The notes below the pieces were generated by a model. It worked only from the letters and a program-made list of their open reading frames with translations, did no database searches and was not told the DNA's origin. The translations under genes and the position numbers were made by a program. This document shows positions 1-57,869 of a DNA stretch of 57,869 nucleotides, piece after piece; the stretch's first letter is position 1, and every line of letters starts with the position of its first letter. The stretch comes from a virus: positions 1 through 57,869 of the IMG/VR virus record IMGVR_UViG_3300008448_000091. The stretch is one strand, 5' to 3'.

Positions 1-72
1 ATATTTCAATTGGTTAGAAACGGGGATGTATATGCCGCGTAATGTGAGTTCGACTCTCACTCCCAACCACCA
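1..72 (+). tRNA. 3' part of a tRNA, identity unassigned
   Basis: The window begins inside a tRNA. A clear T-arm (GTGAG, TTCGACT loop, CTCAC) at about 44-60 is followed by a C/A-rich acceptor strand and an encoded ACCA end. A D-loop with GG is visible near 11-16. The anticodon stem does not fold cleanly: the best 7-base loop gives GTA, but with a mismatched stem and a T at position 37. The anticodon is therefore left open. Confidence 0.7.
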
Positions 73-77
73 AACAA

Positions 78-154
78 GCCCAGGTGATGGAATTGGTATA
101 CGTGTTGGTCTTAGAAGCCAAATTTTGCGAGTTCGAGTCTCGCCCTGGGCACCA
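78..154 (+). tRNA. tRNA-Leu (TAG anticodon)
   Basis: The 7-bp acceptor stem (GCCCAGG with CCTGGGC) is perfect, CCA is encoded, the anticodon loop is CTTAGAA on a TTGGT/GCCAA stem, and the T-stem GCGAG/CTCGC is perfect. The variable region is only 5 nt, whereas bacterial tRNA-Leu normally has a long variable arm. Confidence 0.9.
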
Positions 155-162
155 AATTCGCG

Positions 163-191
163 TTGACTAGTCGCGTACAATATGATAAGAT
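163..191 (+). promoter_or_regulatory. Possible host sigma70-type promoter inside the tRNA cluster
   Basis: A TTGACT -35-like hexamer at 163-168 is separated by 17 nt from a TAAGAT -10-like hexamer at 186-191, just upstream of tRNA-Ala. The match is 5/6 and 4/6 to consensus. It lies in one of the few gaps of the cluster. Confidence 0.4.
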
Positions 192-201
192 ACTAGTCTT
201 T

Positions 202-276
202 GGGGTCATAGCGTAATTGGGAACGCAGTAGCTTTGCAAGCTTCAGTTCAGGGTTCGATTCCCTGTGATTCCACCA
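202..276 (+). tRNA. tRNA-Ala (TGC anticodon)
   Basis: The acceptor GGGGTCA pairs with TGATTCC including two G:U pairs. The anticodon loop is TTTGCAA, the T-arm AGGG-TTCGATT-CCCT is standard, and CCA is encoded. Confidence 0.92.
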
Positions 277-299
277 ATTTAACTTTTTGGGAGTTTATT

Positions 300-500
300 A
301 TGGATGTTAATCAGGCAACAAACTTTTTGGTGTGTTCTATTTTGACAGGATTTGGTTTTATTCTTGTAGCAGCAATTGTGGTTGTCATTAACAACATATT
401 CGCGGCATTTTGGAAACCAATCATTTGGTCAAATATGCTACCAGAGGATATGTTTCCTCAAAGATATGCAGATCAACAAGAAATGTTTCCAAAGAAGTAA
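300..500 (+). CDS. Small single-span membrane protein
   Basis: This 66-residue protein lies between tRNA-Ala and tRNA-Pro. The ATG at 300 is chosen because a GGGAG ribosome binding site sits 7-11 nt upstream; a longer reading of the frame would start inside tRNA-Ala. Residues about 8-40 form one long hydrophobic segment, followed by a polar, Met/Pro-containing tail ending in PKK. It resembles no family I can name. Small inner-membrane proteins encoded in phage tRNA/early regions often act on the host envelope, but nothing in the sequence shows the role. Confidence 0.7.
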   Translation: MDVNQATNFLVCSILTGFGFILVAAIVVVINNIFAAFWKPIIWSNMLPEDMFPQRYADQQEMFPKK

Positions 501-509
501 TCGTTATAT

Positions 510-583
510 CTCCGTGTGGTGAAATGGTATCATTCGTGGTTTGGGGCCATGGGGCGAAGGTTCGATTCCTTCTACGGAGACCA
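510..583 (+). tRNA. tRNA-Pro (TGG anticodon)
   Basis: The acceptor CTCCGTG pairs with TACGGAG. The anticodon loop TTTGGGG lies on a CGTGG/CCATG stem, the T-arm GAAGG-TTCGATT-CCTTC is perfect, and CCA is encoded. Confidence 0.92.
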
Positions 584-593
584 AAGTTTTTAT

Positions 594-668
594 TCCAGAG
601 TAGCACAGCGGTAGTGCAGTTGACTGTTAATCAATTGGTCGTAGGTTCGATCCCTGCCTCTGGAGCCA
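594..668 (+). tRNA. tRNA-Asn (GTT anticodon)
   Basis: The acceptor TCCAGAG/CTCTGGA is perfect, with G as discriminator and CCA encoded. The anticodon loop is CTGTTAA. A GUU anticodon belongs to the GUN class that can carry queuosine at position 34, relevant because the next gene is QueC-like. Confidence 0.93.
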
Positions 669-674
669 ATTTAA

Positions 675-1307
675 ATGTTTAAGACTACATTATTACATAT
701 GAAACAAACAATACTAGCTATGTACTCGGGAGGATTGGACAGTTTGGGTATGTTGTACAAACTTCTAACTGAGGATGCATATAAAGATTACAACCTACAC
801 ATTCATCATATCCACAATGTAAACGTTGAAAATAGACATCATGCAGAATCTGTTGTAGTAAATCAAGTCAAGAAAGAGCTCGCGAACCTGGGGTTCAATT
901 TTATCTACAGTGAAAGTAAAATAATAACACCACCCTTTAACAACAGGTTTATGGTTGATGTGGATATGATGAATTTTTTTGCTGGGTATGTTGCTTCTGT
1001 GAATCCTGATATTGTGAGGGTTGCAATTGGACAGCAAGCTAGTGATGGTGCTCGTCGGCTTGAAGAACGTAGGATTCGTGGTCAAAAAATATTCTCTGTA
1101 TTCTCTACAGCAGAAAAAATATATCCCGTCGGGGATATGACTAAACGACAAATTTATGATATATTACCGGAATCATTACGTAATAAGTTTTGGAGCTGTA
1201 GACGTCCCAACTACGAACAAAAAATTGCCAAGCCTTGCTTAGGATGCGATACTTGTCAAGCATTACAGGATCAAGGTATACCGTTTAATATGGAGATGAT
1301 GCTCTAA
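675..1307 (+). CDS. queC: QueC-like 7-cyano-7-deazaguanine (preQ0) synthase
   Basis: QueC converts 7-carboxy-7-deazaguanine to preQ0 using ATP and ammonia. The 210-residue product shows the PP-loop ATP-binding motif SGGLDS at residues 18-23 and a C-terminal zinc site with C175, C188, C191 and C194 (CLGCDTC), the two family hallmarks. Length is close to bacterial QueC (about 220-230). The start may be M1 or M9 (699); neither has a strong ribosome binding site. The 3' end overlaps tRNA-Tyr by 16 nt. No queD, queE, queF or tgt gene is in the window, so preQ0 could feed tRNA queuosine or 7-deazaguanine DNA modification. The flanking tRNAs (Asn-GUU, Tyr-GUA) are both queuosine substrates in bacteria. 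Confidence 0.85.
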   Translation: MFKTTLLHMKQTILAMYSGGLDSLGMLYKLLTEDAYKDYNLHIHHIHNVNVENRHHAESVVVNQVKKELANLGFNFIYSESKIITPPFNNRFMVDVDMMNFFAGYVASVNPDIVRVAIGQQASDGARRLEERRIRGQKIFSVFSTAEKIYPVGDMTKRQIYDILPESLRNKFWSCRRPNYEQKIAKPCLGCDTCQALQDQGIPFNMEMML

Positions 1308-1373
1308 TGGTAGGGCAGCGGACTGTAACTCCGTGGCTTCGGCGAGTAGGTTCGATTCCTACCATCTCCACCA
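1292..1373 (+). tRNA. tRNA-Tyr (GTA anticodon), overlaps queC
   Basis: The acceptor GGAGATG/CATCTCC is perfect, the anticodon loop is CTGTAAC, and an 11-nt variable arm with a TTCG turn is typical of bacterial tRNA-Tyr. CCA is encoded. The first 16 bases are also the last codons and stop of the QueC-like gene. Confidence 0.93.
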
Positions 1374-1377
1374 ATTT

Positions 1378-1452
1378 GGGTCTTTAGTAAAATGAATATT
1401 ACACAACGCTACGAACGTTGAAGTGGGAGTTTGATTCTCTCAAGACCCTCCA
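1378..1452 (+). tRNA. tRNA-Arg (ACG anticodon)
   Basis: The acceptor GGGTCTT/AAGACCC is perfect with an encoded CCA. The anticodon stem CAACG/CGTTG is perfect with loop CTACGAA. A34 would need host TadA editing to inosine. The discriminator is T. Confidence 0.88.
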
Positions 1453-1459
1453 ATTTTAT

Positions 1460-1532
1460 GCGGGTAAGCACAAGGTGTGTCGCCAGCCTTCCAAGCTGTG
1501 CAGTTGGGGTTCGAATCCCCATACCCGCTCCA
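1460..1532 (+). tRNA. tRNA-Gly (TCC anticodon)
   Basis: The acceptor GCGGGTA/TACCCGC is perfect. The anticodon loop CTTCCAA lies on a CCAGC/GCTGT stem with one end mismatch. The T-arm GGGG-TTCGAAT-CCCC is perfect and CCA is encoded. Confidence 0.92.
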
Positions 1533-1534
1533 AT

Positions 1535-1609
1535 GCCTCGTTAACTCAGTGGTAGAGTAGCGCCCTTACAAGGCGAATGTCGGCAGTTCGACCCTGTCAC
1601 GAGGTACCA
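1535..1609 (+). tRNA. tRNA-Val (TAC anticodon)
   Basis: The acceptor GCCTCGT/ACGAGGT has one G:U pair. The anticodon loop CTTACAA lies on a GCGCC/GGCGA stem. CCA is encoded. Confidence 0.9.
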
Positions 1610-1615
1610 GTTTGT

Positions 1616-1689
1616 TTCTCCCTAGTGTAATGGCAGCACGTCGGTCTCCAAAACCGTTAGTAAGAGTTCGAGTCTCTTGGGGGATGCCA
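1616..1689 (+). tRNA. tRNA-Trp (CCA anticodon)
   Basis: The acceptor TTCTCCC pairs with GGGGGAT except for a T:T at the first position. The anticodon loop CTCCAAA lies on a TCGGT/ACCGT stem, the T-arm AAGAG-TTCGAGT-CTCTT is perfect, the discriminator is G and CCA is encoded. Confidence 0.85.
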
Positions 1690-1694
1690 ATTTT

Positions 1695-1769
1695 GCCGAC
1701 TTAGCACAGTGGTAGTGCAATCGCCTTGTAAGCGATAGGTCATCAGTTCGAATCCGATAGTCGGCACCA
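1695..1769 (+). tRNA. tRNA-Thr (TGT anticodon)
   Basis: The acceptor GCCGACT/AGTCGGC is perfect, the anticodon stem ATCGC/GCGAT is perfect with loop CTTGTAA, and CCA is encoded. Confidence 0.93.
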
Positions 1770-1776
1770 TACATAT

Positions 1777-1868
1777 GGAAAGTAATGCAGTGGGGTTGGT
1801 CCCGCGACTGGCCTTGAAAACCAGGTTCTCTTAACGGGGATGGGGTTCGACTCCTCTGCTTTCCGCCA
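1777..1868 (+). tRNA. tRNA-Ser (TGA anticodon)
   Basis: The acceptor GGAAAGT/GCTTTCC ends in discriminator G and encoded CCA. The anticodon loop is CTTGAAA; the closing pair of its stem is a mismatch. The long variable arm fits class II tRNA-Ser. Confidence 0.9.
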
Positions 1869-1876
1869 ACAATTTA

Positions 1877-1966
1877 GGAACGGTCCCATAATGGTATTGG
1901 AGCGGATTGCTAATCCGTCGATCGGTGAAAGCTGGTTTAAGAGTTCGAGTCTCTTTCGTTCCGCCA
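1877..1966 (+). tRNA. tRNA-Ser (GCT anticodon)
   Basis: The acceptor GGAACGG/TCGTTCC, anticodon loop TTGCTAA, long variable arm (class II), discriminator G and encoded CCA all fit tRNA-Ser. Confidence 0.92.
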
Positions 1967-1974
1967 AACAATAT

Positions 1975-2049
1975 CTGGCGGTAGTATAATGGATAATACA
2001 GTTGCCTTCTAAGCAATCAATCCAGGTTCGATTCCTGGTCGCCGGACCA
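1975..2049 (+). tRNA. tRNA-Arg (TCT anticodon)
   Basis: The acceptor CTGGCGG/TCGCCGG contains two wobble pairs. The anticodon loop CTTCTAA lies on a GTTGC/GCAAT stem, the T-arm CCAGG-TTCGATT-CCTGG is perfect, and CCA is encoded. Confidence 0.92.
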
Positions 2050-2066
2050 TATATATTAGATATAAT

Positions 2067-2141
2067 GCGCTTGTAGCTTAATGGTAAAGCAGTCGACTCA
2101 TAATCGATCGAGTGGGAGTTCAATTCTCTCCAGGCGTACCA
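2067..2141 (+). tRNA. tRNA with CAT anticodon (elongator Met or Ile2)
   Basis: The acceptor GCGCTTG/CAGGCGT pairs with two wobbles, the anticodon loop is CTCATAA on GTCGA/TCGAT, and CCA is encoded. Sequence alone does not separate elongator Met from lysidine-modified Ile. Confidence 0.88.
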
Positions 2142-2159
2142 ACTTGATATGGAGTTAGA

Positions 2160-2792
2160 ATGAGTGATAGTGAAAATTTAAAAGTATTAAAAGGTTCTTG
2201 TAGAACTAAGCACCTTGATGTTCGTAAGAATGAACAAGTTGAGCGTGACTTTAGAAGTTTTATTCCTAAAGACTATCTCAGATTAGAACCGTGGGAGATT
2301 GAATACCTCTACCTGATTGGTAAACGATCAAAGTTTGGTATTCTTGAGACAGGACGGTTCCAAGGTGGATCTACTCTTGTGTTTGCTCACGCCAATAAAG
2401 ACGTTCCCATTTATTCAATTGATATCAACCCAATCGACGACCAACTACTTGGTACAGTGATGTCCCAATGTAAGGTTGCTCGTAACGACGTCCATCTAAT
2501 TATTGGTGACTCACAAAAAACAAAGTATACAGTTATCCATCGGTATGATGTATTGTTTGTTGATGGAGACCATTCGTATCAAGGATGTTTGAACGATCTT
2601 AATAATTGGTGGGATCAGTTAGAAGTTGGTGGGCATGTAGTTTGTCACGATTGTTATTTTGGTAATGAAGTACAGGATGCCGTGCTTGACTTCATTTCTA
2701 ATAAGAATGTGAGAATCTTTATATCACCATACAATCCAAATGCACACAAGAATATGCCACATGGCTCTTTGTGTCACTTTCAAAAATTATAA
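2160..2792 (+). CDS. Class I SAM-dependent methyltransferase-like protein
   Basis: The 210-residue product has a Rossmann methyltransferase core of the Methyltransf_24 type. Motif I reads ILETGRFQGGST (61-72), an acidic strand end follows at D88 (YSIDIN), and the FVDGDHSY segment at 133-140 carries the Asp and His typical of this group. A CHDCYFG segment near 162-168 may be part of the active site. The substrate is unknown; related phage proteins sit near glycan-modifying genes or tRNAs. The gene is embedded in the tRNA cluster, with the initiator-like tRNA starting directly after its TAA. Confidence 0.75.
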   Translation: MSDSENLKVLKGSCRTKHLDVRKNEQVERDFRSFIPKDYLRLEPWEIEYLYLIGKRSKFGILETGRFQGGSTLVFAHANKDVPIYSIDINPIDDQLLGTVMSQCKVARNDVHLIIGDSQKTKYTVIHRYDVLFVDGDHSYQGCLNDLNNWWDQLEVGGHVVCHDCYFGNEVQDAVLDFISNKNVRIFISPYNPNAHKNMPHGSLCHFQKL

Positions 2793-2863
2793 CGCGGGGA
2801 TTCAGGGTAAGGGTCAGTCTCATAAGCTCGGCTTTGGAGGTTCAAATCCTCCCCCCGCAACCA
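2793..2863 (+). tRNA. Initiator-like tRNA-fMet (CAT anticodon)
   Basis: The gene starts CGCGGGG and ends CCCCGCA-A-CCA, giving an unpaired C1 opposite A72, the feature that bacterial initiator tRNAs use for formylation and to avoid elongation. The anticodon loop CTCATAA and T-arm GGAGG-TTCAAAT-CCTCC also match the initiator pattern. Two things are odd: the stretch between acceptor and anticodon stem is several bases short, so the D-arm is reduced, and the anticodon stem (TCAGT/GCTCG) has a C:C mismatch and lacks the three G:C pairs of classical initiators. It may be partly decayed. Confidence 0.75.
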
Positions 2864-2868
2864 TTAAC

Positions 2869-2943
2869 GGTGATATAGCCTAGACGGATAGGCACGGGTT
2901 TCATACGCCTGACAGGAAGGATCGTTACCTTCTATCACCACCA
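2869..2943 (+). tRNA. tRNA with CAT anticodon (Met or Ile2)
   Basis: The acceptor GGTGATA/TATCACC is perfect, the anticodon loop TTCATAC lies on CGGGT/GCCTG, the T-stem GAAGG/CCTTC is perfect with an unusual ATCGTTA loop, and CCA is encoded. It is the third CAT tRNA of the cluster; one of the three is probably read as Ile2. Confidence 0.85.
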
Positions 2944-2956
2944 CAGAGGAAATTAT

Positions 2957-3193
2957 ATGTCACATGGTGGAAAAGGATCTAAGCCGCGGCCTTACAGTGT
3001 AAGCCAGGTTGAGTATGAATCGCGCTGGGATGCTATCTTTGGTCGCGATCTAAAAGAAGAAGATAATACTGGAACTTCAAAAAACGAGTATAATGATATT
3101 CTTACAACAGAACAGGCGCTAACAGAAAGTGTTGGAGCTAGCGGGGTGCATAATGAGGAAGTTAAATCTAGCGGAAGTAAAGGAATTTATTGA
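2957..3193 (+). CDS. Small conserved phage protein (MSHGGKGSKPRP type)
   Basis: The 78-residue protein begins MSHGGKGSKPRPYSV and contains RWDAIFGRD at about 23-31. This N-terminal block is widespread in marine T4-like phages, but no function is established that I know of. The C-terminal half is polar and low in hydrophobics. An AGAGGAA ribosome binding site precedes the ATG. The 3' end overlaps the next gene by about 40 nt. Confidence 0.75.
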   Translation: MSHGGKGSKPRPYSVSQVEYESRWDAIFGRDLKEEDNTGTSKNEYNDILTTEQALTESVGASGVHNEEVKSSGSKGIY

Positions 3194-3623
3194 CGCTCAA
3201 TCACCATCTACAAAGATCTATATTGGCGCTGACTCTGAACGTTTCAAAATAGACGGGAAGTGGTACGCTGATTATACTTTAGCTATTGTTGTTCATATTG
3301 ACGGTTGCCATGGATGTAAAATCTTTGGTGAAGTTCACCGTGAACTTGATTATGATCAAAAGAAAAGTAAGCCAGCTCTTCGTTTAATGAATGAGGTGTA
3401 TAAAGTATCTGATCTATTTCAATCGTTAGCTGATGTACTCGAAGACCGGTATGTTGAGGTTCACTTGGATATCAACCCAGATCAAATGTTTGGTTCTAGC
3501 TGTGTTGTACAACAAGCAATTGGATACATTAAAGGAACATGTAATGTTATTCCGATGGTCAAACCAAAAGCATTTGCTGCATCATATGCTGCTGACCGCC
3601 TGAAAGAAGTTTTGGCAGCTTAA
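3153..3623 (+). CDS. RNase H-like fold protein (DUF458/YkuK-type)
   Basis: The 156-residue product has a DUF458-like RNase H fold signature: the first acidic strand reads IYIGADSERF, a second region reads VEVHLDINPD, and the C-terminal part has PKAFAASYAAD. Members are found in Bacillus (YkuK) and many phages and may be nucleases, but activity is not proven for the family. I prefer the ATG at 3153 (MRKLNL); a GTG 24 nt upstream is in frame. It overlaps the upstream gene and is followed at once by a terminator. Confidence 0.65.
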   Translation: MRKLNLAEVKEFIDAQSPSTKIYIGADSERFKIDGKWYADYTLAIVVHIDGCHGCKIFGEVHRELDYDQKKSKPALRLMNEVYKVSDLFQSLADVLEDRYVEVHLDINPDQMFGSSCVVQQAIGYIKGTCNVIPMVKPKAFAASYAADRLKEVLAA

Positions 3624-3626
3624 ATT

Positions 3627-3652
3627 GAGGTCGCTATGCGGCCTCTTTTTTT
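3627..3652 (+). terminator. Rho-independent terminator
   Basis: GAGGTCGC and GCGGCCTC form an 8-bp stem (one G:U) around TAT, followed by seven T residues. It ends the plus-strand unit and overlaps the last codons of the converging GNAT-like gene. Confidence 0.85.
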
Positions 3653-4251
3653 GCCTCTATTGTTTTCCAATCAAAGCTCCACGTTGGATCTAGTTTTTCG
3701 TATATTACCCACTGTGGTGTACTTCTTATCATTACCGGAAACCCAACTTCATGCATTCCGCTGAAGAACAAATTCTCAGGATTCCTTTTTATCTTCTTCT
3801 CTCCCAATCGTGTTCTTTTGAATATATGTACAATGTTCTTATTATATTGATTCAGGGTTAAACATATTGAATTAAACTTGTTATCAATTGCCCATTCCTT
3901 GTGTATACTTAACATTTGGGTTGGTACCTGTAAGTTTCTATATTCCTTTTGAACCCACGTTCTTACGCCAGCAATTGCAAGGTCGTTACAAAAAGAGCTT
4001 TTGTAAATTCCACCGCATGCTACTACGGAGTCATTGTCAAAAAGAATAAAGAACTCTCCATCTTGATTAAATCTATTTGTTTTTTCAAGTATGAAGGGAA
4101 GAGTGTTGCTTCTTACCGGCCAATCACTACTCCACATATTATTATGTGCAGGCATGTTATCTTCTTTGCTTGCTTCTTTGCAAAACATAAAAAAATTATG
4201 TTTTTGAAGAGGTGTAAGATCGGGATACCTAACAGGTTTAAAGGTCGTCAT
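3634..4251 (-). CDS. GNAT-like acetyltransferase, probable
   Basis: The 205-residue protein has a central sheet-like region (EFFILFDNDSVVACGGIYKSS) followed by VRTWVQKEYRNLQVPTQML (about 95-115), which resembles acetyl-CoA binding motif A of GNAT enzymes, then an NQYN segment. Fold assignment is from pattern only and the P-loop is not canonical. The gene stands alone on the minus strand between two plus-strand units. Related proteins are common in marine phages but their substrates are unknown. Confidence 0.5.
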   Translation of the reverse strand: MTTFKPVRYPDLTPLQKHNFFMFCKEASKEDNMPAHNNMWSSDWPVRSNTLPFILEKTNRFNQDGEFFILFDNDSVVACGGIYKSSFCNDLAIAGVRTWVQKEYRNLQVPTQMLSIHKEWAIDNKFNSICLTLNQYNKNIVHIFKRTRLGEKKIKRNPENLFFSGMHEVGFPVMIRSTPQWVIYEKLDPTWSFDWKTIEAKKEAA

Positions 4252-4269
4252 AAATAATTACCATTATAA

Positions 4270-4277
4270 TATAAATA
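4270..4277 (+). promoter_or_regulatory. T4-type late promoter box before the desaturases
   Basis: An exact TATAAATA octamer lies 5 nt before the ATG of the first desaturase. With T4 spacing, transcription would begin at about the start codon, so either the message is leaderless or it also arises from farther upstream. Confidence 0.55.
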
Positions 4278-4282
4278 CAGCT

Positions 4283-5038
4283 ATGAAGTTTTTTTCATCA
4301 TCACCCAACTCACTTTTTGTTGTACAACTAATTACGTTTGTACTCGTGGCTGTAGGTTTATTTATAGTAGACTATAGTTGGTATTATGTTATGTTGAGTG
4401 TCTTAATGTTTTACTGTTACACGGTGCTGGGTATAGGGCTGATGCTGCACCGGTTTTATACACATAAGAGTTTTGAGCTCAGTCCTGCTATAAAGTGGGT
4501 CCTTACTACATTTGCCGTACTAGCAGGTCGCGGTAGTCCGTTAGGATGGGTGTACATACATAGGCTGCATCACGCAACATCTGATACAGAAAAAGACCCA
4601 CACAGTCCCCATTTCAGTACGTTTAAGTTTATTAGGTTCAAACCTGTAGTAGATTCAACAAAGAAAATTAATTATTTTATTATTAAAGATATCATGTCAC
4701 CAGCTCAGATAAAAATAGATAATTATTATTTGTTGTTTGTGTTGGGATTCCCTATAGGGTTAAGTTTACTCAGTTATAATTTAGTGTTTTACATCTGGGC
4801 GTTGCCTGTGTTCACAGTGGGTGTAACACAATTGTTATTTAACTATGTCTCCCACATGTACGGATATAGAAACATTGATACTAAAGACCGTAGTACGAAC
4901 AACGTACTTCTATGGCCATTCATAATGGGAGAAGCGTGGCATAATAACCACCATGGTAACCCAAGTTCACCGACTACAAATATACGTTGGTGGGAAATCG
5001 ATCCAGCAGGTTTTATTATTAGGATGATTAGGAAATGA
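4283..5038 (+). CDS. Membrane fatty-acid (acyl-lipid) desaturase 1
   Basis: Desaturases of this family insert a cis double bond into acyl chains using two irons held by histidines. All three boxes are present: HRFYTH (56-61), HRLHH (93-97) and HNNHH (220-224). The 251 residues include paired hydrophobic segments near 13-55 and 145-185, fitting a compact bacterial delta-9-like enzyme (DesC/stearoyl-CoA type). Its last four bases overlap the next desaturase (ATGA), so the two are probably co-translated. It follows a late promoter box, suggesting late expression; a likely role is changing host membrane fluidity, which is inference. Confidence 0.88.
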   Translation: MKFFSSSPNSLFVVQLITFVLVAVGLFIVDYSWYYVMLSVLMFYCYTVLGIGLMLHRFYTHKSFELSPAIKWVLTTFAVLAGRGSPLGWVYIHRLHHATSDTEKDPHSPHFSTFKFIRFKPVVDSTKKINYFIIKDIMSPAQIKIDNYYLLFVLGFPIGLSLLSYNLVFYIWALPVFTVGVTQLLFNYVSHMYGYRNIDTKDRSTNNVLLWPFIMGEAWHNNHHGNPSSPTTNIRWWEIDPAGFIIRMIRK

Positions 5039-5829
5039 AAAAATACTTGTATCCACGGGAGTGGGTTTTCATAATATTACAATTGTTAGCTGGTGGTGTA
5101 ACAATATGGGCTATATTTAATCCAGCCAGTGTGCAGTATTGGTTGTTATCATTGTTTGGTTATTTTTTAATAACGTGTCTTGGTATTACCGTTACATTTC
5201 ATAGATTGCTAACACACAACTCATATACACTATGGAAACCTTTTGAATACTTGTTTAGTTACTTTGCTAACATAGGATGTACGGGAAGTAGTGTGGGTTG
5301 GGTGTATGTTCATAGACTACATCATAGATATTCCGATCAACCTGGAGATCCCCATAGTCCGACAACTCTGGGTCCTGTTGGTGCTATCCTTGGCGATTAT
5401 GGTAATGGTTTCAATAAATGGGTTGTTAGAGATATCATTAAGGATCCCGTGCATAGGTTCATGCATGAGTATTATACAGGTATCGTATTGTTAACTTTAA
5501 CCGTATTGATGCTTATAGATCCCTTGCTCGCCGTCTATCTTTATGGTATTCCTGTGTTTATGAATACATTAGCATCACGTCTTAGTAATTGGATTAATCA
5601 TACGGCGGTATTTGGAAGAAAGCCAATCAAAACCAGTGATCACTCACAGAACATTTGGTGGTGGGCGTTGTTAACGTTTGGAGAAGGTTGGCATAATAAT
5701 CACCACGCACATCCTGGTGACTACCGTCTTGGACGTCGCTGGTGGGAGTTTGACGTGGCAAAGTATATCATCGAGTTCTTGTTCATTATACAACTTGCTC
5801 ACAAAAAAGTAAGAAGAGTTACAACCTAG
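5035..5829 (+). CDS. Membrane fatty-acid (acyl-lipid) desaturase 2
   Basis: This 264-residue paralogue of the upstream gene has its histidine boxes at the same residue numbers: HRLLTH (56-61), HRLHH (93-97) and HNNHH (220-224). It has hydrophobic segments near 10-55 and 150-185 and a WWEFD motif after the last box, matching WWEID in its neighbour. Sequence identity is moderate, so the pair is an old duplication or a co-acquired pair, possibly with different regiospecificity. Start and stop overlap as ATGA with the upstream gene. Confidence 0.88.
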   Translation: MKKYLYPREWVFIILQLLAGGVTIWAIFNPASVQYWLLSLFGYFLITCLGITVTFHRLLTHNSYTLWKPFEYLFSYFANIGCTGSSVGWVYVHRLHHRYSDQPGDPHSPTTLGPVGAILGDYGNGFNKWVVRDIIKDPVHRFMHEYYTGIVLLTLTVLMLIDPLLAVYLYGIPVFMNTLASRLSNWINHTAVFGRKPIKTSDHSQNIWWWALLTFGEGWHNNHHAHPGDYRLGRRWWEFDVAKYIIEFLFIIQLAHKKVRRVTT

Positions 5830-5886
5830 TTGTCTTTTACCAGCATCTCATGGATAGTTGGCTGATTCACACACAAACGAGATCAA

Positions 5887-6120
5887 ATGGAATTTAGTCC
5901 GGTTAAAACACTTAAAGACTTTCAGCGAGAAGTCGAACAGCTTGCTTTCGAAAAGCGCATTGACTTTATGGAGGCTGTGATATTATACTGTGAACAAACA
6001 GGCATGGAGGTTGAGGCTGCTGGTAGCCTCATCAAGTCAAGTGCAAAGATGAAAGCACGCATTCAAGATGAAGCTGAGCAACTGAACTACTTCCCTAAGA
6101 CCGCCAAGCTACCAATATAA
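5887..6120 (+). CDS. 33: Late transcription co-activator gp33-like
   Basis: T4 gp33 bridges the RNA polymerase beta flap and the sliding clamp to activate late promoters. This 77-residue protein has the short helical pattern of marine T4-like gp33, with MEAVILYCEQTGMEVE in the middle and a basic PKTAKLPI end. T4 gp33 is longer (112). The placement directly before gp59 and gp32, as in other T4-like phages, supports the call. It shares one base with the gp59 start (TAATG). Confidence 0.75.
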   Translation: MEFSPVKTLKDFQREVEQLAFEKRIDFMEAVILYCEQTGMEVEAAGSLIKSSAKMKARIQDEAEQLNYFPKTAKLPI

Positions 6121-6722
6121 TGAATTACTTAAGAATGGATCCATTTGACGCCTACAAACAGTACCTTGCATTGAAGAGTCATTTCTCAACAAAGACATAT
6201 GACTACTTCAAATATGGTACGGCCGTCAAAGCAAAGCGTGAGTCTTTTGAAACCCGTAAAGACAAATACTTCTTTTATAAGTTATCCAAACGCAAAGACT
6301 TGCTAGACTTCTTGGTCGCAATGTTTGTGTATGGAAAAAAAGATATGTGGATTGGTGATGTTCTTCGCAATGAGGAGACAGAGCAACTTTACAAAAAATG
6401 GCAGACTGTAAAGCAATCCCTAACATATGTGTTTATGAATGATATGGAAAAGTTGAATCCGGACCTTATAAGCAGCTTCATTGTACAGGATGGTCAACAT
6501 CCCCATGCTTTAAAGCTGCTTCTACGCGATGAGATCCACCTAGAAACGTTTATCATTCTGAACGACATAATGAGGTTCACTCCCTCATGGAACCGTGAAA
6601 TAGCGGATCAAATCATCTGGCCTGAGGTTCGCCAGAAGTGTAAGAAATATCACCCCTTTATGGAGTACGACAAGGAAAAATGTAAAAATATTCTTGTTGA
6701 CAAGTTCGACTTAAAGAGGTAA
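6120..6722 (+). CDS. 59: gp59, loader of the gp41 replicative helicase
   Basis: gp59 binds forked DNA and gp32 and loads the gp41 helicase. The 200-residue protein (T4: 217) begins with the family pattern DPFDAYKQYLALKSHF (7-22), then YDYFKYGTAVKAKRESF and KDKYFFYKLSKRKD, all strongly conserved among gp59 proteins. It is followed by a late promoter box and gp32, its protein partner. Confidence 0.92.
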   Translation: MNYLRMDPFDAYKQYLALKSHFSTKTYDYFKYGTAVKAKRESFETRKDKYFFYKLSKRKDLLDFLVAMFVYGKKDMWIGDVLRNEETEQLYKKWQTVKQSLTYVFMNDMEKLNPDLISSFIVQDGQHPHALKLLLRDEIHLETFIILNDIMRFTPSWNREIADQIIWPEVRQKCKKYHPFMEYDKEKCKNILVDKFDLKR

Positions 6723-6730
6723 TATAAATA
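6723..6730 (+). promoter_or_regulatory. T4-type late promoter box for gp32
   Basis: An exact TATAAATA starts immediately after the gp59 stop codon. It leaves a leader of roughly 55 nt before the gp32 ATG; this AT-rich leader could serve as the autoregulatory gp32 operator known in T4 (inference). Confidence 0.7.
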
Positions 6731-6793
6731 CTATTATCGATATGATAATGTGGATACAAACATACTTTTAATACATTTTATACAAGGAAATAT

Positions 6794-7723
6794 ATGGTAG
6801 ATTTTGCAAATCTTAAAAAGAACAGTGGTTCTTCTTCTCTCGCTGGCCTGCAGAACGCAGTTGAAAAGCTAGCAGCCCCCTCAAGTAAACCCCAAGACGA
6901 CGAACGCTTCTGGCGTCCCGAGATTGACAAAGCCGGTAACGGTTATGCTGTCATTCGATTCTTGCCGGCTCCAGCTGGTGAGGATGTTCCATTCGTCCGT
7001 ATCTTTGACCACGCTTTCAAAGGCGCTGGTGGTTGGTTGATCGATGGCTGCTTGACATCAGTTGGTGAGAAGTGTCCTGTATGTGAGCACAACAGTGCTT
7101 TGTGGAATACCGGAACAAAAGACAATCAAGCTCTCGTACGCAGCCAAAAGCGTAAGCTGTCGTTTGTTAGCAACATCTATGTTGTTAAGGATCCAGCACA
7201 TCCTGAGAATGAAGGTAAGGTAATGCTGTTTAAGTACGGCAAGAAGATTTTTGATAAGTTGAATGCAGCAATGAACCCAGAGTTCGAAGATGAGTCTCCA
7301 CTCAATCCTTTCGATATGTGGGCTGGTGCTAACTTCAAGTTGAAGATTCGTAAAGTAGAAGGATACTCTAACTATGATAAGTCTGAGTTTGATTCTTCCG
7401 GGGCTTTGGATGAGGATGATGACACTCTTGAGGCTATCTGGAAGCGTGAGTATCCATTGACAACATTCCTTGAGCGTAAGAACTTCAAAACATATGATGA
7501 AGTTAAGAGCCGTTTGAATAAAGTGCTTGGTTTGGAAGGCGGTATGTCTTCTGCTCCTCAGTCACGTCAACAAATGTGGGATGAAGACACAGCTGCTGCA
7601 CCACGTGCCGCTGCTCCTAAGGCTGCTCCTGCAAAAGCTTTTGCTCCAAAGGTCGATAGTGCACCTTGGGATGAACAAGAAGACGACGACTTAGCAATGT
7701 TCCAGAAACTTGCTAACGAATAA
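6794..7723 (+). CDS. 32: gp32, single-stranded DNA-binding protein
   Basis: gp32 coats single-stranded DNA in replication, recombination and repair. The 309-residue product (T4: 301) has a basic N-terminus, the core beginning FWRPEIDKAGNGYAVIRF, and a zinc ligand set H73, C86, C94, C97 (H-x12-C-x7-C-x2-C). An Ala/Pro linker leads to an acidic tail (DEQEDDDL), which in T4 recruits gp59 and other partners. An AAGGAA ribosome binding site precedes the start. A strong hairpin terminator follows the stop. Confidence 0.95.
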   Translation: MVDFANLKKNSGSSSLAGLQNAVEKLAAPSSKPQDDERFWRPEIDKAGNGYAVIRFLPAPAGEDVPFVRIFDHAFKGAGGWLIDGCLTSVGEKCPVCEHNSALWNTGTKDNQALVRSQKRKLSFVSNIYVVKDPAHPENEGKVMLFKYGKKIFDKLNAAMNPEFEDESPLNPFDMWAGANFKLKIRKVEGYSNYDKSEFDSSGALDEDDDTLEAIWKREYPLTTFLERKNFKTYDEVKSRLNKVLGLEGGMSSAPQSRQQMWDEDTAAAPRAAAPKAAPAKAFAPKVDSAPWDEQEDDDLAMFQKLANE

Positions 7724-9739
7724 TCAACCAACCATAGTAGTTGATTCTTTACGAGGCTGCGGAGACGCAGCCTTTCTTATTTCCGTTGTGTTATTAACAG
7801 CAATCACAGTAACGTTGCTTCCACCAGTTGGTTTCTTGGCAGCCGCTACATTAGCGTTTAATTTTTCTAAATTTTGCCCACCAGATATATCAGCAGTAAT
7901 TAGTTCGGCTGATGCTGCTCGGTCTTTAGCCTTTTGACCGGTAGTATCAGCAAAGCCAACAGCGCTGTTAACTTCACCAATGCTTTCGAGTTGTTCTGGT
8001 TTTTTATTTTTGTATTTAAGAAAAAACCATGCCAGGGCTTTTGATGCAACGACTGGATCATTTAGAAGATCAGGATTGTTGAGTACATCGACTCCTGTGA
8101 ATTTTGCAATTGCGGCATACTGATTTTTACCTGTGTGCTGGATCCATCCCCTACCTCTATATTTGTAACCGTCTCCTGGTGCACTATTACCATCTGTTTT
8201 TTTGTATACTTCATTTGCCAGCTCTTCAGGCTTTCCCACAAATTGCTGTGCAAACTCAAGCGTAGGGATACGATTTTTTCCAAAAGTTTTTTGAATAGAC
8301 TCAGCGGACCTATAGAACGTATCCTCACTGCGTACTTTAAAACCTGTTTCGGCTTTTATTGTAGCTAATATATTTGATATTGCTTTAATAGACGTGATAC
8401 CCGACTCTTTGAGGGAGTTGACTATTAAACCAACCAAACCCGTCGGTTTATCAGCTGGTGTTGTAGGTGCTGTGGCAGCCACGGAGGGTTTCGCTACAGG
8501 AGCGGCTGCTACAGTAGGCGCAGTCGTTGGAGGAGGTGCCGCGGGGGGCTTTGTATCTACAGAAGGTATACCGGATTGTATAGCATCGCCAGATGATGAT
8601 GTAAGAGTACCACCTGACTCCGTACGTATAGCATTTGTTGGAACGCTTGATGTTGCAACAGCTTGAGATGAAGGCACGGCTACAGGAGGCCTCAACAACC
8701 TTGCCGTCTCTGCACTGCTTTCATCAGGAGGTGTGGCTGATGGTGTTGGTTTTTTAGCTTCTTCAGCTTCTGATGTCTTGACCTTCTGACCAAGCATTTC
8801 CTCAGCTGTTTCTTTTACACCTTCGTATATGATTTTAAGTTTAGCTACATCATCAGGATCTCTAGGATCAGGGTAATATCCATATTCTTCAAGAAATATA
8901 TCACGTGCAGTATTTGTAATTTCTGCAGGAATAGAGGTCAACGGACCAGCTAAACCACCAGCCACCTCAATACCAGCACCAGCAACATCACCTCGGAGTA
9001 GTCTACTAACAGCGAAAGCAACACCAACGCCAACACCAACAATTGGAATTGACTTGGCAGCTATCTTACCGATAGTTTTGGCTAATGATTTTTTAGCAGC
9101 CGCTTTGATAGCAGCCTTGGACGCTTCTTTGCCAGCTTCTCTTTGCGCAGCTTTTTCAGCAGCTTTTTGGCCTGCCTTCTTTACTTCTTCTTTTGGCGCG
9201 CCTCTTTTTTTAGCCGCCTCTTCCGCTCTGGTTCTTGCGTTGTTAGTTCTTTTGCGGCCTGAAGGTCTACGCTTCGGTGGCTGTTTTGGAGTTTTTTTAA
9301 ACCTATCAAACAACCCAGATATCTTGTCAAAAAGAGACTTTTCTTCTTTATCATCCGCTAATTCTTTGATTGCAGCTGGAGGAGCCCCAGCGGTAGCAGA
9401 TGGTTGTTTGACTTGTTGTGCTGATTTACCAAGAGCTTTATTTGTTTCTTCTCTCGTTGTAGCATATGCGTCCATTGCTTTTGCAAGAACTTGGACATTG
9501 TCAGAAATTTGAAGGAACGCGCTTTCTAAACGTCCAAGAGTAGCCCCAGTAGCAGCAATTTTAGATGTTTGAAGATTTATCTCACTAACTTGTTCGTCAA
9601 TCTCTTGTTGACGTTCTGCTTTCTCACGACGATCGCGAAATGTCTGGCCAATGATACCAGTACTACTTTCAAACTTATCACGTAGGCCTTCGCGAACGTT
9701 TTTAGAAGTTTCTTCTTTGAGGGTTTGTAGAAACGCCAT
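7724..9739 (-). CDS. Virion-associated protein with GH19 lysozyme domain
   Basis: The 671-residue protein has an N-terminal helical region with coiled-coil character (about 30-90), a Lys/Arg/Ala-rich segment, a Gly/Val hydrophobic stretch near 225-245, a long Pro/Ala/Thr linker and a C-terminal GH19 chitinase/lysozyme domain (about 430-610). The catalytic Glu lies in ATIKAETGF and the substrate-site signature is GYKYRGRGWIQHTGKNQY. GH19 domains in phages cut peptidoglycan. It sits among baseplate genes and gp5 here lacks its lysozyme, so a tail-lysozyme role is likely. Its stop abuts the gp32 stop. The linker shares a 49-bp perfect repeat with the next gene. Confidence 0.8.
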   Translation of the reverse strand: MAFLQTLKEETSKNVREGLRDKFESSTGIIGQTFRDRREKAERQQEIDEQVSEINLQTSKIAATGATLGRLESAFLQISDNVQVLAKAMDAYATTREETNKALGKSAQQVKQPSATAGAPPAAIKELADDKEEKSLFDKISGLFDRFKKTPKQPPKRRPSGRKRTNNARTRAEEAAKKRGAPKEEVKKAGQKAAEKAAQREAGKEASKAAIKAAAKKSLAKTIGKIAAKSIPIVGVGVGVAFAVSRLLRGDVAGAGIEVAGGLAGPLTSIPAEITNTARDIFLEEYGYYPDPRDPDDVAKLKIIYEGVKETAEEMLGQKVKTSEAEEAKKPTPSATPPDESSAETARLLRPPVAVPSSQAVATSSVPTNAIRTESGGTLTSSSGDAIQSGIPSVDTKPPAAPPPTTAPTVAAAPVAKPSVAATAPTTPADKPTGLVGLIVNSLKESGITSIKAISNILATIKAETGFKVRSEDTFYRSAESIQKTFGKNRIPTLEFAQQFVGKPEELANEVYKKTDGNSAPGDGYKYRGRGWIQHTGKNQYAAIAKFTGVDVLNNPDLLNDPVVASKALAWFFLKYKNKKPEQLESIGEVNSAVGFADTTGQKAKDRAASAELITADISGGQNLEKLNANVAAAKKPTGGSNVTVIAVNNTTEIRKAASPQPRKESTTMVG
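7754..7780 (+). terminator. Terminator of gp32, inside the convergent gene
   Basis: AGGCTGCG and CGCAGCCT form a perfect 8-bp stem around a GAGA tetraloop, followed by TTCTTATTT. It lies 31 nt after the gp32 stop but within the 3' coding end of the minus-strand GH19 gene. Confidence 0.8.
8693..8741. repeat. 49-bp perfect direct repeat, copy 1
   Basis: This stretch is identical to 10471-10519. On the minus strand both encode SATPPDESSAETARLLR in the linkers of two adjacent virion-type proteins. Confidence 0.95.
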
Positions 9740-9741
9740 GA

Positions 9742-11358
9742 TTAACGACCTGAGTTGAACGTTGTGTTAACGTCTAAGGATCCACGATCCGCAACAGGAG
9801 AAAGCATAACGAGAGGTTGATCATTTGTTGGAGGTGGTCCGGATGTATCGATATTCATTGTTTGGTTCGTGCTTGATGAAGCTTCGCCTGCAGCTGCTAC
9901 ATTAACACTAGCCGTACCCACGTCACTACCTGACGATGGTGCTGGCATAGCAGGAGCTGCGCTCTCTCCACCAGTTGCACCAACCATTGTACCACCACCG
10001 CCTGAACCCCCACTAGAACCAGGTGATGATCCTCCACCCATAAAAGCTGGTGCACCTCCACCAGTACTAGGTGCAGTTTGTGGTTCAGCACTCATAGCTG
10101 TGGCAGCTACTGGTTGTATACCAACAGCTTCTTTTGCCCTATCAACAATTTCTTTTTTGGCTTTTTGAGCTGTTTTGATATCTGCTTCCATTTGCGTTAT
10201 TGCAGTAGTATGGTTACTAATCATTGTTGGATTAGTTTCCACCTTCAATAGAGCTTTTGTTGAAGCAATACCCTTTTTTGTATCATTAATTCTTTGTTGT
10301 AAATTGGTAACAGCAACATTGTCAGCATAGTTTTCAGGTTTCTGAAAATAATCTTTAAGTTGCTCAACTTCGGTGTCTTTTTGTTCTGCTGGTAGGGATG
10401 CAGCTGGCGCGGGTGCTGTTACAGGAGTTACAGCTACAGGCGTTTGAGTGGCTGCTACATTATTTTGTCGCAACAACCTTGCCGTCTCTGCACTGCTTTC
10501 ATCAGGAGGTGTGGCTGATTGGGCTGGTGCTGGTGCCTGACCACTCATAGCATTTGATTGCGTCATCAACGATGCTGGCGCCTGACCACTCGTATCTACT
10601 TTTTGTGCACTTGGACTTGGTGTATCTATTCTTCTCGGATCAACAGCTGCTGCAGCGGCTGATCCTCTTCCACCTTCAGCAGTTGATGGTGTAACATCTT
10701 CAGGAAGAGGTGTTGGAGGTGTTGGTGTATCATTATCACCTTGTTCGTTTACAATATCTGACGAATTGGCATATGAACTCACAGCACCAGCTGCAGCACC
10801 AGCTACAAGTAGTCCACCAGCTAATATAGCAAACTTACCTAAAAACCCACGGAGAAGTTTTTTAGTGCTACCTACAGCTCCCGTAAGCGTTCCTAGTAAA
10901 CCGCCCTTTTTCTCTGTTGGTGGTTCTGTTGCAGAAGGGGAAGGAGCTGCTGCTTTGAGCATCTCATTATCCGCTTCTTCTTTAGCTGCTGCTTCGCGTG
11001 AGGCTTGCTGCTCTTGAACTCTCCGAGCCTCTTTCATTGATTCGACTTCATCAGACCACAATCCAGCAATGTTGTAGATGTTATCTGATATGTTCATCAC
11101 GACCGATTCTATTCGAGTGAGAACAGCACTATTATTTTCTTCTTGTGCCGTCTGCTCTCTTAAAGCATCAGCAACTTGTGTATCCTTTTCTTCCTTGCCT
11201 CCAACAGCTTTTTCAAAAGCCCCACCTAAAGCTCTACCCACCAAGCTTTTACCAAAAGCATTACTCACCCCCTTTATGGCAGCATTCTTAAGGTTTTTCT
11301 TAGCAAGACTACCTGCATCAGAAGCAAATGTTTTTACGGAGGATAGGGAAAACGCCAT
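9742..11358 (-). CDS. Ala/Pro/Ser-rich virion-type protein, paralogous linker
   Basis: The 538-residue protein has a helical N-terminus (about 1-140) with a coiled-coil-like SVVMNISDNIYNIAGLW segment comparable to LQISDNVQVLAKA in the GH19 protein, one hydrophobic Ala/Gly segment near 175-195, long Pro/Ala/Thr linkers, a second coiled coil (about 335-410) and a Gly/Ser-rich C-terminal part with MVGA and PMVMLSP-like motifs. It lacks the GH19 domain. It is probably a partner or paralogue of the downstream lysozyme protein in the baseplate or tail. Function is not recognised. Confidence 0.6.
   Translation of the reverse strand: MAFSLSSVKTFASDAGSLAKKNLKNAAIKGVSNAFGKSLVGRALGGAFEKAVGGKEEKDTQVADALREQTAQEENNSAVLTRIESVVMNISDNIYNIAGLWSDEVESMKEARRVQEQQASREAAAKEEADNEMLKAAAPSPSATEPPTEKKGGLLGTLTGAVGSTKKLLRGFLGKFAILAGGLLVAGAAAGAVSSYANSSDIVNEQGDNDTPTPPTPLPEDVTPSTAEGGRGSAAAAAVDPRRIDTPSPSAQKVDTSGQAPASLMTQSNAMSGQAPAPAQSATPPDESSAETARLLRQNNVAATQTPVAVTPVTAPAPAASLPAEQKDTEVEQLKDYFQKPENYADNVAVTNLQQRINDTKKGIASTKALLKVETNPTMISNHTTAITQMEADIKTAQKAKKEIVDRAKEAVGIQPVAATAMSAEPQTAPSTGGGAPAFMGGGSSPGSSGGSGGGGTMVGATGGESAAPAMPAPSSGSDVGTASVNVAAAGEASSSTNQTMNIDTSGPPPTNDQPLVMLSPVADRGSLDVNTTFNSGR
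10471..10519. repeat. 49-bp perfect direct repeat, copy 2
   Basis: This stretch is identical to 8693-8741, with divergent sequence immediately on both sides. It lies in the linker of the 538-residue protein. Confidence 0.95.
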
Positions 11359-11361
11359 TTA

Positions 11362-11541
11362 TTATCTTTGTGAAAGTCTCTGTTGTTCTTCTTTTAAGTA
11401 ATCTTTCAGCATATCGACGTATAAATCTCGTTCGTAGGGGTAGAGATTCTCAAGCTCAGTTAATGAATATTTATGATGCTGAACCATACTAAACAGTAAT
11501 GTGTAGTAATTGGTTATTGAATTATGGCTCAGCCCAATGTA
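11362..11541 (-). CDS. -1 frameshift extension of gp26 (gp51/T-like segment)
   Basis: The apparent gap after gp26 is open in the -1 frame. On the minus strand a T TTT TTT slippery run (11547-11541), in phase with gp26 codons GAT TTT TTT, lets ribosomes slip and continue with 59 residues beginning YIGLSHNSITNYYTLLF and containing SLTELENLYPYERDLYVDML before TAA. The fusion would be about 292 residues. The extension resembles the T part of tail-assembly chaperone pairs and T4 gp51-like sequences, with the P-x-ERD pattern. No good independent start exists; an internal ATG would give only 41 residues without a ribosome binding site. Confidence 0.8.
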   Translation of the reverse strand, partial: YIGLSHNSITNYYTLLFSMVQHHKYSLTELENLYPYERDLYVDMLKDYLKEEQQRLSQR

Positions 11542-12239
11542 AAAAAATCTGTCAATGTTTTAAGAACAATCTTGACTTCCTTACCATTTGAATTAGTGTA
11601 ACCAATTGTGTGTTCAACTCGCGGCATTGCTTCGATGAATTGTTGAATAGATTGATATGTATTAACATCAAGCGTATCAACAAAGTCTTGCACTTCTTGA
11701 CGGGTAAATTCGCTAGCATTGTACATGGTGCCGTCATGTTCAATTTTATCAAGACATGCTTCCATAATTGCAAAGTTAAAGTCAACAATATCGCTAATCC
11801 CATCCATTTCGTTCATAATACTGATCTCGGGATATTTCAACACGATAGAAGACGTTGGACCGACTGTAATTACGTTTGAAACAGGTGCACTGCGTACCAC
11901 TTCCACCTCATCGAGGTTTACTTGTACATCGTAGATTTTACCGTCTTCGTTGTCTTTGTACGAAAGATTAATAATATTCTGAACCGACTTTGCTCGTAAC
12001 TTAATAAAGAAGTATTCAAGATCAAACGTTGTGAACTTTTCAACATCAACAGATGGATCCGTTATACAACTAGCAATGACTTGTTTAATAGCTCTTACTA
12101 CATCTGCCTGCTCGCCGCTAGATTGGGCAATAAGTAGTATCTTTTCTTCTTTAACAAGAAAAGGTCTAAACGTAACTGTCTGTTGATTGGACGGTAGCAC
12201 CAACGAGAAGGTTGGATGTGATAATAATGGTAAACCCAT
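11529..12239 (-). CDS. 26: Baseplate hub assembly protein gp26-like
   Basis: The 236-residue protein matches the T4 gp26 baseplate family: it starts MGLPLLSHPTFSLVLPS, followed by VTFRPFLVKEEKILLIA and the helical FEYFFIKLRAKS-type segment near 72-85. It is slightly longer than T4 gp26 (208). It is needed for assembling the baseplate hub. The last codons (GAT TTT TTT ACA TTG GGC TGA) contain a slippery run, and the -1 frame continues into a conserved extension. Upstream lies the gp54-like gene in the same orientation. Confidence 0.85.
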   Translation of the reverse strand: MGLPLLSHPTFSLVLPSNQQTVTFRPFLVKEEKILLIAQSSGEQADVVRAIKQVIASCITDPSVDVEKFTTFDLEYFFIKLRAKSVQNIINLSYKDNEDGKIYDVQVNLDEVEVVRSAPVSNVITVGPTSSIVLKYPEISIMNEMDGISDIVDFNFAIMEACLDKIEHDGTMYNASEFTRQEVQDFVDTLDVNTYQSIQQFIEAMPRVEHTIGYTNSNGKEVKIVLKTLTDFFTLG

Positions 12240-12256
12240 AATAAACTCCTAGTAAA

Positions 12257-13072
12257 TCAATTGAATATATTTTTAATTGTTGAGACTGAACTTAGTGCAT
12301 CTTGAACACCTCGTGGACGTCTCAGTGAAGCAATAGTTTGAACTGCCGTACCTATCTTGACAAGCTTCTGAAGACCACTGAGTCCACTGAATCCATTCTT
12401 TGTCAATTGTAGTGGTTGGTCAACATTAACCAGCTTTGATTGTAAGAAGGCAAATTGGATCGAAAACTGCATCATTCCAGTGTCAGACCAATTGAGAGCA
12501 ATATCTGGTACATTAATTGGATAAGCATCAGATAAGTCGTATGTTAATACAGGTGTACCCTGCTCGTTGAATGTGGTAATTGTAATCGTTGATCTGTATT
12601 GATCTTTAAATTCAACTTCATAGGGTGCAAGTCCATTTACCGTTGCACTAGACGTCATTACCTGGTCACCCCTCACGATACCTTGCATCCACCTGTAAAA
12701 GAATTTATAAATCTCACCTTTTCCATCACCAATAAAGTTGATAGTTGTATCATTTGTTTGTAATGAGTACGGTACTTTTTCTGAAGGCCCATAACCAAAT
12801 CGTTTGAGATCTGCAGTTTGAATAAACAAACCAGGAAGCTGTGCACCCTCAGCATATAAGGATATCTTTGGAGCAGTAGCGTTACCACCAAGGAGTTGAG
12901 GTGCTGTAATAGTAACCTCAAAAAGGTTTGTACGGGCAACGGAGTTGTTACGGATTTCACTAATGAAGTTGTTTATCTTTCCACCGCCGGCTCCACTGGA
13001 TCCGCCACCGAACAATGACTTCAGTGACGAAACCGTACCGATGACATTCATTGCTGTGTTTAGTTTACTCAT
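12257..13072 (-). CDS. 54: Baseplate tail-tube initiator gp54-like
   Basis: The 271-residue protein has a tail-tube-like fold pattern: NLFEVTITAP (about 49-58), LPGLFIQTADLKRFGYG (near 80-96), and an ALNWSDTGMMQFSIQFAF strand near 195-212. These features are shared by gp19, gp48 and gp54. Because separate gp19 (56611) and gp48 (14113) genes exist, gp54 (T4: 320 residues) is the best assignment. It would sit on the baseplate and start tube polymerisation. A Gly/Ser-rich stretch lies near 22-31. Its start overlaps the upstream gene by 4 nt. Confidence 0.7.
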   Translation of the reverse strand: MSKLNTAMNVIGTVSSLKSLFGGGSSGAGGGKINNFISEIRNNSVARTNLFEVTITAPQLLGGNATAPKISLYAEGAQLPGLFIQTADLKRFGYGPSEKVPYSLQTNDTTINFIGDGKGEIYKFFYRWMQGIVRGDQVMTSSATVNGLAPYEVEFKDQYRSTITITTFNEQGTPVLTYDLSDAYPINVPDIALNWSDTGMMQFSIQFAFLQSKLVNVDQPLQLTKNGFSGLSGLQKLVKIGTAVQTIASLRRPRGVQDALSSVSTIKNIFN

Positions 13073-13659
13073 TGTCCTTGTACCATTCTTCGGCTATCAC
13101 GCCACACTTGTTGTTTCGTTGCACCCACAAATCTCTCTAGCGGTAAGAACAAAGCTGTGTCCCACTTATCAGCTGGCACCCACAAGAAACGAGACTTGAC
13201 GTGGTTATTTAGATAGTGCTTAATACATGGCTTGAAGAAGCGGAACTTTGATGCTTTGTTAAGCAATTCATATGAAAGACGCAGCTTAGTTGTATCGTCA
13301 ATATTTTTATTATTAGAAAGAGTGTAAAGGTTATCCATTAATTTTGCCCTCATCATATGGGGCAAGTAGTGCATGTTTATACCATAAAAGCCGTCTGGTG
13401 CTTTTTGGAATGGAAAAATTAATGGAAATCTATCATAATATGGTAAGTCTTTTTTTGTCTTTGGGTCATACATAAACAAATACATACGTCCAATAGTAAT
13501 TTTGGTAACCATTCTATCGGGCTGCTGAGTTAGCACTTGCTTTGGATTAACAGAGTTGACAGACAAAGCCTGTTCTCGTAACCACATCCTGGCGCTCGTG
13601 GTCGCTGCTCCTATATCAGGAGTGGAGTTTAAAATATCAGTAAAAAGCTCTGTGGCCAT
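13069..13659 (-). CDS. Conserved T4-like phage protein of unknown function
   Basis: The 196-residue protein contains a conserved-looking core YDPKTKKDLPYYDRFPLIFP (about 64-83) followed by DGFYGINMHYLPHMMRAKLMDNLY, a pattern I associate with proteins next to gp4 in marine T4-like phages. No catalytic motif is evident. Overlaps of 4 nt downstream and 1 nt upstream place it in one translation-coupled unit with gp54-like and gp4, suggesting a head-completion or baseplate role. No function is assigned. Confidence 0.7.
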   Translation of the reverse strand: MATELFTDILNSTPDIGAATTSARMWLREQALSVNSVNPKQVLTQQPDRMVTKITIGRMYLFMYDPKTKKDLPYYDRFPLIFPFQKAPDGFYGINMHYLPHMMRAKLMDNLYTLSNNKNIDDTTKLRLSYELLNKASKFRFFKPCIKHYLNNHVKSRFLWVPADKWDTALFLPLERFVGATKQQVWRDSRRMVQGQ

Positions 13660-14099
13660 TAAAATTTAATCCCTAAATCGTGTTCAGTCATAATTATAAA
13701 CTTCCATTGGCGATCTTTACAATACTCATTTGCTGCCTTCCACTTTGCACTATTGATGCCCCAAGTATACACCTCACGAATGTACTGCTTTGAAGGTTTT
13801 TTCTGAACTGTTGGTGGTCTTGTCTCTTTTGCAGGCTTAATTTCAACGACAACCGTCTCTATCAAGCCATCGATATTTTGTTTTTTAACAAGGAAGTCTG
13901 GAAAGTATCTATGCACTCTATTATCAATTGGAGACTTGTAGGGAATAGAAAACTCCTCACTAGCCCACGAAAGCACGTCCTTATGTGCGTCTAAATAAGA
14001 CATGAACTTTAATTCCCAGCGGCTACGATAGACGATGTTAGACGGATCACCTTTATATTTGAGGGGATTACGCGGTTTGAAGAGGCCTTTATAACTCAT
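13659..14099 (-). CDS. 4: gp4, head completion protein (nuclease-like fold)
   Basis: gp4 (gp50/4) is needed to finish DNA-filled heads so that tails can join. The 146-residue product (T4: 150) begins MSYKGLFKPRNPLKYKGDPS, then YRSRWELKFMSYLD, HRYFPDFLV and VVEIKPAKE. The spaced E, D and E-x-K residues resemble a TnsA/PD-(D/E)XK nuclease core. The ATG is 6 nt downstream of a minus-strand TATAAATA box, so a transcript from it would have little or no leader. Confidence 0.9.
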   Translation of the reverse strand: MSYKGLFKPRNPLKYKGDPSNIVYRSRWELKFMSYLDAHKDVLSWASEEFSIPYKSPIDNRVHRYFPDFLVKKQNIDGLIETVVVEIKPAKETRPPTVQKKPSKQYIREVYTWGINSAKWKAANEYCKDRQWKFIIMTEHDLGIKF

Positions 14100-14105
14100 A
14101 GGAAA

Positions 14106-14113
14106 TATTTATA
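14106..14113 (-). promoter_or_regulatory. T4-type late promoter box before gp4
   Basis: TATTTATA on the plus strand is an exact TATAAATA on the minus strand, 6 nt before the gp4 ATG. It overlaps the first base of the divergent gp48 ATG, so both starts share this short region. Confidence 0.55.
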
Positions 14114-15123
14114 TGTCCGTAATAGATAACGAGTTGAGCGCTAAGAAAGAATTAGCAAACAAAATATTTATCGAAAATATTACATCTAACATTAAAGGTG
14201 GGCTTGGTGCCATTAGCGATGGTGCCAAATCTCTTGCATCAAAAGCAACGCTTGCTTATAAAACAGCCTTCGATTCAAAAAGTTTGCCTAAACCAGCAAC
14301 ATCGTTAGGTAAGAATCAATCACAAACTCCTCAAGATACAAGAAACAATAATAAGTTTGCTGGGGGTTTGGTATACCCTGCTACAGTGAAATACTATACT
14401 ATATTTTCTTTTAAAGCGTATAAGCGCGTAACTGTAAGTGATGTACCAATAAGTAAGTCAAGTATTAACATTGTTTTACCAATTCCTTCTAATCTAGTTG
14501 AATCGTTCGGTGTTGACTACCAAACACCAGCATTGGGTCCTGTTGTTAGTGCAGCTACCGATAGTCTAATTAATAAAGCTCGTGAAGTACAAAGTGATGG
14601 TCCAGGGGCTCTGGCATTTGGTATGAAAGATGTTCAAAAAGCTTTATCAACCACTGGTTCAGCACTCGCTGCTGTAGGAACAATTAAAGCTGCTTCAGCG
14701 GTAAGTGAAACAGCTGGAAATGTTGCAAAAAAAGCAATGGGAGTTGCCCCAAATCCGGGTCTAGCTGTTATTTTTAATAACATTGGATTGAGGGAACACA
14801 CATTTAGTTATAAGTTTGCTCCAAATAGTAACGAGGAGTTGCAAACACTTAAACGAGTTATTAAAGAACTCAAACAAAGAATGCTACCAGGTATGTCACA
14901 GGGATCAGAAATGTTATTCACGTTTCCAGATACGTGTGATATTAAGTTTGGACCAACGGAAAACATACCATATAAAATCAAAGAGTGTGTTATGACTAAT
15001 ATGAGTGTTAACTATGCACCCAATGGGCCAGCATTTTTTAAAACAGGAGATCCTGTAATGGTTGAATTGTCAATGACATTCAAAGAAATACGACCATATA
15101 CAAGACTCGATGTTGGAGCGTAA
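14113..15123 (+). CDS. 48: Baseplate tail-tube cap gp48-like
   Basis: The 336-residue protein (T4 gp48: 364) matches the gp48 pattern in its C-terminal half: PNPGLAVIFNNIGLREHTFS followed by YKFAPNSNEELQTLKRVI, then CVMTNMSVNYAPNGPAFFK and a final strand MVELSMTFKEIRPYTRLD. The middle (about 150-215) is helical and Ala-rich. It caps the central hub and takes part in starting the tail tube. It is the first gene of the plus-strand baseplate operon; GGAAA lies 9 nt before the ATG. Confidence 0.82.
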   Translation: MSVIDNELSAKKELANKIFIENITSNIKGGLGAISDGAKSLASKATLAYKTAFDSKSLPKPATSLGKNQSQTPQDTRNNNKFAGGLVYPATVKYYTIFSFKAYKRVTVSDVPISKSSINIVLPIPSNLVESFGVDYQTPALGPVVSAATDSLINKAREVQSDGPGALAFGMKDVQKALSTTGSALAAVGTIKAASAVSETAGNVAKKAMGVAPNPGLAVIFNNIGLREHTFSYKFAPNSNEELQTLKRVIKELKQRMLPGMSQGSEMLFTFPDTCDIKFGPTENIPYKIKECVMTNMSVNYAPNGPAFFKTGDPVMVELSMTFKEIRPYTRLDVGA

Positions 15124-15125
15124 AA

Positions 15126-15968
15126 ATGTCAAATTACTTTGGAAATTTTCCAACCTCCTTTTATGCAAATAATGTTATTACGAACCTCATCTCAAAGGTA
15201 CGGTTTGACGATAGTGTTAGCAAAAACCTAGCCGTTTTTTATCCTTATACTCTTCAGGATGGCGAGAGAGCAGATCAAATTGCTGAGAACTATTATGAAG
15301 ATTCTGGATACGATTGGGTCATATATCTAAGCAATGGTATAATTGATCCATACCACGAATGGCCAAAAGATCAAAACACTCTTACTTCATTTTTAACTAC
15401 AAAGTATGGTAGTATTGCTAACGCGCAGGCTCAGATAGCATACTATAAAGTTAATTATGATTCCGATGAAAGTGTTATTACTACATCACATTACGCTTCT
15501 CTTTCTACAGGACAAAAAAAGTACTGGTCACCAATTATTAGTTACAATGATACTGTAGTTAATTATGAACGTAAAGTTCTTGATATGTTTGTGGAAACAA
15601 ATAAGGTAGTAAGTTTAACAGGTACGTTTAATGACGTTCCAGCTCGGAACCAACTAATTAAGCAATCGAGTACAGTGACGGGAATTGTAAGCGTAGCAAA
15701 CACCTCTACAGTAGTTATTAGGCACGTTAATGGAACGTGGGCAACCAGCACTCCTGTTCAATATAGTGGTGTAACAGCTAACGCAACAATTACAGCCGTA
15801 ACAACACTCAATCAACCAATTGCAACGGAGGAGGTTGCATACTGGGTACCTGTTACACAGTATGATGTAGAACAGGAGTCAAATGAAAGTAAGAAACACA
15901 TTAGACTTTTGAATGTTTCATATTTGAGTATCATTGAGCGTGATATGCGGAGCCTAATGACCAAATGA
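15126..15968 (+). CDS. 53: Baseplate wedge protein gp53
   Basis: The 280-residue protein has the gp53 signature near 45-90: DGERADQIAENYYEDSGYDW followed by VIYLSNGIIDPYHEWP, which parallels the T4 segment around its conserved YWVLLMCN region. T4 gp53 is 196 residues; the extra length here is an inserted beta-rich segment (about 160-240) before the common C-terminal helix. gp53 holds the baseplate wedges in the dome conformation. The stop overlaps the gp27 start (ATGA). Confidence 0.85.
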   Translation: MSNYFGNFPTSFYANNVITNLISKVRFDDSVSKNLAVFYPYTLQDGERADQIAENYYEDSGYDWVIYLSNGIIDPYHEWPKDQNTLTSFLTTKYGSIANAQAQIAYYKVNYDSDESVITTSHYASLSTGQKKYWSPIISYNDTVVNYERKVLDMFVETNKVVSLTGTFNDVPARNQLIKQSSTVTGIVSVANTSTVVIRHVNGTWATSTPVQYSGVTANATITAVTTLNQPIATEEVAYWVPVTQYDVEQESNESKKHIRLLNVSYLSIIERDMRSLMTK

Positions 15969-17203
15969 AATCAATTGAACCAGGTGACGTATTAATTAAG
16001 CGCCTTTCGTTGTTTAACAAGGCACTCAGCGCAGAGGTCAATCCTCTTGATCAGCTTATGGGGTTTGATATCTTTGAGGATATGTCTAAACCTACCATGT
16101 ATGCAACGTTTGTTTTCAACGATGCTGTTAATCTACTTGAGAACTTCCCGATCATTGGTGAGGAAGTTATTGAAGTGGAAATTGAAACACCAGGAATATC
16201 AAAGTCCACAACATTTAGATTTAGAACCTTTGAGGTGGCTAATGTTCAGAAAGAGTTAAACGGTAAGTCTCTAATTTATACATTGAGATGTGTTAGTGAG
16301 GAACACTTATACAATGGGTCGTCTTTAATTACTCAGTCGTTTGAAGATACATTAAGCAATATGGTGCCTGTGATCCTTAAAAACTACATGAACACAAAAA
16401 AGCAAGTAATTATGGATCAAACGAAGGGTATACAAACTCTCGTAATTCCGAAAATTAACCCTTTGCAAACAATTGATATGATTAGACAAAGAGCTGTTAG
16501 TGCTGAGTACACAGCTTCTTCATATGTGTTCTTTGAAAACCAGGCAGGGTTTAATTTTAAAACCATTGAGGGGCTAATGAGGGCGAGTAAGAAAACTATT
16601 GGTTCCCGTGAATACAATGCACAAGAAAATCCTATGGGATCGAAGCAAGCACAGGCTAATGCTTTCAGAACAATTTTAAATTATCAAAACATTGCGCGTG
16701 CTGACTCAAATAGAAAAGCAGCGCAAGGTGTGTATAAAGCTATAACAAATGTATTTGATATCAATGAAAAATCGTTTAGTAGTTCAAACTTCGATATGAC
16801 ATCAATCTTTAAAAAGCTTGAAAAAGTTGGAGATGGAAAGCAAATTCCAAATACACCTGAATTCATTGAGGAGTTTAGTACTGGCGTTCCTAAACAATTC
16901 TTTGTTCCTAAAGATAGTTTAAGACCAGATAACTTCATTGATACAATGGTTGCGGTTCGCAATTCATTTGCTGTCCTACTTAACTCTGATACCACTCGAG
17001 TGCAAGTTCATGGAGACTCAGGTCTCAAGGTCGGGGATATGGTAACACTAAACCTACCACAAGCAACAGGTCTAACAGCTAAAAGAAAACAAGACAAATT
17101 ATCGTCCGGTAATTATTTAATTATCAGATTGAGACATTCAATTACACCTAGTACAGCATCAAAACATACAATTGTTTTTGACTGTGTGAAGATGGGAGTT
17201 TAA
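15965..17203 (+). CDS. 27: Baseplate central hub protein gp27-like
   Basis: The 412-residue protein (T4 gp27: 391) starts with MKSIEPGDVLIKRLSLFN and a LMGFDIFEDMSKPTMYATF segment, typical of the first tube domain of gp27 in marine T4-like phages. A second tube-like domain follows (about 180-260) and the C-terminus ends in the strand pattern SGNYLIIRLRH. gp27 forms the trimeric cup that carries gp5. It lies directly before gp5. Confidence 0.82.
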   Translation: MKSIEPGDVLIKRLSLFNKALSAEVNPLDQLMGFDIFEDMSKPTMYATFVFNDAVNLLENFPIIGEEVIEVEIETPGISKSTTFRFRTFEVANVQKELNGKSLIYTLRCVSEEHLYNGSSLITQSFEDTLSNMVPVILKNYMNTKKQVIMDQTKGIQTLVIPKINPLQTIDMIRQRAVSAEYTASSYVFFENQAGFNFKTIEGLMRASKKTIGSREYNAQENPMGSKQAQANAFRTILNYQNIARADSNRKAAQGVYKAITNVFDINEKSFSSSNFDMTSIFKKLEKVGDGKQIPNTPEFIEEFSTGVPKQFFVPKDSLRPDNFIDTMVAVRNSFAVLLNSDTTRVQVHGDSGLKVGDMVTLNLPQATGLTAKRKQDKLSSGNYLIIRLRHSITPSTASKHTIVFDCVKMGV

Positions 17204-17205
17204 CA

Positions 17206-18018
17206 ATGACAACAAACAGTATTGGCGAAGAAGGTTTTAGATGGTTTATTGGTGTTATTGAGGATCGTGATGATCCTGAAAAGCTAGGCCGTGTACGCAT
17301 TCGCGCTTTCAACATTCACGGAACAAAAACAGAAGCTCCAACTAATACACTACCATGGGCAACAGTATTAATGCCAGGATATAGTGCAAGTTTGAAAGAA
17401 GTAGGTCAATCACCAACAGGTCTTCAAGTTGGATCCACTGTGGTTGGTTTCTTCATAGATGGTAATGAAACAAACATGCCTGTTATTTTTGGTGTGCTTC
17501 CTGGTAAAGGTGATATTTCGTTATTGGCTGCAGAACAAAATCGTTTAGAAAAACAAACAATTGGACCAGAACCACAATCAGCATATGGCAGTAAGTATCC
17601 TTTCAACAAAGTGTTTAAATCCGAATCCGGGCATGCAATTGAGATTGACGACACTCCTAACGCAGAAAGACTGCACACCTTCCATAGAAGTGGAACGTAT
17701 ACAGAGGTTGATTATTCAGGAAGAAGAGTCAATAAGATTGTTGGTGATGATTATGAAATCGTACAGAAAAATCAAACAATCTATATTCAAGGGAATGTGG
17801 ATATAAAAGTTAAGGGTAGCTATACGTTGGATGTAGACGGACCTGTTGTAATTAATGGATCAACAGTAAATATCAATCACGGTACTCAAGGCGCAGCTCG
17901 AGTGGGAGATCCTGCTGAAGCTCAAGATAACACCGATGATGTTGGTGGATCACCATTTGTTAACAACACTATTGACAAAATACAATCCGGCTCCAAGACC
18001 GTATTCATCGGAGATTAA
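17206..18018 (+). CDS. 5: gp5 puncturing protein, without lysozyme domain
   Basis: The 270-residue protein has the gp5 OB-fold at its N-terminus (RWFIGVIEDRDDPEKLGRVR at 12-31, VGSTVVGFFIDGNE near 80-93) and a short beta-helical needle (about 165-225, repeats such as IYIQGNVDIKVKGSYTLDV). T4 gp5 has 575 residues with a lysozyme domain between these parts; that domain is missing. A GH19 protein encoded at 7724-9739 may supply the lytic activity. Confidence 0.88.
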   Translation: MTTNSIGEEGFRWFIGVIEDRDDPEKLGRVRIRAFNIHGTKTEAPTNTLPWATVLMPGYSASLKEVGQSPTGLQVGSTVVGFFIDGNETNMPVIFGVLPGKGDISLLAAEQNRLEKQTIGPEPQSAYGSKYPFNKVFKSESGHAIEIDDTPNAERLHTFHRSGTYTEVDYSGRRVNKIVGDDYEIVQKNQTIYIQGNVDIKVKGSYTLDVDGPVVINGSTVNINHGTQGAARVGDPAEAQDNTDDVGGSPFVNNTIDKIQSGSKTVFIGD

Positions 18019-18020
18019 AA

Positions 18021-18449
18021 GTGGCACTAATACAAAAAAAAGCAAATTTATCACCTATTAAAGCAACGCCCGAATTCTTTTCTGACTTTTTAACTAACCT
18101 CAATGTTACCAATGTCAAAAAGGATTTAACAAGAGCTGTTAATGAAGAGGCAGTAAAGACATCAATACGAAATCTATTGCTAACGAATAGAGGTGATCGC
18201 TTTTTTAGAAACACAATAGGAAGTGACTTGAGATCGATGTTGTTTGAGTTATCATCGCCTGCTAACGAGCAAATGATTGCAGACCTCATCAGAACCACAA
18301 TTGATAACTATGAGCCTCGTGCCGATATTGTAGATGTGCGTGTTGAATCTGACGATGACAACAATATGGTTATTGCAACTATTGTTTTCAATATCATAAA
18401 TAAAGAAGAACCTATTGTTCTCGATTTAATTCTTAACAGGATCCGATAA
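18021..18449 (+). CDS. 25: Baseplate wedge protein gp25
   Basis: The 142-residue protein (T4: 132) belongs to the gp25 family of contractile systems: FFSDFLTNLNVTNVKKDLTR, then IRNLLLTNRGDRFFRNTIGS (about 54-73), with the conserved NRG-x-R block, and a C-terminal beta-strand pattern. It starts with GTG at 18021, two bases after the gp5 stop. Homologues exist in pyocins and type VI secretion (TssE). Confidence 0.92.
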   Translation: MALIQKKANLSPIKATPEFFSDFLTNLNVTNVKKDLTRAVNEEAVKTSIRNLLLTNRGDRFFRNTIGSDLRSMLFELSSPANEQMIADLIRTTIDNYEPRADIVDVRVESDDDNNMVIATIVFNIINKEEPIVLDLILNRIR

Positions 18450-20237
18450 ATGGCCAACACAAGTATAAATTTAGTTGGTTTAGATTTTGCCTCTTTAAAA
18501 GACAATCTAAAGACTTACTTAAAAACCAACACACAATTTAAGGACCTCGATTATGAAGGTTCTAATATCAACGTGCTACTTGATTTGTTGGCTTACAATA
18601 CCTATCTAAATTCCTTTTACACAAACATGGTTGCTAGCGAGATGTTCCTCGATACAGCAACGTTGCGTGATAGTGTTGTATCACACGCAAAGAGTTTGAA
18701 TTATACACCACGATCATATGTATCGTCGTATGCTGATGTCACAATTAATATAACACCCACCACAACTGTTACAAACGTTTATGTTCCTAAGAACACAACA
18801 TTTACAGCACGCGTTGGTTCAAACACATACACATTTTCAACTAACGATTCTAATGTACTGACACAATCTAATAACGGTGTGTTCTCGTTGGGTACGTCAA
18901 TTTACGAAGGCGTGAACCTCACAGAGTCGTTCACTGTTGATAATAGTAACACCGTTCAACGTTTTGTGTTATCTAATCCTTCTGTTGATATTTCCAGCGT
19001 CTCGATCACTGTGTTAGAAGATAATGGTGATGTGACTCTTGATTACGTACGTGCAACCAGTCTCGTTAACTTAACTGCAACTACACAGGGCTTCTTTGTT
19101 GTAGCAGCAGAGAATGAACAATACGAGATACAGTTTGGTGATAATACGTTTGGTAGAAGTCCAAAGGATGGTGCAATTATTGTTGTCAAATATAGAGCTG
19201 CAAGCGGCGAATTACCTAACGGTGCAAGCGTCTTTGTGTCTGACGGATCGATTGATGGACATACAAACGTTGCTATAACAACTGTTGTAAATGCTCGCTA
19301 TGGTCAGATCAATGAGTCCTTAGAAAGTATCCGCACAAATGCTATTCGTAATTATCAAGTCCGCGGTCGTGCTGTAACTACAAGCGATTATGAAGTATTA
19401 CTGAAAACTCAATTCCCTGAAATTGAAAGTATCTCTGCATATGGTGGAGAAAATATCGAACCGCCACAGTTTGGTAAAGTATACATTGCAGTTGATATAC
19501 AAAACGCTGATGGTACACCACAAAACAGACTAGACACATACAAACAATACATTACAGATAAGACACCTGTATCGATTGATGTGGTGTTCATACAACCTGA
19601 ATTCATGTATGCACAGATTATTGCTGATGTTAAGTATAACACTAACCTTACAACAAAGCTGTCCAGTGATATTAAAACTTTAGTTCAAGCGAAGATAAGT
19701 GAGCACAATACAACGTATCTTAATGGTTTCAAAAAGACGTTATACTATAGTAAAATGGTATCTGATATAACATCAGCTGATACAAGTATTGTCAGCAACG
19801 ATACAACAATTAAAGCAATTAAGATTATTAACCCAACTTTATCAGCTGCTCAGAGTTTCACGGTTAACTACGGTTTTCCGCTTGAGACGGAGACGGGTGT
19901 AAGGTTATCGGTTCCTGAATATCACTATGGCCATACAGTGCAGTCCTCAGCGTTCTTGTATAATGGCAATCGTTGTATTTTGACGGACGATACACAGGGT
20001 ACTTTATACATTGCCAAAGTTGTTGCAGATACAGTTGAGATAGTTGTTGCGGTCGGTACCGTCAATTATACGATTGGCCAAATTTTAATTAACAATCTGA
20101 ATGTTTCAAGTTATGAAGGTAGCGGTATTAAGATTTACGTAAGACCTGATACAAAAGATTTTGCTAGTACGAAGAATGTTTTGTTGTCTATTAAAGACAG
20201 CGATGTGACGGTTAACATCACACCAGTTAAAGTATGA
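18450..20237 (+). CDS. 6: Baseplate wedge protein gp6
   Basis: The 595-residue product (T4 gp6: 660) shows the conserved N-terminus DFASLKDNLKTYLKTN and YEGSNINVLLDLLAYNTYLN (about 35-54), followed by LDTATLRDSVVSHAKSLNYT. The baseplate_J-like central domain includes NGASVFV and RAVTTSDYEVLLKTQFPE. gp6 dimers form the inner ring that joins wedges. It begins directly after the gp25 stop and overlaps gp7 by ATGA. Confidence 0.92.
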   Translation: MANTSINLVGLDFASLKDNLKTYLKTNTQFKDLDYEGSNINVLLDLLAYNTYLNSFYTNMVASEMFLDTATLRDSVVSHAKSLNYTPRSYVSSYADVTINITPTTTVTNVYVPKNTTFTARVGSNTYTFSTNDSNVLTQSNNGVFSLGTSIYEGVNLTESFTVDNSNTVQRFVLSNPSVDISSVSITVLEDNGDVTLDYVRATSLVNLTATTQGFFVVAAENEQYEIQFGDNTFGRSPKDGAIIVVKYRAASGELPNGASVFVSDGSIDGHTNVAITTVVNARYGQINESLESIRTNAIRNYQVRGRAVTTSDYEVLLKTQFPEIESISAYGGENIEPPQFGKVYIAVDIQNADGTPQNRLDTYKQYITDKTPVSIDVVFIQPEFMYAQIIADVKYNTNLTTKLSSDIKTLVQAKISEHNTTYLNGFKKTLYYSKMVSDITSADTSIVSNDTTIKAIKIINPTLSAAQSFTVNYGFPLETETGVRLSVPEYHYGHTVQSSAFLYNGNRCILTDDTQGTLYIAKVVADTVEIVVAVGTVNYTIGQILINNLNVSSYEGSGIKIYVRPDTKDFASTKNVLLSIKDSDVTVNITPVKV

Positions 20238-23200
20238 GAAACATAGAAGATTTAATCTCGCCGCTTATACAAGCACAGTTCCCTTCCTTCTATGAGGAAG
20301 AGGGACCTATATTTATTGACTTTGTTAAGTCATACTATAAGTGGTTAGAGACAGAAAACCAACAACTATACTACTCGCGAAATCTGTTAGAGTATAGAGA
20401 CATTGATAAAACTATCGATGCGTTTGTTGTTCATTTTAAAGAAACATACTTAAAAGATATACCGCTTGGTACGTCGGTCGATGAACGCTTTCTTGTAAAG
20501 CATATATTAGACCTTTACCAAAACAAAGGCAATGAGCAAAGTGTGAAGCTGGCAATGCGTGCATTGTTCAATACAGCCGCATCTGTGTATACACCTGGTA
20601 ATGATATTCTTAAACCCTCAGATGGTATCTGGCGGCTTCCTCGCTATCTTGAAGTATCAACCAGTCCCCGTAATATATCTTTCGTCAATCAACAAATAGT
20701 TGGCACGAAGACGGGTGCAGTGGCGTTTTGTGAAAGACTTGTTAAAAAAAGAGTAAATGGTAGATTTATTGACGTCTTGTTTTTATCTAATATTCAAGGC
20801 GACTTTTCTTTTAGAGAGCAAATTGTAGCATCCTCAAATACCTCCACCGTTGATGCTCCTACTGTTGAAGGATCGTTAACAACTTTAGATGTATTGAATG
20901 GTGGTCAAAACTTTTCTGTTGGTGATGAGTTTAATGTGGTGTCTACTTCAGGTCGTGGCGGAAAAGCAATTGTTTCATCTATTGTGGATGCAACAGGGCG
21001 TGTAACGTTTGTAATTGAGGATGGCGGTTTTGGTTATACGAATACGGCAACTGTTTACATATCAGATAAAGTTCTGGGGTTGTCAAATGTAGATAACACT
21101 GACACGTCTATCGATACTTTTACTTTTTTAGAAACTGTATCTCAAAACCTTGTTAGTGTGACATATGATACAGCAGTTAATAGTGCTTTCTTTACAGTCA
21201 ACACAACAATTCAGACAGCCAATGCTACTCATACAGCTACAGCTGGTATTGTGTCTTCTGTTATTAACTCAAACACTACAGGAGTATTGAAAGTAGCACC
21301 TCTATCGGGTGATTTGTTTGCAACAAATACTACGTTTGCTGCTAAGTTGTTTAATTTAACTTACGATAGTTCTTCGAATGTTTCACTGTTTGCTAACGGT
21401 AGCATTATTGAGTCTGTCAATGCTACAACAACAGCAAACGCTTTAATCATATCATGTGCTACAAGCAACACAACTCGTGGTACAATGCTAATTAGCCAAA
21501 TATCAGGTAACGTAGCTACTGTCAATACAACGTTTAGATTAGCTACTAATACTGCCACGCAAGCGACTATCAATACTACTGCTAGTGTATTACAGTTTAC
21601 CTCTAACCTATCGTTGACTGCAGCAAAGACAGTTAACACAGATATTACCGCAACAGGAATATTGATATCCTCTGGCAACGCTACTGTGACGTCAGGTAAT
21701 GGGTACATTGGTGTTGATAGTGTCTTGAATGCGTTCATTTCAAATACCATCTTTTCTTCTATTGTTGGAGCAACATCAAACACGACAGCTAATGTGGTGT
21801 TTGTAAGTACAGGATCTGATGCAGCATTTAATATTGGTTCTCTTTCAGATACAGAGTCTGTTTTTATAGCAACAGACCGCCTTTCTAGCAGAAACACTGG
21901 TAACATTCTTTTTATGGATATTAATTTGGATTTAAATCCAAATAATGCGAACGCAGCTGGGTATGGCTTTGCCAAACTTCCTAGTGCTAATGTTGATAGC
22001 GTTTTACTTGACGCATTCTTTATACAAACTCAGACAATTGGATCAATTTCATCGCTGAAAAATATCAATCCTGGTTCTGATTATAATATTGACCCCTATG
22101 TTGTAGTTCGAGAATTTAATATTGCGTCACAGAACATACCTGAGATTGACATAGCATACACATCTGCAAACGGCACATATGTTGTTGGTGAGTATGTAAG
22201 ACAAGTATCGGGACTGACAGGTGTACAGTTAACAGTTTCTGATTTTCACGGAAATACAGCTAATGGTACAGTGTCTACAACGTATACTATTAGCGAGCAG
22301 GTATACCAAACTAACGGAGCATCAACATTTGCGAGTGGGTTTGCTAATGTTGCTTCAATAAATTCAACAGGATCTGGATCGGTCTTGTTAATCAATACAA
22401 CAGGAACATTTGCCCCCACTGTTAGTTTTTCTTTTAATAGTAACAGTGCTGTTTCAAATACAAATGATTTTATTACTCTTACATCACATACGTTTGCAAA
22501 TAACGACTATCTGACGTATTATGTGGATACAGGCAACACAGCTATAGGTGGGCTAACGGATGAGAGTAGCTACTATGTTGTTGATGCAAATTCTTCTGGT
22601 GTTAAATTATCTTTAACACATAGCGGTGGTGCAATAGATATTACTGCTGGTGCAAACCAAACAGGACACAGTCTAAAGAAAAATATTGTATTCGGACTTA
22701 CGTCTGGATCGAAAGCTATCGTGTCGCTTGTTAACACGAGTGTGACTGTTAATGCAACAGCAACGGGTAAAGTAATTAACGCTTATCCAACAGCTAACGT
22801 ACCTTACCTGCAAGTGAGACCATTGTCTTTTAACTCCACTTTTGGAGTTGGCAATACTCTTATTGGTATCACATCAGGTGCAACAGCATTGATTGGTACT
22901 ATATCATCAAACCCAACAGCTGCAGTCATGGGATTGAATGCTGTTATATCTGCTAATGTGCAAGTAGCAAATGCTACTGCTAGTACATTGACTGTTGTAG
23001 ATTCAGGATATGGTTATATTGACGATGAAAATGTTTCACTTCAGGCTGCTAACACACCTTACATTGTGACAGCAAGATCTTCTGTACTTAAGCAGGGTGT
23101 GGGTGAAGGATACTTTGTGTCCACAAAAGGATTCTTATCAAATGATAAGAAACTAATTGATAGCGATTACTATCAGGAATATAGTTACGAAGTACAATCG

Positions 23201-23341
23201 CGTGTTCCTTTCTCAAGATATGCTGATGTATTGAAGAGTTTATTGCATGTAGCAGGTACAAAAATGTTTGGACGTGTTGTAATTGATTCGTTTGCAAACA
23301 GTCAGCTAACAGTTGCAAACAGCTCTGTAGAGATACTCTAA
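20234..23341 (+). CDS. 7: Baseplate wedge protein gp7-like
   Basis: The 1035-residue protein (T4 gp7: 1032) starts with a domain typical of marine T4-like gp7: FPSFYEEEGPIFIDFVKSYY (about 16-35), LVKHILDLYQNKGNEQSVKL and SDGIWRLPRYLE. The C-terminal end reads EYSYEVQSRVPFSRYADVLK. The middle (about 280-880) is a long Thr/Asn/Ser-rich beta-structure with internal repeats of the NTTANALI type. Residues about 740-815 form a module also found in two fibre proteins of this window. Position between gp6 and gp8 supports the call. Confidence 0.8.
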   Translation: MRNIEDLISPLIQAQFPSFYEEEGPIFIDFVKSYYKWLETENQQLYYSRNLLEYRDIDKTIDAFVVHFKETYLKDIPLGTSVDERFLVKHILDLYQNKGNEQSVKLAMRALFNTAASVYTPGNDILKPSDGIWRLPRYLEVSTSPRNISFVNQQIVGTKTGAVAFCERLVKKRVNGRFIDVLFLSNIQGDFSFREQIVASSNTSTVDAPTVEGSLTTLDVLNGGQNFSVGDEFNVVSTSGRGGKAIVSSIVDATGRVTFVIEDGGFGYTNTATVYISDKVLGLSNVDNTDTSIDTFTFLETVSQNLVSVTYDTAVNSAFFTVNTTIQTANATHTATAGIVSSVINSNTTGVLKVAPLSGDLFATNTTFAAKLFNLTYDSSSNVSLFANGSIIESVNATTTANALIISCATSNTTRGTMLISQISGNVATVNTTFRLATNTATQATINTTASVLQFTSNLSLTAAKTVNTDITATGILISSGNATVTSGNGYIGVDSVLNAFISNTIFSSIVGATSNTTANVVFVSTGSDAAFNIGSLSDTESVFIATDRLSSRNTGNILFMDINLDLNPNNANAAGYGFAKLPSANVDSVLLDAFFIQTQTIGSISSLKNINPGSDYNIDPYVVVREFNIASQNIPEIDIAYTSANGTYVVGEYVRQVSGLTGVQLTVSDFHGNTANGTVSTTYTISEQVYQTNGASTFASGFANVASINSTGSGSVLLINTTGTFAPTVSFSFNSNSAVSNTNDFITLTSHTFANNDYLTYYVDTGNTAIGGLTDESSYYVVDANSSGVKLSLTHSGGAIDITAGANQTGHSLKKNIVFGLTSGSKAIVSLVNTSVTVNATATGKVINAYPTANVPYLQVRPLSFNSTFGVGNTLIGITSGATALIGTISSNPTAAVMGLNAVISANVQVANATASTLTVVDSGYGYIDDENVSLQAANTPYIVTARSSVLKQGVGEGYFVSTKGFLSNDKKLIDSDYYQEYSYEVQSRVPFSRYADVLKSLLHVAGTKMFGRVVIDSFANSQLTVANSSVEIL

Positions 23342-23350
23342 ATACTTTAT
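23342..23350 (+). promoter_or_regulatory. Variant late promoter box before gp8
   Basis: CTCTAAATACTTT spans the gp7 stop and differs from TATAAATACT-type boxes by one or two bases. It lies about 25-30 nt upstream of the gp8 ATG. Confidence 0.3.
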
Positions 23351-23373
23351 ATTTACTAATTACGGTATAACAA

Positions 23374-25146
23374 ATGGCAAAAAATCTTTTAACAGATTAT
23401 TTCAGCTTGCATAACGCAAAGCAATTTACAGAATCTATATCTGAAACAGCAAACAACATCTACTACGTGTTTGCTGGTCGTCATACACCATACACAGGTG
23501 GAGATGGTGCTATTCCGGATACCGTTAATAGCACCGAAGCTGTTAACATTGATGTATACAAAGAAGCTGTTTTTGGTAAGAAGCTTGAACAAGCAGATGT
23601 CAAAATAATGGTCCCTCGTTATGATTGGGTAACTAACACTGTGTACGCTGCCTACAGTAGTGATACTGATATTAGTGGGACAAACTTTTTTGTTGTGGTT
23701 GATGCTACCTCCGAACATCATGTTTTTAAGGTACTCGATAATAACAACGGTGCACCATCAACAGTAGCACCCAACTTCAACGATACGGCAGCTGATGATG
23801 AGTTTTATAGTACAAGCGATAAATACGTGTGGAAGTACATGTATACTATTGACACATCGACGTTTGAAAAGTTTGCAACAGATGATTTTGTCCCGGTTGT
23901 AACAAACGCAAATGTAGTTGCTAATGCTGTATCTGGTGCAATTGATGTTGTTAAAATTGTATCAGCTGGTGATCGGTATAACACTACAATTTCCGGTACC
24001 TTCAATTCAGGTGACATTTCAATTAGTGGTGATAATACTAGGCATGCAATTGCTAACACAGCTAGTTCTGTTGAAGATTTCTACAATGATAGTTACATTT
24101 ACATATCTGGTGGTACAGGCGCGGGCCAAACCCGTAAAATTGTAAATTATACTGTTGATATAGCTACATCAAAAAAGATTATAACAATTGCAACCCCGTT
24201 CACAACCTCACCTGCTATTAATTCAACATATGAAATAACACCAGCTGTTTATATTACGGGAGATGGATCAGGTGCAATTGTGCGTGCTATTGTTAATACA
24301 TCTTCCTCAAACAGTATAACACGGATTGAAGTATTAGATAGAGGTGCAAACTACACATATGCAACTGCAACTGTAGCAGGCAATCGCGGTGGTGCAACCA
24401 CAAACGCTGCTGTTGTTCAAGCTGTGCTAGCTCCTAAAGGTGGTCATGGATCAAACCCAGAGTTTGAATTAGGTGGCAAATATCTGGGTGTTAGCGTCAC
24501 TTTTGCAAATAGTGAGTCAGGTACAATATCCGTAGCAAATGATTACAGGACAATTGGGATTGTAAAGGATCCTAAATTTGCAAATGTAGAACTAACACTA
24601 GCTACAACAACAGGTGTGTTTGTTGATGAAGAACTAGTTACACAAGCAAATTCATTAGCAACAGGAATAGTTACATCCGTAACACCATCGACTATTTCAT
24701 TATCAAATGTAACAGGTGTATTTGTAACAGGTAAAACAATTACAGGTAATACATCATCTTCTTCTGCAAACGTTGTATCTTTTACAATAAATGGAGTATC
24801 TAAAAACTTCTCTACGTTTGATAATCGTCATAAATACACATACTCGAGTGGATCTGGAACCTTTAGTGAAGATGAGGTAATCTCGCAAACCATCGATAGT
24901 GTAACTGTTAATGCCTATTATCACTCTAACGATGCTAGTTTTTATTATATGACAGACCTCAGAGGTACGTTTACGTTAACGCAGCCGGTTGTAGGTTCAA
25001 ATACAAACGCTGATGTTACTCTAACGGCTTACTATCCTCCAGATATTGTTGAGGGTAGTGGTGAGGTCCTATACATAGAGAATCTGGACCCCATCGAGCG
25101 TAGTGCTAGTCAGTCGGAGAGAGTTAAGTTAATCTTAAAATTCTAA
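23374..25146 (+). CDS. 8: Baseplate wedge protein gp8-like
   Basis: The 590-residue protein has the gp8 start: TDYFSLHNAKQFTESI, NNIYYVFAGRHTPY (28-41) and VKIMVPRYDWVTNTVYAAYS, then DDEFYSTSDKYVWKYMYTID near 140-160 and the C-terminal end GEVLYIENLDPIERSASQSE. T4 gp8 has 334 residues; the extra part is a Thr/Ser/Val-rich beta region (about 190-540). gp8 connects gp6, gp7 and gp10 in the wedge. Confidence 0.85.
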   Translation: MAKNLLTDYFSLHNAKQFTESISETANNIYYVFAGRHTPYTGGDGAIPDTVNSTEAVNIDVYKEAVFGKKLEQADVKIMVPRYDWVTNTVYAAYSSDTDISGTNFFVVVDATSEHHVFKVLDNNNGAPSTVAPNFNDTAADDEFYSTSDKYVWKYMYTIDTSTFEKFATDDFVPVVTNANVVANAVSGAIDVVKIVSAGDRYNTTISGTFNSGDISISGDNTRHAIANTASSVEDFYNDSYIYISGGTGAGQTRKIVNYTVDIATSKKIITIATPFTTSPAINSTYEITPAVYITGDGSGAIVRAIVNTSSSNSITRIEVLDRGANYTYATATVAGNRGGATTNAAVVQAVLAPKGGHGSNPEFELGGKYLGVSVTFANSESGTISVANDYRTIGIVKDPKFANVELTLATTTGVFVDEELVTQANSLATGIVTSVTPSTISLSNVTGVFVTGKTITGNTSSSSANVVSFTINGVSKNFSTFDNRHKYTYSSGSGTFSEDEVISQTIDSVTVNAYYHSNDASFYYMTDLRGTFTLTQPVVGSNTNADVTLTAYYPPDIVEGSGEVLYIENLDPIERSASQSERVKLILKF

Positions 25147-25155
25147 GAGGAATAA

Positions 25156-28100
25156 ATGAGTTTTGAAACCAATCTAAGCGCCGCCCCTTATTGGGATGAT
25201 TACATTGAAGAAAGAGATTTTTATAAAGTCCTCTTCAAACCCGGTGTCGCTGTTCAAACAAGAGAGTTGAATCAGCTCCAAACTATTCTTCAAAAACAAA
25301 TTGAAAGATTTGGAGATCACGTTTTCAAGAGTGGTACCATTATTAGTGGTGTTAACTTCTTCTACAATCCCCTTTTCCCTTATATTAAAATTACTGACTT
25401 ACAGGAAGACGGTCAGCCTGTTGCACTTTCAACGTACAGAGGTTTATTTGTCAAGAATTCTGCTAATTTGCAGGCTCAAGTTCTTTTTTATATTAACGGA
25501 TTTGAGGCAAAAGCTCCTGATTTAAACACGCTGTATCTTTCATATATTAATGCCGGTAACACCTACGACATCTCTGCGTTTTCTAACAATGATGTGCTAG
25601 ATGTATTCAGTAAAGATAGTATCATCTTTGATATTGATGTTACCAATGGCGGAACCGGATTTGCAAATAGCGACGTTTTACATGTTGTTAGCGCTATCAA
25701 TGTTAATGTGCTTACTGGTTCTTTCAGTGTTGGTGATGTTATTCAGCAATCTACGACTGGTGCTGTTGTTCAAGTTACAGCAGTTGCAAACGGCGCAAAT
25801 TCAACCGCGAAGATATTATCTATCAAGCCACGTAATATAGATTTATCTAACACATCGGGTACATCTACAGCATGGACAATTGAGGTTGGTTACAATGTGG
25901 GTAATGTTAGTACATCCGTTAGTGCAAACGTTATTTCATTAATAGGTAGTGGAGCTGTTGGTTCTATTATTACCGATTCTCTTGGCGTTGTACAAAATAT
26001 TGTGCTTTCCAATAACGGTACAGGATATACAACACTACCATATGCAGCAATCAAACCGGGTAGCGTATCCGCTTCGGTTGCTACACTCGATCTCACACCA
26101 AGATCCTACCTCGCAAAAGTAAGAGTAGCATCACTAGCCAATTCCGTAGGTTTTGGTTATGCTTTTGGTATCACACCTGGTGTAATTTACCAGAAAGGTA
26201 TTTTTTCTAGAGTCGATTCACAATTCGCTGTTGTTTCAAAATATGACACAACACCTAATAACACATCTGTAGGATTCAAATCTAACGAATCTATTGTTAC
26301 ATATAGATCAGATTCTTCGTTGTATGACAATGCAGCGAACACCTACAATGAGGCGGCACCTGGAGCAGACCGTTTAAAGGTATCACCGACTTTAAGTGTT
26401 GTTAATACAGATATTGCTGCCGCAAACTCGGAGTTTCTTACTCTGGTTGAGTTTGAAAACGGCGAGCCAGCTAAGGAAAACCGTAACACGGTATATAATG
26501 AAATAGCTAAAGAGTTCGAAAGAAGAACGACCGAATCAGCGGGTGATTATGTTGTTAATTCGTTTCGATCATTCACAAAAGAAATCAATGGTAACACAAC
26601 TCATTTGAGTGTTGTTATTGATCCAGGTATTGCTTATATTTCAGGTAAACGGGTTCAACTAACAGCACCTATTACTCGAGCTGTTGCAAAGGCTAGCACA
26701 ACAGCTAACTCTACAAATCAAACCATTACTGCTAATTATGGTAATTATATATTAGTACAACAGCTGGGTGGGTATTTTGATTTTAAGTCAGGAACAACAA
26801 TAGACTTATATGATACAGCAAAAACTTTACTTACTAGCTTAGCTGGTATGGGTTCTATTACCGCGGCAGGTAACCTGATTGGTACAGCACGTATTAGATC
26901 TCTTGTTTTTGATAGTGGTACTGAAGGAACGCCAAACGCTAGGTATCGTGCTTATTTGTTTGATATTGTAATGAGTTCTGGCAAGTCATTTAGAGATGTA
27001 AGAAGTATATTCTATAATGGTACTCAAAAAGGTGTTGCTGATTTAATTCTGGAGCAGGATGGTACGACTAGTGCCAATGTAGCGGTGTTGTATGACACAG
27101 AGCGTACAGATATAATCTTCCCTGTAGGAGCTAAAGCTGTTAAGTCTGTCACCGATATCAGTTACACATATAGAACGAGTAGGCTTGATGAGGCTTTTAA
27201 CGCTAACGGAATAATTTCTTTTGCATTGACGGGCACCGACAAATTTCCATACAGCGATGGTAATTTATCATCTACACTGAAAGGTGACTTCCTTGTTGTT
27301 CCAACAACAAACGCATATTCCGCTAATCTAACATCTACAGTATTAGCAAATACAAGTACAGCTAACTTGATTGGCAGTGCAACAGCATTTGCAACGGATT
27401 TTGAGGCTGGTGATTATATCGGATTGTGGAATGGTGCAACTGTTGTTCCTTCACTAATTAGTAGTGTTGTAAACAACACGTTAATTATTCTTGGCGCAAA
27501 CGCAACGTTTGGTAATACAGCTGCAAACTACAATCAGTTCTACCCTGCAAACTATCCTATACCAATTATTGATAGAGCAGCACGAACTATTAATATTCAC
27601 TCTTCTTCTACCACTGCAAAGATTACAATTGGAACACTAGTTGCTTCTGTTAATACAAACATATATTATAATGTTAAAGTAGCGACTGCTACTCCTGTGA
27701 CAAAGAGTGTGGTGAGGGATGCGTATGTTAAACTGTATACAGGTAACAATGTTACTGTATCTGCTTCGGGAAATAATACGACAGGACCTTGGTCTCTTGG
27801 TCTGCCTGATGTGTTTAGACTAAAGGAAGTTTATCTAGGCAATACAACATCAGATACAGTTATCACAAAGTATTTTTATATAAACTCCTACAATGATGGT
27901 GATACAATTAAAAATGCGGAATTAAGATTAATTCCTGGTGCTAATTTAGCTCTTTCTAATACATCATGGTTGTTGGTAAAGTTTGATACTTTCAGTTCAG
28001 CTGCTGAAGGCCTTGTCACGATTGATTCATTCAATGGTATCATTAACGATGCTGGTGGCTTTAGTAACAGCTCTTCCATTAACTTGTTAGAAGTTCCTGA

Positions 28101-29439
28101 AACGCTTACATCTGATAATCGTTACTACGATTCAAGAGATTGCTTTGATTTCAGACCCCTCTCTGCCAACACAAGTGTACGTACAACAACGGTTGGTAGT
28201 GCTACCATCAATCCTGCAAACACTCAAACTATAAGCGCTAGTGAAAAGTACTTCCCTGTACCAGACTCTGCCATTACGTTTGATATGGAATACTATCAGC
28301 CGCGTATTGATAGAGTATCGGTTGATAAAAATACTGAGGTTTACGTATCCGGCGGTACACCAAACGTAAACAAAACACAGGCACCACCGCCGCTTGATGA
28401 TGCAATTACTGTGAATAGATTATATCTACCACAATATCCAACACTAGCGACCTCTATATCCAATACAACATATCAAGTACTTGACAAAAAGATTGGTAAT
28501 GAATCAAACATTATTAGTGGAAACCAATCCCGTTATACAGCAGTTAATATTCAAAATGCATCTGATACACGTAGCGCCGCTAAACGTTACTCGATGTCAG
28601 ACATCAACAAACTAGAGCGTAGAATTAACGAGCTTGAGGAATCGGTATCTTTATCTTTACTTGAGAGGTCAATTGCAGAACTTACAATACCAAGTTCCAC
28701 TAACCCAGCAAAAGAAAGATTTAAAAACGCATTCCTTGTTGATAGCTTCTTTAATCATTATGTTGCTGATACTACTAATCCCGAAGGATCCTTCTATATT
28801 GACGAACAACAAGGTGCATTATTTCCTCTGACTTTCAATTATAATGTTGAGAGTGTGTTGGATCGTTCAGATGCCACAACAAGTGGTGCCATAGTTGGCG
28901 CGCGCACGTTAATGTTACCTTTTACTGAGTATACAATTGTTAGTCAGCTGAGTGCTTCTGTAACACCACCACCTGTTCAAACATACTATGTAGAGGATTA
29001 TACACCGCCATCTCCGCCACAGCCCGTATCGGTAGAACCAGAAGCAGCAGTTCGAGACGCTACCGGTACTGTAGTACGTAAAGAAGTATATACGGGCGTT
29101 GTCATGTACGTTATTGAGACGGATACTGGTAACCAAGTTGGATATGTAGATATTGGAACTGCAAAGAATTGGCTTAGTGTTCATCAAGACACTTTAAAAG
29201 CCGATGGTACTAAGGCTGTAAGCATAGATACGTCTGTAAAAGGTAAAGATGTTGGTGGTACAGTTACCTCAACATATGGTGAATTCACAGGCTGGTCGGC
29301 AACCGGTGCTAAGTATGATTCTGTAGTTACTATTAACCAGAAAACTGTTAGTTCTAGTACTCCCGTCGATATAGGACAAACACCAACACAAAAAGCGGCT
29401 AGTGATGCGTGGCTTGCAACACAAGGTAAAAAACCGTAA
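25156..29439 (+). CDS. Very large baseplate/tail protein (DUF4815-like)
   Basis: The 1427-residue protein starts with WDDYIEERDFYKVLFKPGVA (13-32), TRELNQLQTILQKQIERFGD, the start I associate with DUF4815 tail proteins of marine T4-like phages. The middle is beta-rich with Asn/Thr repeats, for example a NLIGSATAFATDFEAGDYIG module around residue 740 that is echoed in the downstream 759-residue protein. A helical MSDINKLERRINELEESVSL segment lies near 1150. The last 130 residues are Pro/Val-rich, then charged. It follows gp8, where T4 has gp9-gp11, so a pin or proximal fibre role is likely but unproven. Confidence 0.65.
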   Translation: MSFETNLSAAPYWDDYIEERDFYKVLFKPGVAVQTRELNQLQTILQKQIERFGDHVFKSGTIISGVNFFYNPLFPYIKITDLQEDGQPVALSTYRGLFVKNSANLQAQVLFYINGFEAKAPDLNTLYLSYINAGNTYDISAFSNNDVLDVFSKDSIIFDIDVTNGGTGFANSDVLHVVSAINVNVLTGSFSVGDVIQQSTTGAVVQVTAVANGANSTAKILSIKPRNIDLSNTSGTSTAWTIEVGYNVGNVSTSVSANVISLIGSGAVGSIITDSLGVVQNIVLSNNGTGYTTLPYAAIKPGSVSASVATLDLTPRSYLAKVRVASLANSVGFGYAFGITPGVIYQKGIFSRVDSQFAVVSKYDTTPNNTSVGFKSNESIVTYRSDSSLYDNAANTYNEAAPGADRLKVSPTLSVVNTDIAAANSEFLTLVEFENGEPAKENRNTVYNEIAKEFERRTTESAGDYVVNSFRSFTKEINGNTTHLSVVIDPGIAYISGKRVQLTAPITRAVAKASTTANSTNQTITANYGNYILVQQLGGYFDFKSGTTIDLYDTAKTLLTSLAGMGSITAAGNLIGTARIRSLVFDSGTEGTPNARYRAYLFDIVMSSGKSFRDVRSIFYNGTQKGVADLILEQDGTTSANVAVLYDTERTDIIFPVGAKAVKSVTDISYTYRTSRLDEAFNANGIISFALTGTDKFPYSDGNLSSTLKGDFLVVPTTNAYSANLTSTVLANTSTANLIGSATAFATDFEAGDYIGLWNGATVVPSLISSVVNNTLIILGANATFGNTAANYNQFYPANYPIPIIDRAARTINIHSSSTTAKITIGTLVASVNTNIYYNVKVATATPVTKSVVRDAYVKLYTGNNVTVSASGNNTTGPWSLGLPDVFRLKEVYLGNTTSDTVITKYFYINSYNDGDTIKNAELRLIPGANLALSNTSWLLVKFDTFSSAAEGLVTIDSFNGIINDAGGFSNSSSINLLEVPETLTSDNRYYDSRDCFDFRPLSANTSVRTTTVGSATINPANTQTISASEKYFPVPDSAITFDMEYYQPRIDRVSVDKNTEVYVSGGTPNVNKTQAPPPLDDAITVNRLYLPQYPTLATSISNTTYQVLDKKIGNESNIISGNQSRYTAVNIQNASDTRSAAKRYSMSDINKLERRINELEESVSLSLLERSIAELTIPSSTNPAKERFKNAFLVDSFFNHYVADTTNPEGSFYIDEQQGALFPLTFNYNVESVLDRSDATTSGAIVGARTLMLPFTEYTIVSQLSASVTPPPVQTYYVEDYTPPSPPQPVSVEPEAAVRDATGTVVRKEVYTGVVMYVIETDTGNQVGYVDIGTAKNWLSVHQDTLKADGTKAVSIDTSVKGKDVGGTVTSTYGEFTGWSATGAKYDSVVTINQKTVSSSTPVDIGQTPTQKAASDAWLATQGKKP

Positions 29440-29497
29440 GACTTACTACAATATGAAAAAATTTAAAACTCAATTTTAATTGATAAATAGGAATAAT

Positions 29498-29863
29498 ATG
29501 GCAACAGCTCTCGTGTTTAAAGAAACAGACATTAACCTAGAATTTTTTGGGTTACGTCCGTTATCAACACATTACTTTTATTATAACGGTAATCAGGTCA
29601 CAACAGAAGTTAAGCAAATTGGAAAGAAGCTTGGACAGCCTTTAATTGCGGATGAAAATGGATATCTAAATATAATTTTCTACTTATCATCAGGTATTGC
29701 TTCTACTTCTGCTAAGTCGTTTTCTGAAAAGGTTAGCATACTAGCCGCTGGGCCTCAGGCGTTTGTAGTAACGAACTTAGATGTCGCTACATTACCACTT
29801 AATTTTGAAAATGCTTCATCTTCGTACGCAAAAATGTTAACAACAGTAAGGTCACCACAGTAA
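29498..29863 (+). CDS. Small virion-type protein, tail region
   Basis: The 121-residue product starts MATALVFKETDINLEFFGLR. The ATG at 29498 follows an AGGAA ribosome binding site; an ATAAATA late-type box lies just before it at 29484-29490. It contains a HYFYYNGNQV strand and a LPLNFENASS stretch. The fold looks like a small beta domain of tail proteins. It sits between two giant tail genes. The function is not recognised. Confidence 0.6.
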   Translation: MATALVFKETDINLEFFGLRPLSTHYFYYNGNQVTTEVKQIGKKLGQPLIADENGYLNIIFYLSSGIASTSAKSFSEKVSILAAGPQAFVVTNLDVATLPLNFENASSSYAKMLTTVRSPQ

Positions 29864-29864
29864 T

Positions 29865-32144
29865 ATGTTTACAGCTGCTCAATCTTTTTATATTGATCCC
29901 AACAGCGTTGAAAAATCACCAGTTGTTTTGTTGACGAGTGTTGATCTTTATTTTAAACAAAAGCCGTCAATATCAACAAATGCAAGCGGTACTGTTAAGC
30001 CTGGTGTCCATATCGCTATTTGTCCTATATTAGATGGTATCCCAAGGGTGGATCAACATTATCCAAGCTCAATAACACGTATTGAATATGATAATATTAA
30101 TACATCTAGTACTGCGGCTTCGCTGACGTCTATATCGTTTGCTGCCCCACTACAGTTACAAACAGATAAAGAGTATGCAATACTTATTGGTGCTGATGGA
30201 GAAGACCCTGGTTTTATATTATGGAAAAATAGCACTGGTGAGGTGGATGTCATATCTGGAGCAACGGCAAAAGTCTCTTCTGGAAAAGTGGATGGTAATT
30301 ACTTTGATATTACAAACGGTACGAATATTACACCACAGCATGGTGTAGATCTTAAGTTTACTGTGAAGGTCGCTAAATTCTCCGGCGCATTGAGTGCTAC
30401 ATTTAAAGCTACTAATCAAGCATATGAGTTTATTAAACTAGCAACAAGTACAACTAGCGGTACGTTTATTGGTGGTGAATATGTGTACCAAGCTCAAGCA
30501 AATCTTGTTGGTACTGTGACCGTTGTATCCGGATCCTCTAATGTGGGTGGAACAACAACAGATTTTGTTACAGATATTGCTAATAATGATCTCATCGTTG
30601 TCGCTAACTCCACTGTTACTCAAGTTAGAAAAGTAAACGTTGTTGGTAACTCTACTTTCTTAAATGTTACGTCTTCGTTTGCTACATCCATGACCGGTGT
30701 TAATATTAGGTCGTTTGAGTCAGGTACACTGACTGTAGACACAACCAGTAACACAATTGTGGGTACTAATACATCCTTTGTATCAACTTCCGCTCTCGCA
30801 GCAGGTCAGTATATTATTATTACTGATGGTACAGATGGAAACACTGAAGTTCGGAAGATCGTAAGTGTTGCTAACAACACAAGTCTTGTGTTGGATGTGA
30901 GACCATCTTTCTCCAACACACAAGCTGCATGGTTTGTATCTCCAACTGGCAAAGTCAATAATTATAAATCTCATGCTGATGGCTTAATTTTATATAACTC
31001 ATCAGCTAACAGCACTGCTTACTTCAGTGCTGGTAAGATCGTAAAAGGTGTTGATTCGTTAGCAACGTCAACAATTTCTGAAATTCAGAATATTCCTCTT
31101 TCTCGCTTTGAATCAAGATATTCCACAGCGCAGCCAACTGGGTCAAAGCTTAAATTGTATGCAAATTTTGCTAACTCAACATATGCAACAAGCGCAGCTA
31201 ACAAAAGAGAAATTACTAACGCTGGTGGTGGCACAGTTATTGATTACCCAGGTATCATTGCATCGAGATCGAATGAAGTATTAAACTCTACCAATTTGTT
31301 TGCAAATGCTCATAGTATGTCTGTTGAACTGGTTGCAACAACAGAGAATGCTTTCACTTCACCTGTTATTAACGAGTCTCTACTTGACTTTGATATACAG
31401 CAATTCATTATTAATAATGATTCAACAAATGAAGCTTATGCTAACGGTGCAGCTGATTCGAAGTATATTTCAAAACCGGTTGTTCTTGGGGTCGATCAAA
31501 TTGCTGAAGATTTAATTGTATATGTTGAAGCATATCGTCCTTCTGGTACAGATGTTGAAGTGTATACAAAGCTACTGAGTGAAGAAGATAATGAAGCATT
31601 CAGTAAAAAGAATTGGACGAAAATGAAGGAAGTAATCCTAGCAGGATCTTCATCTTATAGTTTAAATGCTGTTGACTCCGACACTGTTATTATCAAGTAT
31701 GTGCTACCTCCTTACCAACCAACTACAACACCTGTGACTACTGGGACGTTCAGTGTGCAATCTGCAAATGCAATTGTGACAGCATCTCATTCAACAGTTA
31801 ATACAGACATTGTAGCTGGTGACCTTGTGTTGATTAAGAAGCCAACAGTACCAGATACATACCTTGTAGACTTGGTTGTTGCATCTAATACTACAACTTT
31901 TACTCTATCCCAAACTACTGCAAATGCAGACATTATTGGATCGGGTTTGAAAGTTGAAGTAATTGATCCAACTAATTCTGCATTCTTAAATAATCAAAAC
32001 TATAATATTGTAAGATACTTCAATACTACGAATGGTAAGTATGATGGGTTCAAGCAGTTTGCAATTAAGATCGTTATGAAGTCAGCAGATTATCATAATG
32101 CCCCAAGAATCGAAAGTTATAGAGCAATTGCGGTATCAGCATAA
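29865..32144 (+). CDS. Large beta-rich tail/fibre protein
   Basis: The 759-residue protein begins MFTAAQSFYIDPNSVEKSPV and VDLYFKQKPS, which resembles the attachment parts of tail proteins that accompany DUF4815 genes. Residues about 210-360 hold two tandem copies of a module (GTVTVVSGSSNVGGTTTDF and GTLTVDTTSNTIVGTNTSFV) of the kind seen in the upstream 1427-residue protein. The C-terminus (about 500-620 and 700-759) is less repetitive, ending KSADYHNAPRIESYRAIAVS. The next gene starts on the stop (TAATG). Likely a fibre or baseplate outer protein. Confidence 0.6.
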   Translation: MFTAAQSFYIDPNSVEKSPVVLLTSVDLYFKQKPSISTNASGTVKPGVHIAICPILDGIPRVDQHYPSSITRIEYDNINTSSTAASLTSISFAAPLQLQTDKEYAILIGADGEDPGFILWKNSTGEVDVISGATAKVSSGKVDGNYFDITNGTNITPQHGVDLKFTVKVAKFSGALSATFKATNQAYEFIKLATSTTSGTFIGGEYVYQAQANLVGTVTVVSGSSNVGGTTTDFVTDIANNDLIVVANSTVTQVRKVNVVGNSTFLNVTSSFATSMTGVNIRSFESGTLTVDTTSNTIVGTNTSFVSTSALAAGQYIIITDGTDGNTEVRKIVSVANNTSLVLDVRPSFSNTQAAWFVSPTGKVNNYKSHADGLILYNSSANSTAYFSAGKIVKGVDSLATSTISEIQNIPLSRFESRYSTAQPTGSKLKLYANFANSTYATSAANKREITNAGGGTVIDYPGIIASRSNEVLNSTNLFANAHSMSVELVATTENAFTSPVINESLLDFDIQQFIINNDSTNEAYANGAADSKYISKPVVLGVDQIAEDLIVYVEAYRPSGTDVEVYTKLLSEEDNEAFSKKNWTKMKEVILAGSSSYSLNAVDSDTVIIKYVLPPYQPTTTPVTTGTFSVQSANAIVTASHSTVNTDIVAGDLVLIKKPTVPDTYLVDLVVASNTTTFTLSQTTANADIIGSGLKVEVIDPTNSAFLNNQNYNIVRYFNTTNGKYDGFKQFAIKIVMKSADYHNAPRIESYRAIAVSA

Positions 32145-32350
32145 TGAATTTTAACAAGCTACAGAGAGATAACTATTCAGAGGCTTTAATTAATACCGAT
32201 AATGATGCTTATCAAAAGCACATACATGATATTAATCAAACTCGAAACGTTCAAAGAGCTTTGAATGAGGTGCGTAGTGTTAAGAACGATGTGGATCAGA
32301 TAAAAGAAATGTTAACTACTTTAATGAACGGGTTAAACAAGAATGGCTAA
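32144..32350 (+). CDS. Small coiled-coil protein between tail genes
   Basis: The 68-residue protein has an N-terminal polar region and a C-terminal helix (VQRALNEVRSVKNDVDQIKE near 37-56) with heptad-like hydrophobics. It overlaps the start of the next fibre gene by 8 nt and the stop of the previous one by 1 nt. Comparable small proteins in phage tail clusters serve as fibre connectors or assembly factors, but I cannot assign this one. Confidence 0.6.
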   Translation: MNFNKLQRDNYSEALINTDNDAYQKHIHDINQTRNVQRALNEVRSVKNDVDQIKEMLTTLMNGLNKNG

Positions 32351-34202
32351 GAGTATAGCTAACGTCGTAATCGCAACTGATACATTTTCCGGATGGATCA
32401 CGAGAACAAATGAGATTGCCACAACAATCACAAATGAAACGGTTACGGTAGCGTCAAACACAACGGGTGCAACGGTAACCGGTAATGCCTCCATTACGGG
32501 TTTCTTCTCTGCTAATACAATTGCTGTTACAACTGCGTTGCGTGGTGGTACTATTGATACCGCTGCAAATCTTAATGTAACATCCAACCTAATTGTAACA
32601 GGTGCAACAGTTAACATTTCAAGTAATGTTAATATTGTTTCGAGCACCTTTAACGCTAATGCGGTTATTACTGTTAGTGGTAATACAACTGTAACTGCTA
32701 ACCTAATTAGTCTTAAATCTAATTCCTCTGTAACAGCATTATCCATCACCGGCAACGGTACTGTAACCAATACTACGATAACGGGCAACAGTTTTTCCGT
32801 AGTTGGCCTAACAAATTTTAGTAATACAATTAACGTTGTGTCGAACGCTACGGTTAATGGCGCGTTCGTCGTTAACAATACAGCTGCTGTTGGTAACACT
32901 ACAATAACAGGAACAGCAAACGTTACATCATCTATTAATGTTGTTGGTGCAGCTACTGTAAATGGCGCTCTGACGGTTAACAACACAGCATCTGTAGGCA
33001 ACACAACGATCACGGGATTTGCTAATGTAAGCTCTTCTGTAAATGTTGTTGGTGCAGCTACCGTTAATGGTGCGTTTGTTGTCAATAATACAGCAGCAAC
33101 TGGTAACACAACAGTAACTGGATTCCTCAATGTGTCTTCTTATGGTACATTTGGTGGTACGGTCAATGCAACAGCAATTAATGTTGGGGCAAATGTTAAC
33201 ATTACCACATCAAGTTTGAATGTAGGTAATTCAACTGTAAATACGGTTATTACACCCACTGCTGTCAGTACGACTGGTACATTATCAGTTGTAGGCGCAG
33301 CTTCTGTTACAAACACTTTAGCTTCTGGTAATACAACTGTAACAGGATTCATTAACGCAAGTTCATATGGCACATTTGCTGGAACTGTTAATGCAACAGC
33401 TTTGAACATTGGTGCTAACGTTGTAGTAACTTCATCATCAATTTCTGTTGGCAATACCACTGTTAACACAGTTATTACTCAATCAAGTATTGATACGGAT
33501 GGAACACTAGCCGTACTCGGTTCGGCAACTCTTTCTAATACAGCGTCGGTAGCAGGTACTTTGGGTGCTGGTAATACAACGATTACTGGTTTTGCTAACG
33601 TTACTTCAACGTTGCAAGTAGGTGGTCAATCGACGTTAGGTGCAAACGTTAATATTACAGGATCTGCTAACGTAAGCACAGGTATCAATGTTGGTGCCAA
33701 TGTCAACCTCACAACTTCTTCAATAACAACTGGCAATAGCACAGTTAATACAGTAATTAGTTCATCGGGTATTGATACGGACGGTACACTAGCTGTCCTT
33801 GGCGCTACGACGTTATCAAACACTGCCACTGTGGGTGGTACACTGACGTTGATGTCAGATGTTGTACTGACAGTTGTCTCAAATACAAACATTGGTAATG
33901 CAAACACGACAGGTGATTTTAATGCAGTTGAGATTTACAATTTCCCAATTGTAACCTACAAAGGTGCAAAGATAACTTCACGTGCAACTACTCTTGCAGG
34001 TACAAACACGCAAATTCAGGAGATTATTGTTGCTCACGATGGGACAGATGCTATTATGACTGTTTACGGTACGGTGTCATCGCCTGCTAGTGCTAATCTT
34101 GGAGTGTTTTCGTCTACGATAAATACAACACACGTTGCTATTTTGTTTGATCAAACAAGCGCAAATACCAACATGAAAATGTTCGTACAACTAATAAAAT
34201 AA
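32343..34202 (+). CDS. Repetitive tail fibre-type protein A
   Basis: The 619-residue product has a short non-repetitive start (WITRTNEIATTITNETV), then about 480 residues of Asn/Thr/Val/Gly repeats. Units such as NVVGAATVNGALTVNNTASV with GNTTITGFANVSSS recur, followed by longer units with SSYGTFAGTVNATALNIGAN, then STVNTVI and GIDTDGTLAVLG. The last 100 residues form a distinct domain (VVTYKGAKITSRATT, QEIIVAHDGTDAIMTVYG). The repeats suggest an elongated trimeric beta-structured shaft (inference). The repeat family continues in the next gene and at 46947-49863. Confidence 0.7.
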   Translation: MAKSIANVVIATDTFSGWITRTNEIATTITNETVTVASNTTGATVTGNASITGFFSANTIAVTTALRGGTIDTAANLNVTSNLIVTGATVNISSNVNIVSSTFNANAVITVSGNTTVTANLISLKSNSSVTALSITGNGTVTNTTITGNSFSVVGLTNFSNTINVVSNATVNGAFVVNNTAAVGNTTITGTANVTSSINVVGAATVNGALTVNNTASVGNTTITGFANVSSSVNVVGAATVNGAFVVNNTAATGNTTVTGFLNVSSYGTFGGTVNATAINVGANVNITTSSLNVGNSTVNTVITPTAVSTTGTLSVVGAASVTNTLASGNTTVTGFINASSYGTFAGTVNATALNIGANVVVTSSSISVGNTTVNTVITQSSIDTDGTLAVLGSATLSNTASVAGTLGAGNTTITGFANVTSTLQVGGQSTLGANVNITGSANVSTGINVGANVNLTTSSITTGNSTVNTVISSSGIDTDGTLAVLGATTLSNTATVGGTLTLMSDVVLTVVSNTNIGNANTTGDFNAVEIYNFPIVTYKGAKITSRATTLAGTNTQIQEIIVAHDGTDAIMTVYGTVSSPASANLGVFSSTINTTHVAILFDQTSANTNMKMFVQLIK

Positions 34203-34213
34203 CAAGGTAAGCA

Positions 34214-35911
34214 ATGGCTGCGAGTAATACAAAATTCAGAGTTGAGAATGGATTGGACGTTATTGGGCAAGCCAACGTCAGTGGTAGTCTGCGTGTTCAG
34301 GGCGACTTAATAGTTAATGGTTCTGTAACACAAACAGGAACGTCCACTGGTGACTTTATTCCTAATCAAAACGATACGTATCAATTAGGCAATACATCCT
34401 ACCGTTGGATTCTCAATGCATCTAATGGCAATTTTTCAAGCACACTAACATCTAATAATATTTCAGCTTCTGGTACTCTTGCTGCTGGTAATACAACAGT
34501 TACTGGATTTTTAAGTATTAGTTCGTATGGAACTTTTGGTGGAACAGTTAATGCTACTGCTTTGAATATTGGTGCTAATGTTGTTGTAACTACATCATCT
34601 ATCACTACTGGTAACTCTACAGTTAATACTGTGATCAGTTCATCTGGTGTTAATACAGATGGCACGCTAGCTGTTCTTGGTGCCGCAACACTCTCTAATA
34701 CAGCATCGATAGCAGGTACGCTAGGTGCTGGTAATACCACTGTAACAGGATTTGTAAATGCAAGTTCTTATGGTACGTTTGCTGGAACAGTTAATGCTAC
34801 TGCCTTGAATATTGGTGCCAACGTTGTCGTAACTACATCATCAATTACTACTGGTAACAGCACTGTCAACACCGTGGTTAGCTCATCGGGTATTGATACA
34901 GATGGAACTTTGGCAGTTCTCAGTACTGCAACTTTATCAAACACAGTTACTATTACAGGTAATACAACAGCCAATGTATTTGTACCATATACAAATAGTG
35001 TATCGCTTGGTAGCTCTACAAGACTTTGGAACCTAAGTGCAAACACAGCTGATATTGTTACTGCAACAATTACATCGTTAACTGTTACTGGTAATTCGAC
35101 TGTTGTTAATGTTTATTCATCGGGCAGTATTGCACCACAATCGACATCAACATTTAATGCGTTAACAGGTGTTGCTAATACAACGGAATATATTACGACC
35201 TCAAGTGCACATGCATTTGTTAACGGAGATGTTGTTACGTATCTGGTGGCGACTGGTAATACAGCAGTTAGCGGTCTATCAAACAATACAACATATTATG
35301 TTGTCGGTGCTAACAGTACTGCTTTGCAATTGGCTTCATCATTGGGTGGAGCAGCTCTTAATTTGACAGCTGGTGTTAGTCAAACCGGTCATAGTTTAAC
35401 ATCACAAGTAATTCTCTCACATAATAGAATAACAGCTACCGGAGCAACCGCCAACGTTGGTGTGTTGAATGTCATTGGTGGCATTGCTAATTCAAATGTT
35501 AACGGCAATGTTGTATTTGATACCGATCTGTTGTTTTTAGATGCAACTAATAATAGAATAGGCTTTAAGAATACATCTCCTTCATCGGCAGACTTAATTA
35601 CTATAACTGGTAACACGGTATTGTCGACGATCGGTAATGCTATTAGGTTCCTAACATCTAACGCCTCTCATAATGCGGCTGTGTATATTACAGGTACTAC
35701 AACAAACACTAGATTGGTGTTGTCTACATATGACAACTCTACAAATAGTACTTCACAGGATGGTGGTTTCTTGTTTAATTCAGTCAACGCGACTTCAACA
35801 ACAGCACTCCTTTCAGCAACGAAAGGTAGTTTCCAATATAAATCTGGTAACGTAGCGCATTCCGGAAACTTCGGTGTGTATGATATTAACGGAACTCGTG
35901 TAGGACCATGA
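34214..35911 (+). CDS. Repetitive tail fibre-type protein B
   Basis: The 565-residue protein starts with MAASNTKFRVENGLDVIGQA, then the fibre signature NDTYQLGNTSYRW (near 55-67). Residues about 85-255 contain two almost identical copies of a module with SSYGTFGGTVNATALNIGAN and SSITTGNSTVNTVISSSG. A beta module with YYVVGANS (about 320-395) is shared with gp7. The C-terminus (about 440-565) includes NNRIGFKNTSP and ends FGVYDINGTRVGP, a tag shared with the protein at 48862. Two bases separate it from the next gene. Confidence 0.7.
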   Translation: MAASNTKFRVENGLDVIGQANVSGSLRVQGDLIVNGSVTQTGTSTGDFIPNQNDTYQLGNTSYRWILNASNGNFSSTLTSNNISASGTLAAGNTTVTGFLSISSYGTFGGTVNATALNIGANVVVTTSSITTGNSTVNTVISSSGVNTDGTLAVLGAATLSNTASIAGTLGAGNTTVTGFVNASSYGTFAGTVNATALNIGANVVVTTSSITTGNSTVNTVVSSSGIDTDGTLAVLSTATLSNTVTITGNTTANVFVPYTNSVSLGSSTRLWNLSANTADIVTATITSLTVTGNSTVVNVYSSGSIAPQSTSTFNALTGVANTTEYITTSSAHAFVNGDVVTYLVATGNTAVSGLSNNTTYYVVGANSTALQLASSLGGAALNLTAGVSQTGHSLTSQVILSHNRITATGATANVGVLNVIGGIANSNVNGNVVFDTDLLFLDATNNRIGFKNTSPSSADLITITGNTVLSTIGNAIRFLTSNASHNAAVYITGTTTNTRLVLSTYDNSTNSTSQDGGFLFNSVNATSTTALLSATKGSFQYKSGNVAHSGNFGVYDINGTRVGP

Positions 35912-35912
35912 A

Positions 35913-38900
35913 ATGGCTGGAAGACCACTCAAAGCGCTATATGAAAACAGATCAATCACATTTGACCCACAGACAAGCGTTTCAACAACAACAATAACGG
36001 TTACAAATAACAACCTTTCGGTTGATGATATTGTTGTATATAAAGTTCCCACTGGCGGGACATCAATTACAAATCTTGTAAACGGTGGCGTTTACTATGT
36101 TGTTGCTAAACCGACAGCAGGTTCGTTTAGCATCTCTTCTACAAAAAGCGGAACAGCAATTAACATGGGAACGTTTGGTTCCGCTGGCCAGACACATACT
36201 TTCACTACTGGTTTTAGTGGTGTTAAGGAAATGACGGATAATGAGATCTTAGGATGGTTTACTCCAACAGTTCTTAGTATGTTGCTTGGTGATGTTGGTG
36301 CATTGTATGGTGTAGTTGGTGATCATGCTTTTTATCTTAACATGGCACTGGGATCCGCATCTCCTATCACAAACGAAACAATTCGTACATACTGGTATGA
36401 AAAACATAGAAGCAGTACAGTAGGTACACATCCATATGGTTCTGATGATGATAGGTTATACAAACTTATTCAAAAAGAAGCTAATTATGGTGCTGGTGTT
36501 GCTCTTACCACAAACACAAGATATTATAAACCTGTAACTTATAGTTACGATAGTGGAACAGGGACGACGCAGATTACAGCAATGACAAGTCAGCAGTTGT
36601 ATGATTCGCTGATTCGTGTTACTGTTAATTCTGTGATTACTGGTGGTCGTAGTTCGTACTTTGTTGGTCAATCAGCACCAGGCACTGGTACGTGGGTAGA
36701 GGTTACTTCTTTCGATGACAGGTATTGGGCAAGTGGCGGCGCGCTCACTACCACGACTTTTAAACTGTGGAGAAGAACGGATAGTAATATTGCCGTTACC
36801 AATGTTCGTCCTCTTGTTACGGGAGTAACAGCTGTATCAACGAATCCCGGCGATTTGTTTGAAATGACAGAAAGCCTGATTACAGGTGATGAGTATAGTG
36901 GTCTTGGTTACCATTATTTGGTTAGTGAATATATTCGTACAACTGGCATTGGCAAGTATCAGTTCTCAATAACAACACCAACTGATCCAGGTACGTGGCT
37001 AGCACGTGGTCAGTTTGTCGATAATGTTAATGATGTCACTGATCAGTCATATGGTCAAGCGTTTACGACTAATTATACTACTGTTTATACGACGCAGTAT
37101 GCGTCCGCGTATACAATTGCACCTGTGTACAATATAGTCTACACTGGTGGTGAGCCTTCTTATGCGACTGTATATACATTGGTATATGGAAATCCATTCA
37201 CTAAAACATACTCCGGTGTTGCTCTTTACACGGGAGCTGAGTCAGGTGTCGTATACTCTCAATCTGTATATGCTGGATATACTGCTGCCTCAGTAGGTTT
37301 GTTCACCGCCACTGGCTCATATACTAGATTCGGTGTTGTATATGGTGCAGGTCAGTATACCAACTTTTTCACTGCTGGTGTACAATATACGGTTTTGGTA
37401 AACCAGGCATATGGTGGGCTTATTTGGAGTCTGGGACCAGGTGGTGAGGGAGACCCAAACTATCAGGCTTATTACACGGGCCCCGCATATAACATATTTT
37501 TTGGGGCTGGAGCAGTATATACAAGTATATACATCAGTCCCTTCACAGGTGGTCTTGTTGCTTACACCGGAGTAGGTCAAGGTGGTGGTCCAGCTATAGG
37601 ATATGCTCAAGCTGCAGTGTGGGTTGGTAATGTAGTAATTGGTAATGGGGTGTATACAAACGAAGATCCTTTGAATAATACGAGCTATTCACGATATGGT
37701 ATGGGATCATATGCAGACTTTATATTTGGTTATAACCAAATTGGTTACACAGGTGTAAGCGGTAGTTTTATACCGCCAGGTGATACCTCTGGAACCGCAT
37801 ACTACACTAGACGGAGTTCTTATACATCCGCAACAAACGGGATAACGTCAGCATTTACCTCGACAGCAATATATACAGGCGCATATACTCGTACCTATAC
37901 TCCTAATATTGCCATTTCCAATTACGGTGGCCAGCCTGACATTATTAATATGTTTACGAGAGTGTGGTCGAACGCGTTGCAGACATATACAGGTAATGTA
38001 TTCTCAGCTTCATTCTTAGGACCCGTGACGTATGGTGCTGGTGCTTACACGGCAATTGCACTTAATAATTCTTCATCATGGACGGGTAGCCCAACAACAT
38101 TCCTTGCTGCTGTGTATGCAGGATATACTCTTTTAGATACAAGAACATTCGCCTCGTTAAATTATTATACTAACCGGTTTACCGGCTTTTATGGAGGACC
38201 ATCATATACAGGGGTTGATGCGGTATCGTATAATATAATTGGAAATAGACAATCGTTTACAGGGGGAATTTTTGGTGGTTATACAGCTAATGCTATATTG
38301 AATGGATCAGGTATATTTTTCGCTGGTGTTTATGGTGGATATACGAGGACAAGTTTTCCGTTTACCGGATCGTATACCGGTACAGGCGCAGCGTTTTATG
38401 GCTACCCAGTATATTATACTTTAACAGGTCCAAACGCGTATGTTGGAACATACAACTCCAATGTATACACAAGTATATTCTTTACAAGAGTATTTGGATA
38501 TACCAGAGTATTTACAGACATTGATGGCGCGTCCTATAGTAAGGTATACACCGGGAATGAAGGGATTATTGCTGCTATATCATTAGATGCACATGGTGCC
38601 ACAGCCTACGCACAAACTTATGCAGACAGTCCTGGTAGTTTTGTGCGTTCATCGTGGACTAGTGGAGCAGTATACACAGTATCATATGGAGAGATACGAA
38701 CTGTTCAATATGCTGCAGCGCCACTGTATACAGCAAGTTACGGTGGTATTGTTAATGGTCCTGTCACGACAGCATTTTACACAACAAACGTACTGAGATA
38801 TACAAACGACTCATACATATATTTTGCTAATCCAGCATCACCTTCATATAGTACATTACTAGTGTATGGCCGTTACGCATATACGCTAAGCGATGGTACG

Positions 38901-39518
38901 TATGTTGTATTTGTTGGTAATTATACAAATAGGGTATCATTTGCTCCTGCTACAGTATCTTTTACTAAAACACAAATACAATTCACACGCAACTACACAC
39001 CTACCGATTTTGATAAGTTGGCAGCGACGGGTGCAATTAGTATATACACTAGTTTTAAGAATGATGGATCGGTTGGTCAGTATAATCGGTTCTTCTCATC
39101 GTCTTTTGTAAACACATACACACGAAATTATACACGTACATATACACGTGTGTACACATCATCGTATACAACACTTTTATATTATACACAGAATTACACT
39201 AACTCATTCACAAGAGCATATACTACACAATATACAGGTGCGTTTACATCACCGACTGTCCAGGCTCCGACTGTATATACACACCCAGATACAGTTGCAT
39301 ATACCCGTACGGTTGTACCATACACAAACGCAGGCGTAGTGTTTACAGATGGTAGTGGATCGATCTACACAACATCAATTGTTTATACAGAAGGTAACAT
39401 AGCATATACTGGTTCTTCGGGAACGTATATTGGACCTGCGATCTACACAGCAGCGGTATCAGGATACACGGGTGGATCAGCGACCTATATATGGACACTA
39501 TGGGTAAGAACAGCGTAA
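35913..39518 (+). CDS. Giant Tyr-rich repeat tail protein 1
   Basis: The 1201-residue protein starts with a beta module (LSVDDIVVYKVPTGGTS, GGVYYVVAKPTAGSF) related to a module in gp7. It is followed by domains with the pattern M-x-D-x-x-I ... G-x-Y ... P-x-x-x-G-T-W at about 110-160, 220-270 and 325-375. From about residue 385 to the end it is dominated by Tyr-Thr-Gly motifs (YTxxYT, FTGxYTG), less regular than in the next gene. The C-terminus is WTLWVRTA, shared with the downstream paralogue. No enzyme motif was seen. Likely a distal fibre or adhesin. Confidence 0.65.
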   Translation: MAGRPLKALYENRSITFDPQTSVSTTTITVTNNNLSVDDIVVYKVPTGGTSITNLVNGGVYYVVAKPTAGSFSISSTKSGTAINMGTFGSAGQTHTFTTGFSGVKEMTDNEILGWFTPTVLSMLLGDVGALYGVVGDHAFYLNMALGSASPITNETIRTYWYEKHRSSTVGTHPYGSDDDRLYKLIQKEANYGAGVALTTNTRYYKPVTYSYDSGTGTTQITAMTSQQLYDSLIRVTVNSVITGGRSSYFVGQSAPGTGTWVEVTSFDDRYWASGGALTTTTFKLWRRTDSNIAVTNVRPLVTGVTAVSTNPGDLFEMTESLITGDEYSGLGYHYLVSEYIRTTGIGKYQFSITTPTDPGTWLARGQFVDNVNDVTDQSYGQAFTTNYTTVYTTQYASAYTIAPVYNIVYTGGEPSYATVYTLVYGNPFTKTYSGVALYTGAESGVVYSQSVYAGYTAASVGLFTATGSYTRFGVVYGAGQYTNFFTAGVQYTVLVNQAYGGLIWSLGPGGEGDPNYQAYYTGPAYNIFFGAGAVYTSIYISPFTGGLVAYTGVGQGGGPAIGYAQAAVWVGNVVIGNGVYTNEDPLNNTSYSRYGMGSYADFIFGYNQIGYTGVSGSFIPPGDTSGTAYYTRRSSYTSATNGITSAFTSTAIYTGAYTRTYTPNIAISNYGGQPDIINMFTRVWSNALQTYTGNVFSASFLGPVTYGAGAYTAIALNNSSSWTGSPTTFLAAVYAGYTLLDTRTFASLNYYTNRFTGFYGGPSYTGVDAVSYNIIGNRQSFTGGIFGGYTANAILNGSGIFFAGVYGGYTRTSFPFTGSYTGTGAAFYGYPVYYTLTGPNAYVGTYNSNVYTSIFFTRVFGYTRVFTDIDGASYSKVYTGNEGIIAAISLDAHGATAYAQTYADSPGSFVRSSWTSGAVYTVSYGEIRTVQYAAAPLYTASYGGIVNGPVTTAFYTTNVLRYTNDSYIYFANPASPSYSTLLVYGRYAYTLSDGTYVVFVGNYTNRVSFAPATVSFTKTQIQFTRNYTPTDFDKLAATGAISIYTSFKNDGSVGQYNRFFSSSFVNTYTRNYTRTYTRVYTSSYTTLLYYTQNYTNSFTRAYTTQYTGAFTSPTVQAPTVYTHPDTVAYTRTVVPYTNAGVVFTDGSGSIYTTSIVYTEGNIAYTGSSGTYIGPAIYTAAVSGYTGGSATYIWTLWVRTA

Positions 39519-39537
39519 TGTCAATTAGTGTACCTTT

Positions 39538-42500
39538 ATGTCAGCACCTTTAAAATTCTTTTCAAACACTTCTGTTAAAGCTCTTCGTGAAATGTCTGAT
39601 ACAGACATCAACGATTATATCTCTATACGAATTGGAGAAGACTTTGCTGCGACTGAAGGCGTCGGGTCCGTTGCAATCGGATCAATGACCAATGGTACAT
39701 CTATTGGTACATGGACAGACACATTCCGTAATGATGCAATCGGTGCACACCCTGTTGATGCAGCAAACGTTACTTCAACAACTACAACAGTTTACCAAAA
39801 TATATCTAACGGTGCAATAACCGGTACACCCACTCGTCCTATTCAATGGAATAGTGCTTTGAGTGGTGTTCAACAAATGCCTGACAATGCAATTGATACG
39901 AACATCATTGCAAAAGTTGCATCATATATGGTCAACGGTGGGACGGGCAGTTATGTACTACAGCCTACTGCTCCTGCTTCCGGAACATGGGCAAATAGAG
40001 GAACGCTGACCAATACGATTACTCCAGGTACAACTGCAAACACATATCTGTGGCAGAAGACTGCAGAGACAGTAACAAACACCACACGTCCTATTAAATG
40101 GGGTGCTAGTTTAAATGAAATGACTGATGTTGAAATCAAGTCACTAACATTCAAGCTTCGTAACTACATCGTTAATAACGGAATTGGTAAGTATAAATTA
40201 TCTGCATCAACTCCTGTAGATCCTGGAACGTGGGTTCAGGCTGGTAGTGGATTTGATGATACAAGACAAGCAACATCAAGTCCTGGATATAATCAGTCGT
40301 TTTCGGGTGCATATAACCAGCCGTTTACACAAGTATACTCTGGTTCGTTTACTGGTGCATACACAATTCCGTATACAAATTCTTTTACTGGTGCATTCAC
40401 TGGATCGTATACCGGCGCTTACAATCAAGCGTATACACAAAATTACACTGGTGTATATAACCAAGTCTACACGACATTGTACACCGGTGCATATACACAA
40501 GCATATACTCAAACGTATACCGGCGCATTTACTGGAAGCTACACTCAGACGTACACCGGTGCGTTTGTTGGTGCATATAACCAAACATTCCTTGGCGTAT
40601 ATAACCGCGCATATACATTCCCATACACAGGTGCGTTTACTGGTAGCTACACAGGTGCGTTTACTGGTTTATATGCTGGTGCGTACAACCAAGCATTTGC
40701 TGGTGCTTATAACCAAGCATTTGCTGGTGCTTATAATCAAGCGTTTGCGGGTTTTTATAATACAGCCTACACGTTCCCATACACGGGTGGCTTCACTGGA
40801 TCATACACGGGTGCGTTTACTGGTCTATATGCTGGCGCGTACAACCAAGCATTTGCTGGATTTTATAATACAGCCTATACGTTCCCATACACAGGAGCAT
40901 TTACTGGTAGCTATACTGGTGCATTTACAGGTGCATATGTAGGTGCATATAACCAAGCATTTGCTGGGTTTTATAATACAGCCTACACGTTTCCGTATAC
41001 AGGTGCGTTTACTGGAGCCTATAATAATTTCTTTGCGCAAACGTTTCAAGGCGCATCGTATATACAGTTTTATACACTCCAATTTACAGGTCTAGCTGCG
41101 TATGGACCACTATACACGGGACCAGCGGTATATAACAGAAACTACACACAAATATATACAACCCAACTTGGATATCAAGTAACTGGTGGGGGAACCTTTG
41201 GAGTAAATATTTTTATTGGTGCATGGACGAGTACATATTCATTAATTATTGCAACATATACGTCCGTGTATACTTCTAATGTTGTTTACACCCAGGTATC
41301 TAATCCTGTATACACACTTACTATTTCTACTAGCTATAACAGTAACTGGTCAGGACTCCAGTACTGGTCAGGAATTCAACCACAAGCATTTTGGTCAAGC
41401 GTCTTTACGGGTGCGTATTTTTATCAAGGGTATGGAACCCCCAACTCTGCAACTTACGGGAATTTCTTTGTTCAACCTCAGGGCAGTGCTGGCTTCACGC
41501 GAATCGTAACTTTCGGAACTTCCTGGACAAGCGCAGTTAGTACGTCATACACACGTACTATTACATCAACATACACACGCACCTTATCGTATGCTGGTAC
41601 TTTTAATCAAATAGGCGTATTCACTGTTGTGTATGCTGGATATTATACACGTACGTTCACAGGTCCAGCGTTGTATGCACGTGCATTCTCAGGAATAGTT
41701 ATATCACCCAATGCTCAAACATACTCACGTGTATTTACAGGGCCAAGTGAATTTGTGAGATTCTTTACAAGAAACTGGACATCTTCCTGGTCAGGGAATT
41801 TCACAGGAGCGTTTGCGGGAGCGTATAATCAGGTATTCAATCAAGCATATACGCGGGCGTTCACAGGATCGTATACATTCCCTTATACAGGAACATATGT
41901 TGGTGCCTACAATCAAGCGTTTGCTGGAACGTTTAATACTGCGTTTAATCGAGGATTCACAAGAGCGTTTACGGGATCGTACACCTTTCCGTACACTGGA
42001 ACGTATGCAGGATCTTATCAACAAGCATTTGCTGGTACTTTTAACACTGCGTTCAATTTAGGATATACGAGAGCGTTTACAGGATCATACACGTTCCCAT
42101 ACACCGGCACCTATACATTTCCTTATACAGGAACATATACTTTCCCATACACTGGAACATATGCAGGAGCTTATCAGCAAGCGTTTGCTGGAACGTTCCA
42201 GCAGGTGTTTAATAACCAATATACGTTTCCATATACTGGTGGGTACACACAAGCCTACACAGGAACATATACAGGCGCGTTTAATCAAGCATTTGTTGGA
42301 TCTTATCAACAAGTATTTACGAGAGCGTACACGTTTCCATACACTGGGACATACGCTACTGGATATACAACACCCTACACAGGATTCTATGCTCAGAATT
42401 ATACAACCACTTACACTGGTAGTTATGTTGGTAGCTACCAGAACGTATTTACAGGTCAGTTTACAAGAGCGTATACGGGAACGTTTGCTAACATTTTTAC

Positions 42501-42615
42501 GAGACTATATACCGGTATATTCACAGGTGCGTACACGGGAATATTTACAGGGTTGACCATTGACGCGTCAACGGAGACAATAGCATCTACTAAACTATGG
42601 GTGAGAACAGCATGA
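39538..42615 (+). CDS. Giant period-4 aromatic repeat tail protein 2
   Basis: The 1025-residue protein has an N-terminal domain (1-110), two copies of a roughly 75-residue domain with M-x-D ... Y-x-x-N-x-G-x-G-x-Y ... GTW (about 110-160 and 195-240), then some 750 residues in which Tyr or Phe recurs every fourth residue, e.g. YTGAYNQAYTQNYTGVYNQV. Two blocks show exact 36-residue (108-bp) superunits. A less regular stretch lies between them (about 505-750). The C-terminus KLWVRTA is shared with protein 1. The period-4 aromatic ladder suggests a fibrous beta-type shaft or adhesin; function is inferred from position only. Confidence 0.65.
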   Translation: MSAPLKFFSNTSVKALREMSDTDINDYISIRIGEDFAATEGVGSVAIGSMTNGTSIGTWTDTFRNDAIGAHPVDAANVTSTTTTVYQNISNGAITGTPTRPIQWNSALSGVQQMPDNAIDTNIIAKVASYMVNGGTGSYVLQPTAPASGTWANRGTLTNTITPGTTANTYLWQKTAETVTNTTRPIKWGASLNEMTDVEIKSLTFKLRNYIVNNGIGKYKLSASTPVDPGTWVQAGSGFDDTRQATSSPGYNQSFSGAYNQPFTQVYSGSFTGAYTIPYTNSFTGAFTGSYTGAYNQAYTQNYTGVYNQVYTTLYTGAYTQAYTQTYTGAFTGSYTQTYTGAFVGAYNQTFLGVYNRAYTFPYTGAFTGSYTGAFTGLYAGAYNQAFAGAYNQAFAGAYNQAFAGFYNTAYTFPYTGGFTGSYTGAFTGLYAGAYNQAFAGFYNTAYTFPYTGAFTGSYTGAFTGAYVGAYNQAFAGFYNTAYTFPYTGAFTGAYNNFFAQTFQGASYIQFYTLQFTGLAAYGPLYTGPAVYNRNYTQIYTTQLGYQVTGGGTFGVNIFIGAWTSTYSLIIATYTSVYTSNVVYTQVSNPVYTLTISTSYNSNWSGLQYWSGIQPQAFWSSVFTGAYFYQGYGTPNSATYGNFFVQPQGSAGFTRIVTFGTSWTSAVSTSYTRTITSTYTRTLSYAGTFNQIGVFTVVYAGYYTRTFTGPALYARAFSGIVISPNAQTYSRVFTGPSEFVRFFTRNWTSSWSGNFTGAFAGAYNQVFNQAYTRAFTGSYTFPYTGTYVGAYNQAFAGTFNTAFNRGFTRAFTGSYTFPYTGTYAGSYQQAFAGTFNTAFNLGYTRAFTGSYTFPYTGTYTFPYTGTYTFPYTGTYAGAYQQAFAGTFQQVFNNQYTFPYTGGYTQAYTGTYTGAFNQAFVGSYQQVFTRAYTFPYTGTYATGYTTPYTGFYAQNYTTTYTGSYVGSYQNVFTGQFTRAYTGTFANIFTRLYTGIFTGAYTGIFTGLTIDASTETIASTKLWVRTA
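40753..41028 (+). repeat. 108-bp tandem coding repeat, block 1
   Basis: Units start at 40753, 40861 and 40969 (third partial). Each begins FYNTAYTFPYTG and continues with FTGSYTGAFTG and GAYNQAFAG. Protein identity is near complete while many third codon positions differ. Confidence 0.92.
41857..42180 (+). repeat. 108-bp tandem coding repeat, block 2
   Basis: Units start at 41857, 41965 and 42073, each beginning AFTGSYTFPYTGTY and continuing GAYNQAFAGTFNTAFN. In the third unit an 8-residue piece (TFPYTGTY, 24 bp) is repeated three times. Confidence 0.92.
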
Positions 42616-43073
42616 AGCGTACTATCAAAAATCCGCATTGGACAAACAATGCAAGGACAATTTTATCAGCAGAATTTCATTATGAGGATGGTCGTGTTAC
42701 AACAGCTACCATTTCTGATACGGATGTTGGGAATCCTGATCTTAAAGAAATTCTTGAAACTTTTACTACTGAAGAGCTTGAAAAAAATACGCAAAACGTA
42801 ATTAGAAAAATTCAAGGCGAGCGTGAGAGACAAGCTATTCTCGAAGAAACAAAAGCTGAGCGTAAAAAACAAGAAGATTTGTTTGCTGTCAAAATGAAGT
42901 CTTTTGAGATTGAGGCTATTAAGAATTCTACCAATAGATCTCTCAAGTCAAAGATCCGTAGAGCAAAGAGTGATTTGGAAGTAATGGCTTATACGGTAGC
43001 TCTAATCCTTGAAGAAGATAAAAACCCCTCAGTAGTAACTACCCAAGAAACAATAGATACACAGACTGCTTAA
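42612..43073 (+). CDS. Small charged, helical protein after the repeat fibre
   Basis: The 153-residue protein starts at the ATG overlapping the upstream stop (ATGA). The N-terminal half reads like a small beta domain (ARTILSAEFHYEDGRVTTAT), the rest is a long Glu/Lys/Arg-rich helix (about 60-130, GERERQAILEETKAERKKQE). Its position directly behind a giant fibre gene suggests a fibre chaperone or connector, by analogy with T4 gp38/gp57A. No similarity to those proteins is visible. Confidence 0.6.
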   Translation: MKRTIKNPHWTNNARTILSAEFHYEDGRVTTATISDTDVGNPDLKEILETFTTEELEKNTQNVIRKIQGERERQAILEETKAERKKQEDLFAVKMKSFEIEAIKNSTNRSLKSKIRRAKSDLEVMAYTVALILEEDKNPSVVTTQETIDTQTA

Positions 43074-43074
43074 T

Positions 43075-43776
43075 ATGATTCCTGATAATGGTTTTTTAAT
43101 TGTTGCTTCAGTTTTGGAAGAGTATGTTCGTAGTGCTTCGTTTTGTGCTGGTACTATAAAAGACAATTATCCCGAGGCACATATTACTCTTGTTGTGCCT
43201 CCTAAGCTACGACACTTTGCTGATACAACATGCTTTGATTTGATTATATCTGATGAAGATGTTCCCAATGATGCTCGTACAAAACTTTATGGTCTCTCGC
43301 GTACTCCATATAAAAATTTAACAGCATACGTTGATGCTGATATGGAATGTTGGCATTCCGATGTTGCCACTATTTGGGATCAAATGCCCGAAGATGCTGA
43401 TATGTTGATTACACGAATTAGACCGTACAACGGAAAGATACACAAGTGGCCAACAGGTGAAATGTTATATCATGGTGGATTCTTCGTTTATCGAAACACC
43501 CCATTTATGATTGACTTCATGCATCAATGGTATTCCGACTATAGAAAGCAGAAGAATGAACCGTGGCCATATCCAGACCACGAGATCCCAATTGATTTAC
43601 GTCCGTGGGATCAATTTACATTATGGAAGATGATGAATATTGACAAGTTGCCAATTAACGTGCAGGTGTTTAAAGATGATGCGCGATGGAATTTTGTTAA
43701 CGGATATTATCCGACAGAAACAAAAAGTCCAATTATTTTTTGGCACCATACAATACCATCAAGAAGAGGGATGTAA
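43075..43776 (+). CDS. Glycosyltransferase-like protein (GT-A fold)
   Basis: The 233-residue product has the nucleotide-sugar binding pattern of GT-A enzymes: YKNLTAYVDADMECWHSD (about 77-94) with a DAD metal-binding motif, EMLYHGGFFVYRN (near 129-141) and a late DDARWNFVN segment followed by IIFWHHTIPS. This resembles GT8-like families of phages and bacteria. The donor and acceptor are unknown. The TAATG overlap couples it to the oxygenase-like gene, so the two may modify the same target, such as fibre proteins or cell-surface glycans. Confidence 0.65.
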   Translation: MIPDNGFLIVASVLEEYVRSASFCAGTIKDNYPEAHITLVVPPKLRHFADTTCFDLIISDEDVPNDARTKLYGLSRTPYKNLTAYVDADMECWHSDVATIWDQMPEDADMLITRIRPYNGKIHKWPTGEMLYHGGFFVYRNTPFMIDFMHQWYSDYRKQKNEPWPYPDHEIPIDLRPWDQFTLWKMMNIDKLPINVQVFKDDARWNFVNGYYPTETKSPIIFWHHTIPSRRGM

Positions 43777-44417
43777 TGCAAACGGTACAGATAAAAAATA
43801 TTGAATTAAAAGAGATCCTTAATAGGTTTATAACATCTCTTCTCAGTGTTGATCGGTCAAAGTTTCCTTATGGACCTAATGGGAGAGGTCCGGAAGGTGT
43901 TACTATGACGCCTGACTATGCTTGCGGTGAAGAGTATTTAAAATTCATGCAAGCAAAAAAAGATGTCACGGGGTTTCCAGAGTGCACGCTTGGTATTGAT
44001 CTTGGGCAGTGGCAACCACCACAGCCTGAACTCAGAGCAGCGTTGAAGTTACTAGATCAAGAATTAATGACGTGGCAGGGCTCACGTAATAATGCTGTTA
44101 AAATGTTATATCCAAAAGGTGGGTATATGGGATGGCATCATAATGCCAATGCTCCTGGTCTTAATATTCTTTTGTCGTGGTCAAAGGATGGAAAAGGATA
44201 CTTTATGTACCAAGATCCAATTACAAAAGAGATTGTTCGTATGCACGACACTCCGGGCTGGACATGTAAAGTTGGATACTACGGCAAATGGGGCGAGACG
44301 GATAAAATATACTGGCACGGTGCAAATGCAGAGCATGAAGAACGATTTACATTAGGATACATTATTCCTCACAGGGGACTGTGGGAAGACATGATTGCAG
44401 ACATTGAATCAGAATAA
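43776..44417 (+). CDS. 2OG-Fe(II) oxygenase-like protein
   Basis: The 213-residue protein resembles the 2OG-Fe(II) oxygenases of marine T4-like phages: MLYPKGGYMGWHHNANAPGL (about 95-114) includes the H-x-N/D metal motif, LLSWSKDGKGYFMYQDP follows, then GWTCKVGYYG and a distal YWHGANAEHEERFTLGYI with the second His and an Arg suited to bind 2-oxoglutarate. Asn replaces the usual Asp of the HxD motif if H-H-N is the ligand set, so activity should be treated with caution. The ATG at 43776 has a GAAGAGGG ribosome binding site. Confidence 0.7.
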   Translation: MQTVQIKNIELKEILNRFITSLLSVDRSKFPYGPNGRGPEGVTMTPDYACGEEYLKFMQAKKDVTGFPECTLGIDLGQWQPPQPELRAALKLLDQELMTWQGSRNNAVKMLYPKGGYMGWHHNANAPGLNILLSWSKDGKGYFMYQDPITKEIVRMHDTPGWTCKVGYYGKWGETDKIYWHGANAEHEERFTLGYIIPHRGLWEDMIADIESE

Positions 44418-45118
44418 TATTTAAAGCAATCCAAATAGTCCTGATCAGTTGTAAGGCCGTTTAATAATAATACAGGAAATATTCCAAGCAAGGGGGCTAA
44501 CAGCTCCCTTTTGTTTTGCACTTTAATATGGAGCCTCCGATCTACTCCATACAGAAATGAGTGGAAAATTCCTAATGGGAAAGTCTTTACCGCACCGCGA
44601 GACTCCCATACCTTGTGTAGATAAACATCCATGCCTTGGTTATATTTAATACTGTTGTAGTCTACATCTGATATAAACTGATCCCATATAGCATGCACGG
44701 CTGGTTGTCCTGGTATCCATGTAATACAACTGGAATTTAAGTTATGAAGTGTATACTTGTTGGTCACATTACGCCATATTACATTAATAACAGTCACTGC
44801 GTTTTCGTGGTTTATATTACTCAAGAAAGTAATATCAGATTTTATAACCATATCCAAATCAAAAAACATTCTTGGACCTGGGCCAATCATTTGGTCAAAT
44901 TGCTTACTAAATAGAAATAACTTGTTGTGTGTTATTGTTGTTAAGTCGTGATCAATATAATGAACTATCTTAACATCGGAGTGCAAGTTCGTGGTGTTGT
45001 CAGTGTAACAAAAAAACTCAAACGGTGTGTGTATATGCCTCTTACACATCGCGTATAGATTATTAACATAATATGGTTCAAACAAAGTACCCAGTTTAAC
45101 ACAAATAACTTTTAACAT
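44369..45118 (-). CDS. Glycosyltransferase-like protein, minus strand
   Basis: The 249-residue protein starts MLKVICVKLGTLFEPYYVNN and has the GT-A pattern with PRMFFDLDMVIKSD (near 82-95), where DLD is the likely metal motif, and a SCITWIPGQPAVHAIWDQF segment. It is related in type to GT8-like phage proteins. It is the only minus-strand gene in 14-58 kb and overlaps the end of the oxygenase-like gene by 49 nt, which suggests a later insertion or an independent expression unit. No Shine-Dalgarno sequence is obvious. Confidence 0.65.
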   Translation of the reverse strand: MLKVICVKLGTLFEPYYVNNLYAMCKRHIHTPFEFFCYTDNTTNLHSDVKIVHYIDHDLTTITHNKLFLFSKQFDQMIGPGPRMFFDLDMVIKSDITFLSNINHENAVTVINVIWRNVTNKYTLHNLNSSCITWIPGQPAVHAIWDQFISDVDYNSIKYNQGMDVYLHKVWESRGAVKTFPLGIFHSFLYGVDRRLHIKVQNKRELLAPLLGIFPVLLLNGLTTDQDYLDCFKYYSDSMSAIMSSHSPL

Positions 45119-45130
45119 AGGAAAATAAAA

Positions 45131-45763
45131 ATGTATGTAGTTTCAACGGCAAGATCAAATTCGACTGAGTTTTGTTTGAAATATTCTTTCGATAACAACA
45201 AACAGTTTATGGGTGAGTTAACGTATGCTATCAATAATCCCCTTAAACCTGATGCAATTGGTGCACCATTTGTAAATATAAAACAAGAATTTCACGAAAC
45301 AGGTATACAGCCGACATATACGATACCAAACCTCGTCACCAACTGGTCAAACATAAGCGATCCCAATACACTATCGTTAATAAGAGTAGTAGATAATATG
45401 CCTCTTTATGATAATGCTGCCTTTTTGATTACAAGAAAGAACATAAGAGAACAGTTGTTATCTATGGTTAATTATAGACTGAAGGTATTTGTTGGTATCA
45501 CTGGTAGCTCTATTATAACAGTTAACACATTTAATATGATGAATCTTTGCTCAGTATTGATGACACACGTATGTGTTTTACTCCAATACGCAAAGGTATA
45601 TAGCAGAGAGATAACGTGGACAGAAGATTTTTCTACACCGTCTACATTGTACCCATACATTGATGCATGGGAGAATAAAACTGAGTTTTTAATACTTCTC
45701 GATAGACAGCTTGCAAAAATTGACTTTGCTAGCTTTAACAATCAAATTATTATTTCACCATAA
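45131..45763 (+). CDS. Unknown protein, possibly sulfotransferase-like
   Basis: The 210-residue protein begins MYVVSTARSNSTEFCLKY, which recalls the N-terminal P-loop-like PAPS-binding strand of sulfotransferases (T-x-R-S-x-S-T), and later has FLITRKNIREQLLSMVNYRL (about 98-117), which recalls the second PAPS-binding region of such enzymes. Most other landmarks are missing. It follows a TAGGAAA ribosome binding site and its stop overlaps the next start (TAATG). I cannot assign it firmly. Confidence 0.45.
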   Translation: MYVVSTARSNSTEFCLKYSFDNNKQFMGELTYAINNPLKPDAIGAPFVNIKQEFHETGIQPTYTIPNLVTNWSNISDPNTLSLIRVVDNMPLYDNAAFLITRKNIREQLLSMVNYRLKVFVGITGSSIITVNTFNMMNLCSVLMTHVCVLLQYAKVYSREITWTEDFSTPSTLYPYIDAWENKTEFLILLDRQLAKIDFASFNNQIIISP

Positions 45764-46344
45764 TGTATGATCTTCTTCAAAATGTATCAACAGTTTTGAG
45801 GTCATCAAGTTTTCAAACCATTGATTCAATTGCTGATTCGATGAGTCCCACACAGTATAGATCAAAACAGTGGTTAGTATCAACTCTACTAGGTTTGAAC
45901 TTAAACTCAAAACGGATTTTGATCCTCGGTGGGTGGTATGGAACATACCTTGTGCCAATGTTACAACAATTGAATCCTGTTTTAATACATCATACCGATA
46001 AAGACGAAAATACAATTAAGAAAGCAAAGCAGTTGCATCAACATTATAATAATTGTTTATTTGAAGTGTTAGACGCGAATGTTATGCAAAACTTTAGCTT
46101 GCAAACGGATATGGTGATTAACACATCGTGTGAGCATATGAATAATATGGATCAGATTGTTGATGCAAATCCAAATTGTGTATATGTTTTACAGTCATGT
46201 GATAACAAAAATGATCCTGGGCATATCAATATAGTGAATTCATCAGAAGAGCTGGCATTGAAATCAGGTATATCGAGCATTATGTGGCAGGGAACAATGT
46301 CACTGGGTCATAAAAACAGGTTTATGGTTGTTGGGACCAAGTGA
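45763..46344 (+). CDS. Class I methyltransferase-like protein
   Basis: The 193-residue product has a Rossmann-like start: KRILILGGWYGTYLVPML (about 49-66) as motif I, IHHTDKDENTIKKA as the second strand with acidic residues, FEVLDANVMQNF, and DMVINTSCEHMNNM (near 124-137) at the motif IV position. The glycine motif is atypical (GGWYGT). It ends the metabolic cassette and is followed by a late promoter box. The substrate is unknown. Confidence 0.65.
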   Translation: MYDLLQNVSTVLRSSSFQTIDSIADSMSPTQYRSKQWLVSTLLGLNLNSKRILILGGWYGTYLVPMLQQLNPVLIHHTDKDENTIKKAKQLHQHYNNCLFEVLDANVMQNFSLQTDMVINTSCEHMNNMDQIVDANPNCVYVLQSCDNKNDPGHINIVNSSEELALKSGISSIMWQGTMSLGHKNRFMVVGTK

Positions 46345-46355
46345 TTTTCAAGTAT

Positions 46356-46363
46356 TATAAATA
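46356..46363 (+). promoter_or_regulatory. T4-type late promoter box
   Basis: An exact TATAAATA, followed by CTG, lies 12 nt after the methyltransferase-like gene and 32 nt before the next ATG. It probably drives the fibre-module operon from 46396. Confidence 0.7.
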
Positions 46364-46395
46364 CTGTGCAAATAACAATAATTTAGCGGAACACT

Positions 46396-46722
46396 ATGGC
46401 TATAAAAGCAAATCTCATAATTGACCAGGGAACGGACTATTCCACGTCAATTACTCTGACCGATGATGAGGGTAGTATCATTGCCTTGACGGGTTATACG
46501 GCCAATGCTCAAATACGTAAAACGTATAGTTCATCAAATTCTGTAGCGTTTGCGGTTACAATCAGTGAGGCAGCTGGGTTGGTGACACTTGCACTAACAG
46601 CTAATCAGTCTGCAAATATGACACCTGGCCGCTTCGTATATGATGTAATGATCAATAGCGGCTCAGTTAAATCGAGAATTGTTGAAGGTATTGTAACACT
46701 AACACCAAGAGTAACACAATGA
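46396..46722 (+). CDS. Small beta-sandwich virion-type protein
   Basis: The 108-residue protein has the pattern ANLIIDQGTDYSTSITLTDD, LTGYTANAQIRKTYSSS, then ITPGRFVYDVMIN-like strands, typical of small Ig-like/BppU-type domains in phage tail fibres. The stop overlaps the next start (ATGA). It is the first gene after a late promoter box and probably belongs to a fibre or its attachment. Confidence 0.65.
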   Translation: MAIKANLIIDQGTDYSTSITLTDDEGSIIALTGYTANAQIRKTYSSSNSVAFAVTISEAAGLVTLALTANQSANMTPGRFVYDVMINSGSVKSRIVEGIVTLTPRVTQ

Positions 46723-46946
46723 CAGGCATAGTTGTTAAATTTGCTCCATTGGGTGGGTTGCAACAATCCAACTCACCAATTACATTAAAAAACACAATCC
46801 AGGCGGATTCTGGCAGACGTTTAGATACGTTGCTAGATGTGACGGCAGATAACGCTAATACAGTAGCGGGAAGCACCCTTGTTTATGATCCAAGTACGGA
46901 CAAATACATCGTAAAACTACTAGACCTAGACGGGGGAAGCTTCTAA
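46719..46946 (+). CDS. Small virion-type protein with DGGSF end
   Basis: The 75-residue protein reads IVVKFAPLGGLQQSNSPITL, DTLLDVTADNANTVAGSTLV, YDPSTDKYIVKLLDLDGGSF. The stretch DTLLDVT ... LVYDPSTDKYIVK is a common motif in fibre proteins ("L-x-Y-D-x-x-T-x-x-Y"). The next gene, starting one base later, ends in nearly the same tag (DGGTF). Confidence 0.65.
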   Translation: MTGIVVKFAPLGGLQQSNSPITLKNTIQADSGRRLDTLLDVTADNANTVAGSTLVYDPSTDKYIVKLLDLDGGSF

Positions 46947-48545
46947 ATGGCAAACTTAATTCAAATTAAAAGAAGTACAGGTACGGATGCACCAGCAGCC
47001 GGTGGCTTAGTCACCGGTGAGCTTGCATATTCGTTACTTGCTTCTTCAAACTCACTTTTTGTGGGTGACGGATCCAACAACGCACTTCGTATTGGCGGTG
47101 GCAAATACCTTTGGCTGCACCAAGCCAACGTAACAGCACCAGGTGCACTAACTGCCAATGCGGTCGTTATTGTTAATGGTAACAGTTTCACAACATCCTG
47201 GAAAACCAACTCTTTAACTGTCGGTGTTGATGGTGCAACGGTTGCAATCTCTAATATCTCTACCGCTGCTAATACAACACAGTTGGGTGGAAGCGCTGGT
47301 GGTGCAAATACAGAACTTGCTTCTACGTGGGCTGTTAAAACTTACGTTGATGGACAAGTTGCGGCAGCTATTCCTGTTCTAACATCCACGTATGTTGGTT
47401 TTGGTAACTCGTCAAACTACCTAGGCGGCACTGCTGGTTTTACATTTGACTCAACAACCAACGCAGTTTTCATTGCCAATACGTTGGCTATTGGTGCTAA
47501 TGTTAATATAAGCACGTCTTCAATCAGTGTTGGTAACAGTACAGTAAACACATCAGCTAATGCGACGCATGTTGTTACCAACGCTGTGAGCTCACATACT
47601 GTTACAACAACAGGACTTGCAAACCTTGCATCAGCAAACGTTGTCGGTGGCTTGGTTGTTGGTGGTGTAACATCAGTTGCTAATCTACAGGTCGGTACAG
47701 CAGCTACTGATAACGTTGCATTTACAGCTAAAGTTGGTTCAAACTTTATTCCGTACCATGGTGATACTTACGACTTGGGTAATACATCATTCTACTGGAA
47801 TAATGCTTACATAAAAACGGCAGCTGTATCAGGCACACTGGGTACAGGTAATACAACTGTAACTGGTTTTGCAAACGTCACAACGTCGTTGCAAGTTGGT
47901 GGTGCGTCAACATTAGGTAACAACGTCACTGTAACAGGCACAGTCAACGCAACTGCAATTAATGTAAGTGCAGACTTGTCTGTCGCTGGTAACTTAATAG
48001 TTTCTGGTACATTAACTACTATAGACACTACTAATCTTAACGTTAAAGATGCACTTATACGTTTTGCTAATGGTAACCTCACTACAGATACTATCGATGT
48101 TGGTTCCTACGGTAGCTACGGTAATGCAACTGCTACACAATACAGCGGTCTATTCCGCGACCAAAGTGATGGTGGTATTTGGAAGTTGTTTGCTGGTTAC
48201 ATTCCTGAACCAACAACAACAGTTGATACTGCCAACGTAAACTTTGATTATGCTACATTGCAGTCTTATTTGAAGTCCGGTGGATTGGTATCCAATTCAT
48301 CTGCTGTTACTCTTACTGCCAATAGCACTATTGCTGTTAACCTAACAGCTAACACTCTTTCTCTGACTACAGCACTAACCGTTCCTAACGGCGGTACGGG
48401 TGCAACGACGTTTGCCAACAATGGTGTTCTATTTGGATACGATGCGGGTGTAGTTCAGGTAGCTACTGCAGGTGCAAACGGCACTGTTCTACAAATTTCC
48501 AGCAATGTGCCAGCGTTTGGTACACTTGATGGAGGAACTTTTTAA
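46947..48545 (+). CDS. Modular tail fibre-type protein C
   Basis: The 532-residue protein starts with the fibre N-terminus IQIKRSTGTDAPAAGGLVTG (5-24), ELAYSLLASSNSLFVGDG. Then come a Gln/Gly/Thr region with TWAVKTYVDGQVAA, the ALAIGANVNISTSSISVGNS repeat seen in fibres A and B, the GDTYDLGNTSFYWNNAYI signature, another GNTTVTGFANVTTSLQVGG repeat, a VAGNLIVSGTLTTID module and a C-terminus with VPNGGTGATTFANNG. It ends GTLDGGTF. These are standard phage fibre building blocks. Confidence 0.75.
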   Translation: MANLIQIKRSTGTDAPAAGGLVTGELAYSLLASSNSLFVGDGSNNALRIGGGKYLWLHQANVTAPGALTANAVVIVNGNSFTTSWKTNSLTVGVDGATVAISNISTAANTTQLGGSAGGANTELASTWAVKTYVDGQVAAAIPVLTSTYVGFGNSSNYLGGTAGFTFDSTTNAVFIANTLAIGANVNISTSSISVGNSTVNTSANATHVVTNAVSSHTVTTTGLANLASANVVGGLVVGGVTSVANLQVGTAATDNVAFTAKVGSNFIPYHGDTYDLGNTSFYWNNAYIKTAAVSGTLGTGNTTVTGFANVTTSLQVGGASTLGNNVTVTGTVNATAINVSADLSVAGNLIVSGTLTTIDTTNLNVKDALIRFANGNLTTDTIDVGSYGSYGNATATQYSGLFRDQSDGGIWKLFAGYIPEPTTTVDTANVNFDYATLQSYLKSGGLVSNSSAVTLTANSTIAVNLTANTLSLTTALTVPNGGTGATTFANNGVLFGYDAGVVQVATAGANGTVLQISSNVPAFGTLDGGTF

Positions 48546-48563
48546 TATTTAATTGAGGTTATT

Positions 48564-48833
48564 ATGGAAGCTGAATTTGTTAATATGTTTGTGCAGAAAC
48601 AAAAAGATGCACTTGTTGATGCATTAATGAAAAATATTATGTTAGAAACAAGGTTGGCGATTGTAGAAACAAAACTGCAATCGCTTTCCGAAGTGGAAAC
48701 ACAATACCAAGCAGCACAAAAAACTGCCGAGGATAATAATAATAGACAGACGCAACTTCAACAACAGTTGAAAGAGCAACAACAACAGATTATGACATTG
48801 AAAAAAACAATTGCAGATCTGAGCCTTAAATAA
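48564..48833 (+). CDS. Small Gln-rich coiled-coil protein
   Basis: The 89-residue protein is almost entirely helical: MEAEFVNMFVQKQKDALVDA then a heptad-like region from about 28 to the end, with a Gln-rich stretch near 55-75 (NNNRQTQLQQQLKEQQQQI). It is flanked by two fibre genes, like the 68-residue coiled-coil gene at 32144, and may connect or trimerise fibres (inference). GAGG lies 8-11 nt upstream of the ATG. Confidence 0.65.
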   Translation: MEAEFVNMFVQKQKDALVDALMKNIMLETRLAIVETKLQSLSEVETQYQAAQKTAEDNNNRQTQLQQQLKEQQQQIMTLKKTIADLSLK

Positions 48834-48861
48834 GGTGTACTTCTCCTACATAGGAAAATAA

Positions 48862-49863
48862 ATGGCAAACAAGTTCCAATTTAAACGTACGACAATATCA
48901 GGTCGTACGCCCAACACAACCAATTCAGCAAACACATCGTTTATCGATGCTGGTGAGTTAGCAATTAACTTAGTAGATGGTATTCTTTATTCATCTAACG
49001 GTACTGCTTCATTTCAAGTTGGTGCAAACTTATCGAGTTTAAATGTTGGTGGTAACGTTGTTATTACTGGTAACTTGACCATAAATGGTACATCTACAAC
49101 AGTCACTTCAAGAAATCTCAGCGTAGCTGATAACATGATTTTCTTGAATGAGCCGATTCCTGCTACAATAACAGGGGCTGTCGGTAACGGTACTGTTGTT
49201 ATCTACACATCACTGAATGGGTACGCTATCGGTGAAGATGTAAGAATTACTGGTATGAATCCTGCATCATTTGATATTACAAATGCTGACATTACCGCTG
49301 CCAACTCAACTACATTCAGTATAGCAAGTGCTGTAACAGATTCATTTGTATCAGGTGGTACGGCGTATGCAAGAGCAGACGTGAATCCTGATCTTGGTTT
49401 TGCTGGTGAGTATAATGATGGTACATATCGCCATGCTGGCTTTTTTAGAGATGCAACTGATAGTAGATTTAAAGTATTTGATCAGTTAGTACCAGAACCA
49501 TCTGGTCCGTTTGTTGATACGGCAAACAATACATTCCGTATTGCTGACTTTCAAGCAAATGGAGTGTTTGCTGCAAATGGTGAATATACTACTACTGTTA
49601 AAGTAGGTTCAAATGTGGTAATCAATACCACAGCCTTGTTTATCGGTAATAGTACGGTTAACGTTGTCCTTACATCATCAACATTAGATCTTGGAACAAT
49701 ACTTGATGCTAACAGCACATCAATTAGGTTAGCATCTAACACTTTCTTTGCAAACTCCACTGTCGTTAAGATAAATGTAAACGATACACTAACATTTAAT
49801 GATAGTACAACGCAGAACACAGCCTTCCGTGTTTATGATAGCGCAGGCACACGCATCGCCTAA
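48862..49863 (+). CDS. Modular tail fibre-type protein D
   Basis: The 333-residue protein begins FQFKRTTISGRTPNTTNSAN, AGELAINLVDGILYSSNGT, a fibre N-terminus related to fibre C. The VVITGNLTINGTSTTVTSRN module and LSVADNMIFLNEP follow, then a central beta module (VRITGMNPASFDI) and repeats of the SNVVINTTALFIGNSTVNVV type. It ends FRVYDSAGTRIA, the same tag as fibre B. It is the last gene before the neck genes. Confidence 0.72.
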   Translation: MANKFQFKRTTISGRTPNTTNSANTSFIDAGELAINLVDGILYSSNGTASFQVGANLSSLNVGGNVVITGNLTINGTSTTVTSRNLSVADNMIFLNEPIPATITGAVGNGTVVIYTSLNGYAIGEDVRITGMNPASFDITNADITAANSTTFSIASAVTDSFVSGGTAYARADVNPDLGFAGEYNDGTYRHAGFFRDATDSRFKVFDQLVPEPSGPFVDTANNTFRIADFQANGVFAANGEYTTTVKVGSNVVINTTALFIGNSTVNVVLTSSTLDLGTILDANSTSIRLASNTFFANSTVVKINVNDTLTFNDSTTQNTAFRVYDSAGTRIA

Positions 49864-49884
49864 ATATTACAATAAGGAGATACT

Positions 49885-50628
49885 ATGGCTGTTCCAACAT
49901 CAAGAGCTGAATTCAAAGAATATTGCCTACGTAAGCTAGGTAAGCCTGTTATAGAAATTAACGTAGATGATGATCAAGTTGAAGACCGTATTGACGAATG
50001 TTTGCGATACTACTGGGACTACCACTTTGATGGTTCTGAGCGTGTGTTTTATAAGCACCAGATTACACAGGCAGACATTGAAAACAGATATATCACACTT
50101 CCTGAAAACATTATCGGAGCTGTGCGTGTATTCCCAATTGGCGATCCTTCGATCCGTTCTGATGATATGTTCAACATTCGTTACCAGATTGCGTTGAATG
50201 ATTTATACACTCTTACATCATATTCGATGATACCATACTACATGGCAATGCAGCACCTGGCGCTGATTTCTGAATTCCTTGTAGGTAACCAACCAATCCG
50301 CTATAGCCGTCACAGAGACCGTTTGCATATTGATACAAAATGGACTAATTATAACGTCGGTGAGTTTATACTTGTTGAAGCATATGAAGTAATGGATCCC
50401 GATACATTTGCAGATGTATGGGCTGACCGTTGGCTGCAAAATTATACAACCGAAAAGATTAAATATCAGTGGGGATCAAACCTGACCAAGTTTTCTGGTA
50501 TGCAGCTTCCAGGTGGTGTTCAGTTTAATGGTGAAAAGATTATGGATGATGCAAAAAATGCCATCGACAAGATGGAAGATGAGATGATTAACAACTACTC
50601 ATTACCTGTCATGGATATGATTGGATAA
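49885..50628 (+). CDS. 13: Neck protein gp13
   Basis: gp13 joins the portal side of the head to the tail. The 247-residue protein (T4: 309) shows family blocks DDDQVEDRIDECLRYYWDYH (28-47), YITLPENIIGAVRVFPIG, WTNYNVGEFILVEAYE, KIKYQWGSNLTKFSGMQLPG and the end DEMINNYSLPVMDMIG. It starts after AAGGAG and its stop overlaps the gp14 start (TAATG). A CTAAATATT stretch at its 5' side may be a degenerate late box. Confidence 0.92.
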   Translation: MAVPTSRAEFKEYCLRKLGKPVIEINVDDDQVEDRIDECLRYYWDYHFDGSERVFYKHQITQADIENRYITLPENIIGAVRVFPIGDPSIRSDDMFNIRYQIALNDLYTLTSYSMIPYYMAMQHLALISEFLVGNQPIRYSRHRDRLHIDTKWTNYNVGEFILVEAYEVMDPDTFADVWADRWLQNYTTEKIKYQWGSNLTKFSGMQLPGGVQFNGEKIMDDAKNAIDKMEDEMINNYSLPVMDMIG

Positions 50629-51350
50629 TGGCAACTAATTTCTTCTTCAACAACTTCCAAAACAGTCAGGAGCAAATCCTGATTGAGGATTTGATTATTG
50701 AGTCTGTAAAGATTTACGGTCTTGATATGATATACATTCCAAAAAATCCTACAACTATTGATAGGATTCTTGGTGAGGTTCCGTTTCGTGAGTACATTCA
50801 CGCTATTCCTGTTGAAATGTATATTAAAAATGTTGAAGGATTTGCAGGTGAAGGAGACTTCCTTTCAAAGTTCAATCTTGAGATACGCGATCAGATTACC
50901 TTTACAATTCCGCGTAGAACATTTGCTAATGAAGTCGGTACAGAAGAATTAATTACAAGACCAAATGAGGGCGACCTGATTTACTTCCCCTTGAATGGTA
51001 AAATTTTTGAAATTAAGTTTGTCGAACATGAGGCTGTATTTTATCAGTTGGGTTCGTTACAGGTATGGGATTTGAAATGTGAGTTGTTTGCATACAACAA
51101 TGAATACTTTGATACTGGTATTGAAAACATTGATAAATTAATGAACAACTTCTCGCTAGGTTTGAATACGTTTAGTATTCTTACAGAGACTGGTTTGGAA
51201 ATAGCGGATGAAGATGGATATAGTATCATCCTTGAATCATACGATATCAATGAGAATGATGTTATAGCCACCAACGATGAAATAGAAGCTGAAGCGGATA
51301 CATTCCTTGACTTCACAGAACGTGATCCATTCAGTGAAGGAACGTACTAA
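50628..51350 (+). CDS. 14: Neck protein gp14
   Basis: The 240-residue protein (T4: 256) has the family start TNFFFNNFQNSQEQILIEDL (3-22) and IKIYGLDMIYIP-type segment, then DQITFTIPRRTF (near 90-101), EGDLIYFPLNGKIFEIKFVE and EIEADTFLDFTERDPFSEG at the end. It works with gp13 to finish the head. Start and stop overlap its neighbours by one base on each side. Confidence 0.93.
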   Translation: MATNFFFNNFQNSQEQILIEDLIIESVKIYGLDMIYIPKNPTTIDRILGEVPFREYIHAIPVEMYIKNVEGFAGEGDFLSKFNLEIRDQITFTIPRRTFANEVGTEELITRPNEGDLIYFPLNGKIFEIKFVEHEAVFYQLGSLQVWDLKCELFAYNNEYFDTGIENIDKLMNNFSLGLNTFSILTETGLEIADEDGYSIILESYDINENDVIATNDEIEAEADTFLDFTERDPFSEGTY

Positions 51351-52148
51351 TGTTCGGACATAGTTTTTATCACGGAACCATAAGACGTTATGTTGTTCTT
51401 TTTGGTACACTGTTTAATGACATCTACATTAACAGACCGGACCCAACACATAATAGGATAATAACTGTAAAAGTTCCCGTCGCTTACGGACCTCGTGACA
51501 AGTCTCTTGCGCGTGTTACTGCTGATCCAGAACTTACTCGTCAGCCAGCAATTGTTCTGCCAAGAATTTCATTTGAGATAACTGATATACGGTATGCACC
51601 GTCTCGTAAACTAAACACGATTGGTAAAAAGTACATTGCCGATGGCCAGGATGCAACAAAGATACAATATCAGTATAATCCTGTTCCGTATGATATTAAC
51701 TTTTCAATGTCAGTCATTGTAAAGAATTCAGATGATGGAACACGAATCATTGAGCAGATCCTTCCGTTCTTCACACCGGAGTGGACCACGACAGTTCAAC
51801 TAATTCCTGATATGGATATCACAATGGATATACCAATCATATTGAATGATGTGAGTGTCCAGGATATATACGAAGGTGACTTTGAAACAAGACGAGCGCT
51901 GACATGGAACTTTACATTCACGCTTAAAGGATACTTGTTTGGACCAGTTAAGAAAGCAGCTATCATTAAATTTGCTAATAGTAATATCTTTAGCACAATG
52001 ACGGCTAACTCACAGGTAACCAATATTAACGTAGCCCCAGGTTTGTTGGCCAATGGTTCGCCAACAACAAACGCCTCGTTGTCAGTGGATAGCACATTGA
52101 TCTTCCCTGATGATGATTTTGGATTTATTGTAGCAAAGACAAACCTAA

Positions 52149-52156
<8 letters not shown>
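51350..52156 (+). CDS. 15: Tail sheath stabiliser/completion protein gp15
   Basis: The 268-residue protein (T4: 272) has VVLFGTLFNDIYINR (15-29), VPVAYGPRDKSLARVTADPE (40-59) and YDINFSMSVIVKNSDDGTRI, ILPFFTPEWTTTVQL, the conserved gp15 core. It forms the hexameric ring at the tail end that binds the neck. The stop lies 8 nt inside gp16. No gp3-like gene precedes it. Confidence 0.92.
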
Positions 52157-54201
<2,045 letters not shown>

Positions 54202-54212
54202 AACCACAGAAT

Positions 54213-54220
54213 TATAAATA
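54213..54220 (+). promoter_or_regulatory. T4-type late promoter box for gp18
   Basis: An exact TATAAATA, followed by CTT, lies 11 nt after the gp17 stop and about 55 nt before the gp18 ATG, as expected for the strongly expressed sheath and tube genes. Confidence 0.75.
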
Positions 54221-54274
54221 CTTCAAATTGAATTTCGATTCCGTAATACAAAAAAACCTCAGAGGGAGATAAAC

Positions 54275-56581
54275 ATGCCATTTCAAGTTAGTCCTGGCGT
54301 AAATGTATCTGAAATTGACCTAACTACGGTTGTTCCCGCTGTTTCCACTACGGAAGGTGCCCTTGCTGGCGTTTTCCGTTGGGGTCCAGTCGGTGAGAGA
54401 GTCCTTGTTGACTCTGAACAAAACCTAGTTAATAGATTCGGTAAGCCAACAAATCATAACGCAGAAACATTTTTCACTGCAGCCAACTTTCTATCATACG
54501 GCAATAAACTGTATGTAGTAAGAACAGCAAACACAACAGCAGCTTCAAATAATACAACAGTCAGTGCAGTGGAGAACGGTGCAAACCTGACTCTTGCAGC
54601 TACTGCTACATCTTTGGGTATTGCAGCTGGTGATACACTAATTCACGCAGGTGTGAGTTACGTAATCGCTACAGCTGATGGTACAGCAAACGTTGTATTG
54701 ACAGGTGTTTCTAATACAGACGCAATCTTCAATACCAGTGAAGGTATTGTTTTCCAAACAGCCGCAGGTGCGTATACAGCTATTGCTAATACGGGTGCTG
54801 CAACATCACTTGCTACATTTACTGCGAAAAACGAAGATGAGTTCAATACTCGCATGGATGCTGGTTCTTTTGCTAGTGCAGATACAGATGTTCTGTACAT
54901 TGCAAAATATCCCGGTGCACTTGGAAACTCATTGAAAGTTTCTGTTTGCGATAGCGCAAGCGCATATAAATCAACAGCCAACCTTGACAACGGTGACGCA
55001 TACCTAAGCAGTAACGTTAGTGTTACAAATACCGCAATTGCAATTGGTAGCAAATCGTTTGTTGTTAGTGTAGCGTTCACTGGTTCTGGTACTCTTGCAA
55101 ATGCTCACACACAAGCAACAGCATTGAAAGCAACAATTACTGCTGGTGATGTTATTGAAGTCGGTAATACATCGATTGGTAAGCAATACCTAAAAGTTGC
55201 TTCCGTTGGTGCCATTTCAAACGTTACAACATATTCAACATTTACAGTTACAACTGAAGATGCATATGCACTGTCAACAAACTTTACAGGTAACGCCTCT
55301 ACGGGTATTACACGTTATTGGGAATATTTCAACAGTGTTGATGTAGCTCCTGGTACTTCAGCCTACCAAACAAGCTTTGGTAATGCGTCTGCTGTGGATG
55401 AACTTCACGTTGTTGTTGCTGACCAAGATGGAGCGTTCACGGGTGTTCCTGGAACAGTTCTGGAAGTGTTCAAAGGTTTGTCACGTGCTACTGATGCAAA
55501 AACAGAAGATGGTGCTACAAACTATTATAGAACAGTAATTAATAACGGTTCTAGCTATATTTACAACGTTAACCATAGAGCTAATGCTGCTGCGAACACA
55601 GCAACAAACCTAACAAATTCAACAAATGTAGCTCCATTAACTCTACCTTTTGGTTTGGGTGCTGATGGTTCTACTGAGTCTGCTTTGTCTTTGGGTACTG
55701 TAATTGCTGGTTACGATCTTTTTGCTTCTGCAGAAAGCGTAGACATATCTCTTGTACTAACAGGTAAATCGCGTGGTGGTACAAATGGTGAGCAATTAGC
55801 TAACTATTTGATTGACAATATTGCTGAGTCTCGTAAAGACTGTGTGGTTTTTGCGTCGCCTGATAAAGACGACGTCGTAAACAATGCTGGTGATGAATCA
55901 ACAGATGTTGTTACTTTCCGTAACAGTCTACGTAGCACTTCATATGCTGTGTTGGATTCTGGTTACAAATACCAGTATGACAAGTACAACGACATCTATC
56001 GTTTCATTCCTTTGAATGGCGATACTGCTGGTTTATGTGTACGTACAGATGATGTTCGTGATCCATGGTTCTCTCCTGCTGGTTTCAACCGCGGTCAGAT
56101 TAAGAACATTGTTAAGCTAGCATACAACCCAGGTAAAGCAGAGCGTGATGTTCTGTATAAAGCAGGCGTAAACCCTGTTGTTACATTCCCTGGTCAAGGT
56201 ACTGTTCTGTTTGGTGATAAGACATTGCTTGCTAAACCAAGCGCATTCGATCGTATTAACGTTCGTCGTCTGTTCATCGTTCTGGAAAAAGCAATTGCAA
56301 CAGCTACGAAATTCACACTGTTTGAATTCAATGATGACTTCACACGTGCACAATTCCGTAATCTTGTTGAGCCGTTCCTGCGTGATGTACAAGGTCGTCG
56401 TGGCATTTATGACTTCAAGGTTGTTTGTGATACTACAAATAATACCGGCGAAGTTATCGACCGCAATGAGTTCATTGGTGACATCTATATTAAACCTGCT
56501 AAGAGCATTAACTTCATTCAACTGAACTTTGTTGCTGTTAGAACTGGTGTTGAGTTCTCCGAAGTAGTCGGTCAGTTTTAA
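54275..56581 (+). CDS. 18: Tail sheath protein gp18
   Basis: The 768-residue protein (T4: 659) has the sheath N-terminus VSPGVNVSEIDLTTVVPAVS (5-24), TTEGALAGVFRWGPVGERVL, and the conserved C-terminal domain: ISLVLTGKSRGGTNGEQLAN, DPWFSPAGFNRGQIKNIVKL, INVRRLFIVLEKAIATATKF, FEFNDDFTRAQFRNLVEPFL. The extra length is a variable insert of Asn/Thr-rich beta structure (about 85-340) on the sheath surface. A strong AGAGGGAG ribosome binding site precedes the start. Confidence 0.96.
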   Translation: MPFQVSPGVNVSEIDLTTVVPAVSTTEGALAGVFRWGPVGERVLVDSEQNLVNRFGKPTNHNAETFFTAANFLSYGNKLYVVRTANTTAASNNTTVSAVENGANLTLAATATSLGIAAGDTLIHAGVSYVIATADGTANVVLTGVSNTDAIFNTSEGIVFQTAAGAYTAIANTGAATSLATFTAKNEDEFNTRMDAGSFASADTDVLYIAKYPGALGNSLKVSVCDSASAYKSTANLDNGDAYLSSNVSVTNTAIAIGSKSFVVSVAFTGSGTLANAHTQATALKATITAGDVIEVGNTSIGKQYLKVASVGAISNVTTYSTFTVTTEDAYALSTNFTGNASTGITRYWEYFNSVDVAPGTSAYQTSFGNASAVDELHVVVADQDGAFTGVPGTVLEVFKGLSRATDAKTEDGATNYYRTVINNGSSYIYNVNHRANAAANTATNLTNSTNVAPLTLPFGLGADGSTESALSLGTVIAGYDLFASAESVDISLVLTGKSRGGTNGEQLANYLIDNIAESRKDCVVFASPDKDDVVNNAGDESTDVVTFRNSLRSTSYAVLDSGYKYQYDKYNDIYRFIPLNGDTAGLCVRTDDVRDPWFSPAGFNRGQIKNIVKLAYNPGKAERDVLYKAGVNPVVTFPGQGTVLFGDKTLLAKPSAFDRINVRRLFIVLEKAIATATKFTLFEFNDDFTRAQFRNLVEPFLRDVQGRRGIYDFKVVCDTTNNTGEVIDRNEFIGDIYIKPAKSINFIQLNFVAVRTGVEFSEVVGQF

Positions 56582-56610
56582 TTAATAAATAGAAACAAAG
56601 GAGAACAAAC

Positions 56611-57162
56611 ATGGCGTTTAATGTAAATGAAATTAGAAGTCAACTAACTCTGGGAGGGGCTCGTGGGTCCCTTTTCCAGGTGACTTTTAGTAATCCTGCA
56701 AATAGTGTTGCAGACATTAAAGTTCCTTTCCTCGTTCGTGCTGCTCAAATTCCTCCTTCCGATCTAGGTACTATCGAAGTACCATATTTCGGTCGTAAGG
56801 TAAAGCTGGCTGGTGACCGTACATTCGGTGACTGGACAGTGACAGTTATTAACGATGAAGACTTTTTAGTCCGTAATGCTATGGAAGAGTGGTCTAACAG
56901 AATCAATTCGTTGCAAACAAATTTGCGCTCATTTGGCTCTGCTGCCCCTCTCCTATATAAGTCAACGGGAGAAGTAACACAGTTTTCAAAGACAGGTGTT
57001 CCAATCCGTACATACAAGTTTAACGGAATTTATCCTTCAGCAATTTCATCTATCGACCTTAACTGGGGCGATACTGATTCGATTGAAGAGTTCCAAATTA
57101 CCTTCCAGTATGACTGGTGGGAAGTGAGTGGTGGAGTCACTGGCAACGGTGGCGGAGCTTAA
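56611..57162 (+). CDS. 19: Tail tube protein gp19
   Basis: The 183-residue protein (T4: 163) shows the tube pattern LFQVTFSNPAN, FLVRAAQIPPSDLGTIEVPY (about 40-59), FGDWTVTVINDEDFLVRNAM, YKFNGIYPSAISSIDLNWGD and the end FQITFQYDWWEVSGGV. A strong AAAGGAG ribosome binding site precedes the ATG, and a hairpin terminator follows. Confidence 0.96.
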   Translation: MAFNVNEIRSQLTLGGARGSLFQVTFSNPANSVADIKVPFLVRAAQIPPSDLGTIEVPYFGRKVKLAGDRTFGDWTVTVINDEDFLVRNAMEEWSNRINSLQTNLRSFGSAAPLLYKSTGEVTQFSKTGVPIRTYKFNGIYPSAISSIDLNWGDTDSIEEFQITFQYDWWEVSGGVTGNGGGA

Positions 57163-57172
57163 TATAGAGACT

Positions 57173-57198
57173 GAGCGACCTAGTCGCTCTTCTCTTTA
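57173..57198 (+). terminator. Terminator after gp19
   Basis: GAGCGAC and GTCGCTC form a perfect 7-bp stem around a CTA loop, followed by TTCTCTTT. It would limit expression of the portal relative to sheath and tube. Confidence 0.85.
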
Positions 57199-57209
57199 AT
57201 GGAGTAATT

Positions 57210-57869
57210 ATGGCAAGTCTTTTTGGTTTCGAAATCCGACGTAAGGATGATGAAACAGAAGAAAAAAATCTACCAACATTTGCACCCGAAGTCCAAGACG
57301 ACGGTGCAGTTGTTGTTGCAGCTGGTGGATCCTATGGGACGTATATCGATCTCATGGGTGCAGCTAGAACCGAAGCAGAGCTTGTAACCAAGTATCGTGA
57401 AATGTCAATGCACCCCGAGGTTGAGCGTGCTGTTGATGATATTGTTAACGAAGCTATTGTTTTCGAAGATAATAAAAAACCTATTGAGATTGATCTGGAT
57501 GATGTTAAGTTATCTTCAAATATTAAAAAACTAATCACTCAAGAATTTGATAATGTTCTTAAGTTGATGGATTTTAATAGACACGGATTTGATTTGTTCA
57601 GACGTTGGTATGTCGATGGTAGAATGTATTACCATATGATCATTGATGTTACAAAGCCCAACGAAGGCATCAAAGAGTTGCGTTACGTTGACCCACGCAA
57701 ATTGCGTAAGGTCAGAGAAATTTCACGTAAGCGCGAAAAGAATTCCCAGTCAGCAGTAACCCAAATCCAAACTCACCAAGAGTATTTCGTTTATAACGAA
57801 AGAGGATTTGCTAATAAAGCTGGTGACCCAACAACATCTAATGCAGTGCAGGGTGTTAAGATAGCACCT
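57210..57869 (+). CDS. 20: Portal protein gp20, N-terminal part
   Basis: The frame stays open to the end of the window (220 codons; T4 gp20 has 524 residues). It shows the portal pattern YREMSMHPEVERAVDDIVNE (about 62-81), AIVFEDNKKPIEIDLDDV, FDLFRRWYVDGRMYYHMIID and KELRYVDPRKLRKVRE. The ATG at 57210 follows GGAG. The portal is the head-vertex channel for DNA packaging and initiates head assembly. Confidence 0.95.
   Translation, partial: MASLFGFEIRRKDDETEEKNLPTFAPEVQDDGAVVVAAGGSYGTYIDLMGAARTEAELVTKYREMSMHPEVERAVDDIVNEAIVFEDNKKPIEIDLDDVKLSSNIKKLITQEFDNVLKLMDFNRHGFDLFRRWYVDGRMYYHMIIDVTKPNEGIKELRYVDPRKLRKVREISRKREKNSQSAVTQIQTHQEYFVYNERGFANKAGDPTTSNAVQGVKIAP

Follow-up and report, generated by a model that had tools for sequence, protein, structure and literature searches.

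The usual architecture of a phage fibre is a single-pass homotrimeric shaft. The C-terminal needle of the T4 long tail fibre protein gp37 (D10–D11; PDB 2XGF) is described in PMC6957217: domain D10 (residues 811–881 and 1010–1026) is split by D11, which consists of a stem (882–931 and 960–1009) with a tip (932–959) inserted into it, and F970, a core residue, packs against G921 from another subunit. As 921 + 970 equals 882 + 1009, this aromatic-glycine contact lies on the register of the stem.

The window, i.e. the whole stretch of DNA analysed here, is an IMG/VR virus record of 57,869 bases, with fourteen tRNA genes in its first 3 kb (78–2943). Downstream of baseplate wedge genes, in a locus where the wedge protein encoded upstream matches T4-superfamily phages (Cr30, phiM12 and cyanophages), lies the gene for gC, which is very probably a tail fibre or adhesin of a T4-superfamily myovirus, built from a base domain and a giant β-hairpin with its arms in fixed register. 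The features concerned are:

39538–42615, plus strand: fibre protein gC, 1025 aa, entire open reading frame (ORF list; relatives).
39538–40287, plus strand: base region of gC, residues 1–250 (identity to relatives; model of the short relative L043).
40288–41046, plus strand: N-terminal (outgoing) arm of gC, 64 tetrads, residues 251–503 (continuous ladder; mirror match).
40718–41018, plus strand: 108-nt (9-tetrad) tandem repeats in the outgoing arm (DNA repeats).
41047–41751, plus strand: looser middle of gC, residues 504–738 (broken ladder; putative distal tip).
41752–42546, plus strand: C-terminal (returning) arm of gC, 67 tetrads, residues 739–1003 (continuous ladder; mirror match).
41836–42104, plus strand: 108-nt tandem repeats in the returning arm (DNA repeats; mirror position of the outgoing-arm set).
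42547–42615, plus strand: last 22 residues of gC (ending STETIASTKLWVRTA) plus stop, putative strand closing the base module.
35913–39518, plus strand: paralogous fibre protein gB, 1201 aa, with a weak ladder (ladder count; precedes gC).
42597–43073, plus strand: 158-aa protein, candidate fibre chaperone (position; overlaps the gC stop).

An earlier note on this DNA had described Tyr or Phe at every fourth position of gC, and counting bears this out: 150 aromatic pairs at i and i+4 were observed against 45.2 ± 5.6 in 1000 shuffles (maximum 61), and the autocorrelation it had called for gives a 3.3-fold enrichment at lag 4 and one of about 3-fold at lags 8, 12, 16, 20 and 24. The looser middle that it had also seen occupies residues 504–738, and the strict ladder is made of two continuous runs, 251–503 (64 aromatics) and 739–1003 (67), ∼520 residues in total; long relatives likewise break the ladder between their arms. 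In the pooled tetrads of gC and seven relatives (eight long proteins), the first position (a) is Tyr in 64% and Phe in 35% of cases, the second (b) is Thr, Ser or Ala, the third (c) is Gly in 76%, and the fourth (d) is small or β-branched. Gly at the third position defines the tetrad as much as the aromatic does. Neither the repeat nor the base of gC had a match in Pfam or among PDB sequences, and PHROGs gave only a weak and unnamed one (PHROG 15773), so that the confident match to a described repeat family by which the earlier note would have abandoned its view was found in none of the three; literature searches found no description of a Tyr/Phe tetrad repeat. A DNA-pattern scan of viral contigs for YTG tetrads returned three loci, all unrelated.

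Residues 1–250 of gC consist of repeated EMTD..EI / GTW...LW.RTA modules (43–64% identity to five relatives, with about 50 invariant columns), and throughout the family the N-terminal region holds several GTW...LW.RT modules. In the last of these the tetrads intervene after GTW..AG.FDDTR, and the module continues at ...KLWVRTA, which suggests that the tetrad arms arose by growth of a hairpin within that module. Complete relatives have ∼250 N-terminal residues, then tetrads, then a tail, usually of 22 residues and ending LWVRTA or similar; this 22-residue tail occurs in nearly all relatives, and in an AlphaFold2 (AF2) model of L043 it is predicted as a strand (pLDDT ∼94), consistent with a role in closing the base module. 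Fold searches with the L043 model (Foldseek, VIA) gave no match for the base fold; the matches returned, long pore-forming and other generic hairpins, were set aside (none at E ≤ 0.001, Z at most 4). A single-pass parallel homotrimeric shaft, with the N terminus at the baseplate, the C terminus distal and the repeats as a long shaft, would suit the repeat-rich, Gly/Thr-rich composition of gC, but does not lead one to expect arms of equal length or their mirror covariation, and the tail, which is conserved alongside the N-terminal modules, looks like the half that the last module lacks. We regard that architecture as highly improbable here, and the gC chain probably does not run along the shaft in a single pass.

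Full-protein tblastn misses the repeats through low-complexity filtering, and relatives were found through the downstream gene and an alignment of the N-terminal region; the latter, a search for homologues such as the earlier note had proposed, yielded 129 relatives (80 loci among the matches listed). In uninterrupted members the two arms are equal in length over a range of 4 to 172 units (r = 0.9997, n = 24), usually with N = C+1; the N-/C-arm units are 172/171, 164/163, 128/126, 123/123, 116/115, 106/106, 97/96, 64/67 (gC), 15/14, 12/11, 11/10, 7/6, and so on. This set of 24 was hand-picked for arms with no or almost no interruption (L013 has a single 1-residue slip in its C arm), and L019, L037, L038, L041, L056, L009_B, L010_B, L057, L060 and the Kyanoviridae-type members were left out as interrupted. 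A crude count of first runs in all 43 usable members gives a rank correlation of only 0.57, because interruptions cut first runs short. The interruptions themselves show a tendency to mirror symmetry: 21<6>17<6>6<6>6<26> is the pattern from each end in L057, in the N and C arms alike, and L060, L009_B and L010_B are similar. The longest ladder, with 221 consecutive i+4 aromatics, is the outgoing arm of L017 (L017:7992–13799), a contig that ends inside the returning arm, where there are at least 189 units. At the end of L067 (about 11500–11594) the reading frame closes in ...CLLYTSPSPRD..., a peptide that we take to be typical of sequencing-adapter carry-over, and an assembly artefact is the likely source of this end of the contig.

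If the units of the N arm are counted from the base outward and those of the C arm from the C end inward, unit k of the former agrees in Y/F identity with unit k−1 of the latter (k−2 in L020, where extra units lie near the base). The mirror correlation within single proteins is 0.91 in L014, 0.85 in L018, 0.84 in L015 and L022, 0.81 in L020, 0.79 in L013, 0.68 in L021 and 0.49 in gC, and its peak is the global maximum across all shifts in 8/8, direct-orientation maxima being lower. Pooled over the eight long proteins, 854/952 mirror pairs are identical, compared to ∼54% expected from composition (YY 562, FF 287 and YF 84 among the a-a pairs). Correlations between arms of different proteins are near 0 except in the close pairs L013/L015 and L018/L021, and the eight therefore represent about six independent lineages. 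For gC the decisive test is this phase-aware Y/F comparison, as a whole-residue mirror scan and a Smith-Waterman mirror test were dominated by repeat composition and not decisive: 48/63 units match (permutation p = 1.5e-4), with a match of 0.87 over the first 31 units that fades outward to 0.66 beyond. YTFP units stand at N-arm positions 27, 40, 49 and 58 and at mirrored C-arm positions 28, 39, 48 and 57, those of the tandem repeats (N 40, 49, 58) being one step from their counterparts (C 39, 48, 57); the C arm has extra YTFP units at 19, 35 and 37 (mirrored count). There was no clear mirror signal (weak or absent) in gB or in the distant Kyanoviridae relatives L063, L083, L085 and C48C1. The earlier note had seen the ladder and missed both the mirror symmetry of the arms and the probable split of the base domain.

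An apparent exception, L019, has runs of 98, then 87 and 192. The mirror match to its C arm lies at shift −2 for block 1 and at +96 (= 98−2) for block 2, each the best of all shifts; judged by this register, which resumes exactly, the blocks act as one arm with a domain of 176 residues inserted:

L019:9945–10469: CBM_4_9-like domain within one fibre arm.

The resemblance to CBM_4_9 is subthreshold (E = 0.0036), and matches to PHROG tail proteins are clear (phrog_5939, E = 2e-14).

Could the symmetry have come from tandem or segmental duplication of DNA in a low-complexity, unstructured or adhesive Tyr-rich polymer? Both arms of gC do carry DNA tandem repeats, and in many members the arms show more direct local similarity to each other than shuffled controls do. 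Duplication, however, preserves block order and would give direct, not mirror-image, order, and no simple DNA rearrangement reverses the order while keeping the direction of each tetrad; between the arms, block order is reversed, yet each tetrad keeps its direction. The third codon bases of matched Tyr/Phe agree at 0.45–0.52, against 0.49–0.59 expected (p = 0.20), i.e. only at chance, and the mirror match is therefore not DNA copying. Reversed order and chance-level third bases together place the constraint on the protein, and the register is held across the inserted domain of L019. Duplication of such a polymer thus seems to us barely conceivable as the source of the symmetry. At the level of sequence, these data establish the period, two equal arms, their antiparallel mirror register and selection on the protein; by the same evidence, the matching of the arms is protein-level covariation, like that of an RNA stem.

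The earlier note had proposed a stacked aromatic ladder, possibly in a β-solenoid or a trimeric shaft. The stacked ladder survives in kind, as the aromatics of the two halves covary; the solenoid version is disfavoured because N-arm unit k covaries with C-arm unit k−1, a link that a self-closing coil does not predict. A trimeric form of the shaft is plausible. Beta-helices with 12 residues per turn exist, and the Y/F pattern repeats secondarily every three tetrads (with side peaks ±3 units away), as might be expected if each arm were a β-solenoid of its own (at least three tetrads per turn) whose aromatics stack in a column, two such solenoids lying abreast. Contact between solenoids would use one face only, whereas the mirror match extends to 90% across all pooled units; the dominant coupling is between arms; and AF2 drew extended strands and no coils in L043. 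We hold twin solenoids to be very unlikely.

Returning to arms paired as a hairpin, the couplings between them peak at different registers: +2 for aromatic-Gly/Gln, +4 for aromatic-aromatic, and −2 for the b-b and d-d face, where pairs are size-complementary (Thr opposite Gly, Ser opposite Ala). The registers of the aromatic face and the b/d face thus differ by about six residues. A flat two-stranded ribbon fails to satisfy both; a closed trimer with shear between N-C and C-N′ neighbours might explain them.

Exposure of the aromatic face as a multivalent glycan-binding surface, for which the hairpin would be only a scaffold, was weighed as well. Tyr-rich surfaces often bind sugars, and the CBM_4_9-like arm insert of L019 makes binding along the fibre plausible, although that assignment is subthreshold. 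Against this, Y-Y and F-F matching between arms suggests mutual contact, and the non-Gly residues at position c (Gln, Arg, Ser, Asn) precede mostly Phe and not Tyr, a replacement of Gly beside Phe that suggests a packed environment. An exposed glycan-binding face is therefore unlikely in our judgement.

The monomer structure prediction proposed by the earlier note had a mixed outcome. AF2 of gC (eight sequences) was uninformative (mean pLDDT 33), while for the short relative L043 (353 aa, 17 sequences; mean pLDDT 77) it gave a hairpin at low confidence. In the latter model the base modules and the final strand (343–351) are confident, and the arms are long strands (251–284 and 296–329, pLDDT ∼50) whose strand sum of 580 equals register +2, where aromatic-Gly coupling peaks. 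Paired-strand arms are thus predicted with low confidence.

In the mechanism that we propose, the chain would run out from the small base domain over 64 tetrads (aromatic-T/S-Gly-x; the outgoing arm), turn at a variable tip of ∼235 residues and return as an antiparallel arm of 67 tetrads, the last 22 residues completing the base domain. Tyr or Phe of N-arm unit k would pair with the same residue in C-arm unit k−1 (from the C end), and because this register is fixed, a change of length in one arm needs a match in the other. By analogy with gp37, the working form in the virion would probably be a trimer with six strands around. The middle segment is probably the receptor-binding distal tip, facing the host receptor, as its position, the topology and the gp37 analogy suggest. 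At 3.3 Å per residue an arm would span about 85 nm if the strands are axial, and less if they are tilted.

Assembly might involve the 158-aa protein encoded immediately downstream, a candidate chaperone by its position; its counterpart adjoins the fibre gene downstream in five IMG/VR loci (L008–L012) and in C48C1, and family searches gave no match for it. The first two gene positions after it are conserved in relatives. The genes at 43075–46344 encode a possible nucleotide-sugar transferase (PF03407, E = 0.03; L008 relative PF00535, E = 0.003), a methyltransferase-like protein (PF13649, E = 0.011) and proteins without a family match, and this cluster could serve in fibre modification. The paralogue gB has 50 aromatic pairs at lag 4 (33 ± 4.9 when shuffled); its ladder is degraded, and towards its C end there is a Tyr roughly every 6–7 residues (IYTTSIVYTEGNIAYTGSSGTYIG). 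Its counterparts in L008–L010 are shorter than gB, with regular or near-regular, mirrored arms.

The pairing of strands over hundreds of residues has here been read from sequence alone, in a low-complexity repeat that BLAST masks and AlphaFold2 could not model, and as an example of covariation in a protein it is as clean as that of RNA stems. It describes an up-and-down fibre with an exposed tip and suggests a route by which some phage fibres may change length, through matched insertions in both arms. The mirror test is applicable to other tandem-repeat proteins of unknown fold.

Among described proteins, SWTG_00067 of cyanophage S-RIM2, a virion protein by annotation, shares the four-residue period, with a hydrophobic residue followed by Thr-Gly, and is a precedent for such a period, of which the earlier note had known none among standard fibre repeats. 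Its GNVTGNLTGDVTG tetrads (L093:4414–10152) differ in carrying Val/Leu every fourth residue in place of Tyr/Phe, are shorter, and show no split base or mirror arms; it was rejected as an orthologue of gC, the tblastn hit falling on the Val/Leu tetrads. CDS0201 of phage C48C1 (Kyanoviridae, OQ984149; 3347 aa, ‘hypothetical protein’) has homologous N-terminal domains, a C-terminal LYVRVA strand, Y/F tetrads and the same downstream genes as gC, but differs in having Arg/Ser at many ladder positions and several globular inserts among the tetrads (e.g. L001:17404–18078). The Kyanoviridae-type L063, L069, L081, L083, L085 and L001 keep the four-residue phase with Arg/Ser at many ladder positions (for example YARTRTSTYDGT and STRTSTRT), and no mirror signal was found in them.

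The closest parallel is the gp37 needle, likewise from a T4-superfamily phage. In gp37 the base is split by an inserted stem and the last 17 residues return to it, a construction that the gC family probably repeats; in both, two equal antiparallel arms enclose a tip (putative in gC), the register in the gC family being deduced from sequence; the aromatic-Gly coupling of the gC family corresponds to the F970–G921 packing of gp37. The C-terminal tails, TENTVKNIAFNYIVRLA in gp37 and STETIASTKLWVRTA in gC, are alike but too short to weigh. No homology of the gC-family base to the gp37 C-terminus was detected (probability 0.2% in a profile comparison), and by analogy the gC family would work like the gp37 needle, a likeness of construction and not a demonstrated family membership. 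In place of the iron-binding HxH motifs of gp37 (eight, against none in the eight long relatives, which have 1–3 His each), the gC family has a strict four-residue aromatic/Gly repeat, and its arms, of about 256 and 268 residues in gC, range between 4 and 172 units in length, compared to 50 residues in gp37. Whether a mirror hairpin locked by covariation, with Tyr and Phe layers set singly over hundreds of residues, two face registers, ruler-like arms and growth by paired insertions, forms a fibre class separate from the gp37 needle is, in our view, evenly balanced.
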